From Variovorax boronicumulans (GTDB lineage: Bacteria; Pseudomonadota; Gammaproteobacteria; Burkholderiales; Burkholderiaceae_C): a stretch of DNA of 64,000 nt. Under the pieces are notes generated by a model. That model was not told the DNA's origin. It was given only the letters and a program-made list of their open reading frames with translations, and searched no databases. Of this stretch, positions 1 to 64,000 are shown one piece after another. The DNA lies in the NCBI RefSeq assembly GCF_019352895.1, contig NZ_JAAAFX010000009.1:514764-578763 (forward strand), written 5' to 3'. Position numbers and translations under genes: made by a program. Within the stretch, counting starts at the first letter, position 1. The number at the start of each line of letters is the position of its first letter.

Positions 1-234
1 CCGCGGATGCTGGTGATGGCCGGCGCCAACGGCATGGGCCGGCCCGTCGTGCTGCCGGTGGACGAAGTCGACGCCATTTACCGCGTCGACGAGACCGCGA
101 TGCAGGCGTTGCCCGACACCTTGTCGCACGCCAGTGTGAAGTGCGCGCGCGGCATGGTGCGCTGCGGGCCGCGCACGGTGGGCGTGCTCGATGCGACGCT
201 GCTGGCCCAGGCCATCGATCGGAGCCTCGCATGA
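1..234 (+). CDS. wspD: CheW-like coupling protein WspD, 3' end only
   Basis: Only the last 77 codons are present; the gene begins before the window. The fragment reads as the C-terminal half of a CheW fold, with the typical stretch GRPVVLPVDEVDAIYRV followed by a helix and a closing strand ending GVLDATLLAQAI. CheW proteins dock a chemoreceptor to the CheA-type kinase at the membrane. The stop codon overlaps the start of the kinase gene (ATGA at 231-234). The following order kinase-hybrid, methylesterase, REC-GGDEF is that of wspE-wspF-wspR, where the CheW gene next to wspE is wspD; the symbol therefore rests on gene order. It could also be called a generic CheW. Confidence 0.8.
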   Translation, partial: PRMLVMAGANGMGRPVVLPVDEVDAIYRVDETAMQALPDTLSHASVKCARGMVRCGPRTVGVLDATLLAQAIDRSLA

Positions 235-2450
235 ACCCCGACCAGATCCGCGACGCCTCGATGCTGGAGCTGTTCCAGATGGAGGCCGAGACCCAGGTCC
301 AGGTGCTCAATGCCGGCCTGCTCGCGCTGGAGCGCGATCCGCGCGCGGCCGCGCACCTCGAGGCCTGCATGCGTGCGGCCCATTCGCTCAAGGGCGCCGG
401 CCGCATCGTCGACCTCGAACCCGCGGTGCGCATCGCCCACGTGATGGAGGACTGCCTGGTGAAGGCGCAGGAGGGCCGGCTGCTGCTGCAACCTGCCGAC
501 ATCGATGCGCTGCTGTTGGGTGCCGACCTGCTGCTGCGCGTGGCCACGCCGGGCGCCGACCTGACGCAGGCCATCGGCGAACTGGAGGCGCGGCTCAGCG
601 GCCAGCATCCTGCGGGCGTGGCGGTGCCACCACCCGCGCCCGTGCCCGTCGCGGTGCAGGTTCCCGCCGCACCCGAAGCGCAGGCGGCCGCGGTGCCCGA
701 CGAGGAGCGTGTGCTGCGCGTGACAGCCGACACGCTCAATCGCCTGCTCGGGCTGTCGAGCGAGACCCTGGTCGAGTCGCACCGGCTCGCCCCATTCAAC
801 GCGTCCATGCTGCGGCTCAAGCGCCAGCAGCGCAGCGCCAGCCAGGCCCTCGAGACGGTGCGCACGCTGCTGGCGGAGCAGCCGGTCGATGCGCGGCTGC
901 AGGCGGCGCTCGACCAGGCGCTGCAGGTCATGGGCGACTGCGAGCGCGGCCTGGGCGAACGCATGGGTGAACTCGACCAGTTCGGCTGGCGCATGAGCCA
1001 CCTGGCCCAGCGCCTCTACGACACCGCGCTGGCCTGCCGCATGCGGCCCTTCGGCGATGGCCTCGGCGTGATGGCGCGTTCGGTGCGCGACCTCGGCCGC
1101 GCGCTCGGCAAGCAGGTGCGACTCGAGATCGAGGGCGCCGCGACGCAGGTTGACCGCGACATTCTCGAGAAGCTCGAAGCGCCGCTGACCCACCTGATGC
1201 GCAATGCGCTGGACCACGGCATCGAAATGCCGCAGGCGCGGCTGGCGGTGGGCAAGCCGGCCGAGGGCGTGGTGCGGCTGCAGGCACGGCACAGCGCCGG
1301 CATGCTGCTGATCGAGATCGGCGACGACGGCAAGGGCATCGACCTGGACCGCCTGCGCGCCGAAATCGTGCGCCGTCGCCTGTCGACCGCCGAGACCGTC
1401 GAGCGGCTCAGCGAATCGGAGCTGCTCGAATTCCTCTTCCTCCCCGGCTTCAGCACCCGCACCGAGGTCACCGAGATCTCGGGCCGCGGCGTGGGACTCG
1501 ACGTGGTGCAGAACATGGTGCGGCAGCTGCGCGGCGCGGTGCGGGTGCACCAGCAGGCGGGGCAGGGCATGCGCTTCGTGCTGGAAATGCCGCTGTCGCT
1601 GTCGGTCATGCGCAGCCTGCTGGTGGAGATCGGCGGCGAGAACTACGCCTTTCCGCTGGCCTACGTCACGCACGCGCTCGAGGCGCCGCGCGCGGGCATC
1701 GAGCAGATCGAAGGGCACCAGCACCTGCGCTTCCTGGACCGGCACATCGGCCTGGTATCGGCGCGCCAGCTCCTGCAATACGACGAGCCCGCCGCCACCA
1801 GCGACACCGTGAGCGTGGTGGTGGTCGGCGAGCATGGCGCCATGTATGGCGTGGCGGTGGACCGCTTCGTCGGCGAGCGCACGCTGGTCGTGCAGCCGCT
1901 CGATCCGCGCCTGGGCAAGCTGCAGGACATCCAGGCGGGCGCGCTGATGGAAGACGGGACGCCGCTGCTGATCCTCGATGTGGAAGATCTGCTGCAGTCG
2001 ATCCGCAAGCTGATCGCAGGCGGCCGGCTCACGCGCGTGGACGCGGGCGGCGCGGTCGCCGACACCTCGCCGCGCAAGCGCGTGCTGGTCGTGGACGACT
2101 CGTTGACGGTGCGCGAACTCGAGCGCAAGCTGCTGGTCAATCGCGGTTACGACGTTGCGGTCGCGGTCGACGGTGTCGACGGCTGGAACGTATTCCGCTC
2201 GGAGCCCTTCGACCTGGTGGTCACCGACGTCGACATGCCGCGCATGGATGGCATCGAGCTCGTGGCCCGCATGAAGCGCGACCCGCGTCTGCAGCACATC
2301 CCGGTGATCGTGGTTTCCTACAAGGACCGCGAAGAAGACCGTCAGCGCGGCCTGGATGCCGGTGCCGACTACTACCTCGCGAAGAGCAGCTTCCATGACG
2401 AGGCACTGCTCGACGCGGTGGAAGACCTGATCGGAAAGGCAAGCGCATGA
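231..2450 (+). CDS. wspE: Hybrid CheA-type histidine kinase/response regulator WspE
   Basis: A 739-residue CheA-REC hybrid. The HPt domain is at the N-terminus, with phospho-accepting His51 in RAAHSLKGAGR. An alanine/proline-rich linker follows (about 125-160), then dimerisation helices, the ATPase domain (N box LMRNALDHG, G1 box DDGKG, G2 box GRGVGLDVV), a CheW-like domain, and a C-terminal receiver starting RVLVVDDSLTVRE with acceptor Asp in VVTDVDMPRMDG and the Lys in YYLAK. The ATG at 231 was chosen over one at 141 because it gives an ATGA overlap with wspD and starts exactly at the HPt. In Wsp systems this kinase phosphorylates WspR and WspF in response to surface contact. It overlaps wspF by four bases, so expression is probably coupled. 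Confidence 0.93.
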   Translation: MNPDQIRDASMLELFQMEAETQVQVLNAGLLALERDPRAAAHLEACMRAAHSLKGAGRIVDLEPAVRIAHVMEDCLVKAQEGRLLLQPADIDALLLGADLLLRVATPGADLTQAIGELEARLSGQHPAGVAVPPPAPVPVAVQVPAAPEAQAAAVPDEERVLRVTADTLNRLLGLSSETLVESHRLAPFNASMLRLKRQQRSASQALETVRTLLAEQPVDARLQAALDQALQVMGDCERGLGERMGELDQFGWRMSHLAQRLYDTALACRMRPFGDGLGVMARSVRDLGRALGKQVRLEIEGAATQVDRDILEKLEAPLTHLMRNALDHGIEMPQARLAVGKPAEGVVRLQARHSAGMLLIEIGDDGKGIDLDRLRAEIVRRRLSTAETVERLSESELLEFLFLPGFSTRTEVTEISGRGVGLDVVQNMVRQLRGAVRVHQQAGQGMRFVLEMPLSLSVMRSLLVEIGGENYAFPLAYVTHALEAPRAGIEQIEGHQHLRFLDRHIGLVSARQLLQYDEPAATSDTVSVVVVGEHGAMYGVAVDRFVGERTLVVQPLDPRLGKLQDIQAGALMEDGTPLLILDVEDLLQSIRKLIAGGRLTRVDAGGAVADTSPRKRVLVVDDSLTVRELERKLLVNRGYDVAVAVDGVDGWNVFRSEPFDLVVTDVDMPRMDGIELVARMKRDPRLQHIPVIVVSYKDREEDRQRGLDAGADYYLAKSSFHDEALLDAVEDLIGKASA

Positions 2451-3490
2451 AGATCGGCATCGTGAACGACATGCCGCTGGCGGTCGAAGCGCTCAAGCGG
2501 GCCATCGCGCTGGACCCGAGCTTCCAGGTGATCTGGGTCGCCCATACCGGCGCCGAAGCCGTCGAGTGCTGCGCCGCGCAGCGACCCGAGGTGGTGCTGA
2601 TGGACCTGCTCATGCCGGTGATGGACGGCGTGGAGGCGACGCGGCGCATCATGGCCGAGACGCCGTGCGCGATCGTCGTCGTCAGCGGCGACGTCGCCGG
2701 CCAGACCGGCCGGGTGTTCGATGCGATGGGCCACGGCGCGCTCGACGTCGTCAGCACGCCGGTGCTGGGGGCGGGCGACATCCGCGAGGCGGCGGCGCCG
2801 CTGCTGCGCAAGATCCGCAACGTGGGCTGGCTCATCGGGCGCTACGACCCGGCGCGCGTGATGCCGGCCCCCGCGGTCGGCCACGGTCCATCCGCACCGG
2901 CCGCGCGGCTGGTCGCGATCGGTGCCTCGGCCGGTGGCCCGGCCGCGCTGGCCGAACTGCTCAAGGCCCTTCCGATCGACTTCCCGGCGGCCATCGTGCT
3001 GGTGCAGCACGTCGACGCGCATTTCGCAGCCGGCATGGCCACCTGGATCGATGCCCAGACCGTGCTGCCCGTGCGGCTGGCGGTGGAGGGCGAAGTGCCG
3101 CGCGCCGGCACCGTGCTGCTCGCCGGCACCGACGACCACCTGCACCTGCGGCCCGATGGCCGCCTGCATTACATGAACGAGCCGGCGGCCGCGCTGTACC
3201 GCCCGTCGATCGACGTGTTCTTCCAGGACCTGGCCAACCACTGGCGCGGCGAAGCCGTCGGCGTGCTGCTGACCGGCATGGGCCGCGACGGCGCGCAGGG
3301 CCTGAAGGCCATGCGCGAGCGCGGCTTCCTGACCATCGCCCAGGACCGCGCCACCAGTGCCGTCTACGGCATGCCGAAGGCGGCCGCCGAGCTCGGCGCG
3401 GCCAGCGAGATCCGCCCGCTGTGCGAGATCGCACCCCGGCTGATGACCTGTTTCCCGACGCTGCGCGCGCCGGTCCCCCGAGGATATTGA
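2447..3490 (+). CDS. wspF: CheB-type methylesterase WspF
   Basis: A 347-residue protein with a receiver domain (acidic pocket D8, acceptor Asp53 in LMDLLMPVMDG), a short linker, and a CheB methylesterase domain from about 153. The expected catalytic triad is visible: Ser161 in IGASAGGPA, His188 in VLVQHVDAHF and Asp281 in TGMGRDGA. The family removes methyl groups from the receptor and resets the Wsp pathway; in Pseudomonas, loss of WspF locks c-di-GMP synthesis on. The gene starts inside the wspE stop (ATGA) and ends one base before wspR. Nothing looks broken. A generic chemotaxis CheB is the alternative, but the adjoining diguanylate cyclase favours WspF. Confidence 0.93.
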   Translation: MKIGIVNDMPLAVEALKRAIALDPSFQVIWVAHTGAEAVECCAAQRPEVVLMDLLMPVMDGVEATRRIMAETPCAIVVVSGDVAGQTGRVFDAMGHGALDVVSTPVLGAGDIREAAAPLLRKIRNVGWLIGRYDPARVMPAPAVGHGPSAPAARLVAIGASAGGPAALAELLKALPIDFPAAIVLVQHVDAHFAAGMATWIDAQTVLPVRLAVEGEVPRAGTVLLAGTDDHLHLRPDGRLHYMNEPAAALYRPSIDVFFQDLANHWRGEAVGVLLTGMGRDGAQGLKAMRERGFLTIAQDRATSAVYGMPKAAAELGAASEIRPLCEIAPRLMTCFPTLRAPVPRGY

Positions 3491-3491
3491 C

Positions 3492-4535
3492 ATGCTTCCG
3501 ATCCCAGATTCCTCCCTCGGCCTGCCCGAACAACGCCCGCATTCCACGATGGTGCTGCTGGTCGACGACCAGTTCATGGTGGCCGAGGCCGTGCGCCGCG
3601 CGCTGGCTGCGGCGCCGGAGATCGCCTTCCACTTCTGCGCCGACCCTGCGCAGGCGCTGGCCATCGCGGTGCAGACCCGTCCGACCGTGATCCTGCAGGA
3701 CCTGGTACTGCCCGGCGTGAACGGCCTGTCGCTGGTCGAGGCCTACCGCGCACACCCGGTCACACGTGACATCCCGATCATCGTGCTGTCGACCAAGGAA
3801 GACGCGGCGGTCAAGAGCGCGGCCTTCAATGCCGGCGCCAACGATTACCTGGTGAAGCTGCCCGACAGCGTCGAGCTGATCGCGCGCATCCGCTACCACT
3901 CGCGTTCGTACCTCGCGCTGATCCAGCGCGACGAGGCCTACCAGGCGCTGCGGCAGAGCCAGCAGCAGCTGCTCGAGTCGAACCTCGAACTGCGCCGCCT
4001 GACCAATTCCGACGGCCTGACCGGGCTGGGCAACCGCCGCTACTTCGACGAGTACCTCGAAGCCGAATGGGACGGCTGCGTGCGCGACGCGCGCCAGATC
4101 AGCGTGCTGATGATCGACGTCGACCATTTCAAGGCCTTCAACGACCAGTACGGCCACGTGCCCGGCGACGAGGCGCTCAAGCGGGTGGCGCGCACCATCC
4201 TGGCCTGTTGCGACGGGTCGTCCGGCTTGGCCGCGCGCTTCGGCGGCGAGGAGTTCTCGCTGGTGCTGCCCGGCCTGCCGCTCGGCGGCAGCCGGCTCAT
4301 CGCCGAGAAGCTGCGCCGCGCGATCGAGGCCCTGCAGATCCCGCATTCGGCCTCGTCCTCCGGCCCCTGGCTCACCGTGAGCGTGGGGGTGAGCGCGACC
4401 GTGCCGCAGGTCCGCGGCATCTCGTCGACGCTGGTGGAGCTGGCCGACCGCGGCCTCTACGAAGCCAAGCGCCTGGGACGCAACCGCGTGGCGGTCGGCG
4501 AGAGCTCCCTGTCCGCGGGGTCTTCCGCGGTTTGA
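3492..4535 (+). CDS. wspR: REC-GGDEF diguanylate cyclase WspR with altered I-site
   Basis: The 347-residue protein makes cyclic di-GMP from two GTP when phosphorylated. The receiver holds acceptor Asp70 (VILQDLVLPGVNG). A coiled stalk (about 140-170, AYQALRQSQQQLLESN) leads into the GGDEF domain, which begins NSDGLTGLGNRR and carries the active site GGEEF at 251-255. Numbering matches the Pseudomonas WspR protein residue for residue, which makes the product-inhibition site easy to find: residues 242-245 read GSSG instead of the RxxD expected there, while Arg198, the secondary contact, is kept. The catalytic half is intact. The gap to wspF is one base. The gene is the last of the operon; no clear intrinsic terminator follows. 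Confidence 0.94.
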   Translation: MLPIPDSSLGLPEQRPHSTMVLLVDDQFMVAEAVRRALAAAPEIAFHFCADPAQALAIAVQTRPTVILQDLVLPGVNGLSLVEAYRAHPVTRDIPIIVLSTKEDAAVKSAAFNAGANDYLVKLPDSVELIARIRYHSRSYLALIQRDEAYQALRQSQQQLLESNLELRRLTNSDGLTGLGNRRYFDEYLEAEWDGCVRDARQISVLMIDVDHFKAFNDQYGHVPGDEALKRVARTILACCDGSSGLAARFGGEEFSLVLPGLPLGGSRLIAEKLRRAIEALQIPHSASSSGPWLTVSVGVSATVPQVRGISSTLVELADRGLYEAKRLGRNRVAVGESSLSAGSSAV

Positions 4536-4559
4536 GCAGGCCTGGCCAGGGGTGAGGGC

Positions 4560-4847
4560 TCAGTCCGGACGGACCTCGAAGTAGGCCTCGTCGGCGCCGC
4601 CCAGGTCGCGGAAGCCGGCCATCTTCGCCTTCTCGTAGGCCTTGGGCCAGGCGCTGGCCAGGGCAATTTCGTCCGCCGACAGCTCGTCGGCGCCCGATTC
4701 CGAGGCGTTCATGTAGGCCTTCAGCACTTGGCCGAGGTCCTCGCCCAGGGCTTTCTCCAGCGCGGCCCGGAAGCGTTTCTCGGCGGTGGCGATGCCCTCG
4801 GGCGGGAGGCCCGGAAATTCCCTGAGCCGGATGGTGGTTTCGATCAT
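4560..4847 (-). CDS. Conserved hypothetical protein, 95 aa, SOS-linked pair
   Basis: Not recognised. The 95-residue acidic protein starts MIETTIRLREFPG and is mainly helical in appearance, with an Ala/Glu/Lys-rich middle (AEKRFRAALEKALG) and an acidic C-terminus. There is no signal peptide or membrane segment. The ATG at 4847 was preferred to longer in-frame starts because the longer version would overlap the upstream gene and has low-complexity Arg/Ala/Gly content typical of a wrong frame. It lies 20 bp downstream of the 69-residue gene, so the two probably form an operon read from the promoter near the LexA box at 5104-5119. Its 3' end faces the end of wspR (25 bp apart). Confidence 0.6.
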   Translation of the reverse strand: MIETTIRLREFPGLPPEGIATAEKRFRAALEKALGEDLGQVLKAYMNASESGADELSADEIALASAWPKAYEKAKMAGFRDLGGADEAYFEVRPD

Positions 4848-4867
4848 GGGGTGTCCTTGGGTTGGAA

Positions 4868-5077
4868 TCAGCGCGCGGTGTCGGCCGCCACGATCTCCAC
4901 CGGCCCCATGCCGGCGTAGACGAGCTGGCCGCTGTCGCGCTCCACGATGCGCACCCGCGCGCCCTGGGTGCTCACCAGGTAGCATTCCGGCGCCAGGTCG
5001 AGCCGGATCTCTTCGGTCACGGTCGGTCCGAGCCAGGACGGCATCCGCAGCAGGGCGAGGTGGGGGCGATCGGTCAT
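4868..5077 (-). CDS. Small hypothetical protein, 69 aa, under a LexA-type box
   Basis: Not recognised. The 69-residue product (MTDRPHLALLRMPSW...) contains a probable beta-rich core (EIRLDLAPECYLVSTQGARVR) and no export signal. ATG 5077 was chosen because the DNA changes there from coding-like GC-rich sequence to an AT-rich promoter stretch; longer in-frame starts would read through the SOS box. The gene begins 27 bp from the perfect CTGT-N8-ACAG element at 5104-5119, and an AT-rich -10-like stretch (CACAAT on the minus strand) lies between. This arrangement implies repression by LexA and induction by DNA damage. First gene of a two-gene unit with the 95-residue protein. Confidence 0.6.
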   Translation of the reverse strand: MTDRPHLALLRMPSWLGPTVTEEIRLDLAPECYLVSTQGARVRIVERDSGQLVYAGMGPVEIVAADTAR

Positions 5078-5103
5078 GCAGTGACAATGAATTGTGAAAT
5101 TAA

Positions 5104-5119
5104 CTGTATGAATATACAG
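5104..5119. promoter_or_regulatory. LexA (SOS) box, perfect CTGT-N8-ACAG
   Basis: The sequence CTGTATGAATATACAG is a perfect dyad ends-wise match to the proteobacterial SOS operator CTGT-N8-ACAG, sitting in the only strongly AT-rich stretch nearby. It lies between divergent starts at 5077 (minus) and 5140 (plus). On the plus side TAGACT at 5128-5133 could be the -10, placing the box over the -35 region; on the minus side it also falls near -35. Control of both directions is plausible. Confidence 0.75.
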
Positions 5120-5139
5120 CTTTTCGCTAGACTCTGGCC

Positions 5140-5332
5140 ATGCATTCCATACCTGAAACCGAATGGGTCGCGGCCTGCGCGCACCGGCTGCAGCGGCACT
5201 GGCGAAGCGTCGATCCCCTGGAGCTCGAGGCCCTGGCCGCCGAGCTCGCGCATGACGAGCCTGCGCGCGATGCTGCCCACGCTGGCGGCGAGCGAGTGGC
5301 TCAAGCCGATCGAGCCAGCCGAGCCGGCCTGA
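5140..5332 (+). pseudogene. Small hypothetical gene with probable frameshift at about 5260
   Basis: Reading from ATG 5140 gives a sensible start (MHSIPETEWVAACAHRL, then VDPLELEALAAEL). After the codons for His-Asp-Glu (5251-5259) the frame degenerates into Arg/Ala-rich sequence, whereas the +1-shifted frame continues sensibly (LRAMLPTLAASEWLKPIEPAEPA) to a TGA at 5330-5332. One extra C, or loss of two bases, near 5260 would explain it. The restored protein would be about 63 residues. No function is recognised. It starts 20 bp after the LexA box. A sequencing or assembly error is an equally good explanation for the frame break. Confidence 0.5.
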
Positions 5333-5380
5333 GGCTGCGTGCCGATGGCGCGCCGGCCGCGCGACCTGTACGCTGTGCGC

Positions 5381-5623
5381 ATGACCGATCGCATGCGCTC
5401 CATCTCCGTGCACGTGGGCGAGCCGCAGGCCGGCGCCTTCTACTGGGTGTTGATGGAGAAGGAGAGCGCGCACTGCAGCACGGTGTTCAACGAACTCGCT
5501 GCGGCGCGCAGGCCCGCGTCGACCTGGATCGCCGCACTGGAGGCCGGTGTCGACGAATTGAAGCGGCTGGCGGGCGATCTGGCCCGCGGACCGCGCGCGG
5601 AAGCCGATGGCCCGGAGGGATGA
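5381..5623 (+). CDS. Hypothetical protein, 80 aa
   Basis: Not recognised. The product begins MTDRMRSISVHVGEPQAG and shows a likely beta hairpin (ISVHVGEPQAGAFYWVLMEK) followed by a helix (TWIAALEAGVDELKRLAGDLA). There is no signal or membrane segment. An alternative ATG at 5339 would add 14 residues rich in Arg/Pro; the shorter start is preferred because residues after it are more protein-like. It follows the frameshifted gene by 48 bp in the same direction and may share its SOS-linked promoter. No terminator is evident after it. Confidence 0.5.
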   Translation: MTDRMRSISVHVGEPQAGAFYWVLMEKESAHCSTVFNELAAARRPASTWIAALEAGVDELKRLAGDLARGPRAEADGPEG

Positions 5624-5874
5624 GCGGCGCACCGTCGGCCGCCACCCGGGGCGCAATGCCTCATGTGCGGCGCGAGGGCGCCGTCGCCGATCCCGGGGCG
5701 ATGCCCGCGCGGCTCAGGCCACGGCGAACTTCTCGTCGCGCCACTTGAACGCGGCCTTGAGCCCGCGCTCGTGTGCGATGCCGAAGAACTCGCGCCGGGC
5801 CTTCGGGGCGGAGGCCGAGCGCGTGGGCACCCTGGCGGCCGAGGCTGATCGAGCCGGTGCTGCAGGTGAGCGTT
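5624..5874. other. Gap with a possible minus-strand coding remnant
   Basis: No convincing gene. On the minus strand a frame ending at TGA 5714-5716 reads protein-like near its end (REFFGIAHERGLKAAF, then KWRDEKFAVA) but has no good start and blends upstream into the 3' end of the COG2345 regulator gene. It may be the tail of a lost gene or chance. Confidence 0.25.
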
Positions 5875-6579
5875 CTATGCGGCGCGGCGCTTCGCCGTCG
5901 GCTCGATCCGGTAGGCGCAGCGCCGCGCGCCCGCCAGGATGTGTTCCACGCGGCTGACGCGCACGCCGGTGCCCAGCACTTCCTCGAAGAGTTGCAGTTC
6001 ACTGCGGCAGAAGCCGGTGCAGGCCTGTGCCGCGGTGCAGATCGGGCAATGGTTCTCGATGAACAGGAAGCCGTCGTCCTCGGGCCGGAACTCGGCCATG
6101 TAGCCCTCGCGGCTGCGGATCTCGGCAAGGCGTTCGAGCCGGGCCTCGAGGCTGCGTGCGCCGCGCATGGCGGCCGTGTAGTCGGCGCGCATGACCTGCT
6201 CGCGCTCGCCGATCAGCTGGTCCATGCCCTGCGGGCCGAACACCTTGATCACGGCGCTGATCATCTGCACCGTCATCTCGGCGTGGGTGTCGGGAAAGCG
6301 CTGGTGGCCTGCGCCGGTGAGCCGCCAGATCTGCGTGGGCCGGCCGCGCCCGCTGGGGCGGCTTTCGGCGTCCACCAGGCCCTCGGCCTCCAGCTTGGCC
6401 ATCTGCTGGCGCACCGCTTCCACTGTGACGCCCAGCACCTTGGCGATGTCGGGAATGCCGAGCGCGCCGCGGGTCTTGAGCGTCGTGAGGATGCGGTCGG
6501 CCGGCTGGTGCGGCGTCCAGGCGGGCTTGGCATCTGGGGCGGACATGGCGAGTTCAATCGTGGAGGACAACAGCGCCAT
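5875..6579 (-). CDS. COG2345-type HTH regulator with cysteine cluster (SufR-like fold)
   Basis: A 234-residue regulator. An N-terminal winged helix is at about 28-85 (ILTTLKTRGALGIPDIAKVL, then TVEAVRQQMAKLEAEGLV and wing RPSGRGRPTQIWRLT). The C-terminal half carries four grouped cysteines (HCPIC, ACTGFC) plus a later one in ARRCAYRI, a pattern like that of SufR-type regulators that hold an Fe-S cluster, so redox or metal sensing is possible. It starts three bases after the efflux outer-membrane gene, as the last gene of the operon; an in-frame ATG at 6546 is an alternative start, losing 11 residues. Likely target: the 28-bp inverted repeat at 12256-12283 ahead of the operon (inference). Confidence 0.8.
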   Translation of the reverse strand: MALLSSTIELAMSAPDAKPAWTPHQPADRILTTLKTRGALGIPDIAKVLGVTVEAVRQQMAKLEAEGLVDAESRPSGRGRPTQIWRLTGAGHQRFPDTHAEMTVQMISAVIKVFGPQGMDQLIGEREQVMRADYTAAMRGARSLEARLERLAEIRSREGYMAEFRPEDDGFLFIENHCPICTAAQACTGFCRSELQLFEEVLGTGVRVSRVEHILAGARRCAYRIEPTAKRRAA

Positions 6580-6581
6580 TG

Positions 6582-8012
6582 TCAGGTGCCTGGACCGCCC
6601 CTTCCATCCGGAGGTGCTTGCCAGCCGCCGCCCAGCGCCTTGTAGAGCGCGACCAGGCTGGTGTACGACGCGGTCTCGGCTTCGGCCACGGCGTCCTGCG
6701 CACGCAGCAGGGTGCGTTGCGCATCGAGCACGCTCAGGTAGGGCGCCGCGCCTTCACGGTAGCGCACCTCGGCCAGTTCGGCGGCGCGGCCGCTGCGCTC
6801 CGAGGCCTCGGCCAGCCGCCGCAGGCGCAGCTGGTTCTGGCCATAGCCGGTGAGCGCGCCTTCGACGTCCTCGAGGGCGCGCAGCACGGTCTGCTCGTAG
6901 AGCGCGCGTTCGCCTTCGGCGCGGGCTTCGGCACCGCGCACGCGGGCCTTGGCCGAGCCCAGCCGCAAGGCGGGCCAGCGCACGCCGGGCGTCACGCTGA
7001 AGGCGCGGCTCGACGAACTGCCGAGGTCGGCACCGCGCAGGGCGACGAAGCCCAGGAAGCCGCCGATGTCGAAGCGCGGGTACAGCTCGGCCGTGGCGGC
7101 GCCCACGTCGGCCGTGCTGGCCGCCAGGCCGCGCTCGGCGCGCAGCACGTCGGGGCGACGGCGCAGCAGGTCGCCCAGGTCGCCGAGGGGCAGGCGCTTG
7201 TCGAGCACGCGCAGCCGTTGCGGCTGCAGCATCGGTTCCAGCTCGGCCGGGCGCAGGCCGGCCAGCACGGCCACGCGGTAGGCAGCCTGGCGGCGCGTGG
7301 TCTCGAGCGCCGGCAGCTGGCTTTCGGTGCTGGCCAGGTTGGCCTGCGCGCTTGCCAGGTCGCCTTCGAGGCCGCGGCCGGTCTGCACCTGCGCCTCGGT
7401 CACGCGCAGGCTGCTGCGCAGGCTGTCGAGCGTGCGGCGGGTCACGGCGATGCGCTGCTCGGCGCCACGCATCTCGTAGTAGTTGCGGGCCAGTTCGGCC
7501 ACGGCCACGATGCGCACCTGTTCGAGGTCGGCCGCCGTGGCCTGCGCGCGTGCCGTGGCCGCTTCGTCGAGCCGCTGCAGGCGACCGAACAGGTCGATCT
7601 CCCAAGACGCATCGAAGCCGGCGCGGCTGCTCTGCGCCAGCGTGCGCGCATCGGCCGGCGTGCCGTTGCCCTGCGCGATGCCGCGGGTCTTGCTGGCGCC
7701 CATCGTGACGGCGGGCAGTCGGTCGAGCTCGGCCTCGGTCTGCGTGGCGCGCGCTTCCCGCAGACGTGCCTGCGCGATGCGGATGTCGTGGTTGCCGGCC
7801 AGGGCGCGCTCGATCAGCGCATCGAGCTGGGCGTCGTCGAGTTGGCGCCACCAGTCGCGCTGCACCGCGTCGTTGGCGAACAGCGATTGCTCGGGCGCGG
7901 AGAGGGTCACCGGTGCTTCGGCCGGCGCGGTGTAGGTCGGCCCGACGGCGCAACCGGCCAGCACCAGCGCACCGAGCGCAAAAGGCGCCGCTTGGGAAAA
8001 GAGTCGGTTCAT
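6582..8012 (-). CDS. RND efflux outer-membrane channel lipoprotein (NodT/OprM type)
   Basis: A 476-residue TolC-superfamily channel. The start has a lipoprotein signal with lipobox LAGC at about residues 17-20 (ALGALVLAGCAVGPTY). Two long OEP repeats follow, seen from helices such as ALAGNHDIRIAQARLREARA and from the second repeat near PAYLSVLDAQRTLLRAQDAV. ATG 8012 was chosen over 8018 because GGGGAG then sits seven bases upstream. It would carry substrates from the periplasmic adaptor across the outer membrane. The gene lies 20 bp after the pump gene and directly before the regulator. Confidence 0.92.
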   Translation of the reverse strand: MNRLFSQAAPFALGALVLAGCAVGPTYTAPAEAPVTLSAPEQSLFANDAVQRDWWRQLDDAQLDALIERALAGNHDIRIAQARLREARATQTEAELDRLPAVTMGASKTRGIAQGNGTPADARTLAQSSRAGFDASWEIDLFGRLQRLDEAATARAQATAADLEQVRIVAVAELARNYYEMRGAEQRIAVTRRTLDSLRSSLRVTEAQVQTGRGLEGDLASAQANLASTESQLPALETTRRQAAYRVAVLAGLRPAELEPMLQPQRLRVLDKRLPLGDLGDLLRRRPDVLRAERGLAASTADVGAATAELYPRFDIGGFLGFVALRGADLGSSSSRAFSVTPGVRWPALRLGSAKARVRGAEARAEGERALYEQTVLRALEDVEGALTGYGQNQLRLRRLAEASERSGRAAELAEVRYREGAAPYLSVLDAQRTLLRAQDAVAEAETASYTSLVALYKALGGGWQAPPDGRGGPGT

Positions 8013-8032
8013 GGTCATGCTCCCCGGGGTCG

Positions 8033-11000
8033 TCAGGCGTGGTGGCCGGCGGGCTCACCGGCCACCAGCGCGTCGAGTTCGGCGGTGCGCTGCGAGCGGC
8101 CCACCATGCGGTGGTCGCGTGCCAGCAGCGTGTACATGGTGGGCAGCACGAACAGCGTGAACAGCGTGCCCACCAGCATGCCGACGACGATCACCAGGCC
8201 GATGCTGAAGCGGCTGGCGGCCCCCGCACCGCTGGCGAACAGCAGCGGCACCAGGCCCATCACCATCGCGGCGGTGGTCATCAGGATCGGGCGCAGCCGG
8301 ATGCGCGCGGCCTGCTCGATGGCGGGCCGGCGCTCCAGGTTGTCGCGCGCCTGGATCTCGTTGGCGAACTCCACCATCAGGATGCCGTGCTTGCTGATCA
8401 GCCCGATCAGCGTCACCAGCCCGATCTGGGTGTAGATGTTGACGGTGGCGAAGCCCATGGCCAGCGGCACCAGCGCGCCGCAGATCGACATCGGCACGCT
8501 GATCAGGATGATCAACGGGTCGCGCAGACTTTCGTACTGCGCCGCCAGCACCAGGTAGATCACCACGATCGCGAACAGGAAGGCCATCACCAGCGCCGAA
8601 CCCTCCTGCGAGAACTGGCGCGCGTCCGACTGCCAGTCGTAGCTGAAACCGGCCGGCAGCTTCTTCGCCTCTTCGCTCAGGAAGGCCACCGCATCGCCCA
8701 TGGTCACGCCCGGCATCGGAATGGCCTGGAAGGTCGCGGCGTTGAGCTGGTTGAACTGCGTGAGCTGGTTGGGCCCGACGCTGGTCGACAGCTGCACCAG
8801 GTTGGCCAGCGGCACCGGCTGGCCGCTCGCGCTCTTCACGAAGTAGCGCGACAGCGCATCGGCCGACAGGCGCCGGTCGGGCGGCGACTGCGGAATGACG
8901 TCGTACGAGCGGCCGTCCATGCCGAAGCGGTTGACGTAGTTCTCGCCCACCAGCACGGCCAGCGTGTCGCCGATGGCCTTCATCGTCACGCCCACACTGT
9001 TGGCCTTGGCGCGGTCCACGCGCACTTCGGTCACCGGGTTGTTGAACGCCAGGTCGCTGTCGACCACGGCGAATTTGCCGCTGTCGCGCGCCGCCTTCTT
9101 CAGCGCCTCCATCGCCTCGAACACCGTGCGGTGGTCGCCCGCGCTGCGGATCACCATCTGCACCGGCAGCCCGCCGGTCGAGCCCGGCAGCGAAGGCAGC
9201 TGGAACGCGAAGACGCTGCTGCCCTCGACCTCGTTCATGCCGTTCTGCACCTCGGCCTGGATCTGCTCGGCGCTGCGCCTGCGGTCCTTCCAGTCGGACA
9301 GCTGCACGCCGCCGATGCTGTTCGACACGCCGTCCGAGCCGTTGACGAGCCAGCGGCCGGTGTTCTCGGGCAGCGCGGCCAACACCTCGTCCCACTTCTT
9401 GCCGAACTTCTCGACGTAATCGATGTTGGCGTGCTGCGGCGACTTGACGACGGTCATCACCATCGCCTGGTCCTCGCCGGGCGCCAGCTCGCGCTGCGCA
9501 GCGTTGTAGAGAAAGGGCAGGCTGACCAGCACCGCGGCGGCCAGCAGGCCCGTGACCCAGCGGTGGTGCAGCGACACGTCGAGCAGGCGGCCGTAGGCCG
9601 AGGCCAGCTTGTGGAAGAAGGCCTCGGCATGGCGGGCCATGCGGCTCGTGCTGGCATCCTGCGGCAGCAGGAAGGACGCCATCACCGGCGACAGCGTGAG
9701 CGCGATCACGCCCGACACCACCACCGCGCCCGCCAGCGTGAAGGCGAACTCCTTGAACAGCGAACCCGTGAGGCCGCCCATGAGCCCGATGGGCGCATAC
9801 ACCGCGGCCAGCGTGAGCGTCATCGCGATCACCGGGCCGGCCACTTCGCGGGCACCGATCAATGCCGCCTGCACGCGCGACTTGCCTTCCTCCATGTGGC
9901 GGTGCACGTTCTCCACCACCACGATGGCATCGTCCACCACCAGCCCGATCGCCAGCACCATCGCCAGCAGGGTCAGCAGGTTGATGCTGAAGCCGAACAG
10001 CAGCATCAGCGCGGCCGCGCCCAGCATCGACAGCGGAATCGTCACCACCGGGATCAGCACCGCGCGCATCGAGCCCAGGCACAGGAAGATCACCAGCACC
10101 ACGATGGCGACGGCCTCGAGCAGCGTCTTCTGCACCTCGTCGATCGAGGCCTCGATGAAGCGTGCCAGCTCGAAGGGCAGCTGCACCTCGACCCCGGGCG
10201 GCAGGTTCTGCTTGGCGGCGGGCAGCAGCTCGCGGATGCGCTTGACGATCACCAGCGGGTTGCCGTCGGGCGCCGCGTGCAGGCCCAGGTAGATGGCCTT
10301 GTCGCCGTCCATGGTCGCGCTGCTGTCGACACTGGCCGCGCCCAGTTCCACCGTGGCGACGTCGCCCAGGCGCACGATGGCGTCGCCGTCGCGCTTGACG
10401 ACCATGTCGCGGAACTCGGCCACGTTCACCAGGTCGGTGTTCACGCGGATGTTCGACACCACATACAGGCCCTTGACCTGCCCGGGTGCGGCCTGCACGT
10501 TGTTCTGCCGCAGCGCGTCGGCCAGCTCGCCGGCCGAGATGCCGCGCGCGGCCATGCGGTTGGGGTCGAGCCACACGCGCATGGCCAGCGTCTGGCCGCC
10601 CGACACGTCCACGCTCGACACGCCGGGGATCGACGCGAACTGCGGCTGCACCACGCGCGAGAGGTAGTCGGTGAGCGCCGGGATCGGCATCGTCTTGCTC
10701 GAGAAGCCGACATAGGCCACCGCGGTGGCCTCGCCCGACGACCTGAGGATCACCGGATCGAAGGCCTCGGCCGGCAGCCGGTACTTGACCTGGCTGACCT
10801 GCGCCATGGCCTGCGTCAGCGCCTGGTTGGCATCGGCGTTGAGCTTCATGCGCACGCTGACCACGCTGCGGCCCAGGGTGGATGTCGACGACAGGTAGTC
10901 GACGTTCTCAATGGTCGCCACCGCCTGCGCGATCGGCTGCGTGACGAAGCCCTGCATCAGCTCCGGCGAGGCGCCGGGGTACTGCGTGGTGATGGTCAGG

Positions 11001-11131
11001 GTGGTGCTTTCGGTCAGCGGGTACTGGCGCACCGGCAGGTCGCCCAGCGCGCGGGCGCCGAGCAGCAGGATCAGCGTGCTCACCACCAGCGCCAGCACGG
11101 GCCGGCGCACGAAGAGGTCGGTGAACTTCAT
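8033..11131 (-). CDS. RND multidrug efflux pump, inner-membrane permease (HAE-1)
   Basis: A 1032-residue RND permease of normal length. It opens with FVRRPVLALVVSTLILLLGA (first membrane helix) and the family motif QYPGASPE in the first periplasmic loop. The first half contains the TM4 proton-relay pair in GLVVDDAIVVVENVHRHMEEG, and the second membrane half follows near residue 860 (VIYLVLAAQYESLRDPLIIL). Twelve membrane helices and two large periplasmic loops are expected, as for MexB/MdtB-like pumps. The start overlaps the adaptor stop (ATGA). Substrate cannot be read from sequence; close homologues export antibiotics, dyes or solvents. Confidence 0.95.
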   Translation of the reverse strand: MKFTDLFVRRPVLALVVSTLILLLGARALGDLPVRQYPLTESTTLTITTQYPGASPELMQGFVTQPIAQAVATIENVDYLSSTSTLGRSVVSVRMKLNADANQALTQAMAQVSQVKYRLPAEAFDPVILRSSGEATAVAYVGFSSKTMPIPALTDYLSRVVQPQFASIPGVSSVDVSGGQTLAMRVWLDPNRMAARGISAGELADALRQNNVQAAPGQVKGLYVVSNIRVNTDLVNVAEFRDMVVKRDGDAIVRLGDVATVELGAASVDSSATMDGDKAIYLGLHAAPDGNPLVIVKRIRELLPAAKQNLPPGVEVQLPFELARFIEASIDEVQKTLLEAVAIVVLVIFLCLGSMRAVLIPVVTIPLSMLGAAALMLLFGFSINLLTLLAMVLAIGLVVDDAIVVVENVHRHMEEGKSRVQAALIGAREVAGPVIAMTLTLAAVYAPIGLMGGLTGSLFKEFAFTLAGAVVVSGVIALTLSPVMASFLLPQDASTSRMARHAEAFFHKLASAYGRLLDVSLHHRWVTGLLAAAVLVSLPFLYNAAQRELAPGEDQAMVMTVVKSPQHANIDYVEKFGKKWDEVLAALPENTGRWLVNGSDGVSNSIGGVQLSDWKDRRRSAEQIQAEVQNGMNEVEGSSVFAFQLPSLPGSTGGLPVQMVIRSAGDHRTVFEAMEALKKAARDSGKFAVVDSDLAFNNPVTEVRVDRAKANSVGVTMKAIGDTLAVLVGENYVNRFGMDGRSYDVIPQSPPDRRLSADALSRYFVKSASGQPVPLANLVQLSTSVGPNQLTQFNQLNAATFQAIPMPGVTMGDAVAFLSEEAKKLPAGFSYDWQSDARQFSQEGSALVMAFLFAIVVIYLVLAAQYESLRDPLIILISVPMSICGALVPLAMGFATVNIYTQIGLVTLIGLISKHGILMVEFANEIQARDNLERRPAIEQAARIRLRPILMTTAAMVMGLVPLLFASGAGAASRFSIGLVIVVGMLVGTLFTLFVLPTMYTLLARDHRMVGRSQRTAELDALVAGEPAGHHA

Positions 11132-12243
11132 GGCCTGGGCTCCGTGGGCTCGGCGAGGGCCAGCGTGTCCTTCGCGGCCGGCACCACGGCGGCGCCGCTG
11201 TAAAGACGCAGCTGGCCCGAGGTGACGACCTTCTCGCCGGCCTCCAGGCCGTGCTCGATGACGACCCGGCCGTCCTGCCGGTCGCCGGCCTTCACGAACA
11301 CCTGCTGCGCGGTGAAGCCGCCCGTGTCGCCGGGGCGCACCACGAAGACCGCGTCGCCGTGCGTGCTGTAGGTCAGGGCGGTCTCGGGCACGGTGATGGC
11401 GTCGGCCCGCGCCGGCAGCGCCACCTTGCCGTTGACGAACATGCCCGGCGTGAGCGCGCCGTCGGCGTTGTCGACCGTGGCCTGCAGGCGCACGGTGCGC
11501 GCGTCGACACCGATCTGCGGTTCGATGGTGCTCAGCCTGGCCTGGAAGACCCGGCCCGGGTAGGCATCGACCGAGAGCGCGACCTGCTGCTGGCGATGCA
11601 GCGCAGGCAGCGCGGTTTCGGGCAGCGTGAGGTTGGCGAAGAGCGTGCGCGCGTCGGTGAGCGACACCAGCGCGTCGCCGGCGCGCACGAACTGGCCGAG
11701 CTGGACGCGACGGATGCCGAGCACCCCGTCGAAAGGCGCCTTGATCTGCTTCTGTTCGCGCATCGCCTGCGCGCGCTTGAGTTCGCCGCCGGCTTGGTCG
11801 AAAGCGGCCTGGGCCTGTTCGAATTGTTCCTGCGTGGCGGCCTGCTGCGGCAGCAGGCGGCGGGTGCGCTCGAGCAGGGCGCGGGCATTGGCACGCTGCG
11901 CGCTCAGGCGCTCCAGGTCGCCCTGCTCGGGCGCATCGTTGAGCTGCACCAGCAGCTGGCCTGCGCGCACCGCGCCACCGGGCACGAACAGGATCCTCGA
12001 GACCCGACCGTCCACCTCGGCCGGCACCTCGACCTGGCGCGTCGCCTCCAGGGTGCCGATGCCGGTCAGGACGCGCGCCACCGTGGTCTTCTGCGCGACG
12101 GCCACCGCCACCTTCACGGGCGGCATGCCGCCGCTGGCCTGTGCATGCGCCGGCCCGAGTTTCGCGAGAAGCCCGTAGCCGCCTCCCCCCAGCAGCACCA
12201 CCGCGAGGCCGGCGCCGAGCCAGGCCCTTGAACGTGTCTTCAT
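11128..12243 (-). CDS. RND efflux periplasmic adaptor (membrane fusion protein)
   Basis: A 371-residue adaptor with an N-terminal membrane anchor (LGAGLAVVLLGGGGYGLL), a first lipoyl half (VEVPAEVDGRVSRILFVPGG), a helical hairpin (about 95-165, QRANARALLERTRRLLPQQ), the second lipoyl half (IKAPFDGVLGIRRV) and beta-barrel/membrane-proximal parts (VPETALTYSTHGDAVFVV). It bridges pump and outer-membrane channel. A TTG start at 12264 would add seven residues but falls inside the inverted repeat, so ATG 12243 is used. First gene of the four-gene efflux operon. Confidence 0.93.
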   Translation of the reverse strand: MKTRSRAWLGAGLAVVLLGGGGYGLLAKLGPAHAQASGGMPPVKVAVAVAQKTTVARVLTGIGTLEATRQVEVPAEVDGRVSRILFVPGGAVRAGQLLVQLNDAPEQGDLERLSAQRANARALLERTRRLLPQQAATQEQFEQAQAAFDQAGGELKRAQAMREQKQIKAPFDGVLGIRRVQLGQFVRAGDALVSLTDARTLFANLTLPETALPALHRQQQVALSVDAYPGRVFQARLSTIEPQIGVDARTVRLQATVDNADGALTPGMFVNGKVALPARADAITVPETALTYSTHGDAVFVVRPGDTGGFTAQQVFVKAGDRQDGRVVIEHGLEAGEKVVTSGQLRLYSGAAVVPAAKDTLALAEPTEPRP

Positions 12244-12255
12244 GATCGGTCCATT

Positions 12256-12283
12256 AATAATCAAAGAAAGTGCTTTGATTATT
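12256..12283. promoter_or_regulatory. 28-bp perfect inverted repeat, candidate operator of efflux operon
   Basis: Eleven-base arms AATAATCAAAG and CTTTGATTATT are separated by AAAGTG, with no mismatch. The element ends 12 bases before the adaptor start and is by far the most AT-rich sequence around. Position and symmetry suit a dimeric regulator; the COG2345 protein encoded at the end of the same operon is the natural candidate. Confidence 0.6.
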
Positions 12284-12712
12284 GCCGATCGCAGCCGCAG
12301 CTGTCGAGGCGGGCGGCGGCAATGGCACGCATGGATTCAGGCTATCGGCGGCAGGCGGCCTCTCCAGATGAAGTCATCGTGGGGCTGACGCAAGGCGGAG
12401 GCTCGCCCGTCCTCTGCACCGCCAGAAGGCGGCTGGAACAGGCTGCTCAAGCAGTCTTTTCGGCTCGATGTTGCCCAGGCTCGTCGCCCGATTCCATTGA
12501 CCGTTCTTTCCGGGCCACGGGGTCATCACGGCAGCGCGGCCGTCGCGGGGGGCGCGCACAGGCGCGTCGAATCCGCGCCCGTCGAATCCGCCATCCCGGA
12601 CGAGCGCTCGTGGAACATTTATGCAGCATGCACCGCGATCGCGAGCCGCGATGAGAAGGGGATGCCACCCACAGGCCTGTGCAACGGCCTGCACGGCATG
12701 GGCGCAATCGTG
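12284..12712. other. 429-bp non-coding gap
   Basis: It separates the efflux promoter from the next gene's 3' end. Short open frames in both directions have Arg/Ala/Gly composition and no family resemblance, so none is called. No repeat or RNA structure stood out. The last bases (about 12690-12720) are slightly AT-richer. Confidence 0.5.
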
Positions 12713-13381
12713 CTAACGCGAACCGCTTCGTTGCGGCGCAGAAAAGCCCAGCGAGGCCAGTTTCTTCTTCGCGCTTTGCAGCAAGCCCGGTCGCTGGGTG
12801 GGCAACACGGCCTTGGTGTCTCCTGGCGCGATGATCTCGAACGCCGAAGCGGCGGCGAGTCGGATCGCGAGGGCGTCGCGACTCGTCAGGCCGTCGAGCC
12901 TGTCCGAGGAGATCACATGCACCTGCAAGTGGCGATGAAGGCTCTTCGACAGCTTCTTGCAGGCGGCCGCCATGCTGGCCTCGTCGGGCATCACCGCGCC
13001 ATGCACGACCAGGATCTCGATGGTGTTGTCGTCGTGCTCGCCCAGCACGAAGGCGCGCACGACCGCGTTCTTGAACTTGGAACGCAGCATGTGGCGGATC
13101 GGCTCGGCCGCGGCGAAGGACTTCAACGCGATGCTGCGCAATTCGCGATGGAAGACGAAGGAGCGGTCGACCTTGACGGTTTCGGGCTGGTCGGCTGACG
13201 TCTGCTGCTTGGCAAGGAGCCCGCTCCTGACGAGGTGCTCCACGATCGCGTCGACCTCGCTTCGCTCCTGTTTCGTTCGCTGGGCCAGTTCGCTTGCCGA
13301 GAACAGCTGATCGGGGGCCGCATACAGGACCTGCATGAGCTTTTGCACAGCGGGGGACAAGAGGAAATCTGCAGCACTCAC
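12713..13381 (-). CDS. Winged-helix protein with degenerate nucleotidyltransferase-like domain
   Basis: About 222 residues from GTG 13381. The N-terminal part is a winged helix (VQKLMQVLYAAPDQLFSASE, then EVDAIVEHLVRSGLL). The second half has the alternation of a nucleotidyltransferase fold (VRAFVLGEHDDNTIEILVV, then LQVHVISSDRLDGL), but the usual GSxxxG...DxD catalytic motif is reduced to LGEHDDNTIE. Such wHTH-NTase proteins are generally of unknown function. The start is uncertain: ATG 13480 would add a Pro/Ala-rich tail. The C-terminus is basic (SAKKKLASLGF). No operon partner; the MFS gene upstream is 217 bp away. Confidence 0.6.
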   Translation of the reverse strand: MSAADFLLSPAVQKLMQVLYAAPDQLFSASELAQRTKQERSEVDAIVEHLVRSGLLAKQQTSADQPETVKVDRSFVFHRELRSIALKSFAAAEPIRHMLRSKFKNAVVRAFVLGEHDDNTIEILVVHGAVMPDEASMAAACKKLSKSLHRHLQVHVISSDRLDGLTSRDALAIRLAAASAFEIIAPGDTKAVLPTQRPGLLQSAKKKLASLGFSAPQRSGSR

Positions 13382-13598
13382 GGGCGGTTCGGCTCGGTTC
13401 GGTTTCTGGGCGGGGGCTGAATTATGAAGTCGACCGCCGACCCCTGGCGCAGGGCCGGGTCGGGCATCGTTCGGCACCATGACCCCGGCAGCGCGTGCGG
13501 ACCGAACCTCGGTGCTTCGGGCGAAAGGCTGCAGATGGGCGGCGCCTGCCAACCCGGATGCCCGGGACGATGGCGCGTGACGCCCCTGTCCCCAGGCT

Positions 13599-14777
13599 TC
13601 AGGGCGCCGCTCTGGGCCGCGCGCCGCGCCCTGCGACGATGTGTGCCGTCAACGGAATCAGGCACAGCAACGCGGCGACCATCCAGAAGGCCGCATGCAG
13701 GCCGATCGCATTGGCGACGAAGCCGATGCCGGCGGGCCCCACCAGGATGCCGGCATAGCCTGCGGTGGTGATGGCGCCGATGGCCAGGGCCGAGGGCATG
13801 GCGGTCTGCGCGCCGGCCTTGCGGAAGAAGACCGGCACGATGTTCGACGCGCCCAGCCCGATGAGCAGGAAGCCGCTCATCCTGAGCCAGGCGATCGGCG
13901 CCGCCAGCAGCACCACGAAGCCGACAACCGCCAGGATGCCGCCCCAGAGCAGGGTGTTCCGGTCGCCGACCCTTGCCGTGACCCTGTCGCCCACGAGTCG
14001 GCCGACGGTCATCGCGATGGCGAACAGCATGTAGCCGACGCCGCTCTGGCTGGCGCTCGTGAGGCCGGCATCGGTGACGAGAAGGGCGCTCCAGTCGAGC
14101 ATCGCGCCTTCCGCGAGGAAGGTTGCCGCGGCCAGGCCGGCGAGCAGCAGGACGATGCCGCGCGGCCGGACGAAGAGCGAGCCTTCCACCGCGCCCTGCG
14201 CGCCTGCGAGCAGGCGCGGCCAGGCGAAGGCCATGGCGATCGCCATCGCCGCCGCGGACGCCAGCGTGCCCGCCAGCGGATCGATGCCCCAGGAGAGCAG
14301 CGCGGTCATCAGCGTGGCGCCCGCGAAGCCGCCGATGCTGAAAAGCGCGTGGAAGCCCGACATCAGCGGCGTGCCTGCGGCGCGTTCCACCTCCACGGCA
14401 TGGACGTTCATCGCGACATCGATCGATCCCAGCGCGGCGCCGAACGCGAGCAGCGCAGTGGCCAGCGCCAGGGGCGTCGTGGCGAGCGTCAGCGCCGGCA
14501 GCACGACGGCCAGTCCGAAGCCTCCGGCCAGGATGATGGGCTTGCTGCCGAAGCGTGCGCTCAGCGGGCCGGTCAGCAGCATGGCCACGACCGAGCCGAT
14601 GCCGATGCACAGCAGCAGCAGCCCGAGCGTTCCGTCATCGACCGCCAGGCGCTGCTTGGCGAAGGGCACCAGCGGAGCCCAGCAGGCGAGGCCGAAGCCC
14701 GCCACGAGAAAGGAGATGCGGGTGGCGAGCCTCGTCGCCGGACGATCGGAGGACGGCGTTGTATCAGCAGGTGGCAT
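13599..14777 (-). CDS. MFS transporter, YbjJ-like
   Basis: A 392-residue 12-helix major facilitator. Helix 1 (RISFLVAGFGLACWAPLVPF) and the loop 2-3 motif area (GPLSARFGSKPIILAGG) are clear. The sequence AFGAALGSIDVAMNVHAVEV, then SGFHALFSIGGFAGA is characteristic of the YbjJ group, whose substrates are unknown. ATG 14777 was used; a GTG at 14810 would add 11 residues. It is divergent from the LysR-type regulator gene at 15203, which may control it. Confidence 0.85.
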   Translation of the reverse strand: MPPADTTPSSDRPATRLATRISFLVAGFGLACWAPLVPFAKQRLAVDDGTLGLLLLCIGIGSVVAMLLTGPLSARFGSKPIILAGGFGLAVVLPALTLATTPLALATALLAFGAALGSIDVAMNVHAVEVERAAGTPLMSGFHALFSIGGFAGATLMTALLSWGIDPLAGTLASAAAMAIAMAFAWPRLLAGAQGAVEGSLFVRPRGIVLLLAGLAAATFLAEGAMLDWSALLVTDAGLTSASQSGVGYMLFAIAMTVGRLVGDRVTARVGDRNTLLWGGILAVVGFVVLLAAPIAWLRMSGFLLIGLGASNIVPVFFRKAGAQTAMPSALAIGAITTAGYAGILVGPAGIGFVANAIGLHAAFWMVAALLCLIPLTAHIVAGRGARPRAAP

Positions 14778-15202
14778 GGGGCAGAGGAGGGGGGAGGTCG
14801 GGCCAGGCACGCCGTGCCATGGCCTGGAGAAAAAGTGGAATCAAGGGGCCTGCCGCATCCCATGCGGCCTTGCGCCTTGCACATCTGTTCGCGGCGGACG
14901 CTGATCGTGGCACACGCCGAAGTCGACCGTGCCGCTGCGCCATCAACGCGTCGGCAGCGGCCCCTTGCCGTGAGGCCACGCGGGTTGCGTGAGCTCCGGC
15001 GCGTGGGCCGGGCCATGCTGCGATGGCAGCGGCCTGTCTTCGGGGCGGTCCCGTGTGGCCGGTGCGCGCGCTCGCAGGGGCAGGTTCGACTGGTTCGCCA
15101 AGCTTCGGCAATGAATGAGATTTTCGAAAAGATCGAAGTGACGCATGCCGGGATGCTAGGCAGGAGTAAGCTCGGCGACCATCGACATTTCCGGCTGAAT
15201 CC
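14778..15202. other. 425-bp divergent promoter region, MFS / LysR
   Basis: No gene seen. Near the LysR start it turns AT-richer and holds the palindrome TTTTCGAAAA (15121-15130), the type of dyad LysR regulators bind. A CT-rich tract lies immediately before the MFS start. Confidence 0.4.
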
Positions 15203-16180
15203 ATGAGCTCATCTCATGCCAGTGCGCGGCGGCTGCCGTCGCTCAACATGCTGCGCGCCTTCGAGGCGGCGGCACGGCTGCGCAGCGTGACGCGCGCGGC
15301 CCAGGAGCTCAGCGTCACGCAGAGCGCGGTCAGCCATCAGATCAAGGCGCTCGAGGAGTGGCTGGGCGCCTCGCTCGTCGCGCGAGAAGGGCGGCAGCTC
15401 GCGCTGACGCCCGAAGGTGCGGCCTATCTGCCCAGCCTGAGCACGGCCTTCGACCTGATGGCCGACGCGACCCAGCGCATCGGTCGGGCCACGCAGCGCC
15501 GCACGCTCACGGTCAACGCCTTGCCGACGCTGGCTGCGCAATGGCTGATTCCACGCCTGTCCGGTTTCTGCGCCCAGGTGCCGGAGGTCGATGTGCAGCT
15601 CGCCACCACGGCGAGCGTGCTCGACTTCGTGCCGGCGGCCTTCGACGTGTCGATCCGCTGCCTCTCCGCCGAAGAGCTGGCCCTGTTGAAGGCGCGCCCC
15701 GGTTGGCGCGGTGTGCGCTTCGGTGCGTTCCTGCCCGATGCGCTGACGCCGGTCTGCAGCCCGGCGCTGCTCGCCCGGTCGCCCGCGCCGTCGAAGCCCG
15801 CCGACCTGGCGCGCTACACCTTGCTGCACAGCCGCTCGACGCCGCTGGCCTGGCGCGACTGGCTGGCGACGGCCCGCGCGCGCAAGTTGAAGCCGGCAGG
15901 AGAACTGGGTTTCGATCACGCCCACCTCGCGGTGCAGGCGGCCATGCAGGGCATGGGCTTCGCGCTGGGCAATCCGGACCTGGTGGCGGACAGTGTGGCC
16001 GCAGGCCTGCTGGTGATGCCTTTCAGCGCCTGGACCACGCACGAGAAGGAGTTCTACTGGATTCTCCCGGAGCGCTCGGCGCAGGATGCCAATGCACTGG
16101 CGTTTTGCGACTGGTTGCAGGCCAGCGGCCATGCGACGCAAGACGCGCTCGCTACTTCCGTCTTGGCCTCAGCGATTTGA
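15203..16180 (+). CDS. LysR-family regulator, GcvA-like
   Basis: A 325-residue LysR protein. The winged HTH occupies about 12-70 (LNMLRAFEAAARLRSVTRAA, SVTQSAVSHQIKALEEWLG), and the effector domain has the GcvA-subgroup signature (TLTVNALPTLAAQWLIPRL, then DVSIR). Divergent from the MFS gene, 425 bp away, which is the likely target. Its end overlaps the convergent XRE regulator gene by 29 bp. Effector unknown. Length is normal, with a C-terminal extension of about 15 residues. Confidence 0.88.
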   Translation: MSSSHASARRLPSLNMLRAFEAAARLRSVTRAAQELSVTQSAVSHQIKALEEWLGASLVAREGRQLALTPEGAAYLPSLSTAFDLMADATQRIGRATQRRTLTVNALPTLAAQWLIPRLSGFCAQVPEVDVQLATTASVLDFVPAAFDVSIRCLSAEELALLKARPGWRGVRFGAFLPDALTPVCSPALLARSPAPSKPADLARYTLLHSRSTPLAWRDWLATARARKLKPAGELGFDHAHLAVQAAMQGMGFALGNPDLVADSVAAGLLVMPFSAWTTHEKEFYWILPERSAQDANALAFCDWLQASGHATQDALATSVLASAI

Positions 16181-17036
16181 GCAACGCCAGTGTTTCGAGC
16201 GGCTGGAGCACCGCCACCTTGACCAGCGAATCGAACTCACGCGTGAGCTCGGAAATGGTCTCCTCGTCCTGGCTGAGAAGAAATTTCTGGCCCAGGTTGA
16301 TGGAAGCGTAACGCTGGCCAAAGATCGTGACGGGAAAGCCCGCGAAGAAGTTGTCGCGCGCGTCGAAGCAGAACCAGCGGAAGGTGGGGTACACGCTCTC
16401 GTAGACCTCGATCATGTGGTCCAACTCGCGCTGCCTGAATGCATCGGGGAGTTCACCCCAGAGGTACTCGCCCTTGGCGAAGGCATGAATGATCTCCACG
16501 CTGGTGCAGACCTCCATGTCTGCCCCCGGCCGCGAGAGATAGCGGCGCCGGTGCGCGATGCCTTCCTGTGCCTCCTCGACCGTGATCTCCGGATGGTCCT
16601 TGTACTGCCAGGCCAGGCTCTCGTCGCTTTTCAGGGGGTCGGGGAAGGTCGTGGGCAGATAGCGGACCTTCATGCCGCCGTAGTTTTCCCGCCAGCGCGA
16701 AAATTGCTCCTGCTTGATGCTGGAAACCTGGAATTTCGCGCGCGCTGTCGCCGCGTCTTCTGCGGCGTCGGCCGGCAGCTTGGCATCGTCGTCCAGCCCG
16801 AGCAGCCAATCGACGCTGACACCCAGGGCCCGTGAGATCTGGACGATGGTCTCGATGCGTGGCAGTCGCGTGGTCGTGTCCGACAGCAGCTGCGATATCG
16901 AACTCCTGTTGAGGCCCGCCAGCGCAGCGAAGTCGTTCCTGGACATCTTTCGCTTGAAGAGAAGCGCGTTGAGGCGCTCACGGAACTGGGTCGAGTGCTC
17001 GGTCTTTGACGGCTCACTCTCGGAAACATCAAGCAT
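16152..17036 (-). CDS. XRE-family HTH regulator with C-terminal effector-like domain
   Basis: A 294-residue protein. The N-terminal HTH_3 domain is at about 17-75 (RERLNALLFKRKMSRNDFAA, then LNRSSISQLLSDTTTRLPRI). An acidic linker follows, then a roughly 190-residue C-terminal domain of a kind often found in regulators of catabolic operons (SRWRENYGGMKVRYLPTTFP, FRWFCFDARDNFFAGFPVTI, FGQRYASINLGQKFLLSQD); its ligand is unknown to me. ATG 17036 is preceded by GAAGG at a workable distance. A longer in-frame version would run through the palindromes of the promoter region. It is divergent from the RraA-led operon and is its likely regulator. Confidence 0.85.
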   Translation of the reverse strand: MLDVSESEPSKTEHSTQFRERLNALLFKRKMSRNDFAALAGLNRSSISQLLSDTTTRLPRIETIVQISRALGVSVDWLLGLDDDAKLPADAAEDAATARAKFQVSSIKQEQFSRWRENYGGMKVRYLPTTFPDPLKSDESLAWQYKDHPEITVEEAQEGIAHRRRYLSRPGADMEVCTSVEIIHAFAKGEYLWGELPDAFRQRELDHMIEVYESVYPTFRWFCFDARDNFFAGFPVTIFGQRYASINLGQKFLLSQDEETISELTREFDSLVKVAVLQPLETLALLKSLRPRRK

Positions 17037-17420
17037 CGGGTCGCCTTCGCGTTGAACAGTGGTGGGGGGACAGGTCGCGCCGTCGGCGGCCGCGTCCGTT
17101 GCAGCACCAGCAAGCATGCCAGGGGCGAACACCCTGCCTGCATCGCCGTGCGCGTGCTCTGCGCTTTCACGGGCTCCAAGCCCAGTCGGTGCGCATGTGT
17201 TGCGCTTGCAACACATTGTTCTTTAAGCATAACACGACAGATTTGCCGCGCTTCTCTCGGAGGAGAGACGTGAAATCGCCGCGCTTTGCCAGCGACGCGA
17301 TCACGCGATGTCACAGCCTGATCCGTGAAAACCCTATGAAGAATCTCCGCTTAAAGAACATACGATGCACTTGCGCAACTTAAGCGCATATACGCAACAT
17401 ACATTTGATAGGTGGAACAA
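17037..17420. promoter_or_regulatory. Divergent regulatory region with several dyads (XRE / RraA operon)
   Basis: The 384-bp region is AT-rich compared with flanks. It holds a perfect 9-bp-arm inverted repeat at 17195-17216 (ATGTGTTGC / GCAACACAT, four-base centre), GTTCTTTAAGC at 17218-17228 whose exact reverse complement GCTTAAAGAAC recurs at 17349-17359, the palindrome TTGCGCAA (17371-17378) and further GCGCAA/ACGCAAC copies up to 17400. These look like operators for the XRE protein at both promoters. AGGTGG at 17410-17415 serves the RraA start. Confidence 0.55.
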
Positions 17421-18095
17421 ATGACCGTGATTCTGGATGCCGCTCAAGTAGCGCAAGCGAAAACGAAGCTCTACTCGGCCGTGGTCTGCGACGTGCTCGA
17501 TTCCCTGGGCTACCGCAACCAAGGCATGAAGACCTTCGTCCGTCCCTTGAACGACCAGCACGTCGTGTTCGGCCCTGCCCGAACCGGCGCCTACATGAAG
17601 GTCGGTGGGCACGTCGAAGGCGAGAACCCCTACGACATCGAGATGGACCTGCTCGATGACCTGAAGGAGGGCGAGGTGGTGGTGTTCGGTGTCGATGGCC
17701 CCACCGACAACATCGTGCCCTGGGGTGAACTGCTCACCACCGGCGCGCGTGCCCGCAAGGCCGCAGGTTGCGTGACCGATGGTTTGATCCGCGATGCGCG
17801 CCAGATCCGCGAGGTGGGCTTCCCGGTGTTTCATGGCGGCATCGGTCCCTGGGATTCCAAGGGGCGCGGCAAGATGGTGAGCAAGGACGTCGCGATCCAG
17901 TGCGGCGGCGTCACCGTGCACAAGGGCGACTACGTGATCGCGGACATCGACGGCGTGGTCGTGATCCCGAACAAGGTGGTCAAGGAAGCCATCGCCATGG
18001 CCCTGGCCAAGGTGGACAGCGAGGACACCGTGCGTGCCGAGATCCTGGCCGGCAGCACCTTGCGCGCCGTCTACGACAAGCACGGCGTCCTCTGA
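17421..18095 (+). CDS. RraA-like / HMG aldolase-family protein
   Basis: A 224-residue member of the RraA/4-hydroxy-4-methyl-2-oxoglutarate aldolase family. The active-site signature is present: WGELLTTGARARKAAGC followed by VTDGLIRDARQI with Arg124-Asp125, the residues that in the family bind substrate and the divalent metal. This supports a real retro-aldol or decarboxylase rather than an RNase E inhibitor. ATG 17421 has AGGTGG 5 bases upstream; a GTG at 17412 would add three residues. First gene of the operon; the next gene starts 13 bp later. Probably a pyruvate- or oxaloacetate-releasing step in sugar-acid or hydroxy-acid breakdown. Confidence 0.85.
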   Translation: MTVILDAAQVAQAKTKLYSAVVCDVLDSLGYRNQGMKTFVRPLNDQHVVFGPARTGAYMKVGGHVEGENPYDIEMDLLDDLKEGEVVVFGVDGPTDNIVPWGELLTTGARARKAAGCVTDGLIRDARQIREVGFPVFHGGIGPWDSKGRGKMVSKDVAIQCGGVTVHKGDYVIADIDGVVVIPNKVVKEAIAMALAKVDSEDTVRAEILAGSTLRAVYDKHGVL

Positions 18096-18108
18096 GAAAC
18101 GCCTCCCC

Positions 18109-18378
18109 ATGAAGCGTTCCATTCGCCTCGCGGCGGAGGACAACGTGGCGATCGCATTCGAAGAAATCGTCCCGGACGATTGGGTCGAATGCGCTTCGAT
18201 CGCGTTGCGTGCCTCGAGCCTCGTGCCCTTCGGCCACAAGATCGCCCTGGTCGACATTCCGAAGGGGCAGCCCGTGTTCCGTTACGGCGTTCCGATCGGC
18301 TTCACCTTGTCGGACGTCCCCAGTGGAGCCCATGTGCATTCGCACAACCTCTGCACCTACTTCCTCGACCATCAGTGA
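18109..18378 (+). CDS. UxaA-family small subunit (SAF domain), SuyA/altronate dehydratase N-terminal type
   Basis: An 89-residue stand-alone SAF domain. The family signature is evident (PFGHKIALVDIPKGQPVFRY, then GVPIGFTLSDVPSGAHVHSH). In altronate/galactarate dehydratases this domain is the N-terminal part of one chain; in (R)-sulfolactate sulfo-lyase it is the separate small subunit SuyA. The matching large domain is encoded five genes later (21255-22484), so the enzyme is split and the halves are separated by a transporter. Start ATG 18109, 13 bp after rraA-like. Complete. Confidence 0.85.
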   Translation: MKRSIRLAAEDNVAIAFEEIVPDDWVECASIALRASSLVPFGHKIALVDIPKGQPVFRYGVPIGFTLSDVPSGAHVHSHNLCTYFLDHQ

Positions 18379-18390
18379 GGCGCGTCAGGG

Positions 18391-19086
18391 ATGAACTACA
18401 CACTTGATTTCTCCTGGCTGCAGGGCAGTCTGCCCATGCTGTGGAGCGGCCTGCAGGCCACGCTCTTCCTCACGGTGGTGGCGTGCGTGCTCGGCTCGCT
18501 GGTCGGCATCGTCGGCGCCCTGGGCCGCAACAGCCCCTGGCTGCCGTTCCGTGCCGCGGCCACGGCCTACGTCGAAGCCATCCGCAACACGCCGCTGCTG
18601 GCGCAGGCCTTCCTGATCTATTTCGGACTGCCGGCCCTGGGCATCAGCCTCACGCCGATGGTCGCGGCCGGACTGGCATTGACCATCAACTGCGGCGCCT
18701 ACACCGCGGAGATCTTCCGCTCCGGCTTCGAAGCCATCCAGAAAAGCCAGCACGAAGCCGCCATCGCGTTGAACCTGAGCCGCAGCCAGACCTTTCTCCA
18801 CATCGTGCTGCCCCAGGCATTTCGCAGCGTCTATCCGGCGCTGAGTTCGCAGTTCATCCTGATCCTGATGGCCAGCAGCATCACCTCGCAGATCTCGGCG
18901 GAAGAAATCAGCGCGGCCGCCAACCAGATCCAGTCGACGAGCTTCCGCGGCTTCGAGGTCTACCTGGTCATTTCGCTGGTCTACCTCGCCATGGTGCTGC
19001 TGATGAAGTACGCGTTCTCGCTCGTCGGCAGCGTCCTGTTGCGCAACAGCGCGGGCAGCGGTCTCGCCGGAAGGTCGTCGACATGA
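18391..19086 (+). CDS. Amino-acid-type ABC transporter permease 1
   Basis: A 231-residue HisM/GlnP-type permease. Membrane helices include MLWSGLQATLFLTVVACVLG and a C-terminal helix; the EAA loop is at about 135-155 (EAAIALNLSRSQTFLHIVLP). The motif YVEAIRNTPLLAQAFLIYFG is typical of polar amino-acid importers. It ends in an ATGA overlap with the second permease, consistent with a heterodimer. Together with the next three genes it makes a complete importer. Confidence 0.9.
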   Translation: MNYTLDFSWLQGSLPMLWSGLQATLFLTVVACVLGSLVGIVGALGRNSPWLPFRAAATAYVEAIRNTPLLAQAFLIYFGLPALGISLTPMVAAGLALTINCGAYTAEIFRSGFEAIQKSQHEAAIALNLSRSQTFLHIVLPQAFRSVYPALSSQFILILMASSITSQISAEEISAAANQIQSTSFRGFEVYLVISLVYLAMVLLMKYAFSLVGSVLLRNSAGSGLAGRSST

Positions 19087-19733
19087 CCCGAACCCTCGGA
19101 TGGCCCGACCTGCTCTTCCTCATCGAGGCCGCGCGATGGACGGTGCTGGTGTCGCTCGTTGCGTTTGCGGGCGGTGCACTCGGCGGTGCCGTGATTTGCA
19201 TCCTGAAGCTCAGCTGCGGCCGTCTCGGTGCGGCCGTGGTCCGGATCTGGGTGCAACTCGGGCAAGGCATTCCCGTGCTCATGCAGCTCTTCCTGTTCTA
19301 TTTCGGGCTGAGCATCCTGGGCTTCAGCGTGCCGCCGTTGCTGGCCGCGGCCGTCGCCTTCGGACTCTACGCGTCCGCCAACATCGGTGTGATCTGGCTG
19401 GGCGCGGTGGACGCGATACCGAAGCCGCAATGGGAGGCCGGCGAAACGCTGGGTCTTTCATGGGCAAGCCAGATGCGGCATGTCATCGCGCCACAAGCCT
19501 TGAGGCTTGCACTCGCGCCGACGGTCGGCTTCATGGTGCAGATCGTGAAGAACACCTCGCTGACCTCCGTCATCGGCATCGTCGAACTCGCGCGCGCCGG
19601 CCAGGTGGTGAACAACGCCACCTACCAGCCGTTCTCGGTGTTCTTCGCCATCTGTGTCATCTATTTCATCATCTGTTTCCCGCTGTCGCTGTTGAGCCGC
19701 GGGTTGGAAAGGCGTCTCCATGTCGCTCATTGA
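19083..19733 (+). CDS. Amino-acid-type ABC transporter permease 2
   Basis: A 216-residue partner permease. It shows the family elements VQLGQGIPVLMQLFLFYFG and the EAA loop EAGETLGLSWASQMRHVIAP, with about five membrane helices. The start at 19083 was chosen from the ATGA overlap with permease 1; a longer frame upstream is only the shadow of that gene. Its 3' end overlaps the ATPase gene by 14 bp. Confidence 0.9.
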   Translation: MTRTLGWPDLLFLIEAARWTVLVSLVAFAGGALGGAVICILKLSCGRLGAAVVRIWVQLGQGIPVLMQLFLFYFGLSILGFSVPPLLAAAVAFGLYASANIGVIWLGAVDAIPKPQWEAGETLGLSWASQMRHVIAPQALRLALAPTVGFMVQIVKNTSLTSVIGIVELARAGQVVNNATYQPFSVFFAICVIYFIICFPLSLLSRGLERRLHVAH

Positions 19734-20445
19734 AATCAAGGGTCTGAAAAAGTCCTTCGGTGCCCTGGACATCCTTCGCGGTGTGGACCTGGACCTCGAT
19801 GCGGGCATGACCGCCATCATCGGGCGCAGCGGGTCGGGCAAGAGCACCTTGCTGCGCTGCCTCAACGGTCTGGAAAAGATCGATGCAGGAAGCATCCGCA
19901 TCGATCGGCACGAGATCACGCCGACGCAAAGCGACCTGAAGTCCTTGCGGGCGGACGTCGGCATCGTGTTCCAGGGCTACAACCTGTTCCCCCACATGAG
20001 TGTGGAGAGGAACATCACCCTGGCGCCCATGCTGGTCCAGGGCACGCCCCGGGACCAGGCGCAGGACAAGGCGCTGCATGTGCTGTCGCAGGTCGGCCTG
20101 CTCGACAAGGCCAAGGCCTATCCGGGCCAGTTGTCCGGCGGCCAGCAGCAGCGCGTGGCGATCGCCCGTGCGCTGGCGCTCAATCCCAAGGTGATTCTTT
20201 TCGACGAGGTCACGTCCGCACTGGACCCCGAACTGACTGGCGAAGTCCTCAAGGTGATGGAAAGCCTGTCCAGCGAAGGCATGACGCAGATCCTCGTGAC
20301 GCACGAAATGAACTTTGCCAAACGCGCGGCCAGGACGCTGGTCTTCATGCACCAGGGGAAGGTCTGGGAGCACGGGCCGACGGCCGAGCTGTTCGCGCGA
20401 CCCCAAACCAAAGAGCTCGACAGTTTTCTTTCTTCCATCGTCTAG
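19720..20445 (+). CDS. Amino-acid-type ABC transporter ATP-binding protein
   Basis: A 241-residue ATPase with all motifs: Walker [10 protein letters not shown] (35-43), Q-loop in [13 protein letters not shown], signature LSGGQQQR, Walker [15 protein letters not shown] and switch His in LVTHEMNFA. Closest in type to GlnQ/HisP. It powers import by the two permeases; the start lies inside the 3' end of permease 2. No odd features. Confidence 0.93.
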
Positions 20446-20454
20446 GAGACAGCC

Positions 20455-21246
20455 ATGTCCATCTTGAAATTCATCCGGGGAATCGTCGTCAGCGCGCTGG
20501 CGCTGTTCGTGGTGTTCCATGTCCAGGCCCAGGCGCTGGACCAGATCCAGAAACGCGGCAAGGTGCTCATCGGCGTGGACCTGACCACGGCGCCCTTCGG
20601 CTTCACCGATGCGCAACTGAAACCCACGGGGGTGGATGTGGAGGTCGCGGGCCTGATCGCCGCGGGGCTGGGCGTGCCGCTGGAGATCGTTCCTGTGACG
20701 GGTCCCAACCGCATTTCCTACCTGTTGACCAGCAAGGTCGACCTGGTCGTGTCAACCTTCAGCATCACGCCCGAGCGTGCACGCACCATCTCGTTCTCCA
20801 ACCCCTACGCCGCGACGCAGATCGTGCTCCTGGCCGAGAAGGCGAAAAAGTTCGAGAAGCCCGGCGACCTCGCGGGCAAATCGGTGGCGGTCGTGCGCGG
20901 CACGGTGCAGGACACGCAGCTCACGCTCGTGGCGCCCAAGGACACGGTGATCCGCCGCTTCGATGACGACGCCACCGCGGCCACCGCGCTCCTGAGCGGT
21001 CAGGTCGAGGCCATCGCCACCGGCTCGGTCATCGGCAACGAGCTGGTCAAGCGCGGCGCGCAGAAGCAACTGGAATTGAAGTTCGTACTGACGCAGTCGA
21101 CCTATTCGATCGGCCTGCGCAAGGGCGATCCCGAGCTTCTTCACTGGATCAATACCACCCTGTACTACTACCGCTTGAACGGTGCCCTCGGCAAGGTGCA
21201 CGAAAAGTTCATCGGTGGTGACTACCCCGCGATGAGTTCATTTTGA
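20455..21246 (+). CDS. Periplasmic solute-binding protein, amino-acid/organic-acid type (SBP_bac_3)
   Basis: A 263-residue receptor. The signal peptide runs about 1-26 (VVSALALFVVFHVQAQA), then the SBP_bac_3 fold starts (LDQIQKRGKVLIGVDLTTAP, TGVDVEVAGLIAAGLGVPLE, VSTFSITPERARTISFSNPY). A clear Shine-Dalgarno AGGAGA precedes ATG 20455. It delivers the substrate of this operon to the ABC permeases. Ligand is unknown; the enzyme content of the operon suggests a hydroxylated or sulfonated carboxylate rather than a standard amino acid (inference). Confidence 0.9.
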   Translation: MSILKFIRGIVVSALALFVVFHVQAQALDQIQKRGKVLIGVDLTTAPFGFTDAQLKPTGVDVEVAGLIAAGLGVPLEIVPVTGPNRISYLLTSKVDLVVSTFSITPERARTISFSNPYAATQIVLLAEKAKKFEKPGDLAGKSVAVVRGTVQDTQLTLVAPKDTVIRRFDDDATAATALLSGQVEAIATGSVIGNELVKRGAQKQLELKFVLTQSTYSIGLRKGDPELLHWINTTLYYYRLNGALGKVHEKFIGGDYPAMSSF

Positions 21247-21254
21247 GGTGCCCC

Positions 21255-22484
21255 GTGAGCAACGTTGAAACACAGCCGTTCCCTCTTTCCGGCTACCTGC
21301 GGTCGGACGGCCGCAAGGGCATTCGAAACCATGTGGCGGTCGTCTATCTGGTGGAGTGCGCGCACCATGTGGCACGCGAGATCTCGCTGCCGTTCCGCGA
21401 GCATGGCGCGCATGTGCTCGGCTTTGCCGGCTGCTTCTCCAACGACTATGCGACCCGCATGATGGAGCGACTCTGCCTGCACCCCAATGTTGGCGCCGTG
21501 CTGCTGGTGTCGCTGGGCTGCGAGTGCTTCAAGCGCGGCCCGCTCGAGCAGGCCATCGCGGCGTCCGGCCGGCCCGTCAAGACGCTGGTGATCCAGGACA
21601 GCGGCGGCACCATCACCACCATCCAGCAGGGCCGCGCGTGGGTGGAACAGACCCTGGCGGCGCTGTCGACCGTCGAGAAGGTGCCGATGGCCTTGAGCGA
21701 GCTCATCGTCGGCACGACCTGCGGCGGCTCCGACAGCTTCAGCGGCGTCACTGCGAACCCGGTGGTCGGCCTGGCCTTCGACAGGCTCGTGGACCAGGGC
21801 AGCGCGGTGATGTTCGAAGAGCTGGGCGAGCTCATCGGCTGCGACGAGCACATGGCCAAGCGGGCCGCATCGGACGGCTTGGCGGACGCGATCCGCGCCG
21901 CCATGGCCAAGACCCGCTCGTACTACCAGAACTTCGGCCACGGCAACATCGGCGACGGCAATGTGGAAGGCGGGCTGACGACCATCGAGGAGAAGTCCAT
22001 CGGCGCGTACACCAAGAGCGGCTCGCGCCCCATCGTGGGCATGATCAAGCCGGGGGAGATCCCGCCCGCCGGCGGCCTCTACCTGATGGACATGATCCCC
22101 GACGGCGCGCTGCAGTTCGGCCTGCCCGACGTCAACGACACCGCCGAGATCGTCGAGATGATCGCCTGCGGCTGCCAGGTCATCCTGTTCACCACCGGTC
22201 GCGGCTCGGTCGTCGGTTCGGCCATCTCCCCGGTGATCAAGATCTGCTCGAACCCCACGACCTTCAAGCGGATGGCGGGCGACATGGACATCAATGCCGG
22301 GGCGATCGTCGACGAGCGCGTGAGCTTCCAGGCCGTGGCCGAGCAGCTCTACGACGCGGTGATCGACACCGCCAACGGCGCGAAGACCAAGTCCGAGCTG
22401 CTGGGCCATCAGGAATTCCTGCTCTGGTACAAGAACATGGAACCCTCGGGCCCGGCCTGCCTGCCGCTGCGGAGGGCCGCCTGA
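21255..22484 (+). CDS. UxaA-family large subunit (altronate/galactarate dehydratase C-terminal, SuyB-like)
   Basis: A 409-residue protein corresponding to the catalytic C-terminal domain of altronate and galactarate dehydratases or SuyB. It starts FPLSGYLRSDGRKGIRNHVA, the usual opening of this domain, and has conserved Cys-containing stretches (GFAGCFSND, VSLGCECFKRG, GTTCGGSDSFSG) and the late motifs IVGMIKPGEIPPAGGLYLMD and FTTGRGSVVG, expected to bind iron. GTG 21255 has GAGGTG just upstream; a TTG at 21243 overlaps the previous gene. Its small partner is at 18109-18378. Likely lyase or dehydratase on a 2-hydroxy acid. Confidence 0.85.
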   Translation: MSNVETQPFPLSGYLRSDGRKGIRNHVAVVYLVECAHHVAREISLPFREHGAHVLGFAGCFSNDYATRMMERLCLHPNVGAVLLVSLGCECFKRGPLEQAIAASGRPVKTLVIQDSGGTITTIQQGRAWVEQTLAALSTVEKVPMALSELIVGTTCGGSDSFSGVTANPVVGLAFDRLVDQGSAVMFEELGELIGCDEHMAKRAASDGLADAIRAAMAKTRSYYQNFGHGNIGDGNVEGGLTTIEEKSIGAYTKSGSRPIVGMIKPGEIPPAGGLYLMDMIPDGALQFGLPDVNDTAEIVEMIACGCQVILFTTGRGSVVGSAISPVIKICSNPTTFKRMAGDMDINAGAIVDERVSFQAVAEQLYDAVIDTANGAKTKSELLGHQEFLLWYKNMEPSGPACLPLRRAA

Positions 22485-24001
22485 TGACGCGCCCCGAACG
22501 CAAGGTCTTCGTGGGCGGAATCTGGCACGAGACCAACACCTTCTCCCCGGTGCTGGCGGACGTGGCGCAGTTCGAGGCCTACCAGTGCATTCCGGCCCAC
22601 AAGCTCCGCCTCGAGCTTGCCGGCAGCGAGACGGAGGTGGGCGGCTTCCTGCGCGAGGCCTGGCACAGCGGACTCGATGCCGTCCCGAGCGGCTTCTACG
22701 CCGCCGTGCCCTCGGGGCCGGTGACCCTGGCGGCCTACGCGAAGTTCAGCGCGATCCTGCTGAACGACATCGCGGCTGCAGTCCCCACGGGGCTGGAGGG
22801 CATCTACCTGGCGCTGCACGGCGCCATGGTGCTGGAGAACGGGCAGAGCGGCGATGCGCTGCTGCTTGCGGAGGTGAAGGCGCGCTGGCCCTGGCTGCCG
22901 CTGGTGGCGACCTTCGACATCCATGCCAACCTCAGCGACGAAGCCATCGAGGCCGCGGACCTGCTGATCGGCTACGACACCTTTCCGCACGTCGACATGG
23001 CGGCGCGCGGGGCCGAGGCGGCCCGGTGGTTGGCCCACATGCTCTCGACCGGTGTGCGCCCGAAGAAAGCCTGGGCCAGGCTGCCGCTGATCACCGTGCC
23101 GCAGGCGCAGAGCACCGACGACGAGCCCATGGCCGGCCTGCTGCGCCTGGCGCATGCGGCGGAACGGGAGGAGGCCGTCTGGACCGCGTCCGTGGTACCA
23201 GGCTTCGCCTATGCCGACGTGCCCTACCTCGGCTTCACCGCACTCGGCTACGGTGAGGATGGCGCTGCGGCGGCCCGGCTGGTGCAGCAGATCGCAGAGA
23301 CGGCATGGGCGCAGCGCGAGGCCTTCGTCCCGGCGCTGGAAGGCGAAGACGCGGTGCGCGCGCGCATCAGGGGCCTCGCGGACAAGCCGGGCCTCGTCGT
23401 GCTGGCAGAGCCCGCGGACAACGTGGGCGGCGGCGGCCCCGGCGACAGCACGCATGTGCTCGCCATGCTGCTGAAAGAGGACCTGGGGCCGGCCACGGTC
23501 CTCCTCTGGGACCCGCAGGCGGCCGCCCACGCGGCAGCGCAGGGTATCGGCGCACGCTTCGCGCGCTTCGTGGGCGCCCATTCCACGCCGCTCAGCGGAG
23601 ACCCCGTCCTCCTCGAAGGCACGGTGTCCGATGTCCGTGACATCAGCTACCAGCGGACGGGCCCCTACATGACCGGCCAGACCGTGCGCATGGGCGTGAC
23701 GGCCGTCGTGCAGGCCGGCCAGGTCACTGTCGCACTGACCACGGAGCGGGTCATGCCTTTCGACAGCGATCACATCACCGTGCTGGGCATCGACCCGAAG
23801 GCGCAGCGTTTCATCGTGGCCAAGTCGGGTTCGGCGTGGCGTGTCGCCTTCGAGCCTCTGTGCATCGACAGCATCTATGTCGACACCCCCGGTGTCGCGG
23901 CCTCCAACGTGACGCGCCTGCCCTACAAGAACCTGCGCGGGCCGATGTTCCCGCTCAACAGGGATATCGCATTCCAACTGACCGTCGAAACGAGACCTTG
24001 A
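22484..24001 (+). CDS. M81-family metallopeptidase (MlrC-like)
   Basis: A 505-residue M81/MlrC protein of normal length. The N-terminal DUF1485 domain begins VFVGGIWHETNTFSP (zinc-binding His/Glu region), continues GIYLALHGAMV and TFDIHANLSDE with its His, and GYDTFPHVDMAARG; the C-terminal domain begins near LVVLAEPADNVGGGGPGDST. The prototype MlrC cleaves linearised microcystin, but most bacterial members sit in catabolic operons and probably act on small amide or lactam bonds. The start shares a base with the previous stop (TGATG). Confidence 0.88.
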   Translation: MTRPERKVFVGGIWHETNTFSPVLADVAQFEAYQCIPAHKLRLELAGSETEVGGFLREAWHSGLDAVPSGFYAAVPSGPVTLAAYAKFSAILLNDIAAAVPTGLEGIYLALHGAMVLENGQSGDALLLAEVKARWPWLPLVATFDIHANLSDEAIEAADLLIGYDTFPHVDMAARGAEAARWLAHMLSTGVRPKKAWARLPLITVPQAQSTDDEPMAGLLRLAHAAEREEAVWTASVVPGFAYADVPYLGFTALGYGEDGAAAARLVQQIAETAWAQREAFVPALEGEDAVRARIRGLADKPGLVVLAEPADNVGGGGPGDSTHVLAMLLKEDLGPATVLLWDPQAAAHAAAQGIGARFARFVGAHSTPLSGDPVLLEGTVSDVRDISYQRTGPYMTGQTVRMGVTAVVQAGQVTVALTTERVMPFDSDHITVLGIDPKAQRFIVAKSGSAWRVAFEPLCIDSIYVDTPGVAASNVTRLPYKNLRGPMFPLNRDIAFQLTVETRP

Positions 24002-24003
24002 AC

Positions 24004-25203
24004 ATGAACCCAAGCTTCCCATCCTCCGTCTCCCTTGAACGTTTCCTGCCGTCCGACGGCTATGCGGGCACGCTGGTGGCACGCATCTGGCAGCCTGGTG
24101 TCCATGCCGGCCCGAGCGTCGTCGTGATCCGCGAGGACGGCGTGCACGACATCTCCGGCACCTTCGCCACCATGAGCAGCCTGCTCGAGACCGAATCTCC
24201 AGCGGACAGCGCGCGCGCTGCCGCGGGCGTGAAGGTCGCCAGCCTTGCCGAGATCGTCGCGAACAGCATCGTGGCGCAAAGAGACACCTCGAAGCCCTTC
24301 CTCCTGGCACCCTGCGACCTGCAGGTGGTCAAGGCCTCCGGCGTGACCTTCGCCGAGAGCCTGGTCGAGCGGCTCATCGAAGAGCATGGCGCCGGCGACC
24401 CGGTGCTGTCGGCACGCTTTCGCGACCAGGTGCTCAGCGTGGTGGGCGCCAAGCTCGAGGGCCTGAAGCCCGGCAGCGACGAAGCCATGAAGCTCAAGGC
24501 GCTGCTGGTGGAGAAGGGGATGTGGTCGCAGTATCTCGAGGTCGGCATCGGGCCCGATGCCGAGGTCTTCACCAAGGCGCCGGTGCTTGCCGCGGTCGGC
24601 TATGGCGACCATGTGGGCATCCGCGAGGATTCGGTCTGGAACAATCCCGAGCCGGAAGTCGTGCTGGCGGTCAACAGCCGCGCACGCATCGTGGGCGCCA
24701 CGCTGGGCAACGACGTGAACCATCGCGACATCGAAGGCCGCAGCGCGCTGCTGCTGGGCAAGGCGAAGGACAACAACGCCACCTGTTCGATCGGTCCCTT
24801 CATCCGTCTTTTCGACGCGCACTACGGTCTGGACCAGGTCCGGCAGGAGCAGGTCCGGATGACGGTCACGGGCCTGGACGGCTTCGTGCTCGAAGGCAGC
24901 AGCTCGCTCGAGAAGATCAGCCGCGACCCGCTGGAGCTCGTGGCGCAGACCATGGGCAGCCACCAGTATCCCGACGGCATGCTGCTGTTTCTCGGCACGA
25001 TGTTCGCGCCCACCCAGAACCGCGGGCCGGAGGGCAAGGGCTTCACGCACCATGTGGGCGACCGGGTCAGCATCCGCGCGAAATGGCTCGGGGAGTTGGT
25101 GAACGAAGTCAGGCACTGCAACGATGCGGCGCCCTGGACCTTTGGCGTCCGGGCGCTGGTCAACAACCTCGCTGCGCGCGGCCTGCTGCGCCATGGCCTC
25201 TGA
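24004..25203 (+). CDS. Fumarylacetoacetate hydrolase-fold enzyme
   Basis: A 399-residue FAH-superfamily enzyme. The C-terminal catalytic core shows metal-ligand motifs (EPEVVLAVNSRARIVGATLG, NDVNHRDIEGRS) and the family end region (GEGKGFTHHVGDRVSIRAKW-like, here EGKGFTHHVGDRV). The length and N-terminal extension resemble dehydratases/hydrolases of 2-keto-3-deoxy sugar acids more than short FAH lyases. ATG 24004 lies two bases after the previous stop. It probably processes a 2-oxo-3-deoxy acid or 2,4-dioxo acid in this pathway (inference). Confidence 0.85.
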   Translation: MNPSFPSSVSLERFLPSDGYAGTLVARIWQPGVHAGPSVVVIREDGVHDISGTFATMSSLLETESPADSARAAAGVKVASLAEIVANSIVAQRDTSKPFLLAPCDLQVVKASGVTFAESLVERLIEEHGAGDPVLSARFRDQVLSVVGAKLEGLKPGSDEAMKLKALLVEKGMWSQYLEVGIGPDAEVFTKAPVLAAVGYGDHVGIREDSVWNNPEPEVVLAVNSRARIVGATLGNDVNHRDIEGRSALLLGKAKDNNATCSIGPFIRLFDAHYGLDQVRQEQVRMTVTGLDGFVLEGSSSLEKISRDPLELVAQTMGSHQYPDGMLLFLGTMFAPTQNRGPEGKGFTHHVGDRVSIRAKWLGELVNEVRHCNDAAPWTFGVRALVNNLAARGLLRHGL

Positions 25204-25218
25204 AGCCGCGAGATTCGT

Positions 25219-26292
25219 ATGACGTCGCTGCAACGCTATCCCGTGCCAGCCCTGGCCGCCTTCGCACGCGACCTGCTTCGGTCTGCGTCGATGCCGCCGG
25301 AGAAGGCCGCCGCCGTCGCGGACACGCTGCTCGACGGCGACCTGCTGGGCCACGACACCCATGGCCTGGCGCTGCTGGCCCCGTACATGGACCAGATCGC
25401 CAAGGGCTTCATGCAGGTGGCGGGCGAGCCCGAGGTGCTGCAGGACCGGGCCGCGGTCGCGGTCTGGGACGGCCACCGGCTGCCCGGGCCCTGGCTGATG
25501 CGGGAGGCGCTCGAAGCGCTCAAGCCCAAGGCCAGGCGCTACGGCACGGCCTCGCTGGTGGTGCGCAACAGCCACCACATCGCGTGCCTGGCCTCCTACC
25601 TGCGCAAGGCCACGGAAGAGGGCTTCATGGCCTTCATCGCCAGCTCCGACCCGACGGTGCGCACGGTGGCGCCGCATGGCGGCACCCGGGCCGTCTTCAC
25701 GCCCAACCCGATGGCGATGGGGCTGCCCACCTCGGGCCCTCCGGTGCTGGTCGACATCTCGTCCTCCATCACCACCAACAGCATGGTGCGCCGCCTCGGT
25801 GCCGCAGGCCAGCTGTTCCCGGAAGACTGCCTGCTCGATGCGGCCGGCGTACCGTCGCGCGACCCCGCGGTCATCTCGACCGAGCCACCGGGAACGCTGC
25901 TGCCCCTGGGCGGTGTCTCCGCGGGACACAAGGGCTACGGCATGGCGCTCTATGTGGAGGCGTTGACCAGTGCGCTGGGCGGTTACGGCCGCGCGGACCC
26001 CCATCTGCTCGAAGGGGGCTGGTGCGCCAACGTCTACCTCCAGCTGCACGACCTCGAGGCCTACGCGGGTCAGGGCGAGTACGTCCGCCAGATGGATTGG
26101 ATCGTCGAAGCCTGCCAGACGAATCCGCCGCAGCCAGGCGTTCCGGCGGTGCGCCTGCCCGGACAGCGAGCGGCCGAGAACGTCACCCGTCGGATGGCCT
26201 CCGGTGTGCCGCTTCGCGATGAGGTCGCGCGGGCCTTGCAGCAGTGCGCTGCGGCCAGGCAGATTCCGTTTCCGAGCGCCGTCGAACGCTGA
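25219..26292 (+). CDS. Ldh2/malate dehydrogenase-family NAD(P)-dependent oxidoreductase
   Basis: A 357-residue Ldh_2 (MDH2/YlbC/ComC) protein. Expected marks are DGDLLGHDTHGLALL near the start, the catalytic His in VVRNSHHIACLASYL and the NAD-binding stretch FTPNPMAMGLPTSGPPVLVD, then VSAGHKGYGMALYVE. Relatives oxidise 2-hydroxy acids such as malate, ureidoglycolate or sulfolactate to 2-oxo acids. Last gene of the operon, 15 bp after the FAH gene. Substrate not determinable. Confidence 0.87.
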   Translation: MTSLQRYPVPALAAFARDLLRSASMPPEKAAAVADTLLDGDLLGHDTHGLALLAPYMDQIAKGFMQVAGEPEVLQDRAAVAVWDGHRLPGPWLMREALEALKPKARRYGTASLVVRNSHHIACLASYLRKATEEGFMAFIASSDPTVRTVAPHGGTRAVFTPNPMAMGLPTSGPPVLVDISSSITTNSMVRRLGAAGQLFPEDCLLDAAGVPSRDPAVISTEPPGTLLPLGGVSAGHKGYGMALYVEALTSALGGYGRADPHLLEGGWCANVYLQLHDLEAYAGQGEYVRQMDWIVEACQTNPPQPGVPAVRLPGQRAAENVTRRMASGVPLRDEVARALQQCAAARQIPFPSAVER

Positions 26293-26638
26293 GTCCTCGC
26301 CGATGCAGCGGGGCGCGCGCACGCGCTGCAGCATGTTGTCGCGCGTGTTCCGACGTCGCCGGAGCACCGGCTTCGGCCCGCTGCCGGACGGCCTTTTGCG
26401 CTTCTGCGACCCGGATGTGTGGGGGGAGGAGGAAGGTCTTTCACCATCGGCCTTCCTGGGGGCGGCGAGCTTGCGCCGTGTTCGATGACGCCTCTCAGTG
26501 CTTGCAGTCTGCCGATGTCCCGCGCCCTCAGTTCAATCGGGTCGAGGCTTGCAAGCCGGCGCCCTCAAGTCCTGCCCTGCGGAGACATCCCGTCCGGCTC
26601 GCGGCAAGCCGAGTCGGAGGGGACGTTCTGTTGACGAC
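26293..26638. other. 346-bp gap between convergent units
   Basis: It lies between the Ldh2 stop and the Bug receptor stop. Open frames here have no protein-like composition. No strong hairpin with a T-run was found. Confidence 0.45.
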
Positions 26639-27613
26639 CTACTGCTTGACCTTCAGGCCGGACTTTTCGATGAGCTCGGCATAGAAGGCGTGGTCCTTGG
26701 CGAGCGCGTCATGGAACGCGGGGCCGTCGGCGTAGGCGTATCCCATGTTCTGCTTCTTGAGCGCTTCCTTGAACTGTGGGTCGGCCGCGACCTTGGCCGC
26801 CACCTGCCGGAGCTTTGCCATGATGGCCGGAGGCGTGTCCTTGTGCGCGGCGATGCCGCGAAACGCGCCCAGCTGGATGTCGTAGCCCTGTTCCTTCAGG
26901 GTCGGGATGTTCTCGTACCCTTCGGTTCGCGTCTCCGACATCATGCCGAGGATCTTGACCTTGCCGCCGGTCACATAGGGCCAGACTTCCGCGCCGGCGA
27001 TCGTCGTCGCCTGGATGTGGCCGCCCAGCAGGGCGAGGGCCGAGGGCCCCGCCCCTTGGTAGGGGATGTGCGTGAACTCCACCCCGGCCTGCTTCTCGAG
27101 TGCCGCGGCCGCCAGGTGATAGGCACCCCCGGTGCCACCGTTGCCCACGCTCAATCCACCCGTCTTCGCTGCGGCCAGCACGTCGGCCACCGAGTTCCAG
27201 GGGGAGTCGGCCTTGACCGAGAAGCCGGCCGGGTCGAAGTTCAACCGGGCGATCGGCGCGAAGTCCCGGTAGGTGATCTTCGTGTAGCCCATGTTGGGTT
27301 GCACCACGAGATCGGTCGCGAGGATCACGATGCGATAGCCGTCGGGCGGATTGTTCGTCACATACGACCACCCGATGGCGCCGGCGGCGCCGGACTTGTT
27401 GATGACGATCAGCGGCTGAGCGAGGTACTTGGTTGCCACCTGCGCGAAGGCGCGTGCCAGCACGTCGGTGCCGCCGCCCGCGGGATAGGGGACGACCAGT
27501 TCGATCGGCTTCATTGGATAGTCGCTGCCCTGGGCACCGGCCAAAGCAGGCAGACAAAGACATGCGGTCACCGCGGCCAGAGCCAAGGTGCGTCGATGGA
27601 ATCGAAGAGTCAC
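26639..27613 (-). CDS. Bug-family (TctC) tripartite tricarboxylate transporter receptor
   Basis: A 324-residue periplasmic receptor. Signal peptide at about 1-28 (LALAAVTACLCLPALAGAQG), then the Bug signature YPMKPIELVVPYPAGGGTDV and the loop TNNPPDGYRIVI. The start is GTG 27613 with AAAGG upstream. Bug receptors bind carboxylates and related anions; no TctA/TctB membrane genes are adjacent, as is common for orphan Bug genes in Burkholderiales. It is convergent with the RraA operon and divergent from the LLM gene at 28000. Confidence 0.92.
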   Translation of the reverse strand: MTLRFHRRTLALAAVTACLCLPALAGAQGSDYPMKPIELVVPYPAGGGTDVLARAFAQVATKYLAQPLIVINKSGAAGAIGWSYVTNNPPDGYRIVILATDLVVQPNMGYTKITYRDFAPIARLNFDPAGFSVKADSPWNSVADVLAAAKTGGLSVGNGGTGGAYHLAAAALEKQAGVEFTHIPYQGAGPSALALLGGHIQATTIAGAEVWPYVTGGKVKILGMMSETRTEGYENIPTLKEQGYDIQLGAFRGIAAHKDTPPAIMAKLRQVAAKVAADPQFKEALKKQNMGYAYADGPAFHDALAKDHAFYAELIEKSGLKVKQ

Positions 27614-27999
27614 GAGGAAGCCTTTCTGAACAGTTTGGGGCGCAGAAGCTGCATGTACTTCAAACGATCCGAGTGGGGGTCGTTTGTTTTGTATATGTAA
27701 TTAATGTCCTGCAAGTAAATCATAAGACTTGATGAGGGAACGTCTTATCGGTGTTTGCGCGCATGTGCATTCGCCGTTGAGCGGGTGCTCGATCGCGGTT
27801 CGCGTCGCGGGGTGTCTTCAGACCGATCGACCCCGCCGAAGCGGCTCGGCAGTGATGACCGCGAGGCCACGAGCCAGTCCGTCGGAGCAGGCAAGTCAAG
27901 GAAGAAAAGCGCGGATCTAAAGACGGAAATCTGCTTTCCGTGCCGACCCCATGGCGTTGGAGACTCGTGGGTTTTTCTCCTCCAGCGACTGTCCTCCGG
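27614..27999. promoter_or_regulatory. Divergent promoter region with two dyads
   Basis: A 386-bp region, AT-rich from 27660 to 27760. It contains an imperfect inverted repeat at 27661-27686 (CAAACGATCC / GGGTCGTTTG) and a second at 27722-27748 (ATAAGAC / GTCTTAT, 13-base centre). Both suit regulators of the Bug gene (minus) and the monooxygenase-transporter unit (plus). The part from 27780 to 27999 holds no recognisable gene. Confidence 0.45.
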
Positions 28000-29409
28000 A
28001 TGCCGAGCCCTTCCCATTCCCCGCGCCAACTTCACTTCGGCATCTTCCTGTTCTCCATCGGCTACCACCCCGGTGCATGGCGCCTGGCCGGTGTGGACCC
28101 CAAGGCCTCGCACGACCCCGCCTTCATCGCGTCGATCGCGCGCAAGGCCGAAGACGCCAAGTTCGATTTCTTCTTTCTCGGTGACGCGCTCGCCACCAGC
28201 GCCGAGCAGCAGTACGTGTTTCCGTCGCAGACCGTGCGCCTGGAGCCCTTCACGATGCTCGGCTACGTGGCCGCGCACACGCAGCGCATCGGCCTGATCG
28301 CCACGGCGAACACCACCTACGCCGACCCGTACCACATCGCACGCCAGACCGCCTCGCTCGACCACCTGAGTGGCGGCCGGCTCGCATGGAATGTGGTCAC
28401 CGGCGCCGACGAGCGCGCCGCGAAGAACTTCAGCCGCGACCACCACTGGGACAACAGCCGCCGCTACGACTGTGCGGAGGAACTGGTGGACGTGGTCTCG
28501 CAGCTGTGGGACTCGTGGGAAGACGATGCGCTGGTCGGCGACCAGCAAGCGGGCCTGCTGGTCGACCCCACCAAGCTGCACGCCATCGAGCACGAAGGCC
28601 GCTTCTTCCAGGTCAAGGGACCGCTCAACGTCGCGCGCCCGCCGCAGGGCCAGATCCCGTTGGTGAACGCCGGCACCTCGCCGCGCTCGCGTGCCTTCGG
28701 CGCCGCACACTCCACGGTGGTGTTCGCCGGCGTGCCGACCTTCGAGGCGGCACAGGGTTTCTACAAGGAAATCAAGGCCGGTGCGGTGGCCAGCGGCCGC
28801 ACGGCGGACGACGTGTCGGTGCTGCCCGGGCTGGTGCCCTACATCGGCCGCACCAGCGAGGAGGCCTATGCGCTCTACCAGCGGCTCAGCGCGTTGATCG
28901 CCGCCAAGCTCGACACGGCCGCGCTCGAGCGCGACCTGCGCGTGCCATTGGCGGGGCTGTCGGGCGAGGACGCGTTCCCGGCCTTCGACGAAGCCGATCC
29001 GGCCTTCGCGCTGGCGCGGCTCTTCATCACGCAGGCGCGCAAGTTGAACCGCACCGACACGCCCACGGTGCGCCATGTCTTCGAGTACGCGATCGCGCGC
29101 GGTCGCGGCCACTTCCTGGCCATCGGCAGCGCGGAGGAGGTCGCCGACACCATCCAGCACTGGTTCGAGAACGGCGCGGCCGATGGCTTCAATATCTGCC
29201 CGCCGCACCTGCCCGCGGGGCTGGATGATTTCGTCGAGCTGGTGCTGCCGATCCTGCGTGCGCGCGGCCTGTTCCGCGAGGAATACGCCGGCAGCACCTT
29301 CGGCGCGCACTTCGGTCGTAGCGACAGGCCGGCCAACCGCTTCGAGGGCGTGCGCACCGCGGACGCCGAGTTCGGCCGCATCACCGAAACGCACCACCGT
29401 GTGGTCTGA
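28000..29409 (+). CDS. NtaA/SnaA/DszA-type FMN-dependent monooxygenase (LLM class)
   Basis: A 469-residue bacterial-luciferase-like flavin monooxygenase of the NtaA/SnaA/DszA group. It begins HFGIFLFSIGYHPGAWRLAG and shows family marks: TANTTYADPYHIARQTASLD, SGGRLAWNVVTGADERAAKN, and VSQLWDSWEDDAL. These enzymes use FMNH2 from a separate reductase to open sulfones or nitrilotriacetate. ATG 28000 was preferred to 27940 since residues after it match the family start; its Shine-Dalgarno is poor. Followed by an Ssu/Tau-type transporter, overlapping it by 11 bp, so the substrate is probably imported by that transporter. Confidence 0.9.
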   Translation: MPSPSHSPRQLHFGIFLFSIGYHPGAWRLAGVDPKASHDPAFIASIARKAEDAKFDFFFLGDALATSAEQQYVFPSQTVRLEPFTMLGYVAAHTQRIGLIATANTTYADPYHIARQTASLDHLSGGRLAWNVVTGADERAAKNFSRDHHWDNSRRYDCAEELVDVVSQLWDSWEDDALVGDQQAGLLVDPTKLHAIEHEGRFFQVKGPLNVARPPQGQIPLVNAGTSPRSRAFGAAHSTVVFAGVPTFEAAQGFYKEIKAGAVASGRTADDVSVLPGLVPYIGRTSEEAYALYQRLSALIAAKLDTAALERDLRVPLAGLSGEDAFPAFDEADPAFALARLFITQARKLNRTDTPTVRHVFEYAIARGRGHFLAIGSAEEVADTIQHWFENGAADGFNICPPHLPAGLDDFVELVLPILRARGLFREEYAGSTFGAHFGRSDRPANRFEGVRTADAEFGRITETHHRVV

Positions 29410-30199
29410 GGCCAAGGCCCAGCCGGGCGCGCGTCCGGGCCTCGCGGGCTGGAGGATCGTGCTCGCACAGGTGGCCACCGCGCTGGCGCTGCTGGGGGTC
29501 TGGGAGGCCGCGGTCCGCGCCGGCGCCGTGAGCGCGCTCTATCTGCCGGCGCCCACGGCCATCTTCGAGCGCTTCGTGCCGATGCTCACCCGCGGCCAGC
29601 TGCTGCACCACACCGGCGTCACGCTGGCGGAGTTCGCCGTGGGCTATGCCGCGGCGGTGGTAGCGGGCATCGGCTTCGGCGTGCTGCTGGTGCTCACGCC
29701 CTCGGCGGAGCGTTTTGCGCAACCCTTCATGGCGGCGCTGATGTCGGTGCCCAAGGTCGCCATCGTGCCGCTGCTGGCGCTGTGGTTGGGCATCGGCTTC
29801 AGCCACAAGGTGGCGATCGTGTTCCTGTTCTCGGTGTTCCAGATCCTCTACAGCACCATCGCCGGCATCAAGCAGACGCGTCGCGAGCACCTGAAGGTGG
29901 CGCGCGCGTTCCGGGCCTCGACGCTGCAGACCGTCTGGAAGGTGATCCTGCCCTCGGCCGTGCCGACCCTCTTCGCGGCGCTGCGCGTCTCGGCCTCGGT
30001 GGGGCTGGTGGGGGCGCTGTTCGCCGAGATGCTCTCGTCCAAGGAAGGGCTGGGCAACCTCATCACGCGTTCGACCGCCTCGCTCGACACGGCCGAGACC
30101 TTCGCGCTGATCGGGCTGGTCACCGTGCTGGCGGTGGCCATGATCGCTGCGCTCGACCTGCTCGAGCGCCTGCTGTTCCTGCGCTGGCGGCCCGCCTGA
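29399..30199 (+). CDS. ABC transporter permease, SsuC/TauC type
   Basis: A 266-residue BPD_transp_1 permease with about six helices (VLAQVATALALLGVWEAAVR; AVGYAAAVVAGIGFGVLLVL) and the EAA-type loop VARAFRASTLQTVWKVILPS. The probable GTG start at 29399 lies within the monooxygenase gene's last codons. It belongs to the sulfonate/nitrate/taurine importer class. Functional with the receptor and ATPase that follow. Confidence 0.88.
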   Translation: MWSEAKAQPGARPGLAGWRIVLAQVATALALLGVWEAAVRAGAVSALYLPAPTAIFERFVPMLTRGQLLHHTGVTLAEFAVGYAAAVVAGIGFGVLLVLTPSAERFAQPFMAALMSVPKVAIVPLLALWLGIGFSHKVAIVFLFSVFQILYSTIAGIKQTRREHLKVARAFRASTLQTVWKVILPSAVPTLFAALRVSASVGLVGALFAEMLSSKEGLGNLITRSTASLDTAETFALIGLVTVLAVAMIAALDLLERLLFLRWRPA

Positions 30200-30240
30200 G
30201 GCCGGACGCATTTCTTTCTTTCTTCCTGTTCGACAGACCC

Positions 30241-31269
30241 ATGACTTCCACCGTTTCCATCGCCCCTGTTCGCCGAATCCGCTGGGCGCGGCTGGCCGCC
30301 TTCGGCCTCGGCATCGCGATCCTGGCCGCGTGCTCGCGCACCGAGCCGGAGGCCAAGTCGGCCGCCGCGGTGCCGGCCGCCGAAGCCGCGCCGCTGAAGT
30401 TGCGCTACGCCGGCTATCCCGGCGTCACCGGCCTGGGCGTGCAGCTCGGCATCGAGAAGGGCTTCTTCAAGGACGAGGGCCTGGCGCTCGAGTTCATCAA
30501 CACGCAGGACGCGATCTCGGGCCTGGCCAGCGGCGACATCGACATCGCCGACTGGAACACCACGGGCGCGATCGTGGCGGCCGGCAAGGGCGTGCCGCTG
30601 AGCATCGTCGCGTCGATGTTCCGCCATGTGGGCCCGTTCTATCTGGTGGGCGCGCCCGAGGTGGCCTCGGTGGCCGCGCTCAAGGGCAAGACGGTGGGCG
30701 CGGCCGCGTTCGGCACCGGCCTGGACGTGTACGCGCGCACCATCCTGTCGAAGGAGGGCGTGCCGCTGGACAGCGTGTCCTTCGTGGCCAACGGCGTCAA
30801 CGCCGCCGCGCTCGCCACGGTGGAGAACGGCTCGGTCAGCGCCACCATCCTCCACGAGCCCTTCGCCTCGTTGGCCGAAGCGACCGGCAAGGGCAAGGTG
30901 CTGGCGGCCGGCTACGACTACCTGCCGCGCTTCCACACCGGCGTGATCGTGGCCAACAACCAGTTCATTGCGAATTCTCCGCAGGGCGTCGAGAAGTTCC
31001 TGCGGGCGTACTTCAAGTCCAACGAATACGCCAAGGCCCACCTCGACGAGTACAAGGCCTTCTACGCGAAGCGCCTGGGTGTGGACCCGAAGGTGGCCGA
31101 TGCCGCGGTGCAGCGCGAGCTGCCGATCTGGGCCAACGACCCCAAGGTGTCGCTGGAAGAGGTGCAGGAAACGCAGAAGATCCAGCTGGCGCTGGGCTTC
31201 CAGAAGGAGCTCTACGACGCCGCGAAGTTCGTGAACCTGGCGTTCATCCCCAAGACCCCGGCGCCCTGA
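30241..31269 (+). CDS. ABC transporter substrate-binding lipoprotein, SsuA/TauA type
   Basis: A 342-residue receptor. A lipoprotein signal with lipobox LAAC at about 31-34 (GLGIAILAACSRTEPE) is followed by an Ala/Pro linker, then an NMT1/SsuA-like fold (LKLRYAGYPGVTGLGVQLGI, EKGFFKDEGLALEFI). It is anchored in the inner membrane facing the periplasm. It lies between permease and ATPase, 41 bp after the former. Ligand probably a sulfonate, sulfone or similar sulfur compound given the co-encoded DszA-type enzyme (inference). Confidence 0.9.
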   Translation: MTSTVSIAPVRRIRWARLAAFGLGIAILAACSRTEPEAKSAAAVPAAEAAPLKLRYAGYPGVTGLGVQLGIEKGFFKDEGLALEFINTQDAISGLASGDIDIADWNTTGAIVAAGKGVPLSIVASMFRHVGPFYLVGAPEVASVAALKGKTVGAAAFGTGLDVYARTILSKEGVPLDSVSFVANGVNAAALATVENGSVSATILHEPFASLAEATGKGKVLAAGYDYLPRFHTGVIVANNQFIANSPQGVEKFLRAYFKSNEYAKAHLDEYKAFYAKRLGVDPKVADAAVQRELPIWANDPKVSLEEVQETQKIQLALGFQKELYDAAKFVNLAFIPKTPAP

Positions 31270-31282
31270 GCGCGCGGCATTC

Positions 31283-32071
<789 letters not shown>

Positions 32072-32246
32072 GGAGGCGTGCCTGCCGTTGGCGTCGAGTG
32101 CACACGTCCGGAGGATTCACCGAGCTTGGATGCCGTGTCGCGCTCGAGCTGGAATTCCCGGGTTTGTCTCACTGACTTTGGCATTTGGCGGCTCGATTTC
32201 AGGGGGGGGCGGCACTTGGGCCGTGCGTTCGGCGGTGCGATGGCTA

Positions 32247-32290
32247 CAGTCGGCCAGAAGCCGACTGACAGGGTCAGTGCCTCTTTTTTT
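32247..32290 (+). terminator. Probable intrinsic terminator with two alternative hairpins
   Basis: An 8-bp perfect stem CAGTCGGC/GCCGACTG (32247-32267, loop CAGAA) overlaps a second stem ACTGAC/GTCAGT (32264-32278, loop AGG) that is followed by GCCTC and seven T residues (32284-32290). The second hairpin plus T-run fits an intrinsic terminator for the monooxygenase-transporter operon. Confidence 0.55.
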
Positions 32291-32370
32291 CAGATTCAAA
32301 CGCAAGAACCGGAGTTCGGAAGCCCACTGCTCCCGTTAGATTGAGTGCTTCCAACCTATCGGGAGCACAC

Positions 32371-32871
32371 ATGACACTTCATACACGCTTCAATGTGCCC
32401 GTCGGGACGGAACAAGCCGGGCGATTCCCAACGCAGCTTGGCGAGTTTGTTCGCGTTAGCCGGATGTCTGCGATGGAGCCCCACGAAGAGTGGATGGCTA
32501 CTCTCCCCGACAGGACGGAAATCGTGGTTCCCGAAGAGGGCAACCGCCCCGACGCCCTCGGCGTCGCAAAGGCCATCTCGGTGGTCCAGAGCAGGTCCTA
32601 CCTCGGGAAAAGAGCCGTGCAGCTCATCGCGCCGTTCCTCAGGGGCGAGGGCTCGTGGCGGCTGCTGACCATCGATTTCGGTGCGCAAGCGCGTCGCTAC
32701 GAAAGCGAGTTCCTGATGTGCTTCGCATTCGTCGCTGCAGGCAAGGAACTGTTGAGCACCAGCCCTTACTTTGAAGTCGGTTTCGCGCAGCCCAACGCGG
32801 CAGACGGGGATGAGCCCGTGTTCTCGTTGACCGTCAAAACCGTCGTCGGCATCCCTTTTCCCGTGATTTAA
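32371..32871 (+). CDS. Hypothetical protein, 166 aa, in lower-GC patch
   Basis: Not recognised. It begins MTLHTRFNVPVGTEQAGRF and is a soluble, mixed alpha/beta protein without signal or membrane segments; the middle (AISVVQSRSYLGKRAVQLIA) and the strand-rich end (DEPVFSLTVKTVVGIPFPVI) give no family. ATG 32371 has GGGAG about six bases upstream. Base composition (high fifties % GC) and codon choice are less GC-biased than those of neighbours, which hints at acquisition. It converges with the kinase-like gene; the palindrome CTTTGGGCCCAAAG (32926-32939) sits between the ends. Confidence 0.55.
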   Translation: MTLHTRFNVPVGTEQAGRFPTQLGEFVRVSRMSAMEPHEEWMATLPDRTEIVVPEEGNRPDALGVAKAISVVQSRSYLGKRAVQLIAPFLRGEGSWRLLTIDFGAQARRYESEFLMCFAFVAAGKELLSTSPYFEVGFAQPNAADGDEPVFSLTVKTVVGIPFPVI

Positions 32872-32942
32872 CGGACGACGTTTGAGGGCATGCCAACGAC
32901 CGCTTTGAGAAAGAACGACTGGCTCCTTTGGGCCCAAAGCCG

Positions 32943-33512
32943 TCATCTGACCTCTTCGGAAGCAGGCATTGACAATGCCTTTCTCGCGAAGAGTTCAATC
33001 TCCGCAGCGAGTTTCATCGGCGAAGTGTCACTTTGGAAACGAGTGCACTGCAGTGCGACGAAAAGCGGGAATCGCGCTCTTATTCGCTGCTCCTCTCGCG
33101 CGCCATTGCCTGCTAGGTAAGGCCGCGCAAGTTGCCTACTGACGATAACGTCTACGCAGCGCTCGAGCTCGAATGAAGGCAAGAGCAGCGCAGTGAGTGC
33201 GTTCGTTTCTATGTCGCGCCGCACTGCGGCATACCGCGGATCCATATCTGTTGCATAGGTCAAGAAACCCGAAGACAGTGCCAAGACTGTTGGCACATTC
33301 GCGGCCTGCCTGAGTTCGAGGTAGATCGATAAGTTGCGTCGCGCATAGCCCTCGTATCCGTGCGTGCTGATGCATTGGGCAATGTCTCCCTCGATGTCCA
33401 TGAACTCTGCGTCGAGGTCTAGGAACTGCCAGTCTAGCCTGGCGCCCAACAGAGGCCCCACGGATGTTTTACCCGCACCGCCAGGGCCAACGAGGTGAAG
33501 AATGGTGGACAT
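32943..33512 (-). CDS. Shikimate-kinase-like P-loop protein
   Basis: A 189-residue small P-loop NTPase. Walker A is GPGGAGKTS at about 9-17 after TILHLVG; next come LDLDAEFMDIEGDIAQCI, which resembles the shikimate-kinase acidic motif, and ARRNLSIYLELRQAANVPTV. The lid region is short. True shikimate kinases keep DxD and GGG motifs; here the GGG is replaced by ALSSGFLTY, so a different phosphoryl acceptor is likely. ATG 33512 is used; a TTG at 33521 adds three residues. GC content is clearly lower than the genome core. Confidence 0.6.
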   Translation of the reverse strand: MSTILHLVGPGGAGKTSVGPLLGARLDWQFLDLDAEFMDIEGDIAQCISTHGYEGYARRNLSIYLELRQAANVPTVLALSSGFLTYATDMDPRYAAVRRDIETNALTALLLPSFELERCVDVIVSRQLARPYLAGNGAREEQRIRARFPLFVALQCTRFQSDTSPMKLAAEIELFARKALSMPASEEVR

Positions 33513-33669
33513 TGGATGCAAAACACCGAGTCAAACAGAGGATCGGCTCTTGGCCGAATTTTTCCTGGAGCCGCAACCCGCTAGTTCTGGCCGCGTGCCG
33601 ACGCTGTCCTGTAGTCGCATCAAGGAATGGCTGACCCCTAATTGGTCATGGGCCGACTATTCTTTGCCC

Positions 33670-33903
33670 TCACGGAATAGTCAAGTCCAGGCCAAGCATC
33701 CTGCCAAGGCCAAAGGTGAAGAGCGAGATCACCAGGAGCGATAGCAAGAAGACTGCGGCCACCTTGCCGCCCGTGCGTAGCACCGCGCTCTGCTTCTTCT
33801 TGTCCTTTTTCCCTTTTTCATAATGCCATTTGATGGCGAAGAACATGCCCGTGCCGAACACGAGAAGCTTGAACGTAACGAAGACGATGGGGACCCAATC
33901 CAT
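33670..33903 (-). CDS. Small two-helix membrane protein, 77 aa
   Basis: Not assigned to a family. Helix 1 (PIVFVTFKLLVFGTGMFFAI) and helix 2 (VAAVFLLSLLVISLFTFGLG) flank a strongly basic cytoplasmic-type loop (KGKKDKKKQ). Both ends are probably periplasmic or both cytoplasmic. It has about 50% GC, the lowest of any gene here. No operon partner; the upstream 160 bp includes AT-rich sequence before ATG 33903. Confidence 0.6.
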   Translation of the reverse strand: MDWVPIVFVTFKLLVFGTGMFFAIKWHYEKGKKDKKKQSAVLRTGGKVAAVFLLSLLVISLFTFGLGRMLGLDLTIP

Positions 33904-33982
33904 AATTTTGATTATTCCAGGCTATTAGGTGACTCTATCTATCGAACGGAGGGCTGGTCCGCGACCGGCCTCGAGCGGACAG

Positions 33983-34112
33983 GCAGCGCGCGGGTGAGGG
34001 TGCAGAAGGCGCTGATCTAGATTGAGGTCGAGGTGTATGGGGTCATTCATGGAATCGATGGCGGCGGTGGGGTCGGCGGCACTGCGCATTCGGGCGCTGC
34101 TGCCTTTCGTGA
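33983..34112 (+). pseudogene. Decayed copy of the 3' end of an SsuB/TauB-type ATPase gene
   Basis: The sequence here matches 31953-32071 base for base over long stretches, with scattered changes. Translation reads SARVRVQKALI, stop, IEVEVYGVIHGID, against RARVRGQRALIEIEAEVYEAIHGMD in the intact ATPase. An in-frame TAG at 34018-34020 and missing upstream domains show that it is dead. It marks either a lost tandem transporter or the far edge of an old insertion carrying the intervening lower-GC genes. Confidence 0.65.
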
Positions 34113-34217
34113 GGATCGGGGCGTTCAGCAGATGGCCCGAGGGCTCGACGCGGCGGTCGAGCCGTTGGAGAGCGGGCCCATCTTGCATCGGGTGCGATGC
34201 AAGGGGCTCGCGCTGCC

Positions 34218-35240
34218 TCAGCGCCAGCCCAGCGCCGGCGCCACCTGGGTCAGGATGGTCTCGATGACGTGCGCGTTGTACGCGACGCCCAACTGGTTGG
34301 GCACGGTCAGCAGCAGGGTGTCGGCCTCCGCGATGGCCTCGTCCTGCGCCAGCTGCGCGATCAGCCGCTCGGGCTCTGCGGCATAGCTGCGCCCGAAGAT
34401 CGCCTGCGTCTGCGCGTCGATGAAGCCGACCGTGTCGCCGTCCTGGCCGCTGTGCCCGAAGTACATGCGGTCCTGGTCGTTGACCAGCGCGAAGATGCTG
34501 CGGCTGACCGACACCCGCGGCGTGCGTGCATGGCCGGCTTCCTTCCATGCCGCGCGGTAGGCGCGGATCTGACGCGCCTGCTGGACATGGAAGGGCTCGC
34601 CGGTCTCGTCGGTCTTGAGCGTCGAGCTCTGCAGGTTCATGCCGAGCTTCGCGGCCCAGACCGCCGTCGCGTCGGAGCTCGATCCCCACCAGATGCGTTC
34701 GCGCAGGCCCTCGGCATGCGGCTCGACGCGCAGCAGTCCCGGCGGGTTCGGGAACATCGGCCGCGGGTTGGGCTGGGCGAATCCCTCGCCCCGCAGCACG
34801 TCCAGGAAGACCTGGGTGTGCTCGCGGGCCATGTCGGCATGCGTGCGGCCTTCGGCGGGTGCGTAGCCAAAATGGCGCCAGCCTTCGATCACCTGTTCGG
34901 GCGACCCGCGGCTCAGGCCGAGCTGCAGGCGCCCGCCGGAAATCAGGTCGGCCGCACCCGCGTCCTCGGCCATGTACAGCGGGTTCTCGTAGCGCATGTC
35001 GATCACGCCCGTGCCGATCTCGATGCGGCGCGTGCGGGCGCCGATGGCGGCCAGCAAGGGGAAGGGCGCACTGAGCTGGCGGGCGAAGTGGTGCACCCGG
35101 AAATAGGCGCCGTCGGCCCCCAGTTCCTCGGCCGCCACGGCCAGCTCGATGGCCTGCAGCAGCGCGTCGGCGGCTGAACGTGTCTGTGACTGGGTCGACG
35201 GCGTCCAGTGGCCGAACGACAGGAATCCGATCTTCTTCAT
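34218..35240 (-). CDS. LLM-class flavin-dependent oxidoreductase
   Basis: A 340-residue luciferase-like protein (FMN-dependent monooxygenase or F420-type fold). It starts KKIGFLSFGHWTPSTQSQTR and shows the TIM-barrel landmarks GADGAYFRVHHFARQLSAPF, RIEIGTGVIDMRYENPLYMA, ISGGRLQLGLSRGSPEQVIE. It is a different subgroup from the DszA-type proteins nearby, closer to alkanal-monooxygenase-like LLM proteins. ATG 35240 was chosen over longer in-frame starts whose extra residues are Arg/Pro-rich. Single gene; upstream are a GC hairpin and a truncated LysR. Confidence 0.85.
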   Translation of the reverse strand: MKKIGFLSFGHWTPSTQSQTRSAADALLQAIELAVAAEELGADGAYFRVHHFARQLSAPFPLLAAIGARTRRIEIGTGVIDMRYENPLYMAEDAGAADLISGGRLQLGLSRGSPEQVIEGWRHFGYAPAEGRTHADMAREHTQVFLDVLRGEGFAQPNPRPMFPNPPGLLRVEPHAEGLRERIWWGSSSDATAVWAAKLGMNLQSSTLKTDETGEPFHVQQARQIRAYRAAWKEAGHARTPRVSVSRSIFALVNDQDRMYFGHSGQDGDTVGFIDAQTQAIFGRSYAAEPERLIAQLAQDEAIAEADTLLLTVPNQLGVAYNAHVIETILTQVAPALGWR

Positions 35241-35625
35241 GGGGTGTACTTTGCAGGGGTGGTCTCGGGTCCGCGCCCGAATACGCTCTGGACGGGCATC
35301 CGGCCGGGGCGGCGTGCCTGCCACTGTGCCAGTTGCCGCAAGACCGGGTGCGCGGGCGGTTTCTGGCCCCGGCGCCGACGCGGTCGGCTTCATGCCTCGG
35401 GGCCGCGCGGAATGTTCGAGGCACCACGGGTGCTGTCCCGCCCCCACGCGGGGCGGGAGCAAATAAGCAAGCACGGATTGTTTCGTTCACGGCACGCGCG
35501 CTGCGCCGTATCGTCATGCGCTTTGGTTCTCGCGGTCGTTCCCTTGCATCTCCCTTCTCGTTTCACGCAGCCGCCATCCTGCCTGGCGCCATCGTTTTCC
35601 CTGCAACCTTCATCGATCGTGTGCC
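35241..35625. other. 385-bp gap with a GC-rich hairpin
   Basis: No gene seen. A strong hairpin TCCCGCCCC/GGGGCGGGA (35436-35458, loop CACGC) lies in the middle, with an AT-richer stretch after it. No T-run follows, so it is either a weak bidirectional terminator or a repeat element. Confidence 0.4.
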
Positions 35626-35901
35626 GTGTTCAGCATTGAACTGGTCGAAGCGCTGCGCGAGGTCTCGCGCCATGGCAACCTGACGCGCGCCGCGTCGGCG
35701 ATGGACCTGTCGAAGTCCACCATCAGCAAGTACATCACCGAGCTCGAGTCGCAGGTCGGCGTGCGCCTGCTGCACCGGAGCACGCGCGTGGTGGAGGTCA
35801 CCGACGCGGGCCGCCACCTGCTCGAGCGCAGCGTAGCGCTGGTGGATCTGGCCCGCTGCATCCAGTCGGAGCTCGATGCGCATGGCGCATCGCTGCGCTG
35901 A
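35626..35901 (+). pseudogene. LysR-family regulator, truncated after the HTH
   Basis: From GTG 35626 the 91 residues form a complete LysR winged HTH (LVEALREVSRHGNLTRAASA, LSKSTISKYITELESQVGVR, TDAGRHLLERS) and the start of the linker helix, then stop where about 200 residues of effector domain should begin. The convergent monooxygenase gene ends two bases later. Loss of the 3' part by rearrangement is the simplest reading; a functional HTH-only protein is possible but unusual. Confidence 0.7.
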
Positions 35902-35903
35902 GC

Positions 35904-37241
35904 TCAGCGCGCTGGTTGCTGCGCGGGGTGTGGCGGGCGCTGCAAGCCCAGGTGTTCGCGCAGCGTGCGGCCTTCGTAGGCGGTGCGCACGCGGCCGCGC
36001 GCCTGCAGCAGCGGCACCACCTGGTCGACGAAGTCCTCCAGCCCGTCGGGCAGCGAGGGGGCCATCAGGATGAAGCCGTCGGCGGCGCCTTCATCGACCC
36101 AGTGCGCGAGCGCATCGGCCACCTGCTGCGGCGTGCCGATGAAGTCCGACAGGTCCATCGAACCGGTGAGCATCGAGTAGAGCGCGCGCAGCGTCGGATT
36201 CTGCTGCGTGACCAGCGTGCGGAAGCGCCGGAAGTCCGCCCGCGCATTCGGCGCTTCGTGCAGACCCAGGTCGACCGCGCGGGCATCGAGCGTGGCGTCG
36301 CCGAAGTCGTGGCCGCCGAAGTAGTCCGACAGGAACTGCAGGGCCTGCTCGCGCGTGATCAACGCTTCCAGCGCGGCCAGCTTGTCGAGCGCGGCCTGTC
36401 GCGTGGGGGCGAGGATCGGCGAGATGCCCTGCAGCACGCGCACCTGCGACGGGTCGCGCCCGGCCTCGGCCACCTTCTGCTTGAACGCGCGGTAGAAAGC
36501 CTGGCCCGCCTCGAGGTTCTTCTGGATCACGAAGATCACCTCGGCCGCGCCCGCCGCGAAGGCCTGGCCGTCGTCCGACGACCCCGCCTGCACCCGCACC
36601 GGTTGACCCTGGGGTGAGCGCGCGATGTTGAGCGGCCCTTCCACCGCGAAGAACTCGCCCTTGTGCGCGATGCGGTGCAGCTTGTCCGCGTCGAAGAAAC
36701 ACCCGCTGGCCTTGTCGCGCACGAAGGCATCGTCCTCCCACGAGTCCCACAGGCCGCGCACCACCTGCACGAACTCGGCCGCGCGGCGGTAGCGCAGGCT
36801 CAACTCCAGGTGGTCGGTGCCGTTGAAGTTGCGCGCGGTGCTGCCCGACAGGTCGCGCGTGGTGACGATGTTCCAGCCCGCGCGCCCGGCGCTGATGTGG
36901 TCGGCCGACATGAACTGCCGCGCCAGGTTGAAGGGCTCGCTGTAGGAGGTCGAGGCCGTCGCCACCAGCCCGATGCGCTCGCTGGCGCCGGCCAGCGCCG
37001 AGATCAGCGTGATCGGCTCGAAGCGGTTCAGGATGTTCGGATGCGAGGCCTCGTTGACGGCCAGGCTGTCGGCCAGGAAGGCCATGTCGAAGAAACCGCG
37101 CTCGGCCGTGCGCACCAGCCGGCGGTAGAAGTCGAGGTCGATGCTGGCGTCGGCCTGGGCCGCGGGTTGCCGCCAGGAAGCGATGTGCATGCCGGTGCCC
37201 ACGAGGTAGGCGGCCAGCGCGATGCGGGACGGTGAAGACAT
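35904..37241 (-). CDS. NtaA/SnaA/DszA-type FMN-dependent monooxygenase 2
   Basis: A 445-residue LLM monooxygenase in the same group as the gene at 28000 but clearly diverged. Marks: AFLADSLAVNEASHPNILN, VATASTSYSEPFNLARQFMS, AGRAGWNIVTTRDLSGSTAR, RGLWDSWEDDAFVRDKASG. It follows the DszC/SfnB-like gene by 31 bp, forming metQ, flavoprotein, monooxygenase in one direction. Probably oxygenates a sulfur (or nitrogen) compound with reduced FMN from elsewhere. No flavin reductase gene is seen in the window. Confidence 0.9.
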   Translation of the reverse strand: MSSPSRIALAAYLVGTGMHIASWRQPAAQADASIDLDFYRRLVRTAERGFFDMAFLADSLAVNEASHPNILNRFEPITLISALAGASERIGLVATASTSYSEPFNLARQFMSADHISAGRAGWNIVTTRDLSGSTARNFNGTDHLELSLRYRRAAEFVQVVRGLWDSWEDDAFVRDKASGCFFDADKLHRIAHKGEFFAVEGPLNIARSPQGQPVRVQAGSSDDGQAFAAGAAEVIFVIQKNLEAGQAFYRAFKQKVAEAGRDPSQVRVLQGISPILAPTRQAALDKLAALEALITREQALQFLSDYFGGHDFGDATLDARAVDLGLHEAPNARADFRRFRTLVTQQNPTLRALYSMLTGSMDLSDFIGTPQQVADALAHWVDEGAADGFILMAPSLPDGLEDFVDQVVPLLQARGRVRTAYEGRTLREHLGLQRPPHPAQQPAR

Positions 37242-37272
37242 GAGGGACGGGAAGGGAATGAAGAAATGGCGC

Positions 37273-38445
37273 TCAGGTGTAAGGCAGCACGCGCGGGTGC
37301 CGGCCGTTCAGCGCGTACTCGCCGACCTCCAGCACCTTGTAGGCGATGGGGTCGTGCAGGCTGTGGATGCGCAGGTCGCGCCAGAAGCGATCGAACAGGT
37401 GGCGGTTGGCGGTGGCGCGTGCGCCGGTGGTGTCGAAGATGCGGGTCGTCACGTCGAGCCCGGTGCGGATCGCATGGGTGCGCGCCGCCGCCACGTCGAT
37501 GGCCGCCTCGCCGCGCTGCGCGGGCGTCCAGTGCGCGGGGCCGGCATCGATCAGCGCCTGCACCTTGCCGGCGGCGCGGTCGGTGAAGGCGATGGCGGCT
37601 TCGAGCGCGATCCACAGTTCTCCGAACTGCGAGATCACCAGCGGGTCCTGTGCGGCGGTCTCGGCCATGGAAAGGTGCCAGGGGCGGGTGGTGGTCTGCA
37701 CGTAGGCGCGCGCGGCGCGCAGGGCGCCCTGTGCGAAGCCGACGTAGAAGTTGGCGAACATCGAGTGCACGAGCGGCGTGCGCAGGCCGGCGCCGAAGTC
37801 ACTGTCGTCGTAGACCGTCACCGGACCGACCTCGTGCGCCTGCGCCACCACGTCGGCGAGGGTGAAGCTGCCGCTTTCGGTGCGCCCCAGGCCCAGGTGG
37901 TCCCAGTCCTCGCCGAAGGAGATACCCGTGCGGTCGGCCGGCAGCCAGGCCGTGAACGTCTGGCCGTCGGCGCTGCGGCCGTAGGCCACGATCCGGTCGG
38001 CAAAGCGCGCGCCGGTGCAGAAGGTCTTGCGGCCGTTGAGCCGCCAGTGGCCGTCGGGCGTCGGCACGAAGGCGATGTCGTCGTCGCGCGAGTTGGCCAG
38101 GCCGGCCACCCACAGCTTGCGCTCGACGATCTCGCGGGCGCGGTCGGCGTGGCGCATGTTGGCGGTGCTGACCAGGTGGTAGCCCAGCAGCACGCCCAGC
38201 GAGCCATCGGCCGCGCAGATTTCACGCACCACCGCCAGCGCGGTGAGCCAGCGCGCGCCCGCGCCGCCGAATTCGCGTGGAATCAGCAGCGTGCTGAAGC
38301 CCCGCTCCTTGAGCAGCGCGATCTCCGCGAGCGGCGGGGTGCCGGCACGTTCGCGCGCCACCACCGTGGCCGCGAGTTCGGCGCCGAGCGCGCGGGCACG
38401 CGCCACCCAGGCATCGTGGTCCGGAAATTCCGAGGAAGATGTCAT
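37273..38445 (-). CDS. Acyl-CoA dehydrogenase-fold flavoprotein, DszC/SfnB-like
   Basis: A 390-residue ACAD-fold protein. It opens with a helical domain (LAEIALLKERGFSTLLIPRE, FGGAGARW), then a beta domain (FVPTPDGHWRLNGRKTFCTG) and a C-terminal helical domain (LRIHSLHDPIAYKVLEVGEY). The R-I-H-S-L-H-D-P ending is that of the DszC/SfnB/TdsC monooxygenase branch rather than true acyl-CoA dehydrogenases. It would oxidise a thioether, sulfoxide or sulfone using reduced flavin. It lies 13 bp after metQ and before the DszA-type gene, a pairing like dszC-dszA. Confidence 0.87.
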   Translation of the reverse strand: MTSSSEFPDHDAWVARARALGAELAATVVARERAGTPPLAEIALLKERGFSTLLIPREFGGAGARWLTALAVVREICAADGSLGVLLGYHLVSTANMRHADRAREIVERKLWVAGLANSRDDDIAFVPTPDGHWRLNGRKTFCTGARFADRIVAYGRSADGQTFTAWLPADRTGISFGEDWDHLGLGRTESGSFTLADVVAQAHEVGPVTVYDDSDFGAGLRTPLVHSMFANFYVGFAQGALRAARAYVQTTTRPWHLSMAETAAQDPLVISQFGELWIALEAAIAFTDRAAGKVQALIDAGPAHWTPAQRGEAAIDVAAARTHAIRTGLDVTTRIFDTTGARATANRHLFDRFWRDLRIHSLHDPIAYKVLEVGEYALNGRHPRVLPYT

Positions 38446-38458
38446 AAACCGCCCGGAC

Positions 38459-39262
38459 TCAGAAGGCCGGCAGCAACGTGCCCTTGAACTTGGTCTCCAG
38501 CAATTGGCGCACCTCGTCCGAGTGGAAGGCGCGCACCAGCTTCGGCACCCAGGGCTGGTTGCGGTTCTTTTCCTGCACCGCGATCACGTTGGCATAGGGG
38601 CCGCCGGGCGGCTCGGCCGCGATGGCGTCGCGCGCCACCATCAGGCCTGCCTGCGAGGCCTGTGCGGTGATGACCGCGCCGGCGTCCACGTCGGCCAGCG
38701 AGCGCGCGAGGATCAGCGAGTCGATCTCCTTGATCTGCACCTTCTTCGGGTTCTCGACCACGTCCAGCAGCGTGGCGTTGTCGCCCTTGCTCACGTCCAG
38801 CGTGGGCCGCAGCTTGATCACGCCGTAGTGCTGCAGGATCAGCAGCGCGCGGTTGCGGTTGGTGTCGTCGCCGGGGATGCCGATCACGGCTTTTTCGGGC
38901 AGGCTCGCGAGCGACTTGTAGCGCGTCGAGTAGATGCCCAGCGGCGCGCTCAGGGTCTTGGCCACGGGCACCAGCTTGTAGCCGAAGTCCTTGATCTGTC
39001 CGTTCAGGTAGGGCTGGTGCTGGAAGGCGTTGGCATCGATGTCGCCGTCGTTGAGCGGGCCGTTGGCATTGATGTGACCGCTGAAGACGACGGGTGTGAT
39101 CTTCAGCCCTTCGCGCGCCGCGGCCTTCTGCACGGCCTGCACCACGTCCTCCATCACGCCACCGCTGATGCCCAGCTTGAGGGTGGTCTTGTCCTGTGCG
39201 TGGGCGGCATGCGCCAAAGAAAAAGCGGCCACGCAGGCCGCCAGCAGATGTGCGAGTTTCAT
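38459..39262 (-). CDS. metQ: MetQ-type substrate-binding protein (NlpA family)
   Basis: A 267-residue NlpA/MetQ receptor. The signal peptide is at about 1-22 (LLAACVAAFSLAHAAHAQ) without a proper lipobox before mature start, so it is probably periplasmic and soluble rather than lipid-anchored. Family marks: LKLGISGGVMEDVVQAV, NDGDIDANAFQHQPYLN, IGIPGDDTNRNRALLILQHY. It is divergent from metN and co-directional with the flavoproteins. Ligand may be methionine or another sulfur compound. Confidence 0.9.
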   Translation of the reverse strand: MKLAHLLAACVAAFSLAHAAHAQDKTTLKLGISGGVMEDVVQAVQKAAAREGLKITPVVFSGHINANGPLNDGDIDANAFQHQPYLNGQIKDFGYKLVPVAKTLSAPLGIYSTRYKSLASLPEKAVIGIPGDDTNRNRALLILQHYGVIKLRPTLDVSKGDNATLLDVVENPKKVQIKEIDSLILARSLADVDAGAVITAQASQAGLMVARDAIAAEPPGGPYANVIAVQEKNRNQPWVPKLVRAFHSDEVRQLLETKFKGTLLPAF

Positions 39263-39441
39263 AGCGCTCGAGAGTCCTGGGGAATGGAGAGAGGGGCACC
39301 AATCTAAAGCCGGTGCTGCCTGATGGCATCGACGCATTTCGGCTTTGCATATGCGCGAAAACGATTTGGACGCGGACGCCGGCGCCCCTACGATCCGTAC
39401 CCTTTGGCCCGATCCCGGCTTGGCGGAAGGCGCCGCATCGC

Positions 39442-40572
39442 ATGACAGACCTGTCGGACATTCACCGGGTGGCCACGCCATCCTCCTCGCTCCCGCCCGC
39501 ACCCCCGCCGCCGGCCCCGCTGGTGTTCGAGCAGCTCGCCAAGCACTACCAGGCCGGCAGCGGCACGGTCACCGCGCTGCAGGACATCGACCTGCGTGTC
39601 GCGCCCGGCGAGGTGTTCGGCATCATCGGGCGCAGCGGCGCGGGCAAGTCGACGCTGCTGCGCACCATCAACCGGCTGGAGCGCCCGAGCGCGGGCCGCG
39701 TGTGGGTGCAGGGCATCGACGTGAACACGCTGGCCGAGCGCGAGCTGGTGCAGCTGCGCCGGCGCACCGGCATGATCTTCCAGCACTTCAACCTGTTGTC
39801 TTCCAAGACGGTGTGGCAGAACGTGGCCCTGCCGCTGCAGGTGGCGAAGCTGCCGCCGCCGCAAGTGGCCGAGAAGGTCGAGCGCCTGCTTGAGCTGGTC
39901 GGCCTGGCCGACAAGAAGGACGTGTATCCCGGCAAGCTCTCGGGCGGGCAGAAGCAGCGCGTGGGCATCGCACGGGCGCTGGTGCACGACCCCGAGCTGC
40001 TGCTGTGCGACGAGGCCACCTCCGCGCTCGACCCCGAGACCACGCAATCGATCCTCGCGCTGCTGCGCGACATCAACCGGCGACTGCGCCTGACCATCGT
40101 GCTCATCACCCACGAGATGGCCGTGATCCGCGAGATCTGCGACCGCGTGGCCGTGCTCGAGAAGGGCAGGGTGGTGGAGCTGGGCGAGGTGTGGCGGGTG
40201 TTCGGCGACCCGCGCAGCGAGGCCACGCTCGCGCTGCTGCGCCCGTTGCTGCACGACGTGCCGCAGGAGCTGCTCGAAGGCCTTGAAAGGCCCGACGACG
40301 CGGCACCGCTGCCGCCTGCACGCAGCCTGTTGCTGGCCTTGAACTTCACCGGCGAATCGCGGCAGGACCCCGACCTGGGAAGGCTCGCGCAGGTACTCCA
40401 GGGTGGCGTGCGGCTGCTGCACGGCGGCATCGACCGCATCCAGTCGCGGCCACAAGGCCGGCTGCTGGTGGCCGTGACCACGGCCCTGCCCGACATCGCG
40501 GCCGTGCGCGCAGCCATCGCCGGCCTGGCGGACCGCATCGACATCCTGGGAGTGCGCCATGACGCTGCTTGA
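39442..40572 (+). CDS. metN: Methionine-type ABC transporter ATPase MetN
   Basis: A 376-residue MetN. After a Pro-rich tail of about 30 residues come Walker [11 protein letters not shown]-loop [14 protein letters not shown], signature LSGGQKQR, Walker [15 protein letters not shown] and switch ITHEMAVI. The C-terminal NIL regulatory domain ([33 protein letters not shown]) is present, the site where methionine inhibits transport in the family. ATG 39442 chosen by family start; the longer frame is non-coding. It overlaps metI by 14 bp. Divergent from metQ across 179 bp. Confidence 0.92.
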
Positions 40573-41203
40573 CCTGTTCATCGCCGCCATCGGCGAGACC
40601 TTGACCATGGTCTCGGTCTCGGCCCTCATCGTGCTGCTGATCGGCCTGCCGGTGGCCGTGCTGCTGGTGACCACCGCGCCCGGCGGCATCTACGAGGCCG
40701 CGCGCCTGAACCGTGTGCTCGGCGCGGTGATCAACATGTTCCGCTCCACCCCCTTCATCATCCTGATGGTGGCGCTGATTCCGTTCACGCGCTTCCTGAT
40801 GGGCACCACCATCGGCGTGTGGGCGGCGGCGGTGCCGCTCACGGTGGCCTCGGCGCCGTTCTTCGCGCGGGTGTCGGAAGTGAGCCTGCGCAGCGTCGAC
40901 CAGGGCCTGGTGGAAGCGGCGCAGGCCATGGGCTGCCACCGCCGCGACATCGTGCGCCACGTGTTGCTGCCCGAGGCGCTGCCGGGGCTGATCGCGGGCT
41001 TCACGCTCACCGTGGTGGCCATGATCGGCTCCTCGGCCATGGCCGGCGCGCTGGGTGCGGGCGGGCTGGGCGACCTGGCGATCCGCTATGGCTACCAGCG
41101 CTTCGACACCAGCGTGATGCTGATGGTCATCGCCTTGCTCATCCTGCTGGTCACGCTGGTGCAGTTCGTGGGCGAGCGGTTGGCGCGGCGGCTGACGCGC
41201 TGA
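40559..41203 (+). CDS. metI: Methionine-type ABC transporter permease MetI
   Basis: A 214-residue permease with five helices, normal for MetI. Marks: [40 protein letters not shown] and the EAA loop [20 protein letters not shown], then [20 protein letters not shown]. The start lies in the 3' end of metN. It ends 27 bp before the convergent LuxR gene. Confidence 0.93.
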
Positions 41204-41229
41204 GCGCCATGTGCCGCAGCGCAGCCGGG

Positions 41230-42516
41230 TCAGGGCGTGCCTGAAGCGCGGTTGCGAGATGCGACCCGGCAGGGCGAAGCCGCTTCGCCCAGGGGAGCGT
41301 CGGCTTCGGCGTCCAGCCTTGCGGGCAGGCCCATCAGGGTGCGGATGAGATCGGCCTGCCGGGTGGCTCCCATCTTCAGCATGGCGCGCTGGATGTGCGT
41401 GCGGACCGTCGACAGGGCGACACCGGTTCGCGCCGCAATGTCCCCGGCGTTGGCGCCGGCCGCGATCTGGGCCGCGACGCGCCCCTCCGCGGGGGTGAGG
41501 TCGAAGCACTCGGAAATGATCTGCGGGTCGAAGGAGGCTTGCGCGGCGGCCGGATCGTGCAGGATCACCAGCGCCCGCTCGGCCATGCCGAACGCCCCCA
41601 TCGATGCCGAAGGCCGCAACGCGCTGATCAAGGCCAGCAAGGGCACCCCTGTGCCTCTGGGAATCGAGATCACCGATCGCGCCGGAGCCTGGGTCGTCCG
41701 CCGGGCCGTGTCGTGGAGCCCGAGACCGCGCAGGGCCAGCGTCAGCGCGGTGTCGGCCCGGTCATCGCGGATGGCGAGCACGCCGCCTCGTTCGAAGACG
41801 GCATCGCTGTCTTTCATCGCCCGCTCGGCGGCCTCGTTGCGATACCAGATGCCGCGTGCCTCGTCGACGATCAGCATCGCGTACGCGAATCTTGCAAGAA
41901 GCTGGCGCGCCATGCCCAGCTCGACGTAGCTCTCGCGCAGAAACACGAAGTTCCGCAAGGCCTCGGTCAGGTGATGCTTGACCTGCTCCAGCAGCGGCAT
42001 CTCCGCCGCACCGATCGGCTCATGGCCACTGCCTCGCATCGCACCGAACAGGAAGATGAAGTCGTCGCTCTCCACCAGCTTGGTCGCCGACAGGTAGCGC
42101 CCGCCGTGCGGGATCAGGAAGTCTTGATAGAAGGGGCTTTGCGCAACATAGGCCGCATCGAAATGCTCGTGGCAGTGCATCCAAGCCGCTGCAGGCGTGG
42201 CCAGTGTCGGTGCGATGCGCGGATTGGTCGCATGGAACAGCCGCAGGTAGTCCAGCGCAGCCGTGGATCGGCCGGCTCCCCCTTCCTCGGTGAAGATCAG
42301 GCGGCCGTTGTGCTTGTCGATGCCGACGATCTGCGCGCCCCACAGGTCCAGCAGCGCCGCGAGCCGGTCGAGCGGCTGCTGCCAGGGCAGCCGTCCTGCA
42401 GCGGCGGCGTAGATGTCGGATATCGCACCCTCCATGGCAAGGGTGTCCGACGGGTTCGCGCCGGCGGACGCTTCCAGCGCGGCAGCGGCGAAAATCTCGG
42501 GCGTTGTGTCGGGCAT
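41230..42516 (-). CDS. LuxR-family regulator 1, paralogue flanking the lipoprotein
   Basis: A 428-residue regulator. The C-terminal LuxR HTH is clear (FDLTPAEGRVAAQIAAGANA, GVALSTVRTHIQRAMLKMGA). The long N-terminal part has no known sensor signature that I can name; it aligns with the regulator at 45007 throughout (for example FYQDFLIPHGGRYL against FHQEFLIPHGGGAM, and LVEQVKHHL-type helices). ATG 42516 has GAGGA about ten bases upstream and matches the conserved start; an ATG at 42594 adds 26 residues. Same direction as, and 158 bp downstream of, the lipoprotein gene, behind its terminator. Confidence 0.85.
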   Translation of the reverse strand: MPDTTPEIFAAAALEASAGANPSDTLAMEGAISDIYAAAAGRLPWQQPLDRLAALLDLWGAQIVGIDKHNGRLIFTEEGGAGRSTAALDYLRLFHATNPRIAPTLATPAAAWMHCHEHFDAAYVAQSPFYQDFLIPHGGRYLSATKLVESDDFIFLFGAMRGSGHEPIGAAEMPLLEQVKHHLTEALRNFVFLRESYVELGMARQLLARFAYAMLIVDEARGIWYRNEAAERAMKDSDAVFERGGVLAIRDDRADTALTLALRGLGLHDTARRTTQAPARSVISIPRGTGVPLLALISALRPSASMGAFGMAERALVILHDPAAAQASFDPQIISECFDLTPAEGRVAAQIAAGANAGDIAARTGVALSTVRTHIQRAMLKMGATRQADLIRTLMGLPARLDAEADAPLGEAASPCRVASRNRASGTP

Positions 42517-42609
42517 AGCGGTCCTCGGATCCACCTCGGGTTGCCTCGGGCGTGATTCTGTCCCCGTGCCGGCACGCATGGAAGCCATCGGCACAGCGCG
42601 AACCTTTCC

Positions 42610-42644
42610 GCCAAGAAAAGACCGCCACGCGGTGCGTGGCGGTC
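42610..42644 (-). terminator. Intrinsic terminator of the lipoprotein gene
   Basis: On the minus strand a perfect 11-bp stem GACCGCCACGC/GCGTGGCGGTC (42620-42644, loop of three) is followed by CTTTTCTTGG. It lies 30 bp past the stop at 42674, so it should end lipoprotein transcription and leave the downstream LuxR gene with its own promoter. Confidence 0.75.
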
Positions 42645-42673
42645 GGCTGTGGGCGCGAAGAGGACGCAGCGCC

Positions 42674-44794
42674 TCAGTTGAAGCCCTCGGTCTGGTCCTT
42701 GTACGAGCCGTCGAGCATCTTGTAGCGCCACTGCAGCGTGCGTGACACGAACTTCGAGGTGGTCAGCGCGGGGAAGGTGCCGCCCACCGCCGTCACCGAC
42801 TGGCTGCTCGCACCCTTGGCCACCGGCGTCGAGGCAGAGTTCACCGTGCGCGCGTCGGCGAAGCTGTAGACGTTGACCGATTCGATGCGTTCCGCATACG
42901 GGTTGATCAGCCATTCGAGCGTCAGCGCCAAGGCCTCCGGCGCACCGTTGCTCGCCAGCGCCCGGGTGCTGTCCGGGATGGTGTGCCATTGCTGCGTGGC
43001 CGCGTAGGCGGCCGGCACCACCGGCGTCACCATGCGCAGGGCGAAGCTCAGCGCGGGCGTCGGGTTGGTCGGGGTCGCAGGGTTGGCGTCGGCGGCGGTG
43101 AACAGCTCGAACTCGTAGCGCGACCAGCCCGGCACCTTGCTCAGGTCGAAGCGCCAGTCCGCGCTCGGCGTCTCGCCATACATGGACGGGTGCGCCCAGC
43201 TGGCGAAGCCCGGCGTGGCCTGCGCGATCGAGGGGTTCGCCCGCAAGGCGAAGGCATCCGGGCTGGTGATGTCGCGGCTGCGTTGCAGGTTGAAGATGTT
43301 GGTGGAGTTCGGCACGAACTGCTGCGCGCCGGCCGGGATCGTGCCCGAGGCATTGAGGATCGACATCCAGCTCTGCGGCAGGTCGCCGGGATCGGCGAAC
43401 ACCAGGCCGGCGGTGGGCAGGCCCGGGCCCTTGACGCGCGCATAGCGCAGGTTGGGCAGGCTCGGACCGTAGCCGGTGCGGGCCACGAAGATCTCCAGCC
43501 CGGTCTGGTAGCGCGAGGGGCCGGTGTTGTATTGCTCCTGGAAGGCTGCGGGCAGCAGTTGCTCCTGGCGCCGGATGGAGGCGCGCACGTAGGCGTTCAC
43601 CGTGCGCTGGTTGCCGTACAGCCACCAGTTCGTGTTGCGCGCCGCGGTGGCGGTGTTCTCGAACTTCTTCACCACCAGGATGCGGTTGTCCGGCACGCCG
43701 TTCTTGTCGGTGAAGCGCAGGTTCACGACGGCCTCGTCGCGACCGTTCTGCTGCGTCGTGTAGCGCAGCATCTCGGGGCGGTTGAATCGGGCACCGTCCA
43801 TGTCGGCCGAGGCGATCAGGCCACCGAAGGCGCCCGAAGCGTTGAGGCCGCTGTGCAGGTAGCTCGCGTTGCCGGTCTGGGCGCCGGGCGCATCGTCGAC
43901 CACCAGGCCGTCGCACGCGGGCGAGGCCGTGCGCGATGCCGACGGCACGGCAAAGCAGCCCGTGAAGCCGGTCTGCAGAAAGTCGAGTTCGGTCACCGAG
44001 AAGTCGCCTGCCGCCGAGGTCGCCACGGTGGCCGGTGTGGTGGTGCCCGCATCGGCCAGCGGCACCGGCGGTGCATCGGGATTGAGCGTGTTCGACAGCA
44101 CGGGCGAGCCGTTCTCGAAGCTCACGCGCACCTGGTCGAGCATCTTGTCGGCGCCCGTGTTGGAGCCGCCCACGAAGGGGGTGGAGATCGGGTCGAAGGT
44201 CGCCGGATCGAGGCCGACGCTGGTGAGCACGGCGGCCAGTTGCCTGGCGACGTTGGCACGCACCGCCTGCAGCGCGGTGGCGTCGATCGCGGCCAGCGAG
44301 GCCGGGTTGTTCACGAGGGAGAGCGGGTCCTTGTTGGGCGCCAGCTGCGCCGCGATGGCGGTGGTCAGCGGGCTGATGTTGGCGGTGGCCCTGGCGCCTG
44401 CCGTGGGCAGCGCCGTCACCAGGCTGACCATGGGATTGCGCAGGCCGGAGGGGTCGGTCGCCAGCAGCACGAGCGGTGGCGCCGCTGTGCTCTTCAGCTC
44501 GCAGGAGAAGGCGCCCTTGTCATTGGCCAGCAGCGGGGTCACGGTGCAACTGTCGGCACCGGTCCGGTCGAGGATGCGGACCGCGGCCCCGGCGAGCGCA
44601 GCGCCCGTCGCGACCGTGCCGTCGATCGACGCGGGCGCGTGTGTGGCAATCGGGTCCGGTGCAGGCGTCGGCGCCGTGGCGACCGGTTGCCCGCTGCCAC
44701 CACTGCCGCCGCCGCACGCCGTCAATGCCAGCAGCGCCGTCACGCTCGCCGCAGCGATGCCCGAGCGGGCAAAGAAATCAGTCGACCATGTCAT
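42674..44794 (-). CDS. Large predicted lipoprotein, 706 aa, unknown function
   Basis: A lipoprotein signal with lipobox LTAC at about 24-27 (ASVTALLALTACGGGSGGSG) is followed by a Pro/Thr linker, then a carboxypeptidase-regulatory-like beta domain (SIDGTVATGAALAGAAVRIL) and a helical segment seen in many Burkholderiales surface lipoproteins (ISPLTTAIAAQLAPNKDP). The remaining 450 residues are beta-rich with no recognised catalytic motif. ATG 44794 has an excellent GGAGGGG upstream. Located between two paralogous LuxR regulators, which probably control it. Likely exposed on the outer membrane. Confidence 0.8.
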   Translation of the reverse strand: MTWSTDFFARSGIAAASVTALLALTACGGGSGGSGQPVATAPTPAPDPIATHAPASIDGTVATGAALAGAAVRILDRTGADSCTVTPLLANDKGAFSCELKSTAAPPLVLLATDPSGLRNPMVSLVTALPTAGARATANISPLTTAIAAQLAPNKDPLSLVNNPASLAAIDATALQAVRANVARQLAAVLTSVGLDPATFDPISTPFVGGSNTGADKMLDQVRVSFENGSPVLSNTLNPDAPPVPLADAGTTTPATVATSAAGDFSVTELDFLQTGFTGCFAVPSASRTASPACDGLVVDDAPGAQTGNASYLHSGLNASGAFGGLIASADMDGARFNRPEMLRYTTQQNGRDEAVVNLRFTDKNGVPDNRILVVKKFENTATAARNTNWWLYGNQRTVNAYVRASIRRQEQLLPAAFQEQYNTGPSRYQTGLEIFVARTGYGPSLPNLRYARVKGPGLPTAGLVFADPGDLPQSWMSILNASGTIPAGAQQFVPNSTNIFNLQRSRDITSPDAFALRANPSIAQATPGFASWAHPSMYGETPSADWRFDLSKVPGWSRYEFELFTAADANPATPTNPTPALSFALRMVTPVVPAAYAATQQWHTIPDSTRALASNGAPEALALTLEWLINPYAERIESVNVYSFADARTVNSASTPVAKGASSQSVTAVGGTFPALTTSKFVSRTLQWRYKMLDGSYKDQTEGFN

Positions 44795-45006
44795 GTGAAC
44801 CCCTCCAGTTCTGGCTTGAAACGAGAGTCTTTCATGAACTCCCTCCGCGTCGAGTGTTGGCAGGGAGGGCCGTTCGCGCATCATTCATTTGTATGACGCC
44901 GGGCGCTGCGCGGTCCGCACACAATGCCTGCACCCGCAGGTGCGGCCAGGGAAGCGCACGGGCCTCACCTGTTCATGGGATGGCAGCCCCGAGCGGCCTC
45001 GATAGC

Positions 45007-46257
45007 ATGTTTTCGCAGACGCATTCAGTGCTGTGCGGGCTGCTGCGCACCGAGGACGCCCGGCGTCATGGGGCGAGGGCCGCGGTCGATGAGCATCCCG
45101 AACCAGAAGTCGATGAAGCGCATGCCATGGACGTCCCCACGCTGATTTCGGGTCTTTATGCGGCCGCCCATGGCCGCACGACCTGGCACGCCCCGCTGGG
45201 CGACCTGGCCACCTGCCTGGACCTCTGGCTCGTGCAGGTCGGCGCTGTGGACACGAGAAGCGGCGCGCTGCTTTTCACGGGTTACGGCGGCCCTGGCGCC
45301 ACGCCGGAGGCGTCGCTGGACTACGTGCGCTTCTACAACACCATCGATCCGCGCATCCCGGCGATCCTGGCCATGCCCTCCGACGACTGGATGCTGAGCG
45401 ACCGGCACCACGACGCCGCGTTCGTGCAGAACAGCCGCTTCCACCAGGAGTTCCTGATTCCGCACGGCGGCGGCGCCATGGCCGGTGCCAAGGTGCTGGA
45501 AGTGGACGACATGCAGTTCATGCTGGCGATGGTGCGCTCGCACGATGCACCACCGCTCGACCCGCTCAAGCTGCCCTTCATGAACCAGCTCAAGCACCAC
45601 CTGGGCGAGGCGTTCCGCAACATGGTGCACTTGCGCCGCGCCCATGCCGAACTGGACATGGCCAAGGAACTGCTGGGGCCGTTCGAGCACCCGATGCTGC
45701 TGGTGGACGAGGCGCGCGGGTTGTGGCACCGCAATGCGGCGGCGGCGAAGGTGCTGGCGCGGGGCGACATCTTCAAGGAGCAGGCCGGCTGTCTGATCTG
45801 CCGGCGCAAGGAGGACAACGACGCCTTGACGCAGGCCCTGCATGCGCTGGTGCGCACCACGCCGTCGACATCGGTGCCACCGGCGCGGCAGGTGCTGAGA
45901 CTGCATGGCGCGGACGGTGCGCCCTGCCTGGCCTTCGTCAGCGCCCTGCGGCCCGAGCAGACCATGGGCGCTTTCGGGCGGGCCGTGCGCGCGTTGATCG
46001 TGTTGCACGATCCGGCCCAGCGCCGGGCCGCCCTGGACCCGTTCATCGTCGCCGAATGCTTCCATCTCACGCCTGCCGAGGCCCGTGTGGCCGTCCAGCT
46101 CGCCGACGGTGCCAACGCCAAGGAAATCGCCCGGCGCAGCGGCGCGGCCTTGCCCACGGTGCGCACGCACATCCAGCGGGTGATGGAGAAAGCCGGTGTG
46201 AACCGGCAGTCCGACCTGATCCTGCGTTTGCTCCATCTGCCGGCGCGCTCGGAATGA
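45007..46257 (+). CDS. LuxR-family regulator 2, paralogue of regulator 1
   Basis: A 416-residue regulator with C-terminal LuxR HTH (FHLTPAEARVAVQLADGANA, SGAALPTVRTHIQRVMEKAG). The N-terminal roughly 330 residues are homologous to regulator 1 (SGLYAAAHGRTTW; LDYVRFYNTIDPRIPAI; MLLVDEARGLWHRNAAAAKV). The start is uncertain: ATG 45127 begins exactly at the region shared with the paralogue, whereas 45007 adds a less conserved 40-residue tail; neither has a strong Shine-Dalgarno. Divergent from the lipoprotein gene across about 210 bp. Confidence 0.85.
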   Translation: MFSQTHSVLCGLLRTEDARRHGARAAVDEHPEPEVDEAHAMDVPTLISGLYAAAHGRTTWHAPLGDLATCLDLWLVQVGAVDTRSGALLFTGYGGPGATPEASLDYVRFYNTIDPRIPAILAMPSDDWMLSDRHHDAAFVQNSRFHQEFLIPHGGGAMAGAKVLEVDDMQFMLAMVRSHDAPPLDPLKLPFMNQLKHHLGEAFRNMVHLRRAHAELDMAKELLGPFEHPMLLVDEARGLWHRNAAAAKVLARGDIFKEQAGCLICRRKEDNDALTQALHALVRTTPSTSVPPARQVLRLHGADGAPCLAFVSALRPEQTMGAFGRAVRALIVLHDPAQRRAALDPFIVAECFHLTPAEARVAVQLADGANAKEIARRSGAALPTVRTHIQRVMEKAGVNRQSDLILRLLHLPARSE

Positions 46258-46330
46258 CGCCCGATGTGCCTGCCGTAGCCCCTATGCGGTCTTCACGGGA
46301 GGGATACGTCGACCGACTATCCTTGGCGCG

Positions 46331-47011
46331 GTGAGTACGCCCCTTCTTCCCCTGGTCCCCGGCAACCTGTCGCATTTCCTGCTCTGGATGGGCGACAGCG
46401 GCCTGGCCACGCTGGTCGTCGGCGCGGTGGCGCTGTGCCTGGCGCTGCGCAAGCAGACACGCGGACTGGCCTGGCTGTGGGCGGGCGCCTTCGTGCTTGT
46501 GAGTTCGCTCGTGTTCGCGACGAAGCTGGGCATCTTCGGGTGGGGCGATGGTTTCGAGAGACTCGATTTCAGGGGCCCCAGCGGACACGCCACGGTGTCG
46601 GCCTTCGTCTGGCCCATGGTCGCCTGGCTGCTGACGATGCATGCCGGTCGAAGCGTGCGGGTCGCTGCCTACCTGCTCGGGGCCGCCTTCGCGATGGGGA
46701 TCGCCTGGATCCTCGTCGCCTACAGCTTTCATTCCCTGCCGGAAGTGGTCGCCGGCAGTCTGCTCGGCGGCGGCGCATCGGTGGCGTGCATCGCAGCCGC
46801 GCGCTTTTCCGCGCCGGCGCCCAGGCACATCACCGTGCTGGCGGCGCTGGTGATTGCGCTGCTCTTCGGCCTGCAGCACGGCACGCAACTCGGGCCGCTG
46901 GTGCGCTTCAAGGCGAAGGCGCACCAGCTCGTGGCCACCGACAACCATTCGGCGATGCGCGGCGGCGACGGGAGATCGCCAGGCCGTGTCGGCGCGCGCA
47001 ACGGGATCTGA
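46331..47011 (+). CDS. PAP2-family membrane phosphatase
   Basis: A 226-residue integral membrane protein with about six helices. The PAP2 phosphatase motifs are in order: PSGHATVSAF (motif 2) and YSFHSLPEVVAG (motif 3, with catalytic His and Glu in the S-x-H-x-x-x-E-V-V-A-G context); motif 1 is weak. It would hydrolyse a lipid phosphate or diphosphate at the periplasmic face. GTG start at 46331. Independent of the LuxR gene before it (73 bp gap). C-terminus is a low-complexity Gly/Arg tail. Confidence 0.8.
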   Translation: MSTPLLPLVPGNLSHFLLWMGDSGLATLVVGAVALCLALRKQTRGLAWLWAGAFVLVSSLVFATKLGIFGWGDGFERLDFRGPSGHATVSAFVWPMVAWLLTMHAGRSVRVAAYLLGAAFAMGIAWILVAYSFHSLPEVVAGSLLGGGASVACIAAARFSAPAPRHITVLAALVIALLFGLQHGTQLGPLVRFKAKAHQLVATDNHSAMRGGDGRSPGRVGARNGI

Positions 47012-47057
47012 GACGCAGGGTGCGCGGGGGCAGGCGCGGTGCATCTAGACTGCGCCG

Positions 47058-47645
47058 ATGACCGCTCCCGACCCCTGGCGCTATGAACTCGATGCCGACG
47101 ACGTCGAGCTCGGCCGTTGGCAAGGCGACAGCGCACCGTCGCTGGCCACCCACTTTCATGCGCAGCTGCAATGCACCTTCGTGCTGAGCGGCAGCCGGCT
47201 GTTCGGGATCGGTGATCGCGCGATCCTGGTCTCGGCGGGCGAATGCCTGCTGATTCCCGCGGGGTTGCCGCATCGCAGCCTGCCGCATGTGCACGCGGGC
47301 ACGGCATGCCTCAATACCTACCTGGACGTCGAGGGGCCGGCGCGGGCCGTGGCGATGGCCGGAACGCCGGAGACCGTCTCGCGCCTGGCCGAGCGGGCCG
47401 GCGTGAGCCGGGAGACGTTCACGCGCAGCTTCGCGCGGCGCACGGGCCTGCCTCCGGCTGCCTACCGGATCGTCCATCGGCTCAACCAGGGGCGGATGTT
47501 GTTGCGGCATGGCGCAGCGGTGGCCGATGTGGCCTTCGAACTCGGCTTTGCCGACCAAAGCCATTTCGGCCGGCTGTTCAAGCGGCGCTTTGGCACCACA
47601 CCCGGCGCCTACAGCCGCGGCCTGCGCGCATCACAAACGTTCTAG
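47058..47645 (+). CDS. Short AraC-family regulator
   Basis: A 195-residue AraC protein, shorter than the usual 250-300. The N-terminal cupin part is present (HFHAQLQCTFVLSGSRLFGI, ECLLIPAGLPHRSLPHV), but the linker between sensor and DNA-binding domain is nearly missing: the cupin runs straight into the double HTH (VSRLAERAGVSRETFTRSFA; VADVAFELGFADQSHFGRLF). Ends 47 bp before the co-directional TSUP permease gene, which it may regulate. Whether the short form dimerises is open. Confidence 0.85.
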   Translation: MTAPDPWRYELDADDVELGRWQGDSAPSLATHFHAQLQCTFVLSGSRLFGIGDRAILVSAGECLLIPAGLPHRSLPHVHAGTACLNTYLDVEGPARAVAMAGTPETVSRLAERAGVSRETFTRSFARRTGLPPAAYRIVHRLNQGRMLLRHGAAVADVAFELGFADQSHFGRLFKRRFGTTPGAYSRGLRASQTF

Positions 47646-47692
47646 ACCCCCGCGCCGTCGCTCCCTAGTCTCCTGCGCTTTGGAGACCGTGA

Positions 47693-48454
47693 ATGCAGAC
47701 ATCGGTGGGCGCATTGCTTTTTGTCTCGGGAATCGCCGGCGGGATCATCAACGCGGTGGCGGGCGGGGCCACCCTGATCACTTTTCCAGCGATGCTCGCG
47801 GCCGGCCTGCCGCCGATCGCGGCCAACGCCTCGAACGCGGTCGCCATCGCGCCCGGGCACCTGATCGCCGCGATCGCCGACAGGGAGAAGCTGCCGGTCG
47901 TCGACCGGTGGCTGGCCTGGGCGCTCGCGGCATCGGTGGGCGGCGGCGCCGCGGGTGCGCTGCTGTTGTTGGCCGTGCCGGAGCGCTTGTTCGTGCTGCC
48001 GGTGCCGGCGTTGATCGGCTTTGCCACCTTGCTCTTCGCCTTGGCGCCGCAGGTCCAGGCATGGTCGGCGCGGCGGCGGGGAGGCGAGGCGCCGCCGCCG
48101 TTGGCCGGGCTGGGCAGCGTGGCCGGCGCCTCCCTCTATGGCGGCTTCTTCGGCGCCGGGCTCGGCGTGATCCTGACCGCGATCCTGGCGATTCGCGACG
48201 CGGGCGATCTGCGGCGCGTCAAGGTCTTGAAGAACCTGCTCGCCACGGCGGTCAGCCTGGCGGCGGTCGCCATCTTCATGGTCCAGGGGGCCGTGCGCTG
48301 GCCGGAGACCACCGCCATGCTGGCGGGGGCGCTGGCGGGCGGCTACGCCGGCGGGCACCTGGTGCGCGTGCTGCCGGCGCAGGCGACCCGTGGGGTCGTC
48401 ATCGTCGCGGGCACGGCGATGACTCTCTTCTATGCATGGAAGTACTGGCGTTGA
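47693..48454 (+). CDS. TSUP (TauE/SafE) membrane transporter
   Basis: A 253-residue TauE/SafE-type permease with 7-8 helices and the two half-repeats characteristic of the family (SGIAGGIINAVAGGATLITF with the GGG motif area, and SVAGASLYGGFFGAGLGVIL). Family members export sulfite or sulfoacetate or move other organic anions; no substrate evidence is in sequence, though the sulfur gene cluster lies a few kilobases away. ATG 47693 has GGAG upstream. Co-directional with the AraC gene. Confidence 0.87.
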   Translation: MQTSVGALLFVSGIAGGIINAVAGGATLITFPAMLAAGLPPIAANASNAVAIAPGHLIAAIADREKLPVVDRWLAWALAASVGGGAAGALLLLAVPERLFVLPVPALIGFATLLFALAPQVQAWSARRRGGEAPPPLAGLGSVAGASLYGGFFGAGLGVILTAILAIRDAGDLRRVKVLKNLLATAVSLAAVAIFMVQGAVRWPETTAMLAGALAGGYAGGHLVRVLPAQATRGVVIVAGTAMTLFYAWKYWR

Positions 48455-48496
48455 CGAGGACGAGGCACACGAGCGTGCGCGTCGCGCCCCGAACCC

Positions 48497-49915
48497 TCAC
48501 CCCGGCGCCAGCGGCAGCCTCACCGTCACCTGCAGACCACCGCCGTCGCCGGGATTGACCCCCAGCGCGATCTGCCCGCCGTGCTTCTCGACCACCGACC
48601 TGACGATGGCCAGCCCCAGGCCGCTGCCGGTCTGCGTCTGGTCGGGCGTGCGGAAGAAGCGGTCGAACACGCGGTCACGCAACGCGGCATCGATGCCGGG
48701 CCCCTGGTCGGACACGGTCAGCACGGCCTGGTCGGCCTCGCGCGCCAGCCGCACCGTGACCACGCCCGCCGGCGGGCTGTACTTGGTGGCGTTCTCGACC
48801 AGGTTGTCGACCATCGAGGTCAGTCCCTCGCGCGCGCCCAGCACGCGCAGGTCGCGTTCCGTCGTGACCAGTTCCAGCTCCACGCCGCGGACCTGGGCCA
48901 GGCCGGACAAGGTGGCGAGCCGGTCCTGCAGCAGTTCGTCGAGCGCCAGCGGCTCGTTCGGGCTCGCATCGATCTCGGCGCTGCTGCGCATCAGGCGCAG
49001 CAACTGGCCGACGAGGCGGGTGGCGCGGTCGATGCTGCGCAGCACGCCGCTGAGCAGTTCGCTCTGGTGCTCGGTCAGGCGGTGCTGGGCCTGCAAGGCC
49101 TCGACGTTGATCCGGATGGCCGCGATCGGCGTCCGCAGTTCATGGGCCGCGTCGGCAATGAAATTGCGTTCGCGCGCCGCGCTGTCCGACAGCCGTTGCA
49201 TCAGCGAATTGACGCTGTCGACCAGCGGGCGCAGTTCCTCGTGACGGGGTTCGAAGGCCAGCGGCGTCAGGTGCTTCGGCCCGCGCGCCGCGATCTCCGC
49301 GCTGACCTCGCGCCAGGGCCGCAGCGCGAGCCGTATCGACAGCCACGCGGGCAGCAGGAGGAAGGGAATGCTGATGATCAGCGGCATCAGGTAGTAGCCG
49401 CGTGAGTTGAAGGTGACGATCAACTGCTTGCGGTCGCTGGGCGTGACCAGCGCGACCTGGGTGTCCGAACGGGTCGACTGCCGTGTGTTGGAGCGCCAGT
49501 AGCGGCCCTGAACGAAGAGCCGCTCGATGACATCGAGCCGGGTGTTCCGGATGTCTTCCGGCACCCCCTGGGATCTGTAGACCAGCCGGCCCGCCTGCCA
49601 GACCAGCAGGCTGGGCGCCATGGCGGGTTCGTCCTTGTCGCCGTAGGCTTCGCGCAGTGCCACGTCGATGGCCTTCAGACTGGCCTGTTGCAGGTCCGGC
49701 CGGTCCGCGAGGTTTTCCGCAACGGAGAAGACGGCGCCGTAGGCGTCGCTGGCGCCGTACAGGTCCTGGTTGAAGGCCTCGGCCAAGAACAGCCCCACCA
49801 GCACGCTCCACAGCAGGGCCAGCGTGGCCACCTGTCCCAGCAGCAGGCGGCGCACCAGCGTGGGCCGGGTCCAGCGTTGCCGGAGCGACGCCGGCGCGAG
49901 GGCTGCGGCGCTCAT
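48497..49915 (-). CDS. Sensor histidine kinase, QseC/PmrB-like
   Basis: A 472-residue kinase: TM1 at about 27-47 (LLLGQVATLALLWSVLVGLF), a periplasmic sensor of about 130 residues, TM2 at about 178-198, an HAMP-like stretch, HisKA with phospho-acceptor His in IADAAHELRTPIAAIR, and HATPase_c (N box NLVENATKYSPPA, G1 DQGPGID, G2 GSGLGLAIV). Overlaps the regulator stop by four bases. No signal motif is recognisable in the sensor loop. Confidence 0.93.
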   Translation of the reverse strand: MSAAALAPASLRQRWTRPTLVRRLLLGQVATLALLWSVLVGLFLAEAFNQDLYGASDAYGAVFSVAENLADRPDLQQASLKAIDVALREAYGDKDEPAMAPSLLVWQAGRLVYRSQGVPEDIRNTRLDVIERLFVQGRYWRSNTRQSTRSDTQVALVTPSDRKQLIVTFNSRGYYLMPLIISIPFLLLPAWLSIRLALRPWREVSAEIAARGPKHLTPLAFEPRHEELRPLVDSVNSLMQRLSDSAARERNFIADAAHELRTPIAAIRINVEALQAQHRLTEHQSELLSGVLRSIDRATRLVGQLLRLMRSSAEIDASPNEPLALDELLQDRLATLSGLAQVRGVELELVTTERDLRVLGAREGLTSMVDNLVENATKYSPPAGVVTVRLAREADQAVLTVSDQGPGIDAALRDRVFDRFFRTPDQTQTGSGLGLAIVRSVVEKHGGQIALGVNPGDGGGLQVTVRLPLAPG

Positions 49916-50598
49916 GGGCGTGCGGCCGTGGCGGGTTGCTCCGCCTGATCGATCACGTAGCCCACGCCGCGCACCGTGCGGATGTAGCCGTCGCCGATCT
50001 TGCGCCGCAGGTTGGAGATGTGCACTTCCAGCACGTTGCTCTCGTTGACCATGCCGCCGGGCACCAGCTGTTCTTCCAGCACGCGGCGGGTGATCACGCG
50101 GTCGACGCGCCGCATCAGCAGGCTCAGCAGCTCGAACTCGCTGCGCGACAGCGCCACCGGGGCGCTGCGCACCCGCACGCGCCGGGTCGGTTCGTGCAGC
50201 GACAGGCCGCGCACCTCGACGGTCCCGTCGTCGAAACCGTAGCTGCGCCGCACCAGCGCGCGCACGCGCGACAACAGCTCGGCCAGCACGAAGGGCTTGA
50301 CCAGGTAGTCGTCGGCGCCGCTGTCCAGCCCGTTGAGGCGATCGTCCAGCGCGTCGCGCGCGCTCAGGATCAGCACCGGTGTCTTGTGGCGTTCGCGGCG
50401 CATCTGCATCAGCAGGCCCAGGCCGTCGCCGTCGGGCAGGCCCAGGTCGAGCAGCACCAGGTCGCAGGTGCCCGACTGCAGCGCCTGGCTCGCCTCCTCG
50501 ATCCGGCGCACCCAGACGACCTCCATGTCCTCGTCCCGCAGCGCCACGCGGATGCCGTTGCCCAGATCGAGGTCGTCTTCCACCAGAAGTATTTTCAT
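49912..50598 (-). CDS. OmpR-family response regulator, QseB/PmrA-like
   Basis: A 228-residue regulator. Receiver: acidic pocket EDD (7-9), acceptor Asp in LVLLDLGLPDGDG, Lys in DYLVKPF. Trans_reg_C winged helix with LSRSEFELLSLLMRR and the wing IRTVRGVGYVID. Precedes and overlaps the kinase gene. Divergent from the exported small protein; the 11-bp-phased repeats at 50667-50710 are its probable target. Confidence 0.94.
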   Translation of the reverse strand: MKILLVEDDLDLGNGIRVALRDEDMEVVWVRRIEEASQALQSGTCDLVLLDLGLPDGDGLGLLMQMRRERHKTPVLILSARDALDDRLNGLDSGADDYLVKPFVLAELLSRVRALVRRSYGFDDGTVEVRGLSLHEPTRRVRVRSAPVALSRSEFELLSLLMRRVDRVITRRVLEEQLVPGGMVNESNVLEVHISNLRRKIGDGYIRTVRGVGYVIDQAEQPATAARP

Positions 50599-50666
50599 CG
50601 GGGGAATCTAACCGCTCACGCTAAAGAAAAGCTGAAGGAAGGCGCGGTGCGGCAGTGCAGGGGCGG

Positions 50667-50710
50667 GCGGTCTTCAGGCGATCTTCAGCCAATGCGAAGG
50701 CGGTCTTCAG
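50667..50710. promoter_or_regulatory. Phased direct repeats, probable OmpR-family operator
   Basis: TCTTCAG occurs at 50671, 50682 and 50704, i.e. at 11- and 22-base spacing, inside the units GCGGTCTTCAG (twice) and GCGATCTTCAG. CTTCAG-N5-CTTCAG has the PmrA/QseB box layout. An inverted copy (CTGAAG) lies near 50632, on the regulator's side. The array sits between the response regulator gene and the small exported protein gene. Confidence 0.65.
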
Positions 50711-50799
50711 ATGGGAGTTCGAGACTGCAGGGACCGCGAGTCTGCAGGCCTGGACCTGCGCTGTGCCGGATCTGTTTTCTCTCCAGGCTGGAACGTCAT

Positions 50800-51120
50800 G
50801 TGACAAGAACACAAGCCCGATCCCTCTTTGCCGCCTTCGTGCTGGGTGGCTGCTCCCTGGGCGCAGGCGCGGTCGACACGGTCCTGCAGCCGCGGGGCGC
50901 TTTGAGCCGTCCGATGGGCAATGCACGCTTCGCTTCGCCGTGCGCCGACGTCGCGACCTCGCTCGGCCCGCAGGCGGCCCACAAGGGCGGCGCGATCTGC
51001 CAGGCGGATGGCGGCGAGCATGTGGCCAGACCGATGGGTGCCGCGATGGGCCACGCGCGTCTGGTTCGATTCAGTCGGTGGGTGTCGCTGCGAAACCGGG
51101 TCCGTCGTTTCCTGCAGTGA
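50800..51120 (+). CDS. Small predicted exported protein, 106 aa
   Basis: From GTG 50800 the product starts TRTQARSLFAAFVLGGCSLG, an export signal with possible lipobox LGGC or a cleavage near GAGA; the mature part (VDTVLQPRGALSRPMGNARF) is basic, with two Cys (PCADVA and AICQAD) that could pair. No family known. It has no strong Shine-Dalgarno. The support is position: it begins about 90 bp after the phased repeats and faces the two-component genes, a common layout for a regulator's target. The existence of the gene is uncertain. Confidence 0.4.
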   Translation: MTRTQARSLFAAFVLGGCSLGAGAVDTVLQPRGALSRPMGNARFASPCADVATSLGPQAAHKGGAICQADGGEHVARPMGAAMGHARLVRFSRWVSLRNRVRRFLQ

Positions 51121-51136
51121 ACGATGAACGGCAGCC

Positions 51137-53917
51137 CTAAAGCAGCGGAATCTCCCGCGCCCGCGCCAGCGCGCTGGTCCGGTTCTTCACGCCCAGCTTG
51201 GCGAAGATGCGGTGCAGGTGCCATTTCACCGTGGCCTCGGCCAGGAACAGGCTGGCCGCGAGTTCGCGGTTGCCCAGCCCGGCGTCGAGCAGGCGCAGGA
51301 TCTTGAGCTCGCGTTCGGTCAGCGGCTCGACCAGGGGCCTGGCGGCGTCGGTGGCACGCACGGGTGTCGCGGCGGCGGGCGCGATGGTCCGGCCGGCGGC
51401 GCGCAGCAGCGTCTCCAGGTAGTCCTGCGGCACCGGGTTGTGGGTGGCCGGCACGAGCGGTCCGCGACGGCCGTGGATCTGCTCGACCAGCTCGGGGATC
51501 AGCGGATCGCCGTCGACGAAGCTGCGCACCAGGCCGCAACGCGCGCCTGCGTGCAGCGCCTCGTCGAGCGTGCGCAGCGCGGGCCCGGCGTCGAGCGCGC
51601 GGTGCTGCTGGGCGGCGCGCAGCAGCAGCAGCCGCACCCGCTGCGCCTCGTGGCCGTCGCGCTGCGCGCGCCGCAGCGCATCGGACAGCGCGCCATTGGC
51701 ACGCGCCGCATCGACCGCATGGAGCAGCCGCAGCGTCACCAGCACGACAGCGTCGGGTTCGGCCTCGAGCGCGGTGCCGCGCCAGCCGGCGTCGTGCCGC
51801 AGCAGGCCGTAGGACTGGGCCAGCTTGAGCGCATCGTCGACCGCGCCCGCCTGCAGCCGCAGCGCGCAGCGCTCGGCCGCCAGCACGCGGGACAGGCGCG
51901 GCAGGCCGAGCCGATGGCCCAGCGATTCGCCCTCGAGCAGGCAGGTGTCGGCGCCGGCGGTCTCGCCGCGCAGGCGCAGCAGGCGTGCCCGTGTGAGGTA
52001 GCCGGCGGCAGTCATTTCCACCAGGCCGTGCTCGTCGACGAAGGGCAGGCCCAGGTCGAGCAGGCGCTGGGCCTGTTCGAGTTCGTGGTGCTCGTAGCAG
52101 ACCTCGGCCGCCAGCAGCAGCGGCATCGATGCCGCGTACGACGAGACGCCCAGGCTGCGCTCGACCTCGGCGATGCCGCGCCGCGCCTCGGCCAGCGCCG
52201 CGTGGTAGTCGCCGCGGCGGATCGCGATCATCATCTGCAGCGCGCCCGCCCAGGCGATGCCGTAGTGCGCGGCGCTGGGTTCGAAGGAGGTGCGTGCCAG
52301 TGCGAGCGCCTGCACGCCGCGCTCGAAATCGTCGGTGGCGCAGCAGCCGAAGGCCAGCACGTTGGCCACCACGCCGACCGCGAAATCGTCGCCACGTGGC
52401 GTCTGCTGCAGCCAGGCCTCGCTGCGCGCCTTGGCCAGCGCGGGCTGGTCGGTCAGCGCGAAATACACGCAGCGGATCATCTCGACCACGCGGCGCACGG
52501 GGTCGTCCGTGGCGCCGGCGGCGTGGGCCTCGAGCAGCAGCAGCTCGCGGTCGGCCTCGGGGTAGCGGCGCGTGAGCACCAGCGACCAGGCGTGGCCGAT
52601 GCGGATCTGCGGGCGGGCCTGCACCAGCGCCGGCGGCAGCCGCGCGATCCAGTGCAGCAGGGTCGCATGCTCGCCGCGGTGCTGCACCAGCTCACCCGAG
52701 AACTGGGCGACCAGGTCGGCCGCGCGTTCGAGGTCCCGGCCCTCGAAGGCGTAGCGCACGGCCTCGTGCGGCAGGCCGTTGCGGTCGAACCAGGCGCTGG
52801 CGCGCAGGCAGATGGTGCGCGTGCGCTCGGCCGACTGCTCGCGCATGCGTGTGCGCAGGTAGTCCGCGAACAGGTGGTGGTAGCGGAACCAGGTGCGCGA
52901 GCGGTCGAGTCCGGCCAGGAACAGGTTGCGCGCCTGCACCTCGGCCAGCAGCGCGCGGCTGTCGTTGCGGTCGAGCACCTCGTCGCAGAGCTCGGCGCAG
53001 AAGCGGTCGAGCATCGCGGTGCCCAGCAGGAACTCGCGCAGGTCGGGCCGCAGGCGGTCGAGCACCTGCTCGCCCAGGTAGTCGGTGATGTCGCGGTCGG
53101 TGCCGGAGAAGGCGGTGAGGAAGGCGGCCTTGTCCTCGCTGTCGCGCAGCGCGAGCGAGGCCAGTTGCAGCCCGGCGATCCAGCCCTCGGTGCGGTCGTG
53201 CAGCGTCTCGATCTGGCTGCGCTCGAGCGCGGTGCCGCTCACGCGGCCGATGAACTCGGCCGCCTCGTCGAGCCGCAGCCCGAAGTGCGCCGCATCGAGT
53301 TCGAGCAATTCGTCGCGCACGCGCAGCTGGCTCACCGACAGCGGCAGCCGCGTGCGGCTGGCCACGATGAAGCTGACGCCGGGCGTGGCATGGGCCAGCA
53401 GCCATTCGAGTTTGCGGTGCACGAGGTCGCTGCCGACCAGATGGAAGTCGTCGAACACCACGAGCAGCGGGCGCGTGCCGGCCGCGAGGTCCTGCAGCAG
53501 CGAGGTCACGACCGCATCGAGCGAGGCCAGCGTGCCGGCGCCGAACTGCGCCAGCGCGTTGCGCCCGAGCGTGTCGTCCGCATGGTGGAGCGCCTCGGCC
53601 AGGTAGCGCATGAAGCGCAGCGGATCGTTGTCCTCGGCATCGAGGCTGAGCCAGGCGGTGGCCACGCCCAGGCCCTCGGCGCGCGCGACGAACTGGGTCA
53701 GCGCGGTGGTCTTGCCGTAGCCGGCCGGCGCGGTGATGCTGACCAGCCGCTTGGCCAGGCCGATCTGCAGCAGCGCCGACAGCTGTTCGCGCGCCAGCAG
53801 GCTCAGCGGTACATGCGGCGGCGCCAGCTTGGACCGTACCAGCATGGTGGGTGAGTTCGGCTCCACGGCGGTCGTGCTGGGAAGGGGAGTCTTGGGCGAA
53901 GGGGTGCGGCGCGCCAT
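51137..53917 (-). CDS. MalT-type LuxR regulator (STAND ATPase)
   Basis: A 926-residue LuxR/MalT protein. STAND NTPase: Walker A APAGYGKTT (63-71), Walker B LLVVFDDFHLV, then the R-sensor region FIVASRTRLPLSVSQLRV. A central tetratricopeptide-like superhelix (about 400-780) would bind the inducer, and the C-terminal HTH is LTERELKILRLLDAGLGNRE, ATVKWHLHRIFAKLGVKNRT. It starts 9 bp after the thiolase-like gene in the same direction, so it is probably the last gene of the catabolic operon and its autoregulated activator. Confidence 0.92.
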   Translation of the reverse strand: MARRTPSPKTPLPSTTAVEPNSPTMLVRSKLAPPHVPLSLLAREQLSALLQIGLAKRLVSITAPAGYGKTTALTQFVARAEGLGVATAWLSLDAEDNDPLRFMRYLAEALHHADDTLGRNALAQFGAGTLASLDAVVTSLLQDLAAGTRPLLVVFDDFHLVGSDLVHRKLEWLLAHATPGVSFIVASRTRLPLSVSQLRVRDELLELDAAHFGLRLDEAAEFIGRVSGTALERSQIETLHDRTEGWIAGLQLASLALRDSEDKAAFLTAFSGTDRDITDYLGEQVLDRLRPDLREFLLGTAMLDRFCAELCDEVLDRNDSRALLAEVQARNLFLAGLDRSRTWFRYHHLFADYLRTRMREQSAERTRTICLRASAWFDRNGLPHEAVRYAFEGRDLERAADLVAQFSGELVQHRGEHATLLHWIARLPPALVQARPQIRIGHAWSLVLTRRYPEADRELLLLEAHAAGATDDPVRRVVEMIRCVYFALTDQPALAKARSEAWLQQTPRGDDFAVGVVANVLAFGCCATDDFERGVQALALARTSFEPSAAHYGIAWAGALQMMIAIRRGDYHAALAEARRGIAEVERSLGVSSYAASMPLLLAAEVCYEHHELEQAQRLLDLGLPFVDEHGLVEMTAAGYLTRARLLRLRGETAGADTCLLEGESLGHRLGLPRLSRVLAAERCALRLQAGAVDDALKLAQSYGLLRHDAGWRGTALEAEPDAVVLVTLRLLHAVDAARANGALSDALRRAQRDGHEAQRVRLLLLRAAQQHRALDAGPALRTLDEALHAGARCGLVRSFVDGDPLIPELVEQIHGRRGPLVPATHNPVPQDYLETLLRAAGRTIAPAAATPVRATDAARPLVEPLTERELKILRLLDAGLGNRELAASLFLAEATVKWHLHRIFAKLGVKNRTSALARAREIPLL

Positions 53918-53926
53918 GCACCGAGT

Positions 53927-55123
53927 CTAGGACGCGCCTTCACCCGACTGGTAGAGGGTGACTACGCAGGCACCGCCCAGCCCCAGGTTGTGCTGCAGCG
54001 CCAGGCGCGCGCCGGGCACCTGCCGCTGCTCGGCCGTGCCGCGCAGCTGCCAGACCAGTTCGGCGCATTGCGCCAGGCCGGTGGCGCCCAGCGGATGGCC
54101 CTTGGACAGCAGCCCGCCCGAAGGGTTGACCACCCAGCGGCCGCCGTAGGTGTTGTCGCCGTCGAGCACCATCTTCTCGCCGCCGCCCTCGGGCACCAGG
54201 CCCAGCGCCTCGTAGCTCAGCAGTTCGTTGGCGGTGAAGCAGTCGTGCAGCTCGATCACGTCGATGTCCTCGGGGCCCACGCCGGCCTGCTCGTAGACCC
54301 GCTGCGCGGCGGCGCGCGTCATGTCGAAGCCGATCAGCCGGCGCATGTCGCCGGAGTCGAAGCTGTCGGCGCGGTCGGTGGTCATGGCCTGCGCGGCGAT
54401 GGTGATGCGCGCATCGAGCCCGTGCTTCCGGGCGAAGGCTTCGCTGCACAGGATCGCGGCCGCGGCGCCGCAGGTGGGCGGACAGCATTGCAGGCGGGTC
54501 ATGGGGTCGAAGACCGTGGGCGAGGCCATCACTTCCTCCAGCGTGATCGGCTCGCGGAACACCGCCAGCGGGTTGCGCGCCGCATGGCTGCGGGCCTTGA
54601 CCGCGATGCGGCCGAAGGTGTCGGCGCGCGTATCGTATTCCTGCATGTGCCGGCGCGCGGCACCGCCGAAATACTGCGCGGCAACGGGCGTGCCGGGGGC
54701 CGCGCCCTGCAGGCCTTCCATCGTGGCCTGGAAACGTTCGAGCGGGTTCGGCCGGTCGGTGAACTGCGCGCCGAGCGCGCCGCGCTGCATCTGCTCGAAG
54801 CCCAGCGCGAGCACGCACTCGGCCGCGCCGCTGGCGATGGCCTGGCGTGCGAGGAAGAGGGCGGTCGAGCCGGTCGCGCAGTTGTTGTTGACGTTGACGA
54901 TCGGGATGCCGCTCAGGCCCACGTCGTAGAGCGCCGCCTGCCCGCTGGTCGAGTCGCCGTAGACATGGCCGACGTAGGCCTGCTCGACCTGCGTGTAGTC
55001 GATGCCGGCATCGGCCAGCGCGGCGCGCGTGGCCATCGCGCCCAGCTGGTTGTAGGGCAGGCTGGCGCTGGGCTTGGCGAAGGGCACCATGCCGACGCCG
55101 ACGACCGTGACCTGAGTGCTCAT
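53927..55123 (-). CDS. Thiolase-superfamily protein (lipid-transfer/SCP2-thiolase type)
   Basis: A 398-residue thiolase-like protein. The acyl-accepting Cys82 is in NVNNNCATGSTALFLARQAI and the C-terminal active-site His-containing motifs are present (VIELHDCFTANELLSYEALG, and NPSGGLLSKGHPLGATGLAQ). The HDCFT form is that of SCP2/lipid-transfer thiolases rather than standard biosynthetic thiolases, which fits cleavage of branched or cyclic beta-keto thioesters. Overlaps the acyl-CoA synthetase stop (ATGA at 55120-55123). Confidence 0.9.
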   Translation of the reverse strand: MSTQVTVVGVGMVPFAKPSASLPYNQLGAMATRAALADAGIDYTQVEQAYVGHVYGDSTSGQAALYDVGLSGIPIVNVNNNCATGSTALFLARQAIASGAAECVLALGFEQMQRGALGAQFTDRPNPLERFQATMEGLQGAAPGTPVAAQYFGGAARRHMQEYDTRADTFGRIAVKARSHAARNPLAVFREPITLEEVMASPTVFDPMTRLQCCPPTCGAAAAILCSEAFARKHGLDARITIAAQAMTTDRADSFDSGDMRRLIGFDMTRAAAQRVYEQAGVGPEDIDVIELHDCFTANELLSYEALGLVPEGGGEKMVLDGDNTYGGRWVVNPSGGLLSKGHPLGATGLAQCAELVWQLRGTAEQRQVPGARLALQHNLGLGGACVVTLYQSGEGAS

Positions 55124-57009
55124 GGGGTGTCTCTCCATTCGAGGGTCCAGCGCACCGGCAGGCGGCCGAGCTCGGATTCGGTCTGTTGCATCAGGGCGGC
55201 GCTTTCGGGGCCGGCGGGGCGGGGTGCGCTCACATGGGCTTCGAGCCCGTGCAGCGCATGCGGCACGACGTCGACGTCCACCCGCGCGGGGCCGAGCATC
55301 TTTTCCACGGTCTCGGCCAGCGCCCGGGCGATCGCGAGCTCGCGCAGCTTGGGCTTGAAGATCTTGTTGACGGCCGTGAGCGGCATCGCCTCGAGCACCA
55401 CCACGTCGACCGGCACGGCCGCGCGCTCGGCGATCACGCTGCGCGCATGCGCGAGCAGCTCGGCCGCGCTGCAGCGCGTGTGCTGGCGCAAGGTCACGTA
55501 GGCCATCGGCAGTTCGCCCGCATGGCCGTCGGGTTTGCCGACGGCCGCGGCCAGCTCGACCGCGGGGTGGCGCATCAGGCCTTCCTCGATCATCGCGGGG
55601 TCGATGTTGTGGCCGCCGCGGATGATCAGGTCCTTGGCGCGGCCGGTGAGCCAGAAATAGCCTTGCGCATCCTGGCGCCCGAGGTCGCCGGTGTTGAGCC
55701 AGCCGTCGGCCAGGCAGATGCCCTGGTTGTCCTTGTCCTGCACATAGCCGGAGAACACGTAGGGCCCGCGCAGCAGCAGCGTGCCGATCTCGTCGACCGC
55801 CGCCTCGCGCAGCACCGCGCCGTCGGCGCCCAGCTGCACGACCTTCATCTCCTGGTAGGGCAGCCGCAGCCCGATCGAGCCGATCGCGCGCCGGCCGTCG
55901 CGCGGGTTGAGCGCGCTCACGCAGGTGGCCTCGGTCATGCCGTAGCCCTCGAGCAGTTGCAGCCCGGTGGCGGCCTCGAAGCGCTGGAACAGCTCGGGCG
56001 ACAGCGGTGCCGCACCGCAGATCGCGAAGCGCAGCGAGGCCAGGTCGGCGCCGTCCTGCGGCACGTTGAGCAGCGCCGACAGCACGGTCGGCACGGCGCT
56101 GAACAAGGTGGCGCGGTAGCGCTCCACCGAGCGCCAGAAGGCGGCGAAAGTGCGCGGCTCTCGGTAGCCCGCGGGCGACAGCATCACCACGTGCGCGCCC
56201 ACGCTGAAGGGCGCCAGGCCCGTGACCATCATCGCGTTGGAATGGAACAGCGGCAGGCCGCACAGCAGCGTGTCGTGCGGGCCCATCGCGACCGCCGTCG
56301 ACACCGCCCAGGCGTTGGCGGCCTCGTTGAAGTGGGTGCGGCGCGCCAGCTTCGGCGTGCCGGTGGTGCCGCCGGTGTGGAAGTAGGAGGCGATGTCCTC
56401 GCCCTGCGGCGCGGCGCCGACCAGGGCGTCGGCCGGCTGGGTGTCCAGCAGCGTGTCGAAGTCGAGGGCCCACGTAGGGCAGGCGTCGATGCCGCCCACG
56501 CGCAGCACCGCCTGCAGCGTCGGCACGCGCTCGCGCAGCGTCTCGACCTTCTCCCAGATGCCGGGCTGCGCCTGCCGGCCCTGCGCGACCAGCACGCGCG
56601 TGCCGGCGGCGTTGAGGATGCCGGCCATGTGGTCGACTTCCAGGAAGGGATTGACCGGGTTCACGATGCCCGCCGCTTCGGCGCCCCAGAGCGTGAAGTG
56701 GGTCTGCGGCAGGTTGGGCAGCAGATACGAGACCACCTCGCGCCGGCCCACGCCCAGCCGGGTGAAGGCGTTGGCGGCCTGCGTGACGCGCGCCGCCAGT
56801 GCGGCGTAGTCGAAGCGCATCTCGCCGTCGGCCGGATCGCCGGTGGGCACGAAGGTCAGCGCCGGCGCGCCGGGCGTGCGTTCGGCCTGCCGCACCAGGG
56901 CCGCGTAGCTCGAGACGGGCGAGGCCAGGCGCTGGTGGATCGGCACGCGCTCGATGGCTTCGATGTCGCGCAGGTCGCGCAGGGGAAGGGGCGTGGTGCT
57001 CATGGGCAT
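55120..57009 (-). CDS. AMP-dependent acyl-CoA synthetase
   Basis: A 629-residue ANL-family ligase. Core motifs: phosphate loop YFHTGGTTGTPKLARRTHFN (A3), EGYGMTEATCVSALN (A5), NTGDLGRQDAQGYFWLTGRA (A7-A8) and the C-terminal catalytic Lys in NKIFKPKLRELAIAR. It would activate the pathway's carboxylic acid as a CoA thioester. Two in-frame ATGs (57009, 57003) are possible. Overlaps the thiolase gene and starts four bases before the end of the dehydrogenase-like gene. Confidence 0.92.
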   Translation of the reverse strand: MPMSTTPLPLRDLRDIEAIERVPIHQRLASPVSSYAALVRQAERTPGAPALTFVPTGDPADGEMRFDYAALAARVTQAANAFTRLGVGRREVVSYLLPNLPQTHFTLWGAEAAGIVNPVNPFLEVDHMAGILNAAGTRVLVAQGRQAQPGIWEKVETLRERVPTLQAVLRVGGIDACPTWALDFDTLLDTQPADALVGAAPQGEDIASYFHTGGTTGTPKLARRTHFNEAANAWAVSTAVAMGPHDTLLCGLPLFHSNAMMVTGLAPFSVGAHVVMLSPAGYREPRTFAAFWRSVERYRATLFSAVPTVLSALLNVPQDGADLASLRFAICGAAPLSPELFQRFEAATGLQLLEGYGMTEATCVSALNPRDGRRAIGSIGLRLPYQEMKVVQLGADGAVLREAAVDEIGTLLLRGPYVFSGYVQDKDNQGICLADGWLNTGDLGRQDAQGYFWLTGRAKDLIIRGGHNIDPAMIEEGLMRHPAVELAAAVGKPDGHAGELPMAYVTLRQHTRCSAAELLAHARSVIAERAAVPVDVVVLEAMPLTAVNKIFKPKLRELAIARALAETVEKMLGPARVDVDVVPHALHGLEAHVSAPRPAGPESAALMQQTESELGRLPVRWTLEWRDTP

Positions 57010-57013
57010 CCGT

Positions 57014-58150
57014 TCAGTCGCTGATGGTCAGCTCGGGCTTGGCCACCAGGCCGAAGGCGCGCAGCTGGCCCAGCAGTTCGTGGTGGCCGAAGGCCTGGCA
57101 GCCCGAGGCGAAGCCCACGCGTTTCGGCGGCTGCTGCAGCAGCGCATGCGCGGCGTAGGCCTGCAGCAGGCCGGTCTGCTTGTAGTTGCTGTTGCCGAAG
57201 ATCACGCAGTGCGCGCGGCCCAGCGGGCCCGAGGCGTGGACCGAGTCGACCGACTTGTTGAGCCGCGGGTTCTCGCGCGGCGGCATGGTGTTCATCACGC
57301 TCGCGGCGGTCTGCGACAGCGCCGCATAGCGGTCCTGCTCGTTCATGCCTTCGGTGGCCTTGAGGGCCGCCTCGACGATCTTCGGCACGCCCATCATCAG
57401 CGGCTTGTTGAACACGCCGCCCAGCACCTTGACGTTGGCCACCCGCGGGTCCTTGCGGAACCACACCGGGTGCGAGGTGCCGCCCCAGGGCAGGGCCAGC
57501 GCCAGCTCGTGCTGGCCAGGGATCGCGAGGCTGTAGAGCCCCGCGTCGGGCTGCCACTCGACCAAGCGGTTCTGCTGCAGGTGGAAGGCCTTGGAGGTCG
57601 CGGCGTTGACCAGGATGGTCTGGGTCGAGGCGATGGTCGGGCTGCCGCCCCAGAACACCGCGATGTCGAGCGTGTCCAGGCCGGGCGTCTCCAGACACAG
57701 CTGGGCCGCGATCTCGCCCGTGGTGTACATGTGGGCCAGGCCGGGCGACAGCAATAGGCCGGCGGCCGCGAACTGCGCGCCGTACTCGGCCTCGAGCGTG
57801 ATCAGCCAGTCCTGTTCGCCCGTGGTGTCGGTGTAGTGGCACTTGGCGGCCAGGCAGGCCTGCACCACCTCGGGCCCGAACTTCGCGAAGGGGCCCACGG
57901 TGTTCAGCACCACCGAGGCGCCGGTGAACAGCTTCGTCAGCGCCGCCGTCGTGTGCTCCACCGCCACCACTTCGTAGTCGGCGGTCTCGATGCCCGGCAC
58001 GTTCGACTGCATCGCCGCCTGCAGCTTGTCGGCGCTGCGCCCCGCCGCGATGAAGGGGATGCCGTACTCGCGCAGGTACTCGCAGACCAGCCGGCCGGTG
58101 TAGCCGCTGGCGCCGTAGACGATGACGGGTTTCTTGGCGCTGTTGTTCAT
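57014..58150 (-). CDS. Saccharopine-dehydrogenase-like NAD(P)-binding protein
   Basis: A 378-residue protein. The N-terminal Rossmann domain has VIVYGASGYTGRLVCEYLRE (GxSGxTG), followed by GRSADKLQAAM and VVLNTVGPFAKFGPEVVQAC, CHYTDTTGEQDWL, all typical of saccharopine dehydrogenase/trans-acting enoyl-reductase-like proteins. The C-terminal domain (PPRENPRLNKSVDSVHASGP) belongs to a subgroup with unknown chemistry. ATG 58150 chosen by family start. Separated from the upstream SDR gene by 153 bp containing two hairpins. Confidence 0.85.
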   Translation of the reverse strand: MNNSAKKPVIVYGASGYTGRLVCEYLREYGIPFIAAGRSADKLQAAMQSNVPGIETADYEVVAVEHTTAALTKLFTGASVVLNTVGPFAKFGPEVVQACLAAKCHYTDTTGEQDWLITLEAEYGAQFAAAGLLLSPGLAHMYTTGEIAAQLCLETPGLDTLDIAVFWGGSPTIASTQTILVNAATSKAFHLQQNRLVEWQPDAGLYSLAIPGQHELALALPWGGTSHPVWFRKDPRVANVKVLGGVFNKPLMMGVPKIVEAALKATEGMNEQDRYAALSQTAASVMNTMPPRENPRLNKSVDSVHASGPLGRAHCVIFGNSNYKQTGLLQAYAAHALLQQPPKRVGFASGCQAFGHHELLGQLRAFGLVAKPELTISD

Positions 58151-58210
58151 GTTCGGTCTCCGTGAATTTGTCTTTGAAAGTAGGTCCCCAAGGGACGGCC
58201 TGCTGCCAGG

Positions 58211-58262
58211 GCACCCGTGGATCCGGCTCCGCCGATCCACCGGGTGCGCCCCCCTTGGGGGG
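58211..58262. repeat. Tandem palindromes in an intra-operon gap
   Basis: Near-perfect arms GCACCCGTGGATC (58211-58223) and GATCCACCGGGTGC (58234-58247), one base inserted, are followed by CCCCCC-TT-GGGGGG (58249-58262). They fill the 153-bp gap between the SDR and saccharopine-dehydrogenase-like genes. They could be a REP-type element or an attenuator/processing site; there is no T-run. Confidence 0.5.
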
Positions 58263-58303
58263 AAGGGCCGGGCGACACGCAGTGCGCCCGGACCATCGGG
58301 GGG

Positions 58304-59068
58304 TTACAACAATGACGCGCGGGTGCCGCCGTCGAGGACGTGGACCGCGCCGTTGGAGAAGGCGGCGCGCGGCGAGGCCAGGAAGACCGCCAGCTTCGCG
58401 ACTTCCTCGGCCGTGCCGTAGCGGCCCTGCTTCTGCGCCACCAGCGCGTCGAAGTCGGGCAGGCCCAGCATCTTCTCGAACTCGGCCTTGCGCGGCTTGA
58501 CCATGTCGGTGTCGATGAAGCCCGGCAGGATCGCGTTGACGCGGATGTGGTGGGCGCGCAGCTCGACCGAGGCGGTCTGCGTGAGCGACACCACGCCGGC
58601 CTTGGCGGCCGCGTAGTGGCCGATCAGCGGCACGGCGGCCTGGGCCGTGATCGAGGCCATCGTGACGATCGCGCCGCCGCCCGCGGCAATCATGGCCGGC
58701 GCCGCATAGCGGATGCAGAGGAACACGCCGTCGAGGTTGACCGACAGCACCTCGCGCCATTGCGCATAGCTCATCTGCACCAGCGGCACGACCGAGGCCA
58801 CGCCGGCGTTGGGCACCATGATGTCGAGCCGGCCGTGCGCCTCGACCGCGGCCGCGACCAGCGCCTCGACCTCCAGCGGTTCGCGCACGTCGCAGGCCAC
58901 GGCGATCGCGCCGGGCAGCGAAGCGGCCACGCGCCGCGCGGCCGCCGGATCGAGGTCGGACACCACGAGCTTCGCACCGTGGGCCGCATAGGCGCGCGCG
59001 ACGGCCTCGCCGAGGCCCTTGCCCGCACCGGTGACGATCGCCACCTTGTCTTGGAGAAGATTTTTCAT
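58304..59068 (-). CDS. Short-chain dehydrogenase/reductase 2
   Basis: A 254-residue classical SDR: cofactor motif TGAGKGLG (about 15-22), NAG in VPNAGVASVV, catalytic Ser/Tyr/Lys in MASITAQAAVPLIGHYAAAK with YAAAK, and PGFIDTDM. Asp at the end of beta 2 (VVSDLDPAAA) favours NAD. Overlaps SDR 1 by four bases; possibly the two act in sequence on a hydroxy/oxo intermediate. Confidence 0.92.
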   Translation of the reverse strand: MKNLLQDKVAIVTGAGKGLGEAVARAYAAHGAKLVVSDLDPAAARRVAASLPGAIAVACDVREPLEVEALVAAAVEAHGRLDIMVPNAGVASVVPLVQMSYAQWREVLSVNLDGVFLCIRYAAPAMIAAGGGAIVTMASITAQAAVPLIGHYAAAKAGVVSLTQTASVELRAHHIRVNAILPGFIDTDMVKPRKAEFEKMLGLPDFDALVAQKQGRYGTAEEVAKLAVFLASPRAAFSNGAVHVLDGGTRASLL

Positions 59069-59826
59069 AGCAGGCTCGCGGACAGGCCGCCGTCCAGAAC
59101 ATAGTGGGAGCCGGTGGTCCAGCTGGCGTCGTCGGAGGCCAGGAAGGCCACCATCTCGGCGACTTCCAGCACGGTCCCTAGCCGCTGCTGCTTGAGCGCG
59201 ACCAGCGTGTCCCAGGGCACGCCCACGGCCGCCTCGACGGTCGGCACCAGCCGGTCGACCATGGCGGTGCCGATGAAGCCCGGACAGACCGCGTTGATGC
59301 GCAGGCCGGTCGGTCGCAGCTCGACCGCCGCCACGCGGGTGAGCTGGATCACCGCCGCCTTCGATGCGCAGTAGGAGCCGAACAGCGGCGCGCCGCCGAT
59401 GCCGGCCAGCGAGGACATGTTGACGATCGAGCCGCGGCCCGAGGCGACCAGCGCGCCGAGCGCGTGCTTCATGCCCAGGAACACGCCCTTGACGTTGATC
59501 GCCATCAGCCGGTCGAACTCTTCCTCGCTCTGTTCGAACAGCGGCTTGACGATCTCGATGCCGGCGTTGTTGACCAGCGTGTCGAGGCTGCCGAAGGCGG
59601 CCACGGTGGCGTCGACCGCGGCCTGCATGTCGGCCGCCGAGGTGACGTCGCAGCGCACCGCCCGGGCCTGAGGCCCGAGCGTGTCCGCCGCGCGTTGCGC
59701 ACCGGGCCCGTCGATGTCGGCGAGCATGACCTGTGCGCCGCGCTCGACGAACAGTTCGGCGATGGCCAGGCCGATGCCCTGCGCCGCGCCGGTGATGAGG
59801 GCCTTGCGGCCCTGCAGTTCTGGCAT
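59065..59826 (-). CDS. Short-chain dehydrogenase/reductase 1
   Basis: A 253-residue classical SDR. TGAAQGIG cofactor motif, Asp in MLADIDGPGA (NAD preference), NNAG in TLVNNAGIEIV, active-site Ser in MSSLAGIGGAPLFGSYCASK with YCASK, PGFIGTAM. First gene of the operon; its promoter lies in the 158 bp between it and the convergent-side end of the sigma-54 activator gene. Start ATG 59826. Confidence 0.92.
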   Translation of the reverse strand: MPELQGRKALITGAAQGIGLAIAELFVERGAQVMLADIDGPGAQRAADTLGPQARAVRCDVTSAADMQAAVDATVAAFGSLDTLVNNAGIEIVKPLFEQSEEEFDRLMAINVKGVFLGMKHALGALVASGRGSIVNMSSLAGIGGAPLFGSYCASKAAVIQLTRVAAVELRPTGLRINAVCPGFIGTAMVDRLVPTVEAAVGVPWDTLVALKQQRLGTVLEVAEMVAFLASDDASWTTGSHYVLDGGLSASLL

Positions 59827-59984
59827 GGGTGTCTCCTTTGTTGTGCACCCATTGGAGCAAGGGGTGGTGCGCGCGGGCGCCCACAAAAAGGATGGAAATC
59901 TTCGTTGCAGTGCAGCAATGGTGACGCGCGCACGACCTGCACGATCGCGGCAGCCGAGCGCTCCGCCCGACCGCCTGGCCAGCC

Positions 59985-61889
59985 TCAGCGCGCCTCGCGG
60001 CGCAGGTGGCGGTAGACCGTGCTTCGGTGCACGCCCAGGCGTGCCGCGGCCTGCGCGACATTTCCGTCGGCCGCGCGCAGGGCGCTGCGGATTTCCTGAT
60101 GGGTCAGGTCGGCCAGCGGGGTGGCGGCCGTGGCGCGCAGTGCCGGGTCGCTGTCGTGGACGCCAGCGGGCGACGCGACCGCCGCGGCGGATTGGATGCG
60201 CGCCGGCAGCAGCTCGATGCCGATCTCGGTATCGGGCTCGGCCAGCGCGGTCAGCGTCCGCAGCACGGCCAGCAGTTCGCGCACATTGCCGGGCCATGAA
60301 AAGTCGCAGAGCCTTTGCAGCGCCTCGTCGCTCAGGCTCAGGCGGTGGCCCTGGCCGCCGGCTTGGGCGAAGAGCTTGCGAACCAGCACCACCTTGTCCT
60401 CGCGCTCGCGCAGGCTCGGCAGGCGCGCCTCGTAGCCGTTGACCCGGAACATCAGGTCGGCGCGGAAGCGGCCCGATGCCGCCAGCGCGGCCAGGTCGCA
60501 ATGCGTGGCGCAGACCAGCTGGAAATCGACCGGTGCGGCGCGCCCGCCGCCCAGCGGCATCACGGTCTTGTCCTCGAGCACGCGCAGCAGCCGGGTCTGC
60601 AGCAAAAGCGGCATGTCGCCGATCTCGTCGAGCATCAGCGTGCCGCCATGGGCCTCGCGGATGCGGCCCGCCGCGCCCTGGCGGCGCGCACCGGTGAACG
60701 CGCCTTCGTCGTAGCCGAAGAGCTCGGCTTCGATCAGGCTGTCGGGCAGGGCGGCGCAATTGACGATCACCAGCGGCCCCGCGCGGCGCTGGCTCGCCGC
60801 ATGCAGGCGCCGGGCGAACACCTCCTTGCCCACGCCGGTCTCGCCGGTGACCAGCACCGACACGCCGGCGTCGATCACCTTGACGGCCTGCTGCAGTGCG
60901 CGCGCAACGGTGCTGTCTTCGGGGGCTTCGGACGATCGTGCGTCCGCCCCCACGTCCGCCTGCACATCCTGCCGCGTGGACGGCACCTGCCGCGCCGGTC
61001 GGCTCGGCCGGGCTTGCCGGCTGACGACGATCCGCTGACCCCCGGCCAGCGTCAGCGGGACCGCGTCGCGGCCCGTGGTGTGCCAGCGCTGGCCCAGCAA
61101 CTGCTCGACGGGCTGGTCGAGCACCGCGCGCCACGACAGGCCCAGCAGGCCCAGTGCGATCCGGTTGGCGGCCACGACGTGTCCGTCGACGATCGTGAGC
61201 AGGCCTTCGCGCGGGCTGCCCAGCACCGCGGCATTGGCATGGAAGCGCACGGTGTCGCCGGTCGCGCGGGCCAGCATCATGCGGTGCTCGATCTGCTGCG
61301 AGGCCATGCGCACCAGGCCCAGCGTATGGCCGTCGATGCGGATCGCGTCGCCCGAGATGTCGAGCACGCCCGCGATCTCGCCGCGGCCGGTAAAGATCGG
61401 CGCAGCCGCGCAACCCAGGCCGCCATGGCCCGAGAGGAAATGTTCGCCGCCCAGCACCGCCAGCGCCTGGCGCTCGACCAGCACCGTGCCGATCGCGTTG
61501 GTGCCGCAGCGCTGCTCGGACCAGTCCACGCCCGGCAGCAACGCCACGCGCTGGGCCTTGGGCAGGAAGTCGGGGCTGCCGATCTCGTCGAGGATCACGC
61601 CGGCCGCGTCGGTGACGATCACCACGCAGCCGTGGCCGATCGCATGTTCGGCCAGCGCATCGAGTTCGGGCTGCGCGCTCTCCAGCAGCAGACGCGAGGC
61701 TTCCTTGCGCTCGGCCAGCGCGCAGGCGCTCAGCGGGGTGGGCTCCATGGCCCAGACGCCGGCGCCGCGCGAGCGCGTCCAGGAGCGCGAGATGTGCGGC
61801 GCCAGCCCATCGCTCGGCGTGTGGCCCTGGTTGAAGAACAGCTCACGGGCTCGCTCGGTCCGCTGGACCAGCTCCGTTGCATCCGACAT
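59985..61889 (-). CDS. Sigma-54-dependent activator, AcoR type
   Basis: A 634-residue activator. An N-terminal GAF-type sensor (about 75-205; VIVTDAAGVILDEIGSP, EQRCGTNAIGTVLVERQAL), a PAS-like segment (220-290), the AAA+ domain with Walker A GETGVGKE (349-356), the sigma-54 contact GAFTGA (396-401) and Walker B LMLDEIGD, and a C-terminal Fis HTH (VAQAAARLGVHRSTVYRHLR). The intact GAFTGA means it can drive sigma-54 promoters. It resembles AcoR/acetoin and alcohol catabolism activators. Divergent from the aldehyde dehydrogenase gene; the SDR operon lies downstream of it. Confidence 0.94.
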   Translation of the reverse strand: MSDATELVQRTERARELFFNQGHTPSDGLAPHISRSWTRSRGAGVWAMEPTPLSACALAERKEASRLLLESAQPELDALAEHAIGHGCVVIVTDAAGVILDEIGSPDFLPKAQRVALLPGVDWSEQRCGTNAIGTVLVERQALAVLGGEHFLSGHGGLGCAAAPIFTGRGEIAGVLDISGDAIRIDGHTLGLVRMASQQIEHRMMLARATGDTVRFHANAAVLGSPREGLLTIVDGHVVAANRIALGLLGLSWRAVLDQPVEQLLGQRWHTTGRDAVPLTLAGGQRIVVSRQARPSRPARQVPSTRQDVQADVGADARSSEAPEDSTVARALQQAVKVIDAGVSVLVTGETGVGKEVFARRLHAASQRRAGPLVIVNCAALPDSLIEAELFGYDEGAFTGARRQGAAGRIREAHGGTLMLDEIGDMPLLLQTRLLRVLEDKTVMPLGGGRAAPVDFQLVCATHCDLAALAASGRFRADLMFRVNGYEARLPSLREREDKVVLVRKLFAQAGGQGHRLSLSDEALQRLCDFSWPGNVRELLAVLRTLTALAEPDTEIGIELLPARIQSAAAVASPAGVHDSDPALRATAATPLADLTHQEIRSALRAADGNVAQAAARLGVHRSTVYRHLRREAR

Positions 61890-61900
61890 GGTGTCTCCTT

Positions 61901-62074
61901 TGTCGCTGCGCGTCGCGTGATGCGACATGTTCGCCCGACTATGTCGCAGTTCGCGACGTCAGGCAATGCGCAGGCCGTTGGCCATCATGCCGCAGAGGCC
62001 GGTGGGCTCGGCTTGCCACAGGGGAGCCACGGCGTGCGACAGGGGCGATGACGATGGCTAGGGATAGTCCCTAG
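61901..62074. promoter_or_regulatory. Upstream activator half-sites and inverted repeat
   Basis: Half-sites TGTCGC/GCGACA occur at 61901-61906, 61922-61927, 61942-61947 and 62036-62041, with shorter GTCGC/GCGAC copies at 61912-61916 and 61953-61957. This density in a promoter gap suits an enhancer for the AcoR-type protein. A perfect CTAGGGA-TAG-TCCCTAG dyad (62058-62074) lies just upstream of the promoter. Confidence 0.6.
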
Positions 62075-62080
62075 AAGAGC

Positions 62081-62096
62081 CGGTACAGGCTTTGCA
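62081..62096 (+). promoter_or_regulatory. Sigma-54 (-24/-12) promoter of the aldehyde dehydrogenase gene
   Basis: CGGTACAGGCTTTGCA matches TGGCAC-N5-TTGCA with two changes and correct GG-N10-GC spacing. It lies about 70 bp upstream of ATG 62167 and downstream of the enhancer-like half-sites. Presence of a GAFTGA activator gene next to it supports the call. Confidence 0.7.
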
Positions 62097-62166
62097 AGTG
62101 CTGCTTCACCGCGACGGCGCGGTGAATCCCAACCACTCGGCAACCACTCGATTTGGAGACACAGAC

Positions 62167-63687
<1,521 letters not shown>

Positions 63688-63689
63688 CC

Positions 63690-64000
63690 ATGGACCTGCG
63701 CCGCGTCATCTGCACGCCGGCCGCCGAGGCGCTGATTGACGTGGTGCGGGCCAAGCACGGGCCGGTGATGTTCCATCAGTCGGGTGGCTGCTGCGACGGC
63801 AGCGCGCCCATGTGCTACCCGCAAGGGGAGTTCCAGGTGGGGGACTACGACAAGCTGCTGGGCGAGATCCACGGCGCGCCCTTCTACATCAGCGGGCCGC
63901 AGTTCGAGTACTGGCAGCACACGCAGCTGATCATCGACGTGGTGCCGGGGCGCGGCGGGATGTTCTCGCTGGAAGGCCCCGAGGGCCTGCGCTTTCTCAC
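63690..64000 (+). CDS. DUF779 family protein, 5' part
   Basis: The first 103 codons are present and the gene leaves the window. The cysteine motif HQSGGCCDGSSAPMC and the stretch FYISGPQFEYWQHTQLIIDV identify DUF779, small proteins nearly always encoded next to acetaldehyde-type dehydrogenases; function unknown, possibly metal-linked. Start ATG 63690, two bases after the ALDH stop, so the two are co-transcribed. Confidence 0.88.
   Translation, partial: MDLRRVICTPAAEALIDVVRAKHGPVMFHQSGGCCDGSAPMCYPQGEFQVGDYDKLLGEIHGAPFYISGPQFEYWQHTQLIIDVVPGRGGMFSLEGPEGLRFL

Follow-up and report, generated by a model that had tools for sequence, protein, structure and literature searches.

A conserved LexA-type operator between divergent small genes in Variovorax boronicumulans, probably a chromosomal copy of a prophage-end type module

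DinI-type proteins are small, LexA-regulated and common in prophages. Work on the Gifsy prophages of Salmonella describes small antirepressors which are encoded outside the immunity region and are directly controlled by LexA (Lemire et al. 2011, PMC3121763). It has also been reported that SRAP (YedK/HMCES, DUF159) is linked to SOS genes and occurs in proteobacterial prophages (Aravind et al. 2013, PMC3765255), as has the box type of the beta-proteobacterial LexA regulon, for which a splB-type gene was reported to be SOS-linked and Variovorax paradoxus was included (PMC3323433).

The locus considered here lies in a 64-kb stretch of the V. boronicumulans genome, hereafter the window, and consists of gene A on the plus strand and genes B and C on the minus strand, parted by a short gap that carries a LexA-type box (Table 1). 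It would resemble the dinI/antirepressor region of Gifsy in that a prophage LexA box drives small genes outside the immunity region (PMC3121763); unlike there, the relatives of A, B and C are linked to SRAP and mostly locate near viral contig ends. The account of SRAP neighbourhoods in PMC3765255, in its portion used here, makes no mention of small families of the A, B or C kind or of a LexA-type operator shared by them, and in contrast to the neighbourhoods described there the window's gene A has no SRAP gene alongside. Among the genes named in the corresponding portion of PMC3323433, the hypothetical genes hypA and hypB may overlap with A, B or C. The initial annotation had proposed a small divergon under a LexA box, which stands insofar as the box is kept with the genes; the picture of an isolated host unit gives way to that of a probable prophage-type SOS module, because many relatives are found near viral contig ends beside SRAP.

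Table 1. Features of the locus (positions within the 64-kb window)
Feature	Position	Strand	Basis or remark
LexA-type operator CTGTATGAATATACAG	5104..5119	.	motif, matrix score, conservation upstream of A
Putative -10 hexamer TAGACT of gene A	5128..5133	+	6 bp before ATG
Gene A, member of a ~61-aa family, three-helix prediction, frameshifted here	5140..5332	+	two-frame profile match
Gene B, 69-aa protein, open frame	4868..5077	-	B-type gene in 29/85 loci, window and L028 counted
Gene C, 95-aa protein, open frame, predicted beta-alpha-alpha-beta	4560..4847	-	box upstream in 25/30 loci
Gene F, 80 aa, another small family from other A loci	5381..5623	+	cluster 13

The perfect CTGT-N8-ACAG element and the AT-rich gap of 62 bp noted at the outset were both recovered, the former being the sole copy in the window and the latter (5078-5139) containing 24 G+C (39%) as compared with 68.7% for the window as a whole. 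The bare pattern is not significant, as dinucleotide shuffling yields 0.53 expected copies per window and at least one copy in 41 of 100 shuffles. Genome-wide it was counted 16 times versus 16 times for the reversed control, hence the pattern alone was rejected as evidence and the case for the box rests on conservation. A 20-bp weight matrix built from homologous loci gives the box a score of 21.2 and the runner-up site in the window 1.9; the 16 bp of the box are identical in Variovorax sp. UMC13. Judged by the sequence comparison that follows, the box is real and very probably a LexA operator.

For this comparison, 83 loci with gene A were available, 53 from genome contigs and 30 from viral contigs, the latter of which may omit the window's own genome. 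Within 160 bp upstream of A, 52 of them carry a perfect box and 29 a box with one mismatch, leaving two with neither, while control windows taken from the same loci (n=3461) contain a perfect box in 0.26% and a one-mismatch box in 2.77% of cases. Nine A start regions are common to several loci, some of them across the viral and genome sets; of the 74 distinct start regions, 72 have a box that is perfect or one letter off. The 20-bp matrix trained on A-locus boxes identified 81 of the 83 loci, and when trained on viral loci only it located a box in 51 of the 53 genome loci; such a site occurs at one of 620 other predicted genes in A loci, which were called with a gene finder of our own, are 60 aa or longer and start more than 700 bp from A. 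After clustering of A at 70% identity the box is kept in 17 of 19 clusters. The two A loci without a nearby box are L075, where a strong box precedes the preceding gene, and L083, where none was found. Within the box, information content is 1.9-2.0 bits at the CTG and CAG letters, by which the sites had been picked; the letters flanking the core, which were not used for picking, are A before it in 62 of 71 and T after it in 62 of 71 sites, and information drops to near zero in the distant flanks.

Gene C behaves similarly. DNA was obtained for 30 of the 32 matches listed, window copy included, and a matrix match lies within 1.5 kb upstream in 25 of these loci, the maximum score of a shuffled control being 5.8 in 146 windows; five loci lack a nearby box. 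With the viral-trained matrix a box was found within 220 bp upstream in 21 of the 30 loci, and among the C genes in viral contigs, for which upstream DNA of up to 1 kb was considered, 16 of 21 have a box and eight of these have two. Some C genes share their box with A. All 11 B matches, the window's own among them, are preceded within 700 bp by a box with no more than one mismatch, a length for which there is no matched control. Box and genes are hence conserved together in relatives of A (81/83), C (25/30) and B (11/11), which is the opposite of a loss of the box in most relatives that keep the genes, the outcome named in the initial annotation as speaking against it. As to range, profile searches detected A in no fewer than 72 of 101 genomes from the genus and C in no fewer than 6 of 300 from the order, and single-sequence searches of 200 genomes of the family returned A in 8, B in 8 and C in 21.

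The genome encodes a canonical LexA (E 6e-67 against LexA chains in the PDB, match to TIGR00498), whose gene has its own box 36 bp before the ATG with a matrix score of 13.9. Eight of the 15 other CTGT-N8-ACAG sites in the genome were looked at, mostly picked for AT-rich spacers, and six of the eight score at least 13.9 with the matrix trained on A-locus boxes. These six belong to lexA, to imuA (NF033429), directly before which the box lies, to two radical-SAM genes, to a helicase with Helicase_C_2 and DEAD_2 domains, which we take to be DinG-like, and to a 123-aa gene in locus L004. The remaining two (L007 and L008) score 9.0 and 10.6 and have no clear SOS gene. At the radical-SAM genes, which are of the TIGR03916 and PA0069 types, the boxes are strong and LexA-type (L001, box 2772; L006, box 2310), which fits the SOS link that has been described for splB in beta-proteobacteria. 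The L004 box (G000:C4:120500-125500, box 2478) is a second identical CTGTATGAATATACAG located 41 bp before the 123-aa gene, whose C-terminal part looks, by eye, like the D/c3-type genes of the module. With regard to membership in the LexA regulon, the operator is conserved with the gene in relatives at the A and C loci counted above (81/83 and 25/30), CTGT-N8-ACAG lies in a promoter region, the promoter itself being predicted from sequence, and a canonical LexA is encoded together with the motif at the lexA promoter; LexA control of the module is strongly supported by this comparison.

Concerning the coding regions, both minus-strand frames of 69 and 95 aa proposed earlier are open, whereas the rightward gene of roughly 63 aa turned out not to be one open frame. 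From the ATG at 5140, similarity to the A family extends to about 5271 and then continues in another frame toward a stop at 5330-5332, and the profile search accordingly splits the gene into two pieces (5140-5271 and 5255-5320). This frameshift may be a sequencing error in the 15-contig assembly. The closest copy found belongs to Variovorax sp. UMC13 (L039); its A is an intact frame of 61 aa, the C-B-box-A order is the same, and DNA identity is 92% over window positions 4556-5361. Identity to this A copy ranges from 41 to 69% among 29 sequences. A fuller copy resides on contig C1 of the window's own genome, where an intact A paralogue is accompanied by SRAP (L028, L170). The same genome holds a further A copy (G000:C10:87929-88087; L031, L171) with an in-frame stop and a one-mismatch box.

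The region upstream of A has a promoter-like layout. Among the 71 unique upstream regions of A, that of the window included, 58 have a TANNNT hexamer starting at -14 to -11, mostly at -12 (42) or -13 (14), as compared with 32 of 428 other genes. Shine-Dalgarno-like 4-mers occur in 3 of the 71 versus 153 of the 428. The position of the hexamer and the rarity of Shine-Dalgarno-like motifs fit near-leaderless A transcripts, which would start at or beside the ATG. In this arrangement the operator would cover the -35 and spacer region of A, with the left half of the operator as the putative -35 region. The left half-site reads CTGG instead of CTGT in 14 of 32 distinct boxes at -36/-37 (16/38 without de-duplication), in none of 19 at -28/-29 (0/20) and in 6 of 21 at other offsets (7/23). 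Such an excess at -36/-37 is as expected if the same base also improves the -35 hexamer. In the window the left half-site is CTGT.

That the genes resemble no known SOS genes, as stated initially, agrees with the searches of family libraries, in which A, B and C gave no match at a curated cut-off and none that was credible. Neither Pfam nor NCBIfam returned anything credible for the window's A pieces, B and C; in Pfam, the best E for ten A members was 0.031, taken as chance, and that for one C relative was 0.056, short of the cut-off. PHROGs yielded nothing credible for ten A members, ten B members, the window's B and C and the UMC13 copy of A, and PADLOC nothing credible for the last three; one viral C relative (L163) weakly matched phrog_28151, a family of unknown function, at E 3e-4. 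In profile searches of PDB sequences the best E was 0.65 for C, 0.26 for A and 0.2 for B. Structure prediction, with models of fair to good quality, gave three helices for A (pLDDT 87.6) and a beta-alpha-alpha-beta arrangement for C (pLDDT 88.5), but since the best Z against the PDB were 4.4 and 4.6, respectively, to unrelated proteins, no fold family is claimed for either. Viral models include two uncharacterised phage proteins that are similar to C (TM 0.66, E 0.0055; TM 0.56, E 0.0071). C was considered as a DinI protein and this was dropped for lack of a profile match: unlike the DinI family, the A pieces, B and C gave no match to the DinI profile in Pfam output up to E 10, where the filters of HMMER remove the bulk of matches above about 0.1, and C is predicted as beta-alpha-alpha-beta. 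The model of C, aligned to Foldseek's top PDB chains only, reached no Z of 5 or more with any of these. Among the best matches in the open-licence PMC literature, no paper on A, B or C was found.

Substitution patterns identify C and the start of A as changing in the way constrained proteins do. Compared with UMC13, there are 13 synonymous and 5 nonsynonymous differences in C (dN 0.024, dS 0.21) and 6 and 2, respectively, in the first 40 codons of A. In 69 other close pairs of A, which are not independent, 1259 synonymous changes fall on 3069 sites and 674 nonsynonymous changes on 9807 sites; 11 other B pairs, several of which share a sequence, have 180 on 595 and 121 on 1760 sites. Summed over pairs, the per-site rate in A, B and C is higher at synonymous sites. 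The B gene of the window (4871-5077), compared with that of UMC13, differs by 10 nonsynonymous changes and 1 synonymous change, unlike its neighbours; positive selection on B, which this pair would suggest, is not borne out by the other 11 pairs and is merely noted. Long C forms and many B proteins begin with a QxELF- or QxEFF-like stretch (L036, L040, L041, L086, L087 and others), which we take to resemble the sliding-clamp-binding motif. A loose pattern places this N-terminal motif in 11 of the 24 unique sequences of B and in 7 of the 15 of C, and it is absent from the window's short B and C forms; a QxxLF-type pattern was likewise absent from three UmuC proteins checked, hence the clamp idea is without a positive control. 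The family of gene F is represented at nine loci, window included.

The relatives of the module stem largely from Variovorax and neighbouring genera, many of them near viral contig ends. Of the 30 viral contigs, 25 have A no further than 10% of their length from an end, and 26 no further than 20%; the ends were drawn by the database and could in part stem from assembly. An SRAP gene accompanies A at 38 of the 83 loci, namely at 18 of the 53 from genomes and at 20 of the 30 viral ones, and among 85 loci 34 SRAP genes (L028 included) lie on the strand of A no more than 900 bp downstream; three of three SRAP calls tested match Pfam SRAP. In the genome and viral sets, respectively, B-type genes are found in 12/53 and 15/30 A loci, C in 9/53 and 5/30 and D-type clusters in 20/53 and 25/30. 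Further neighbours, labelled by eye, presumably are lysozyme-, holin-, methylase-, tail- and integrase-like genes, with one integrase confirmed by Pfam. In L033-L035 and L103 a DUF72-type gene instead of SRAP follows A (Pfam tested on L035 only), and in L066, L075 and L082 A is near UmuC-type polymerase genes, a cluster seen in 4 of 85 loci. The deposited genome of Acidovorax phage AP1 (L172, 5551-6192) carries a LexA-type box, scoring 23.8, ahead of a gene that by eye resembles the D type and of a B homologue; the adjoining 'polymerase' annotation (5394-5552) looks spurious.

Six Variovorax loci carry A in the chromosome beside a methyltransferase gene, and over the stretch considered there we recognised no phage genes; due to such loci A is not regarded as solely a phage gene. 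The window copy, too, is chromosomal as judged from its sequence surroundings, and the window's first 14 kb showed no phage genes that we recognised. UMC13 holds the module at the same site with a different left flank; to the right, about 6.7 kb between A and a downstream regulator are missing from the window's genome, and window segment 5362-5690 is absent from UMC13. Window positions 5691-5840 match UMC13 at the end of a region with an enoyl-CoA-hydratase-like gene. The differing flanks had suggested an independently moving cassette of 800 bp, an idea that was dropped given the position of the regulator: the UMC13 contig that carries L039 has it too, some 7 kb off and 96% identical, hence the site is the same and its neighbours were gained or lost.

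The box and its retention alongside the genes, a layout like that of a promoter, the contig-end location and SRAP linkage in relatives and the constraint at the protein level were all computed; on this basis the locus is probably a LexA-controlled divergent small-gene module of prophage-end type, present in the window as a chromosomal copy. We infer LexA binding, induction and a phage origin of the window copy. The element at 5104-5119 would serve as operator for the host LexA and control divergent small accessory genes. Bound LexA would cover the putative -35 and spacer region of A and lie 26 bp from the start of B, thus silencing both directions; upon DNA damage, RecA-driven cleavage of LexA would release A, together with SRAP in fuller modules, as well as B-C. 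The module would represent accessory genes of temperate phages, and in the chromosomal window copy, with no SRAP beside and with A frameshifted, B and C would be left as an open SOS-type pair.

How far other readings compete with this module differs. The view that the box is a chance palindrome amid ordinary genes draws on the shuffling expectation and on a genome count equal to its control, yet it is highly improbable in light of the near-complete retention of the box at homologous A loci compared with 1 of 620 other genes, and of boxes occurring at C homologues as well. A reading compatible with the main one in origin and regulation holds the box to be real but to serve mainly other modules, so that the window unit is a decaying leftover without present function. 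The frameshifted A, the stop in the C10:87929 copy, the missing SRAP, the left flank unlike that of UMC13, the some 6.7 kb missing to the right and the odd substitution pattern of B would agree with decay; the unchanged 16-bp box shared with UMC13, the constrained C (13 synonymous, 5 nonsynonymous) and the open frames of B and C argue otherwise, and decay is considered unlikely, if still worth keeping in mind.

The main functional rival assumes the same LexA switch, hence the odds of the two readings overlap, and takes A (or B/C) as LexA-controlled antirepressors which after damage would bind the prophage's own repressor, disarm it and so trigger induction as in Gifsy. Small size, a LexA-type box, the location near viral contig ends and the several copies in some genomes are in accordance with it, and the portion of PMC3121763 drawn on provides the precedent of small LexA-controlled antirepressors. 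SRAP commonly following A (34 cases), the retention of A in chromosomal loci without recognised phage genes and the fair conservation of A (41-69% identity to the UMC13 copy among 29 sequences) are less easily accommodated, and antirepressors are held to be a distinctly unlikely answer.

Within the module reading, A, B and C may be SOS-induced accessory proteins, with A perhaps assisting SRAP. Due to the SRAP linkage, damage-tolerance proteins acting beside SRAP during SOS are tentatively suggested as their most likely role, at a level of confidence well short of that for the module itself. A more far-reaching picture is doubtful as a whole: A, B, C and the D-type genes would comprise at least three undescribed SOS effector families forming a LexA-switched mobile cassette of phages of Variovorax and relatives, in which A partners SRAP and long B and C forms bind the clamp via the N-terminal QxELF-like motif, hosts having adopted copies that serve as SOS genes in the chromosome.

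Essentially, at least two protein families without credible library match (A and C) are strongly linked to a LexA-type operator. They offer an entry point into how temperate phages may use the DNA-damage alarm of their hosts in common environmental bacteria, and SRAP, an abasic-site protein shared with animals, gains candidate small partners.
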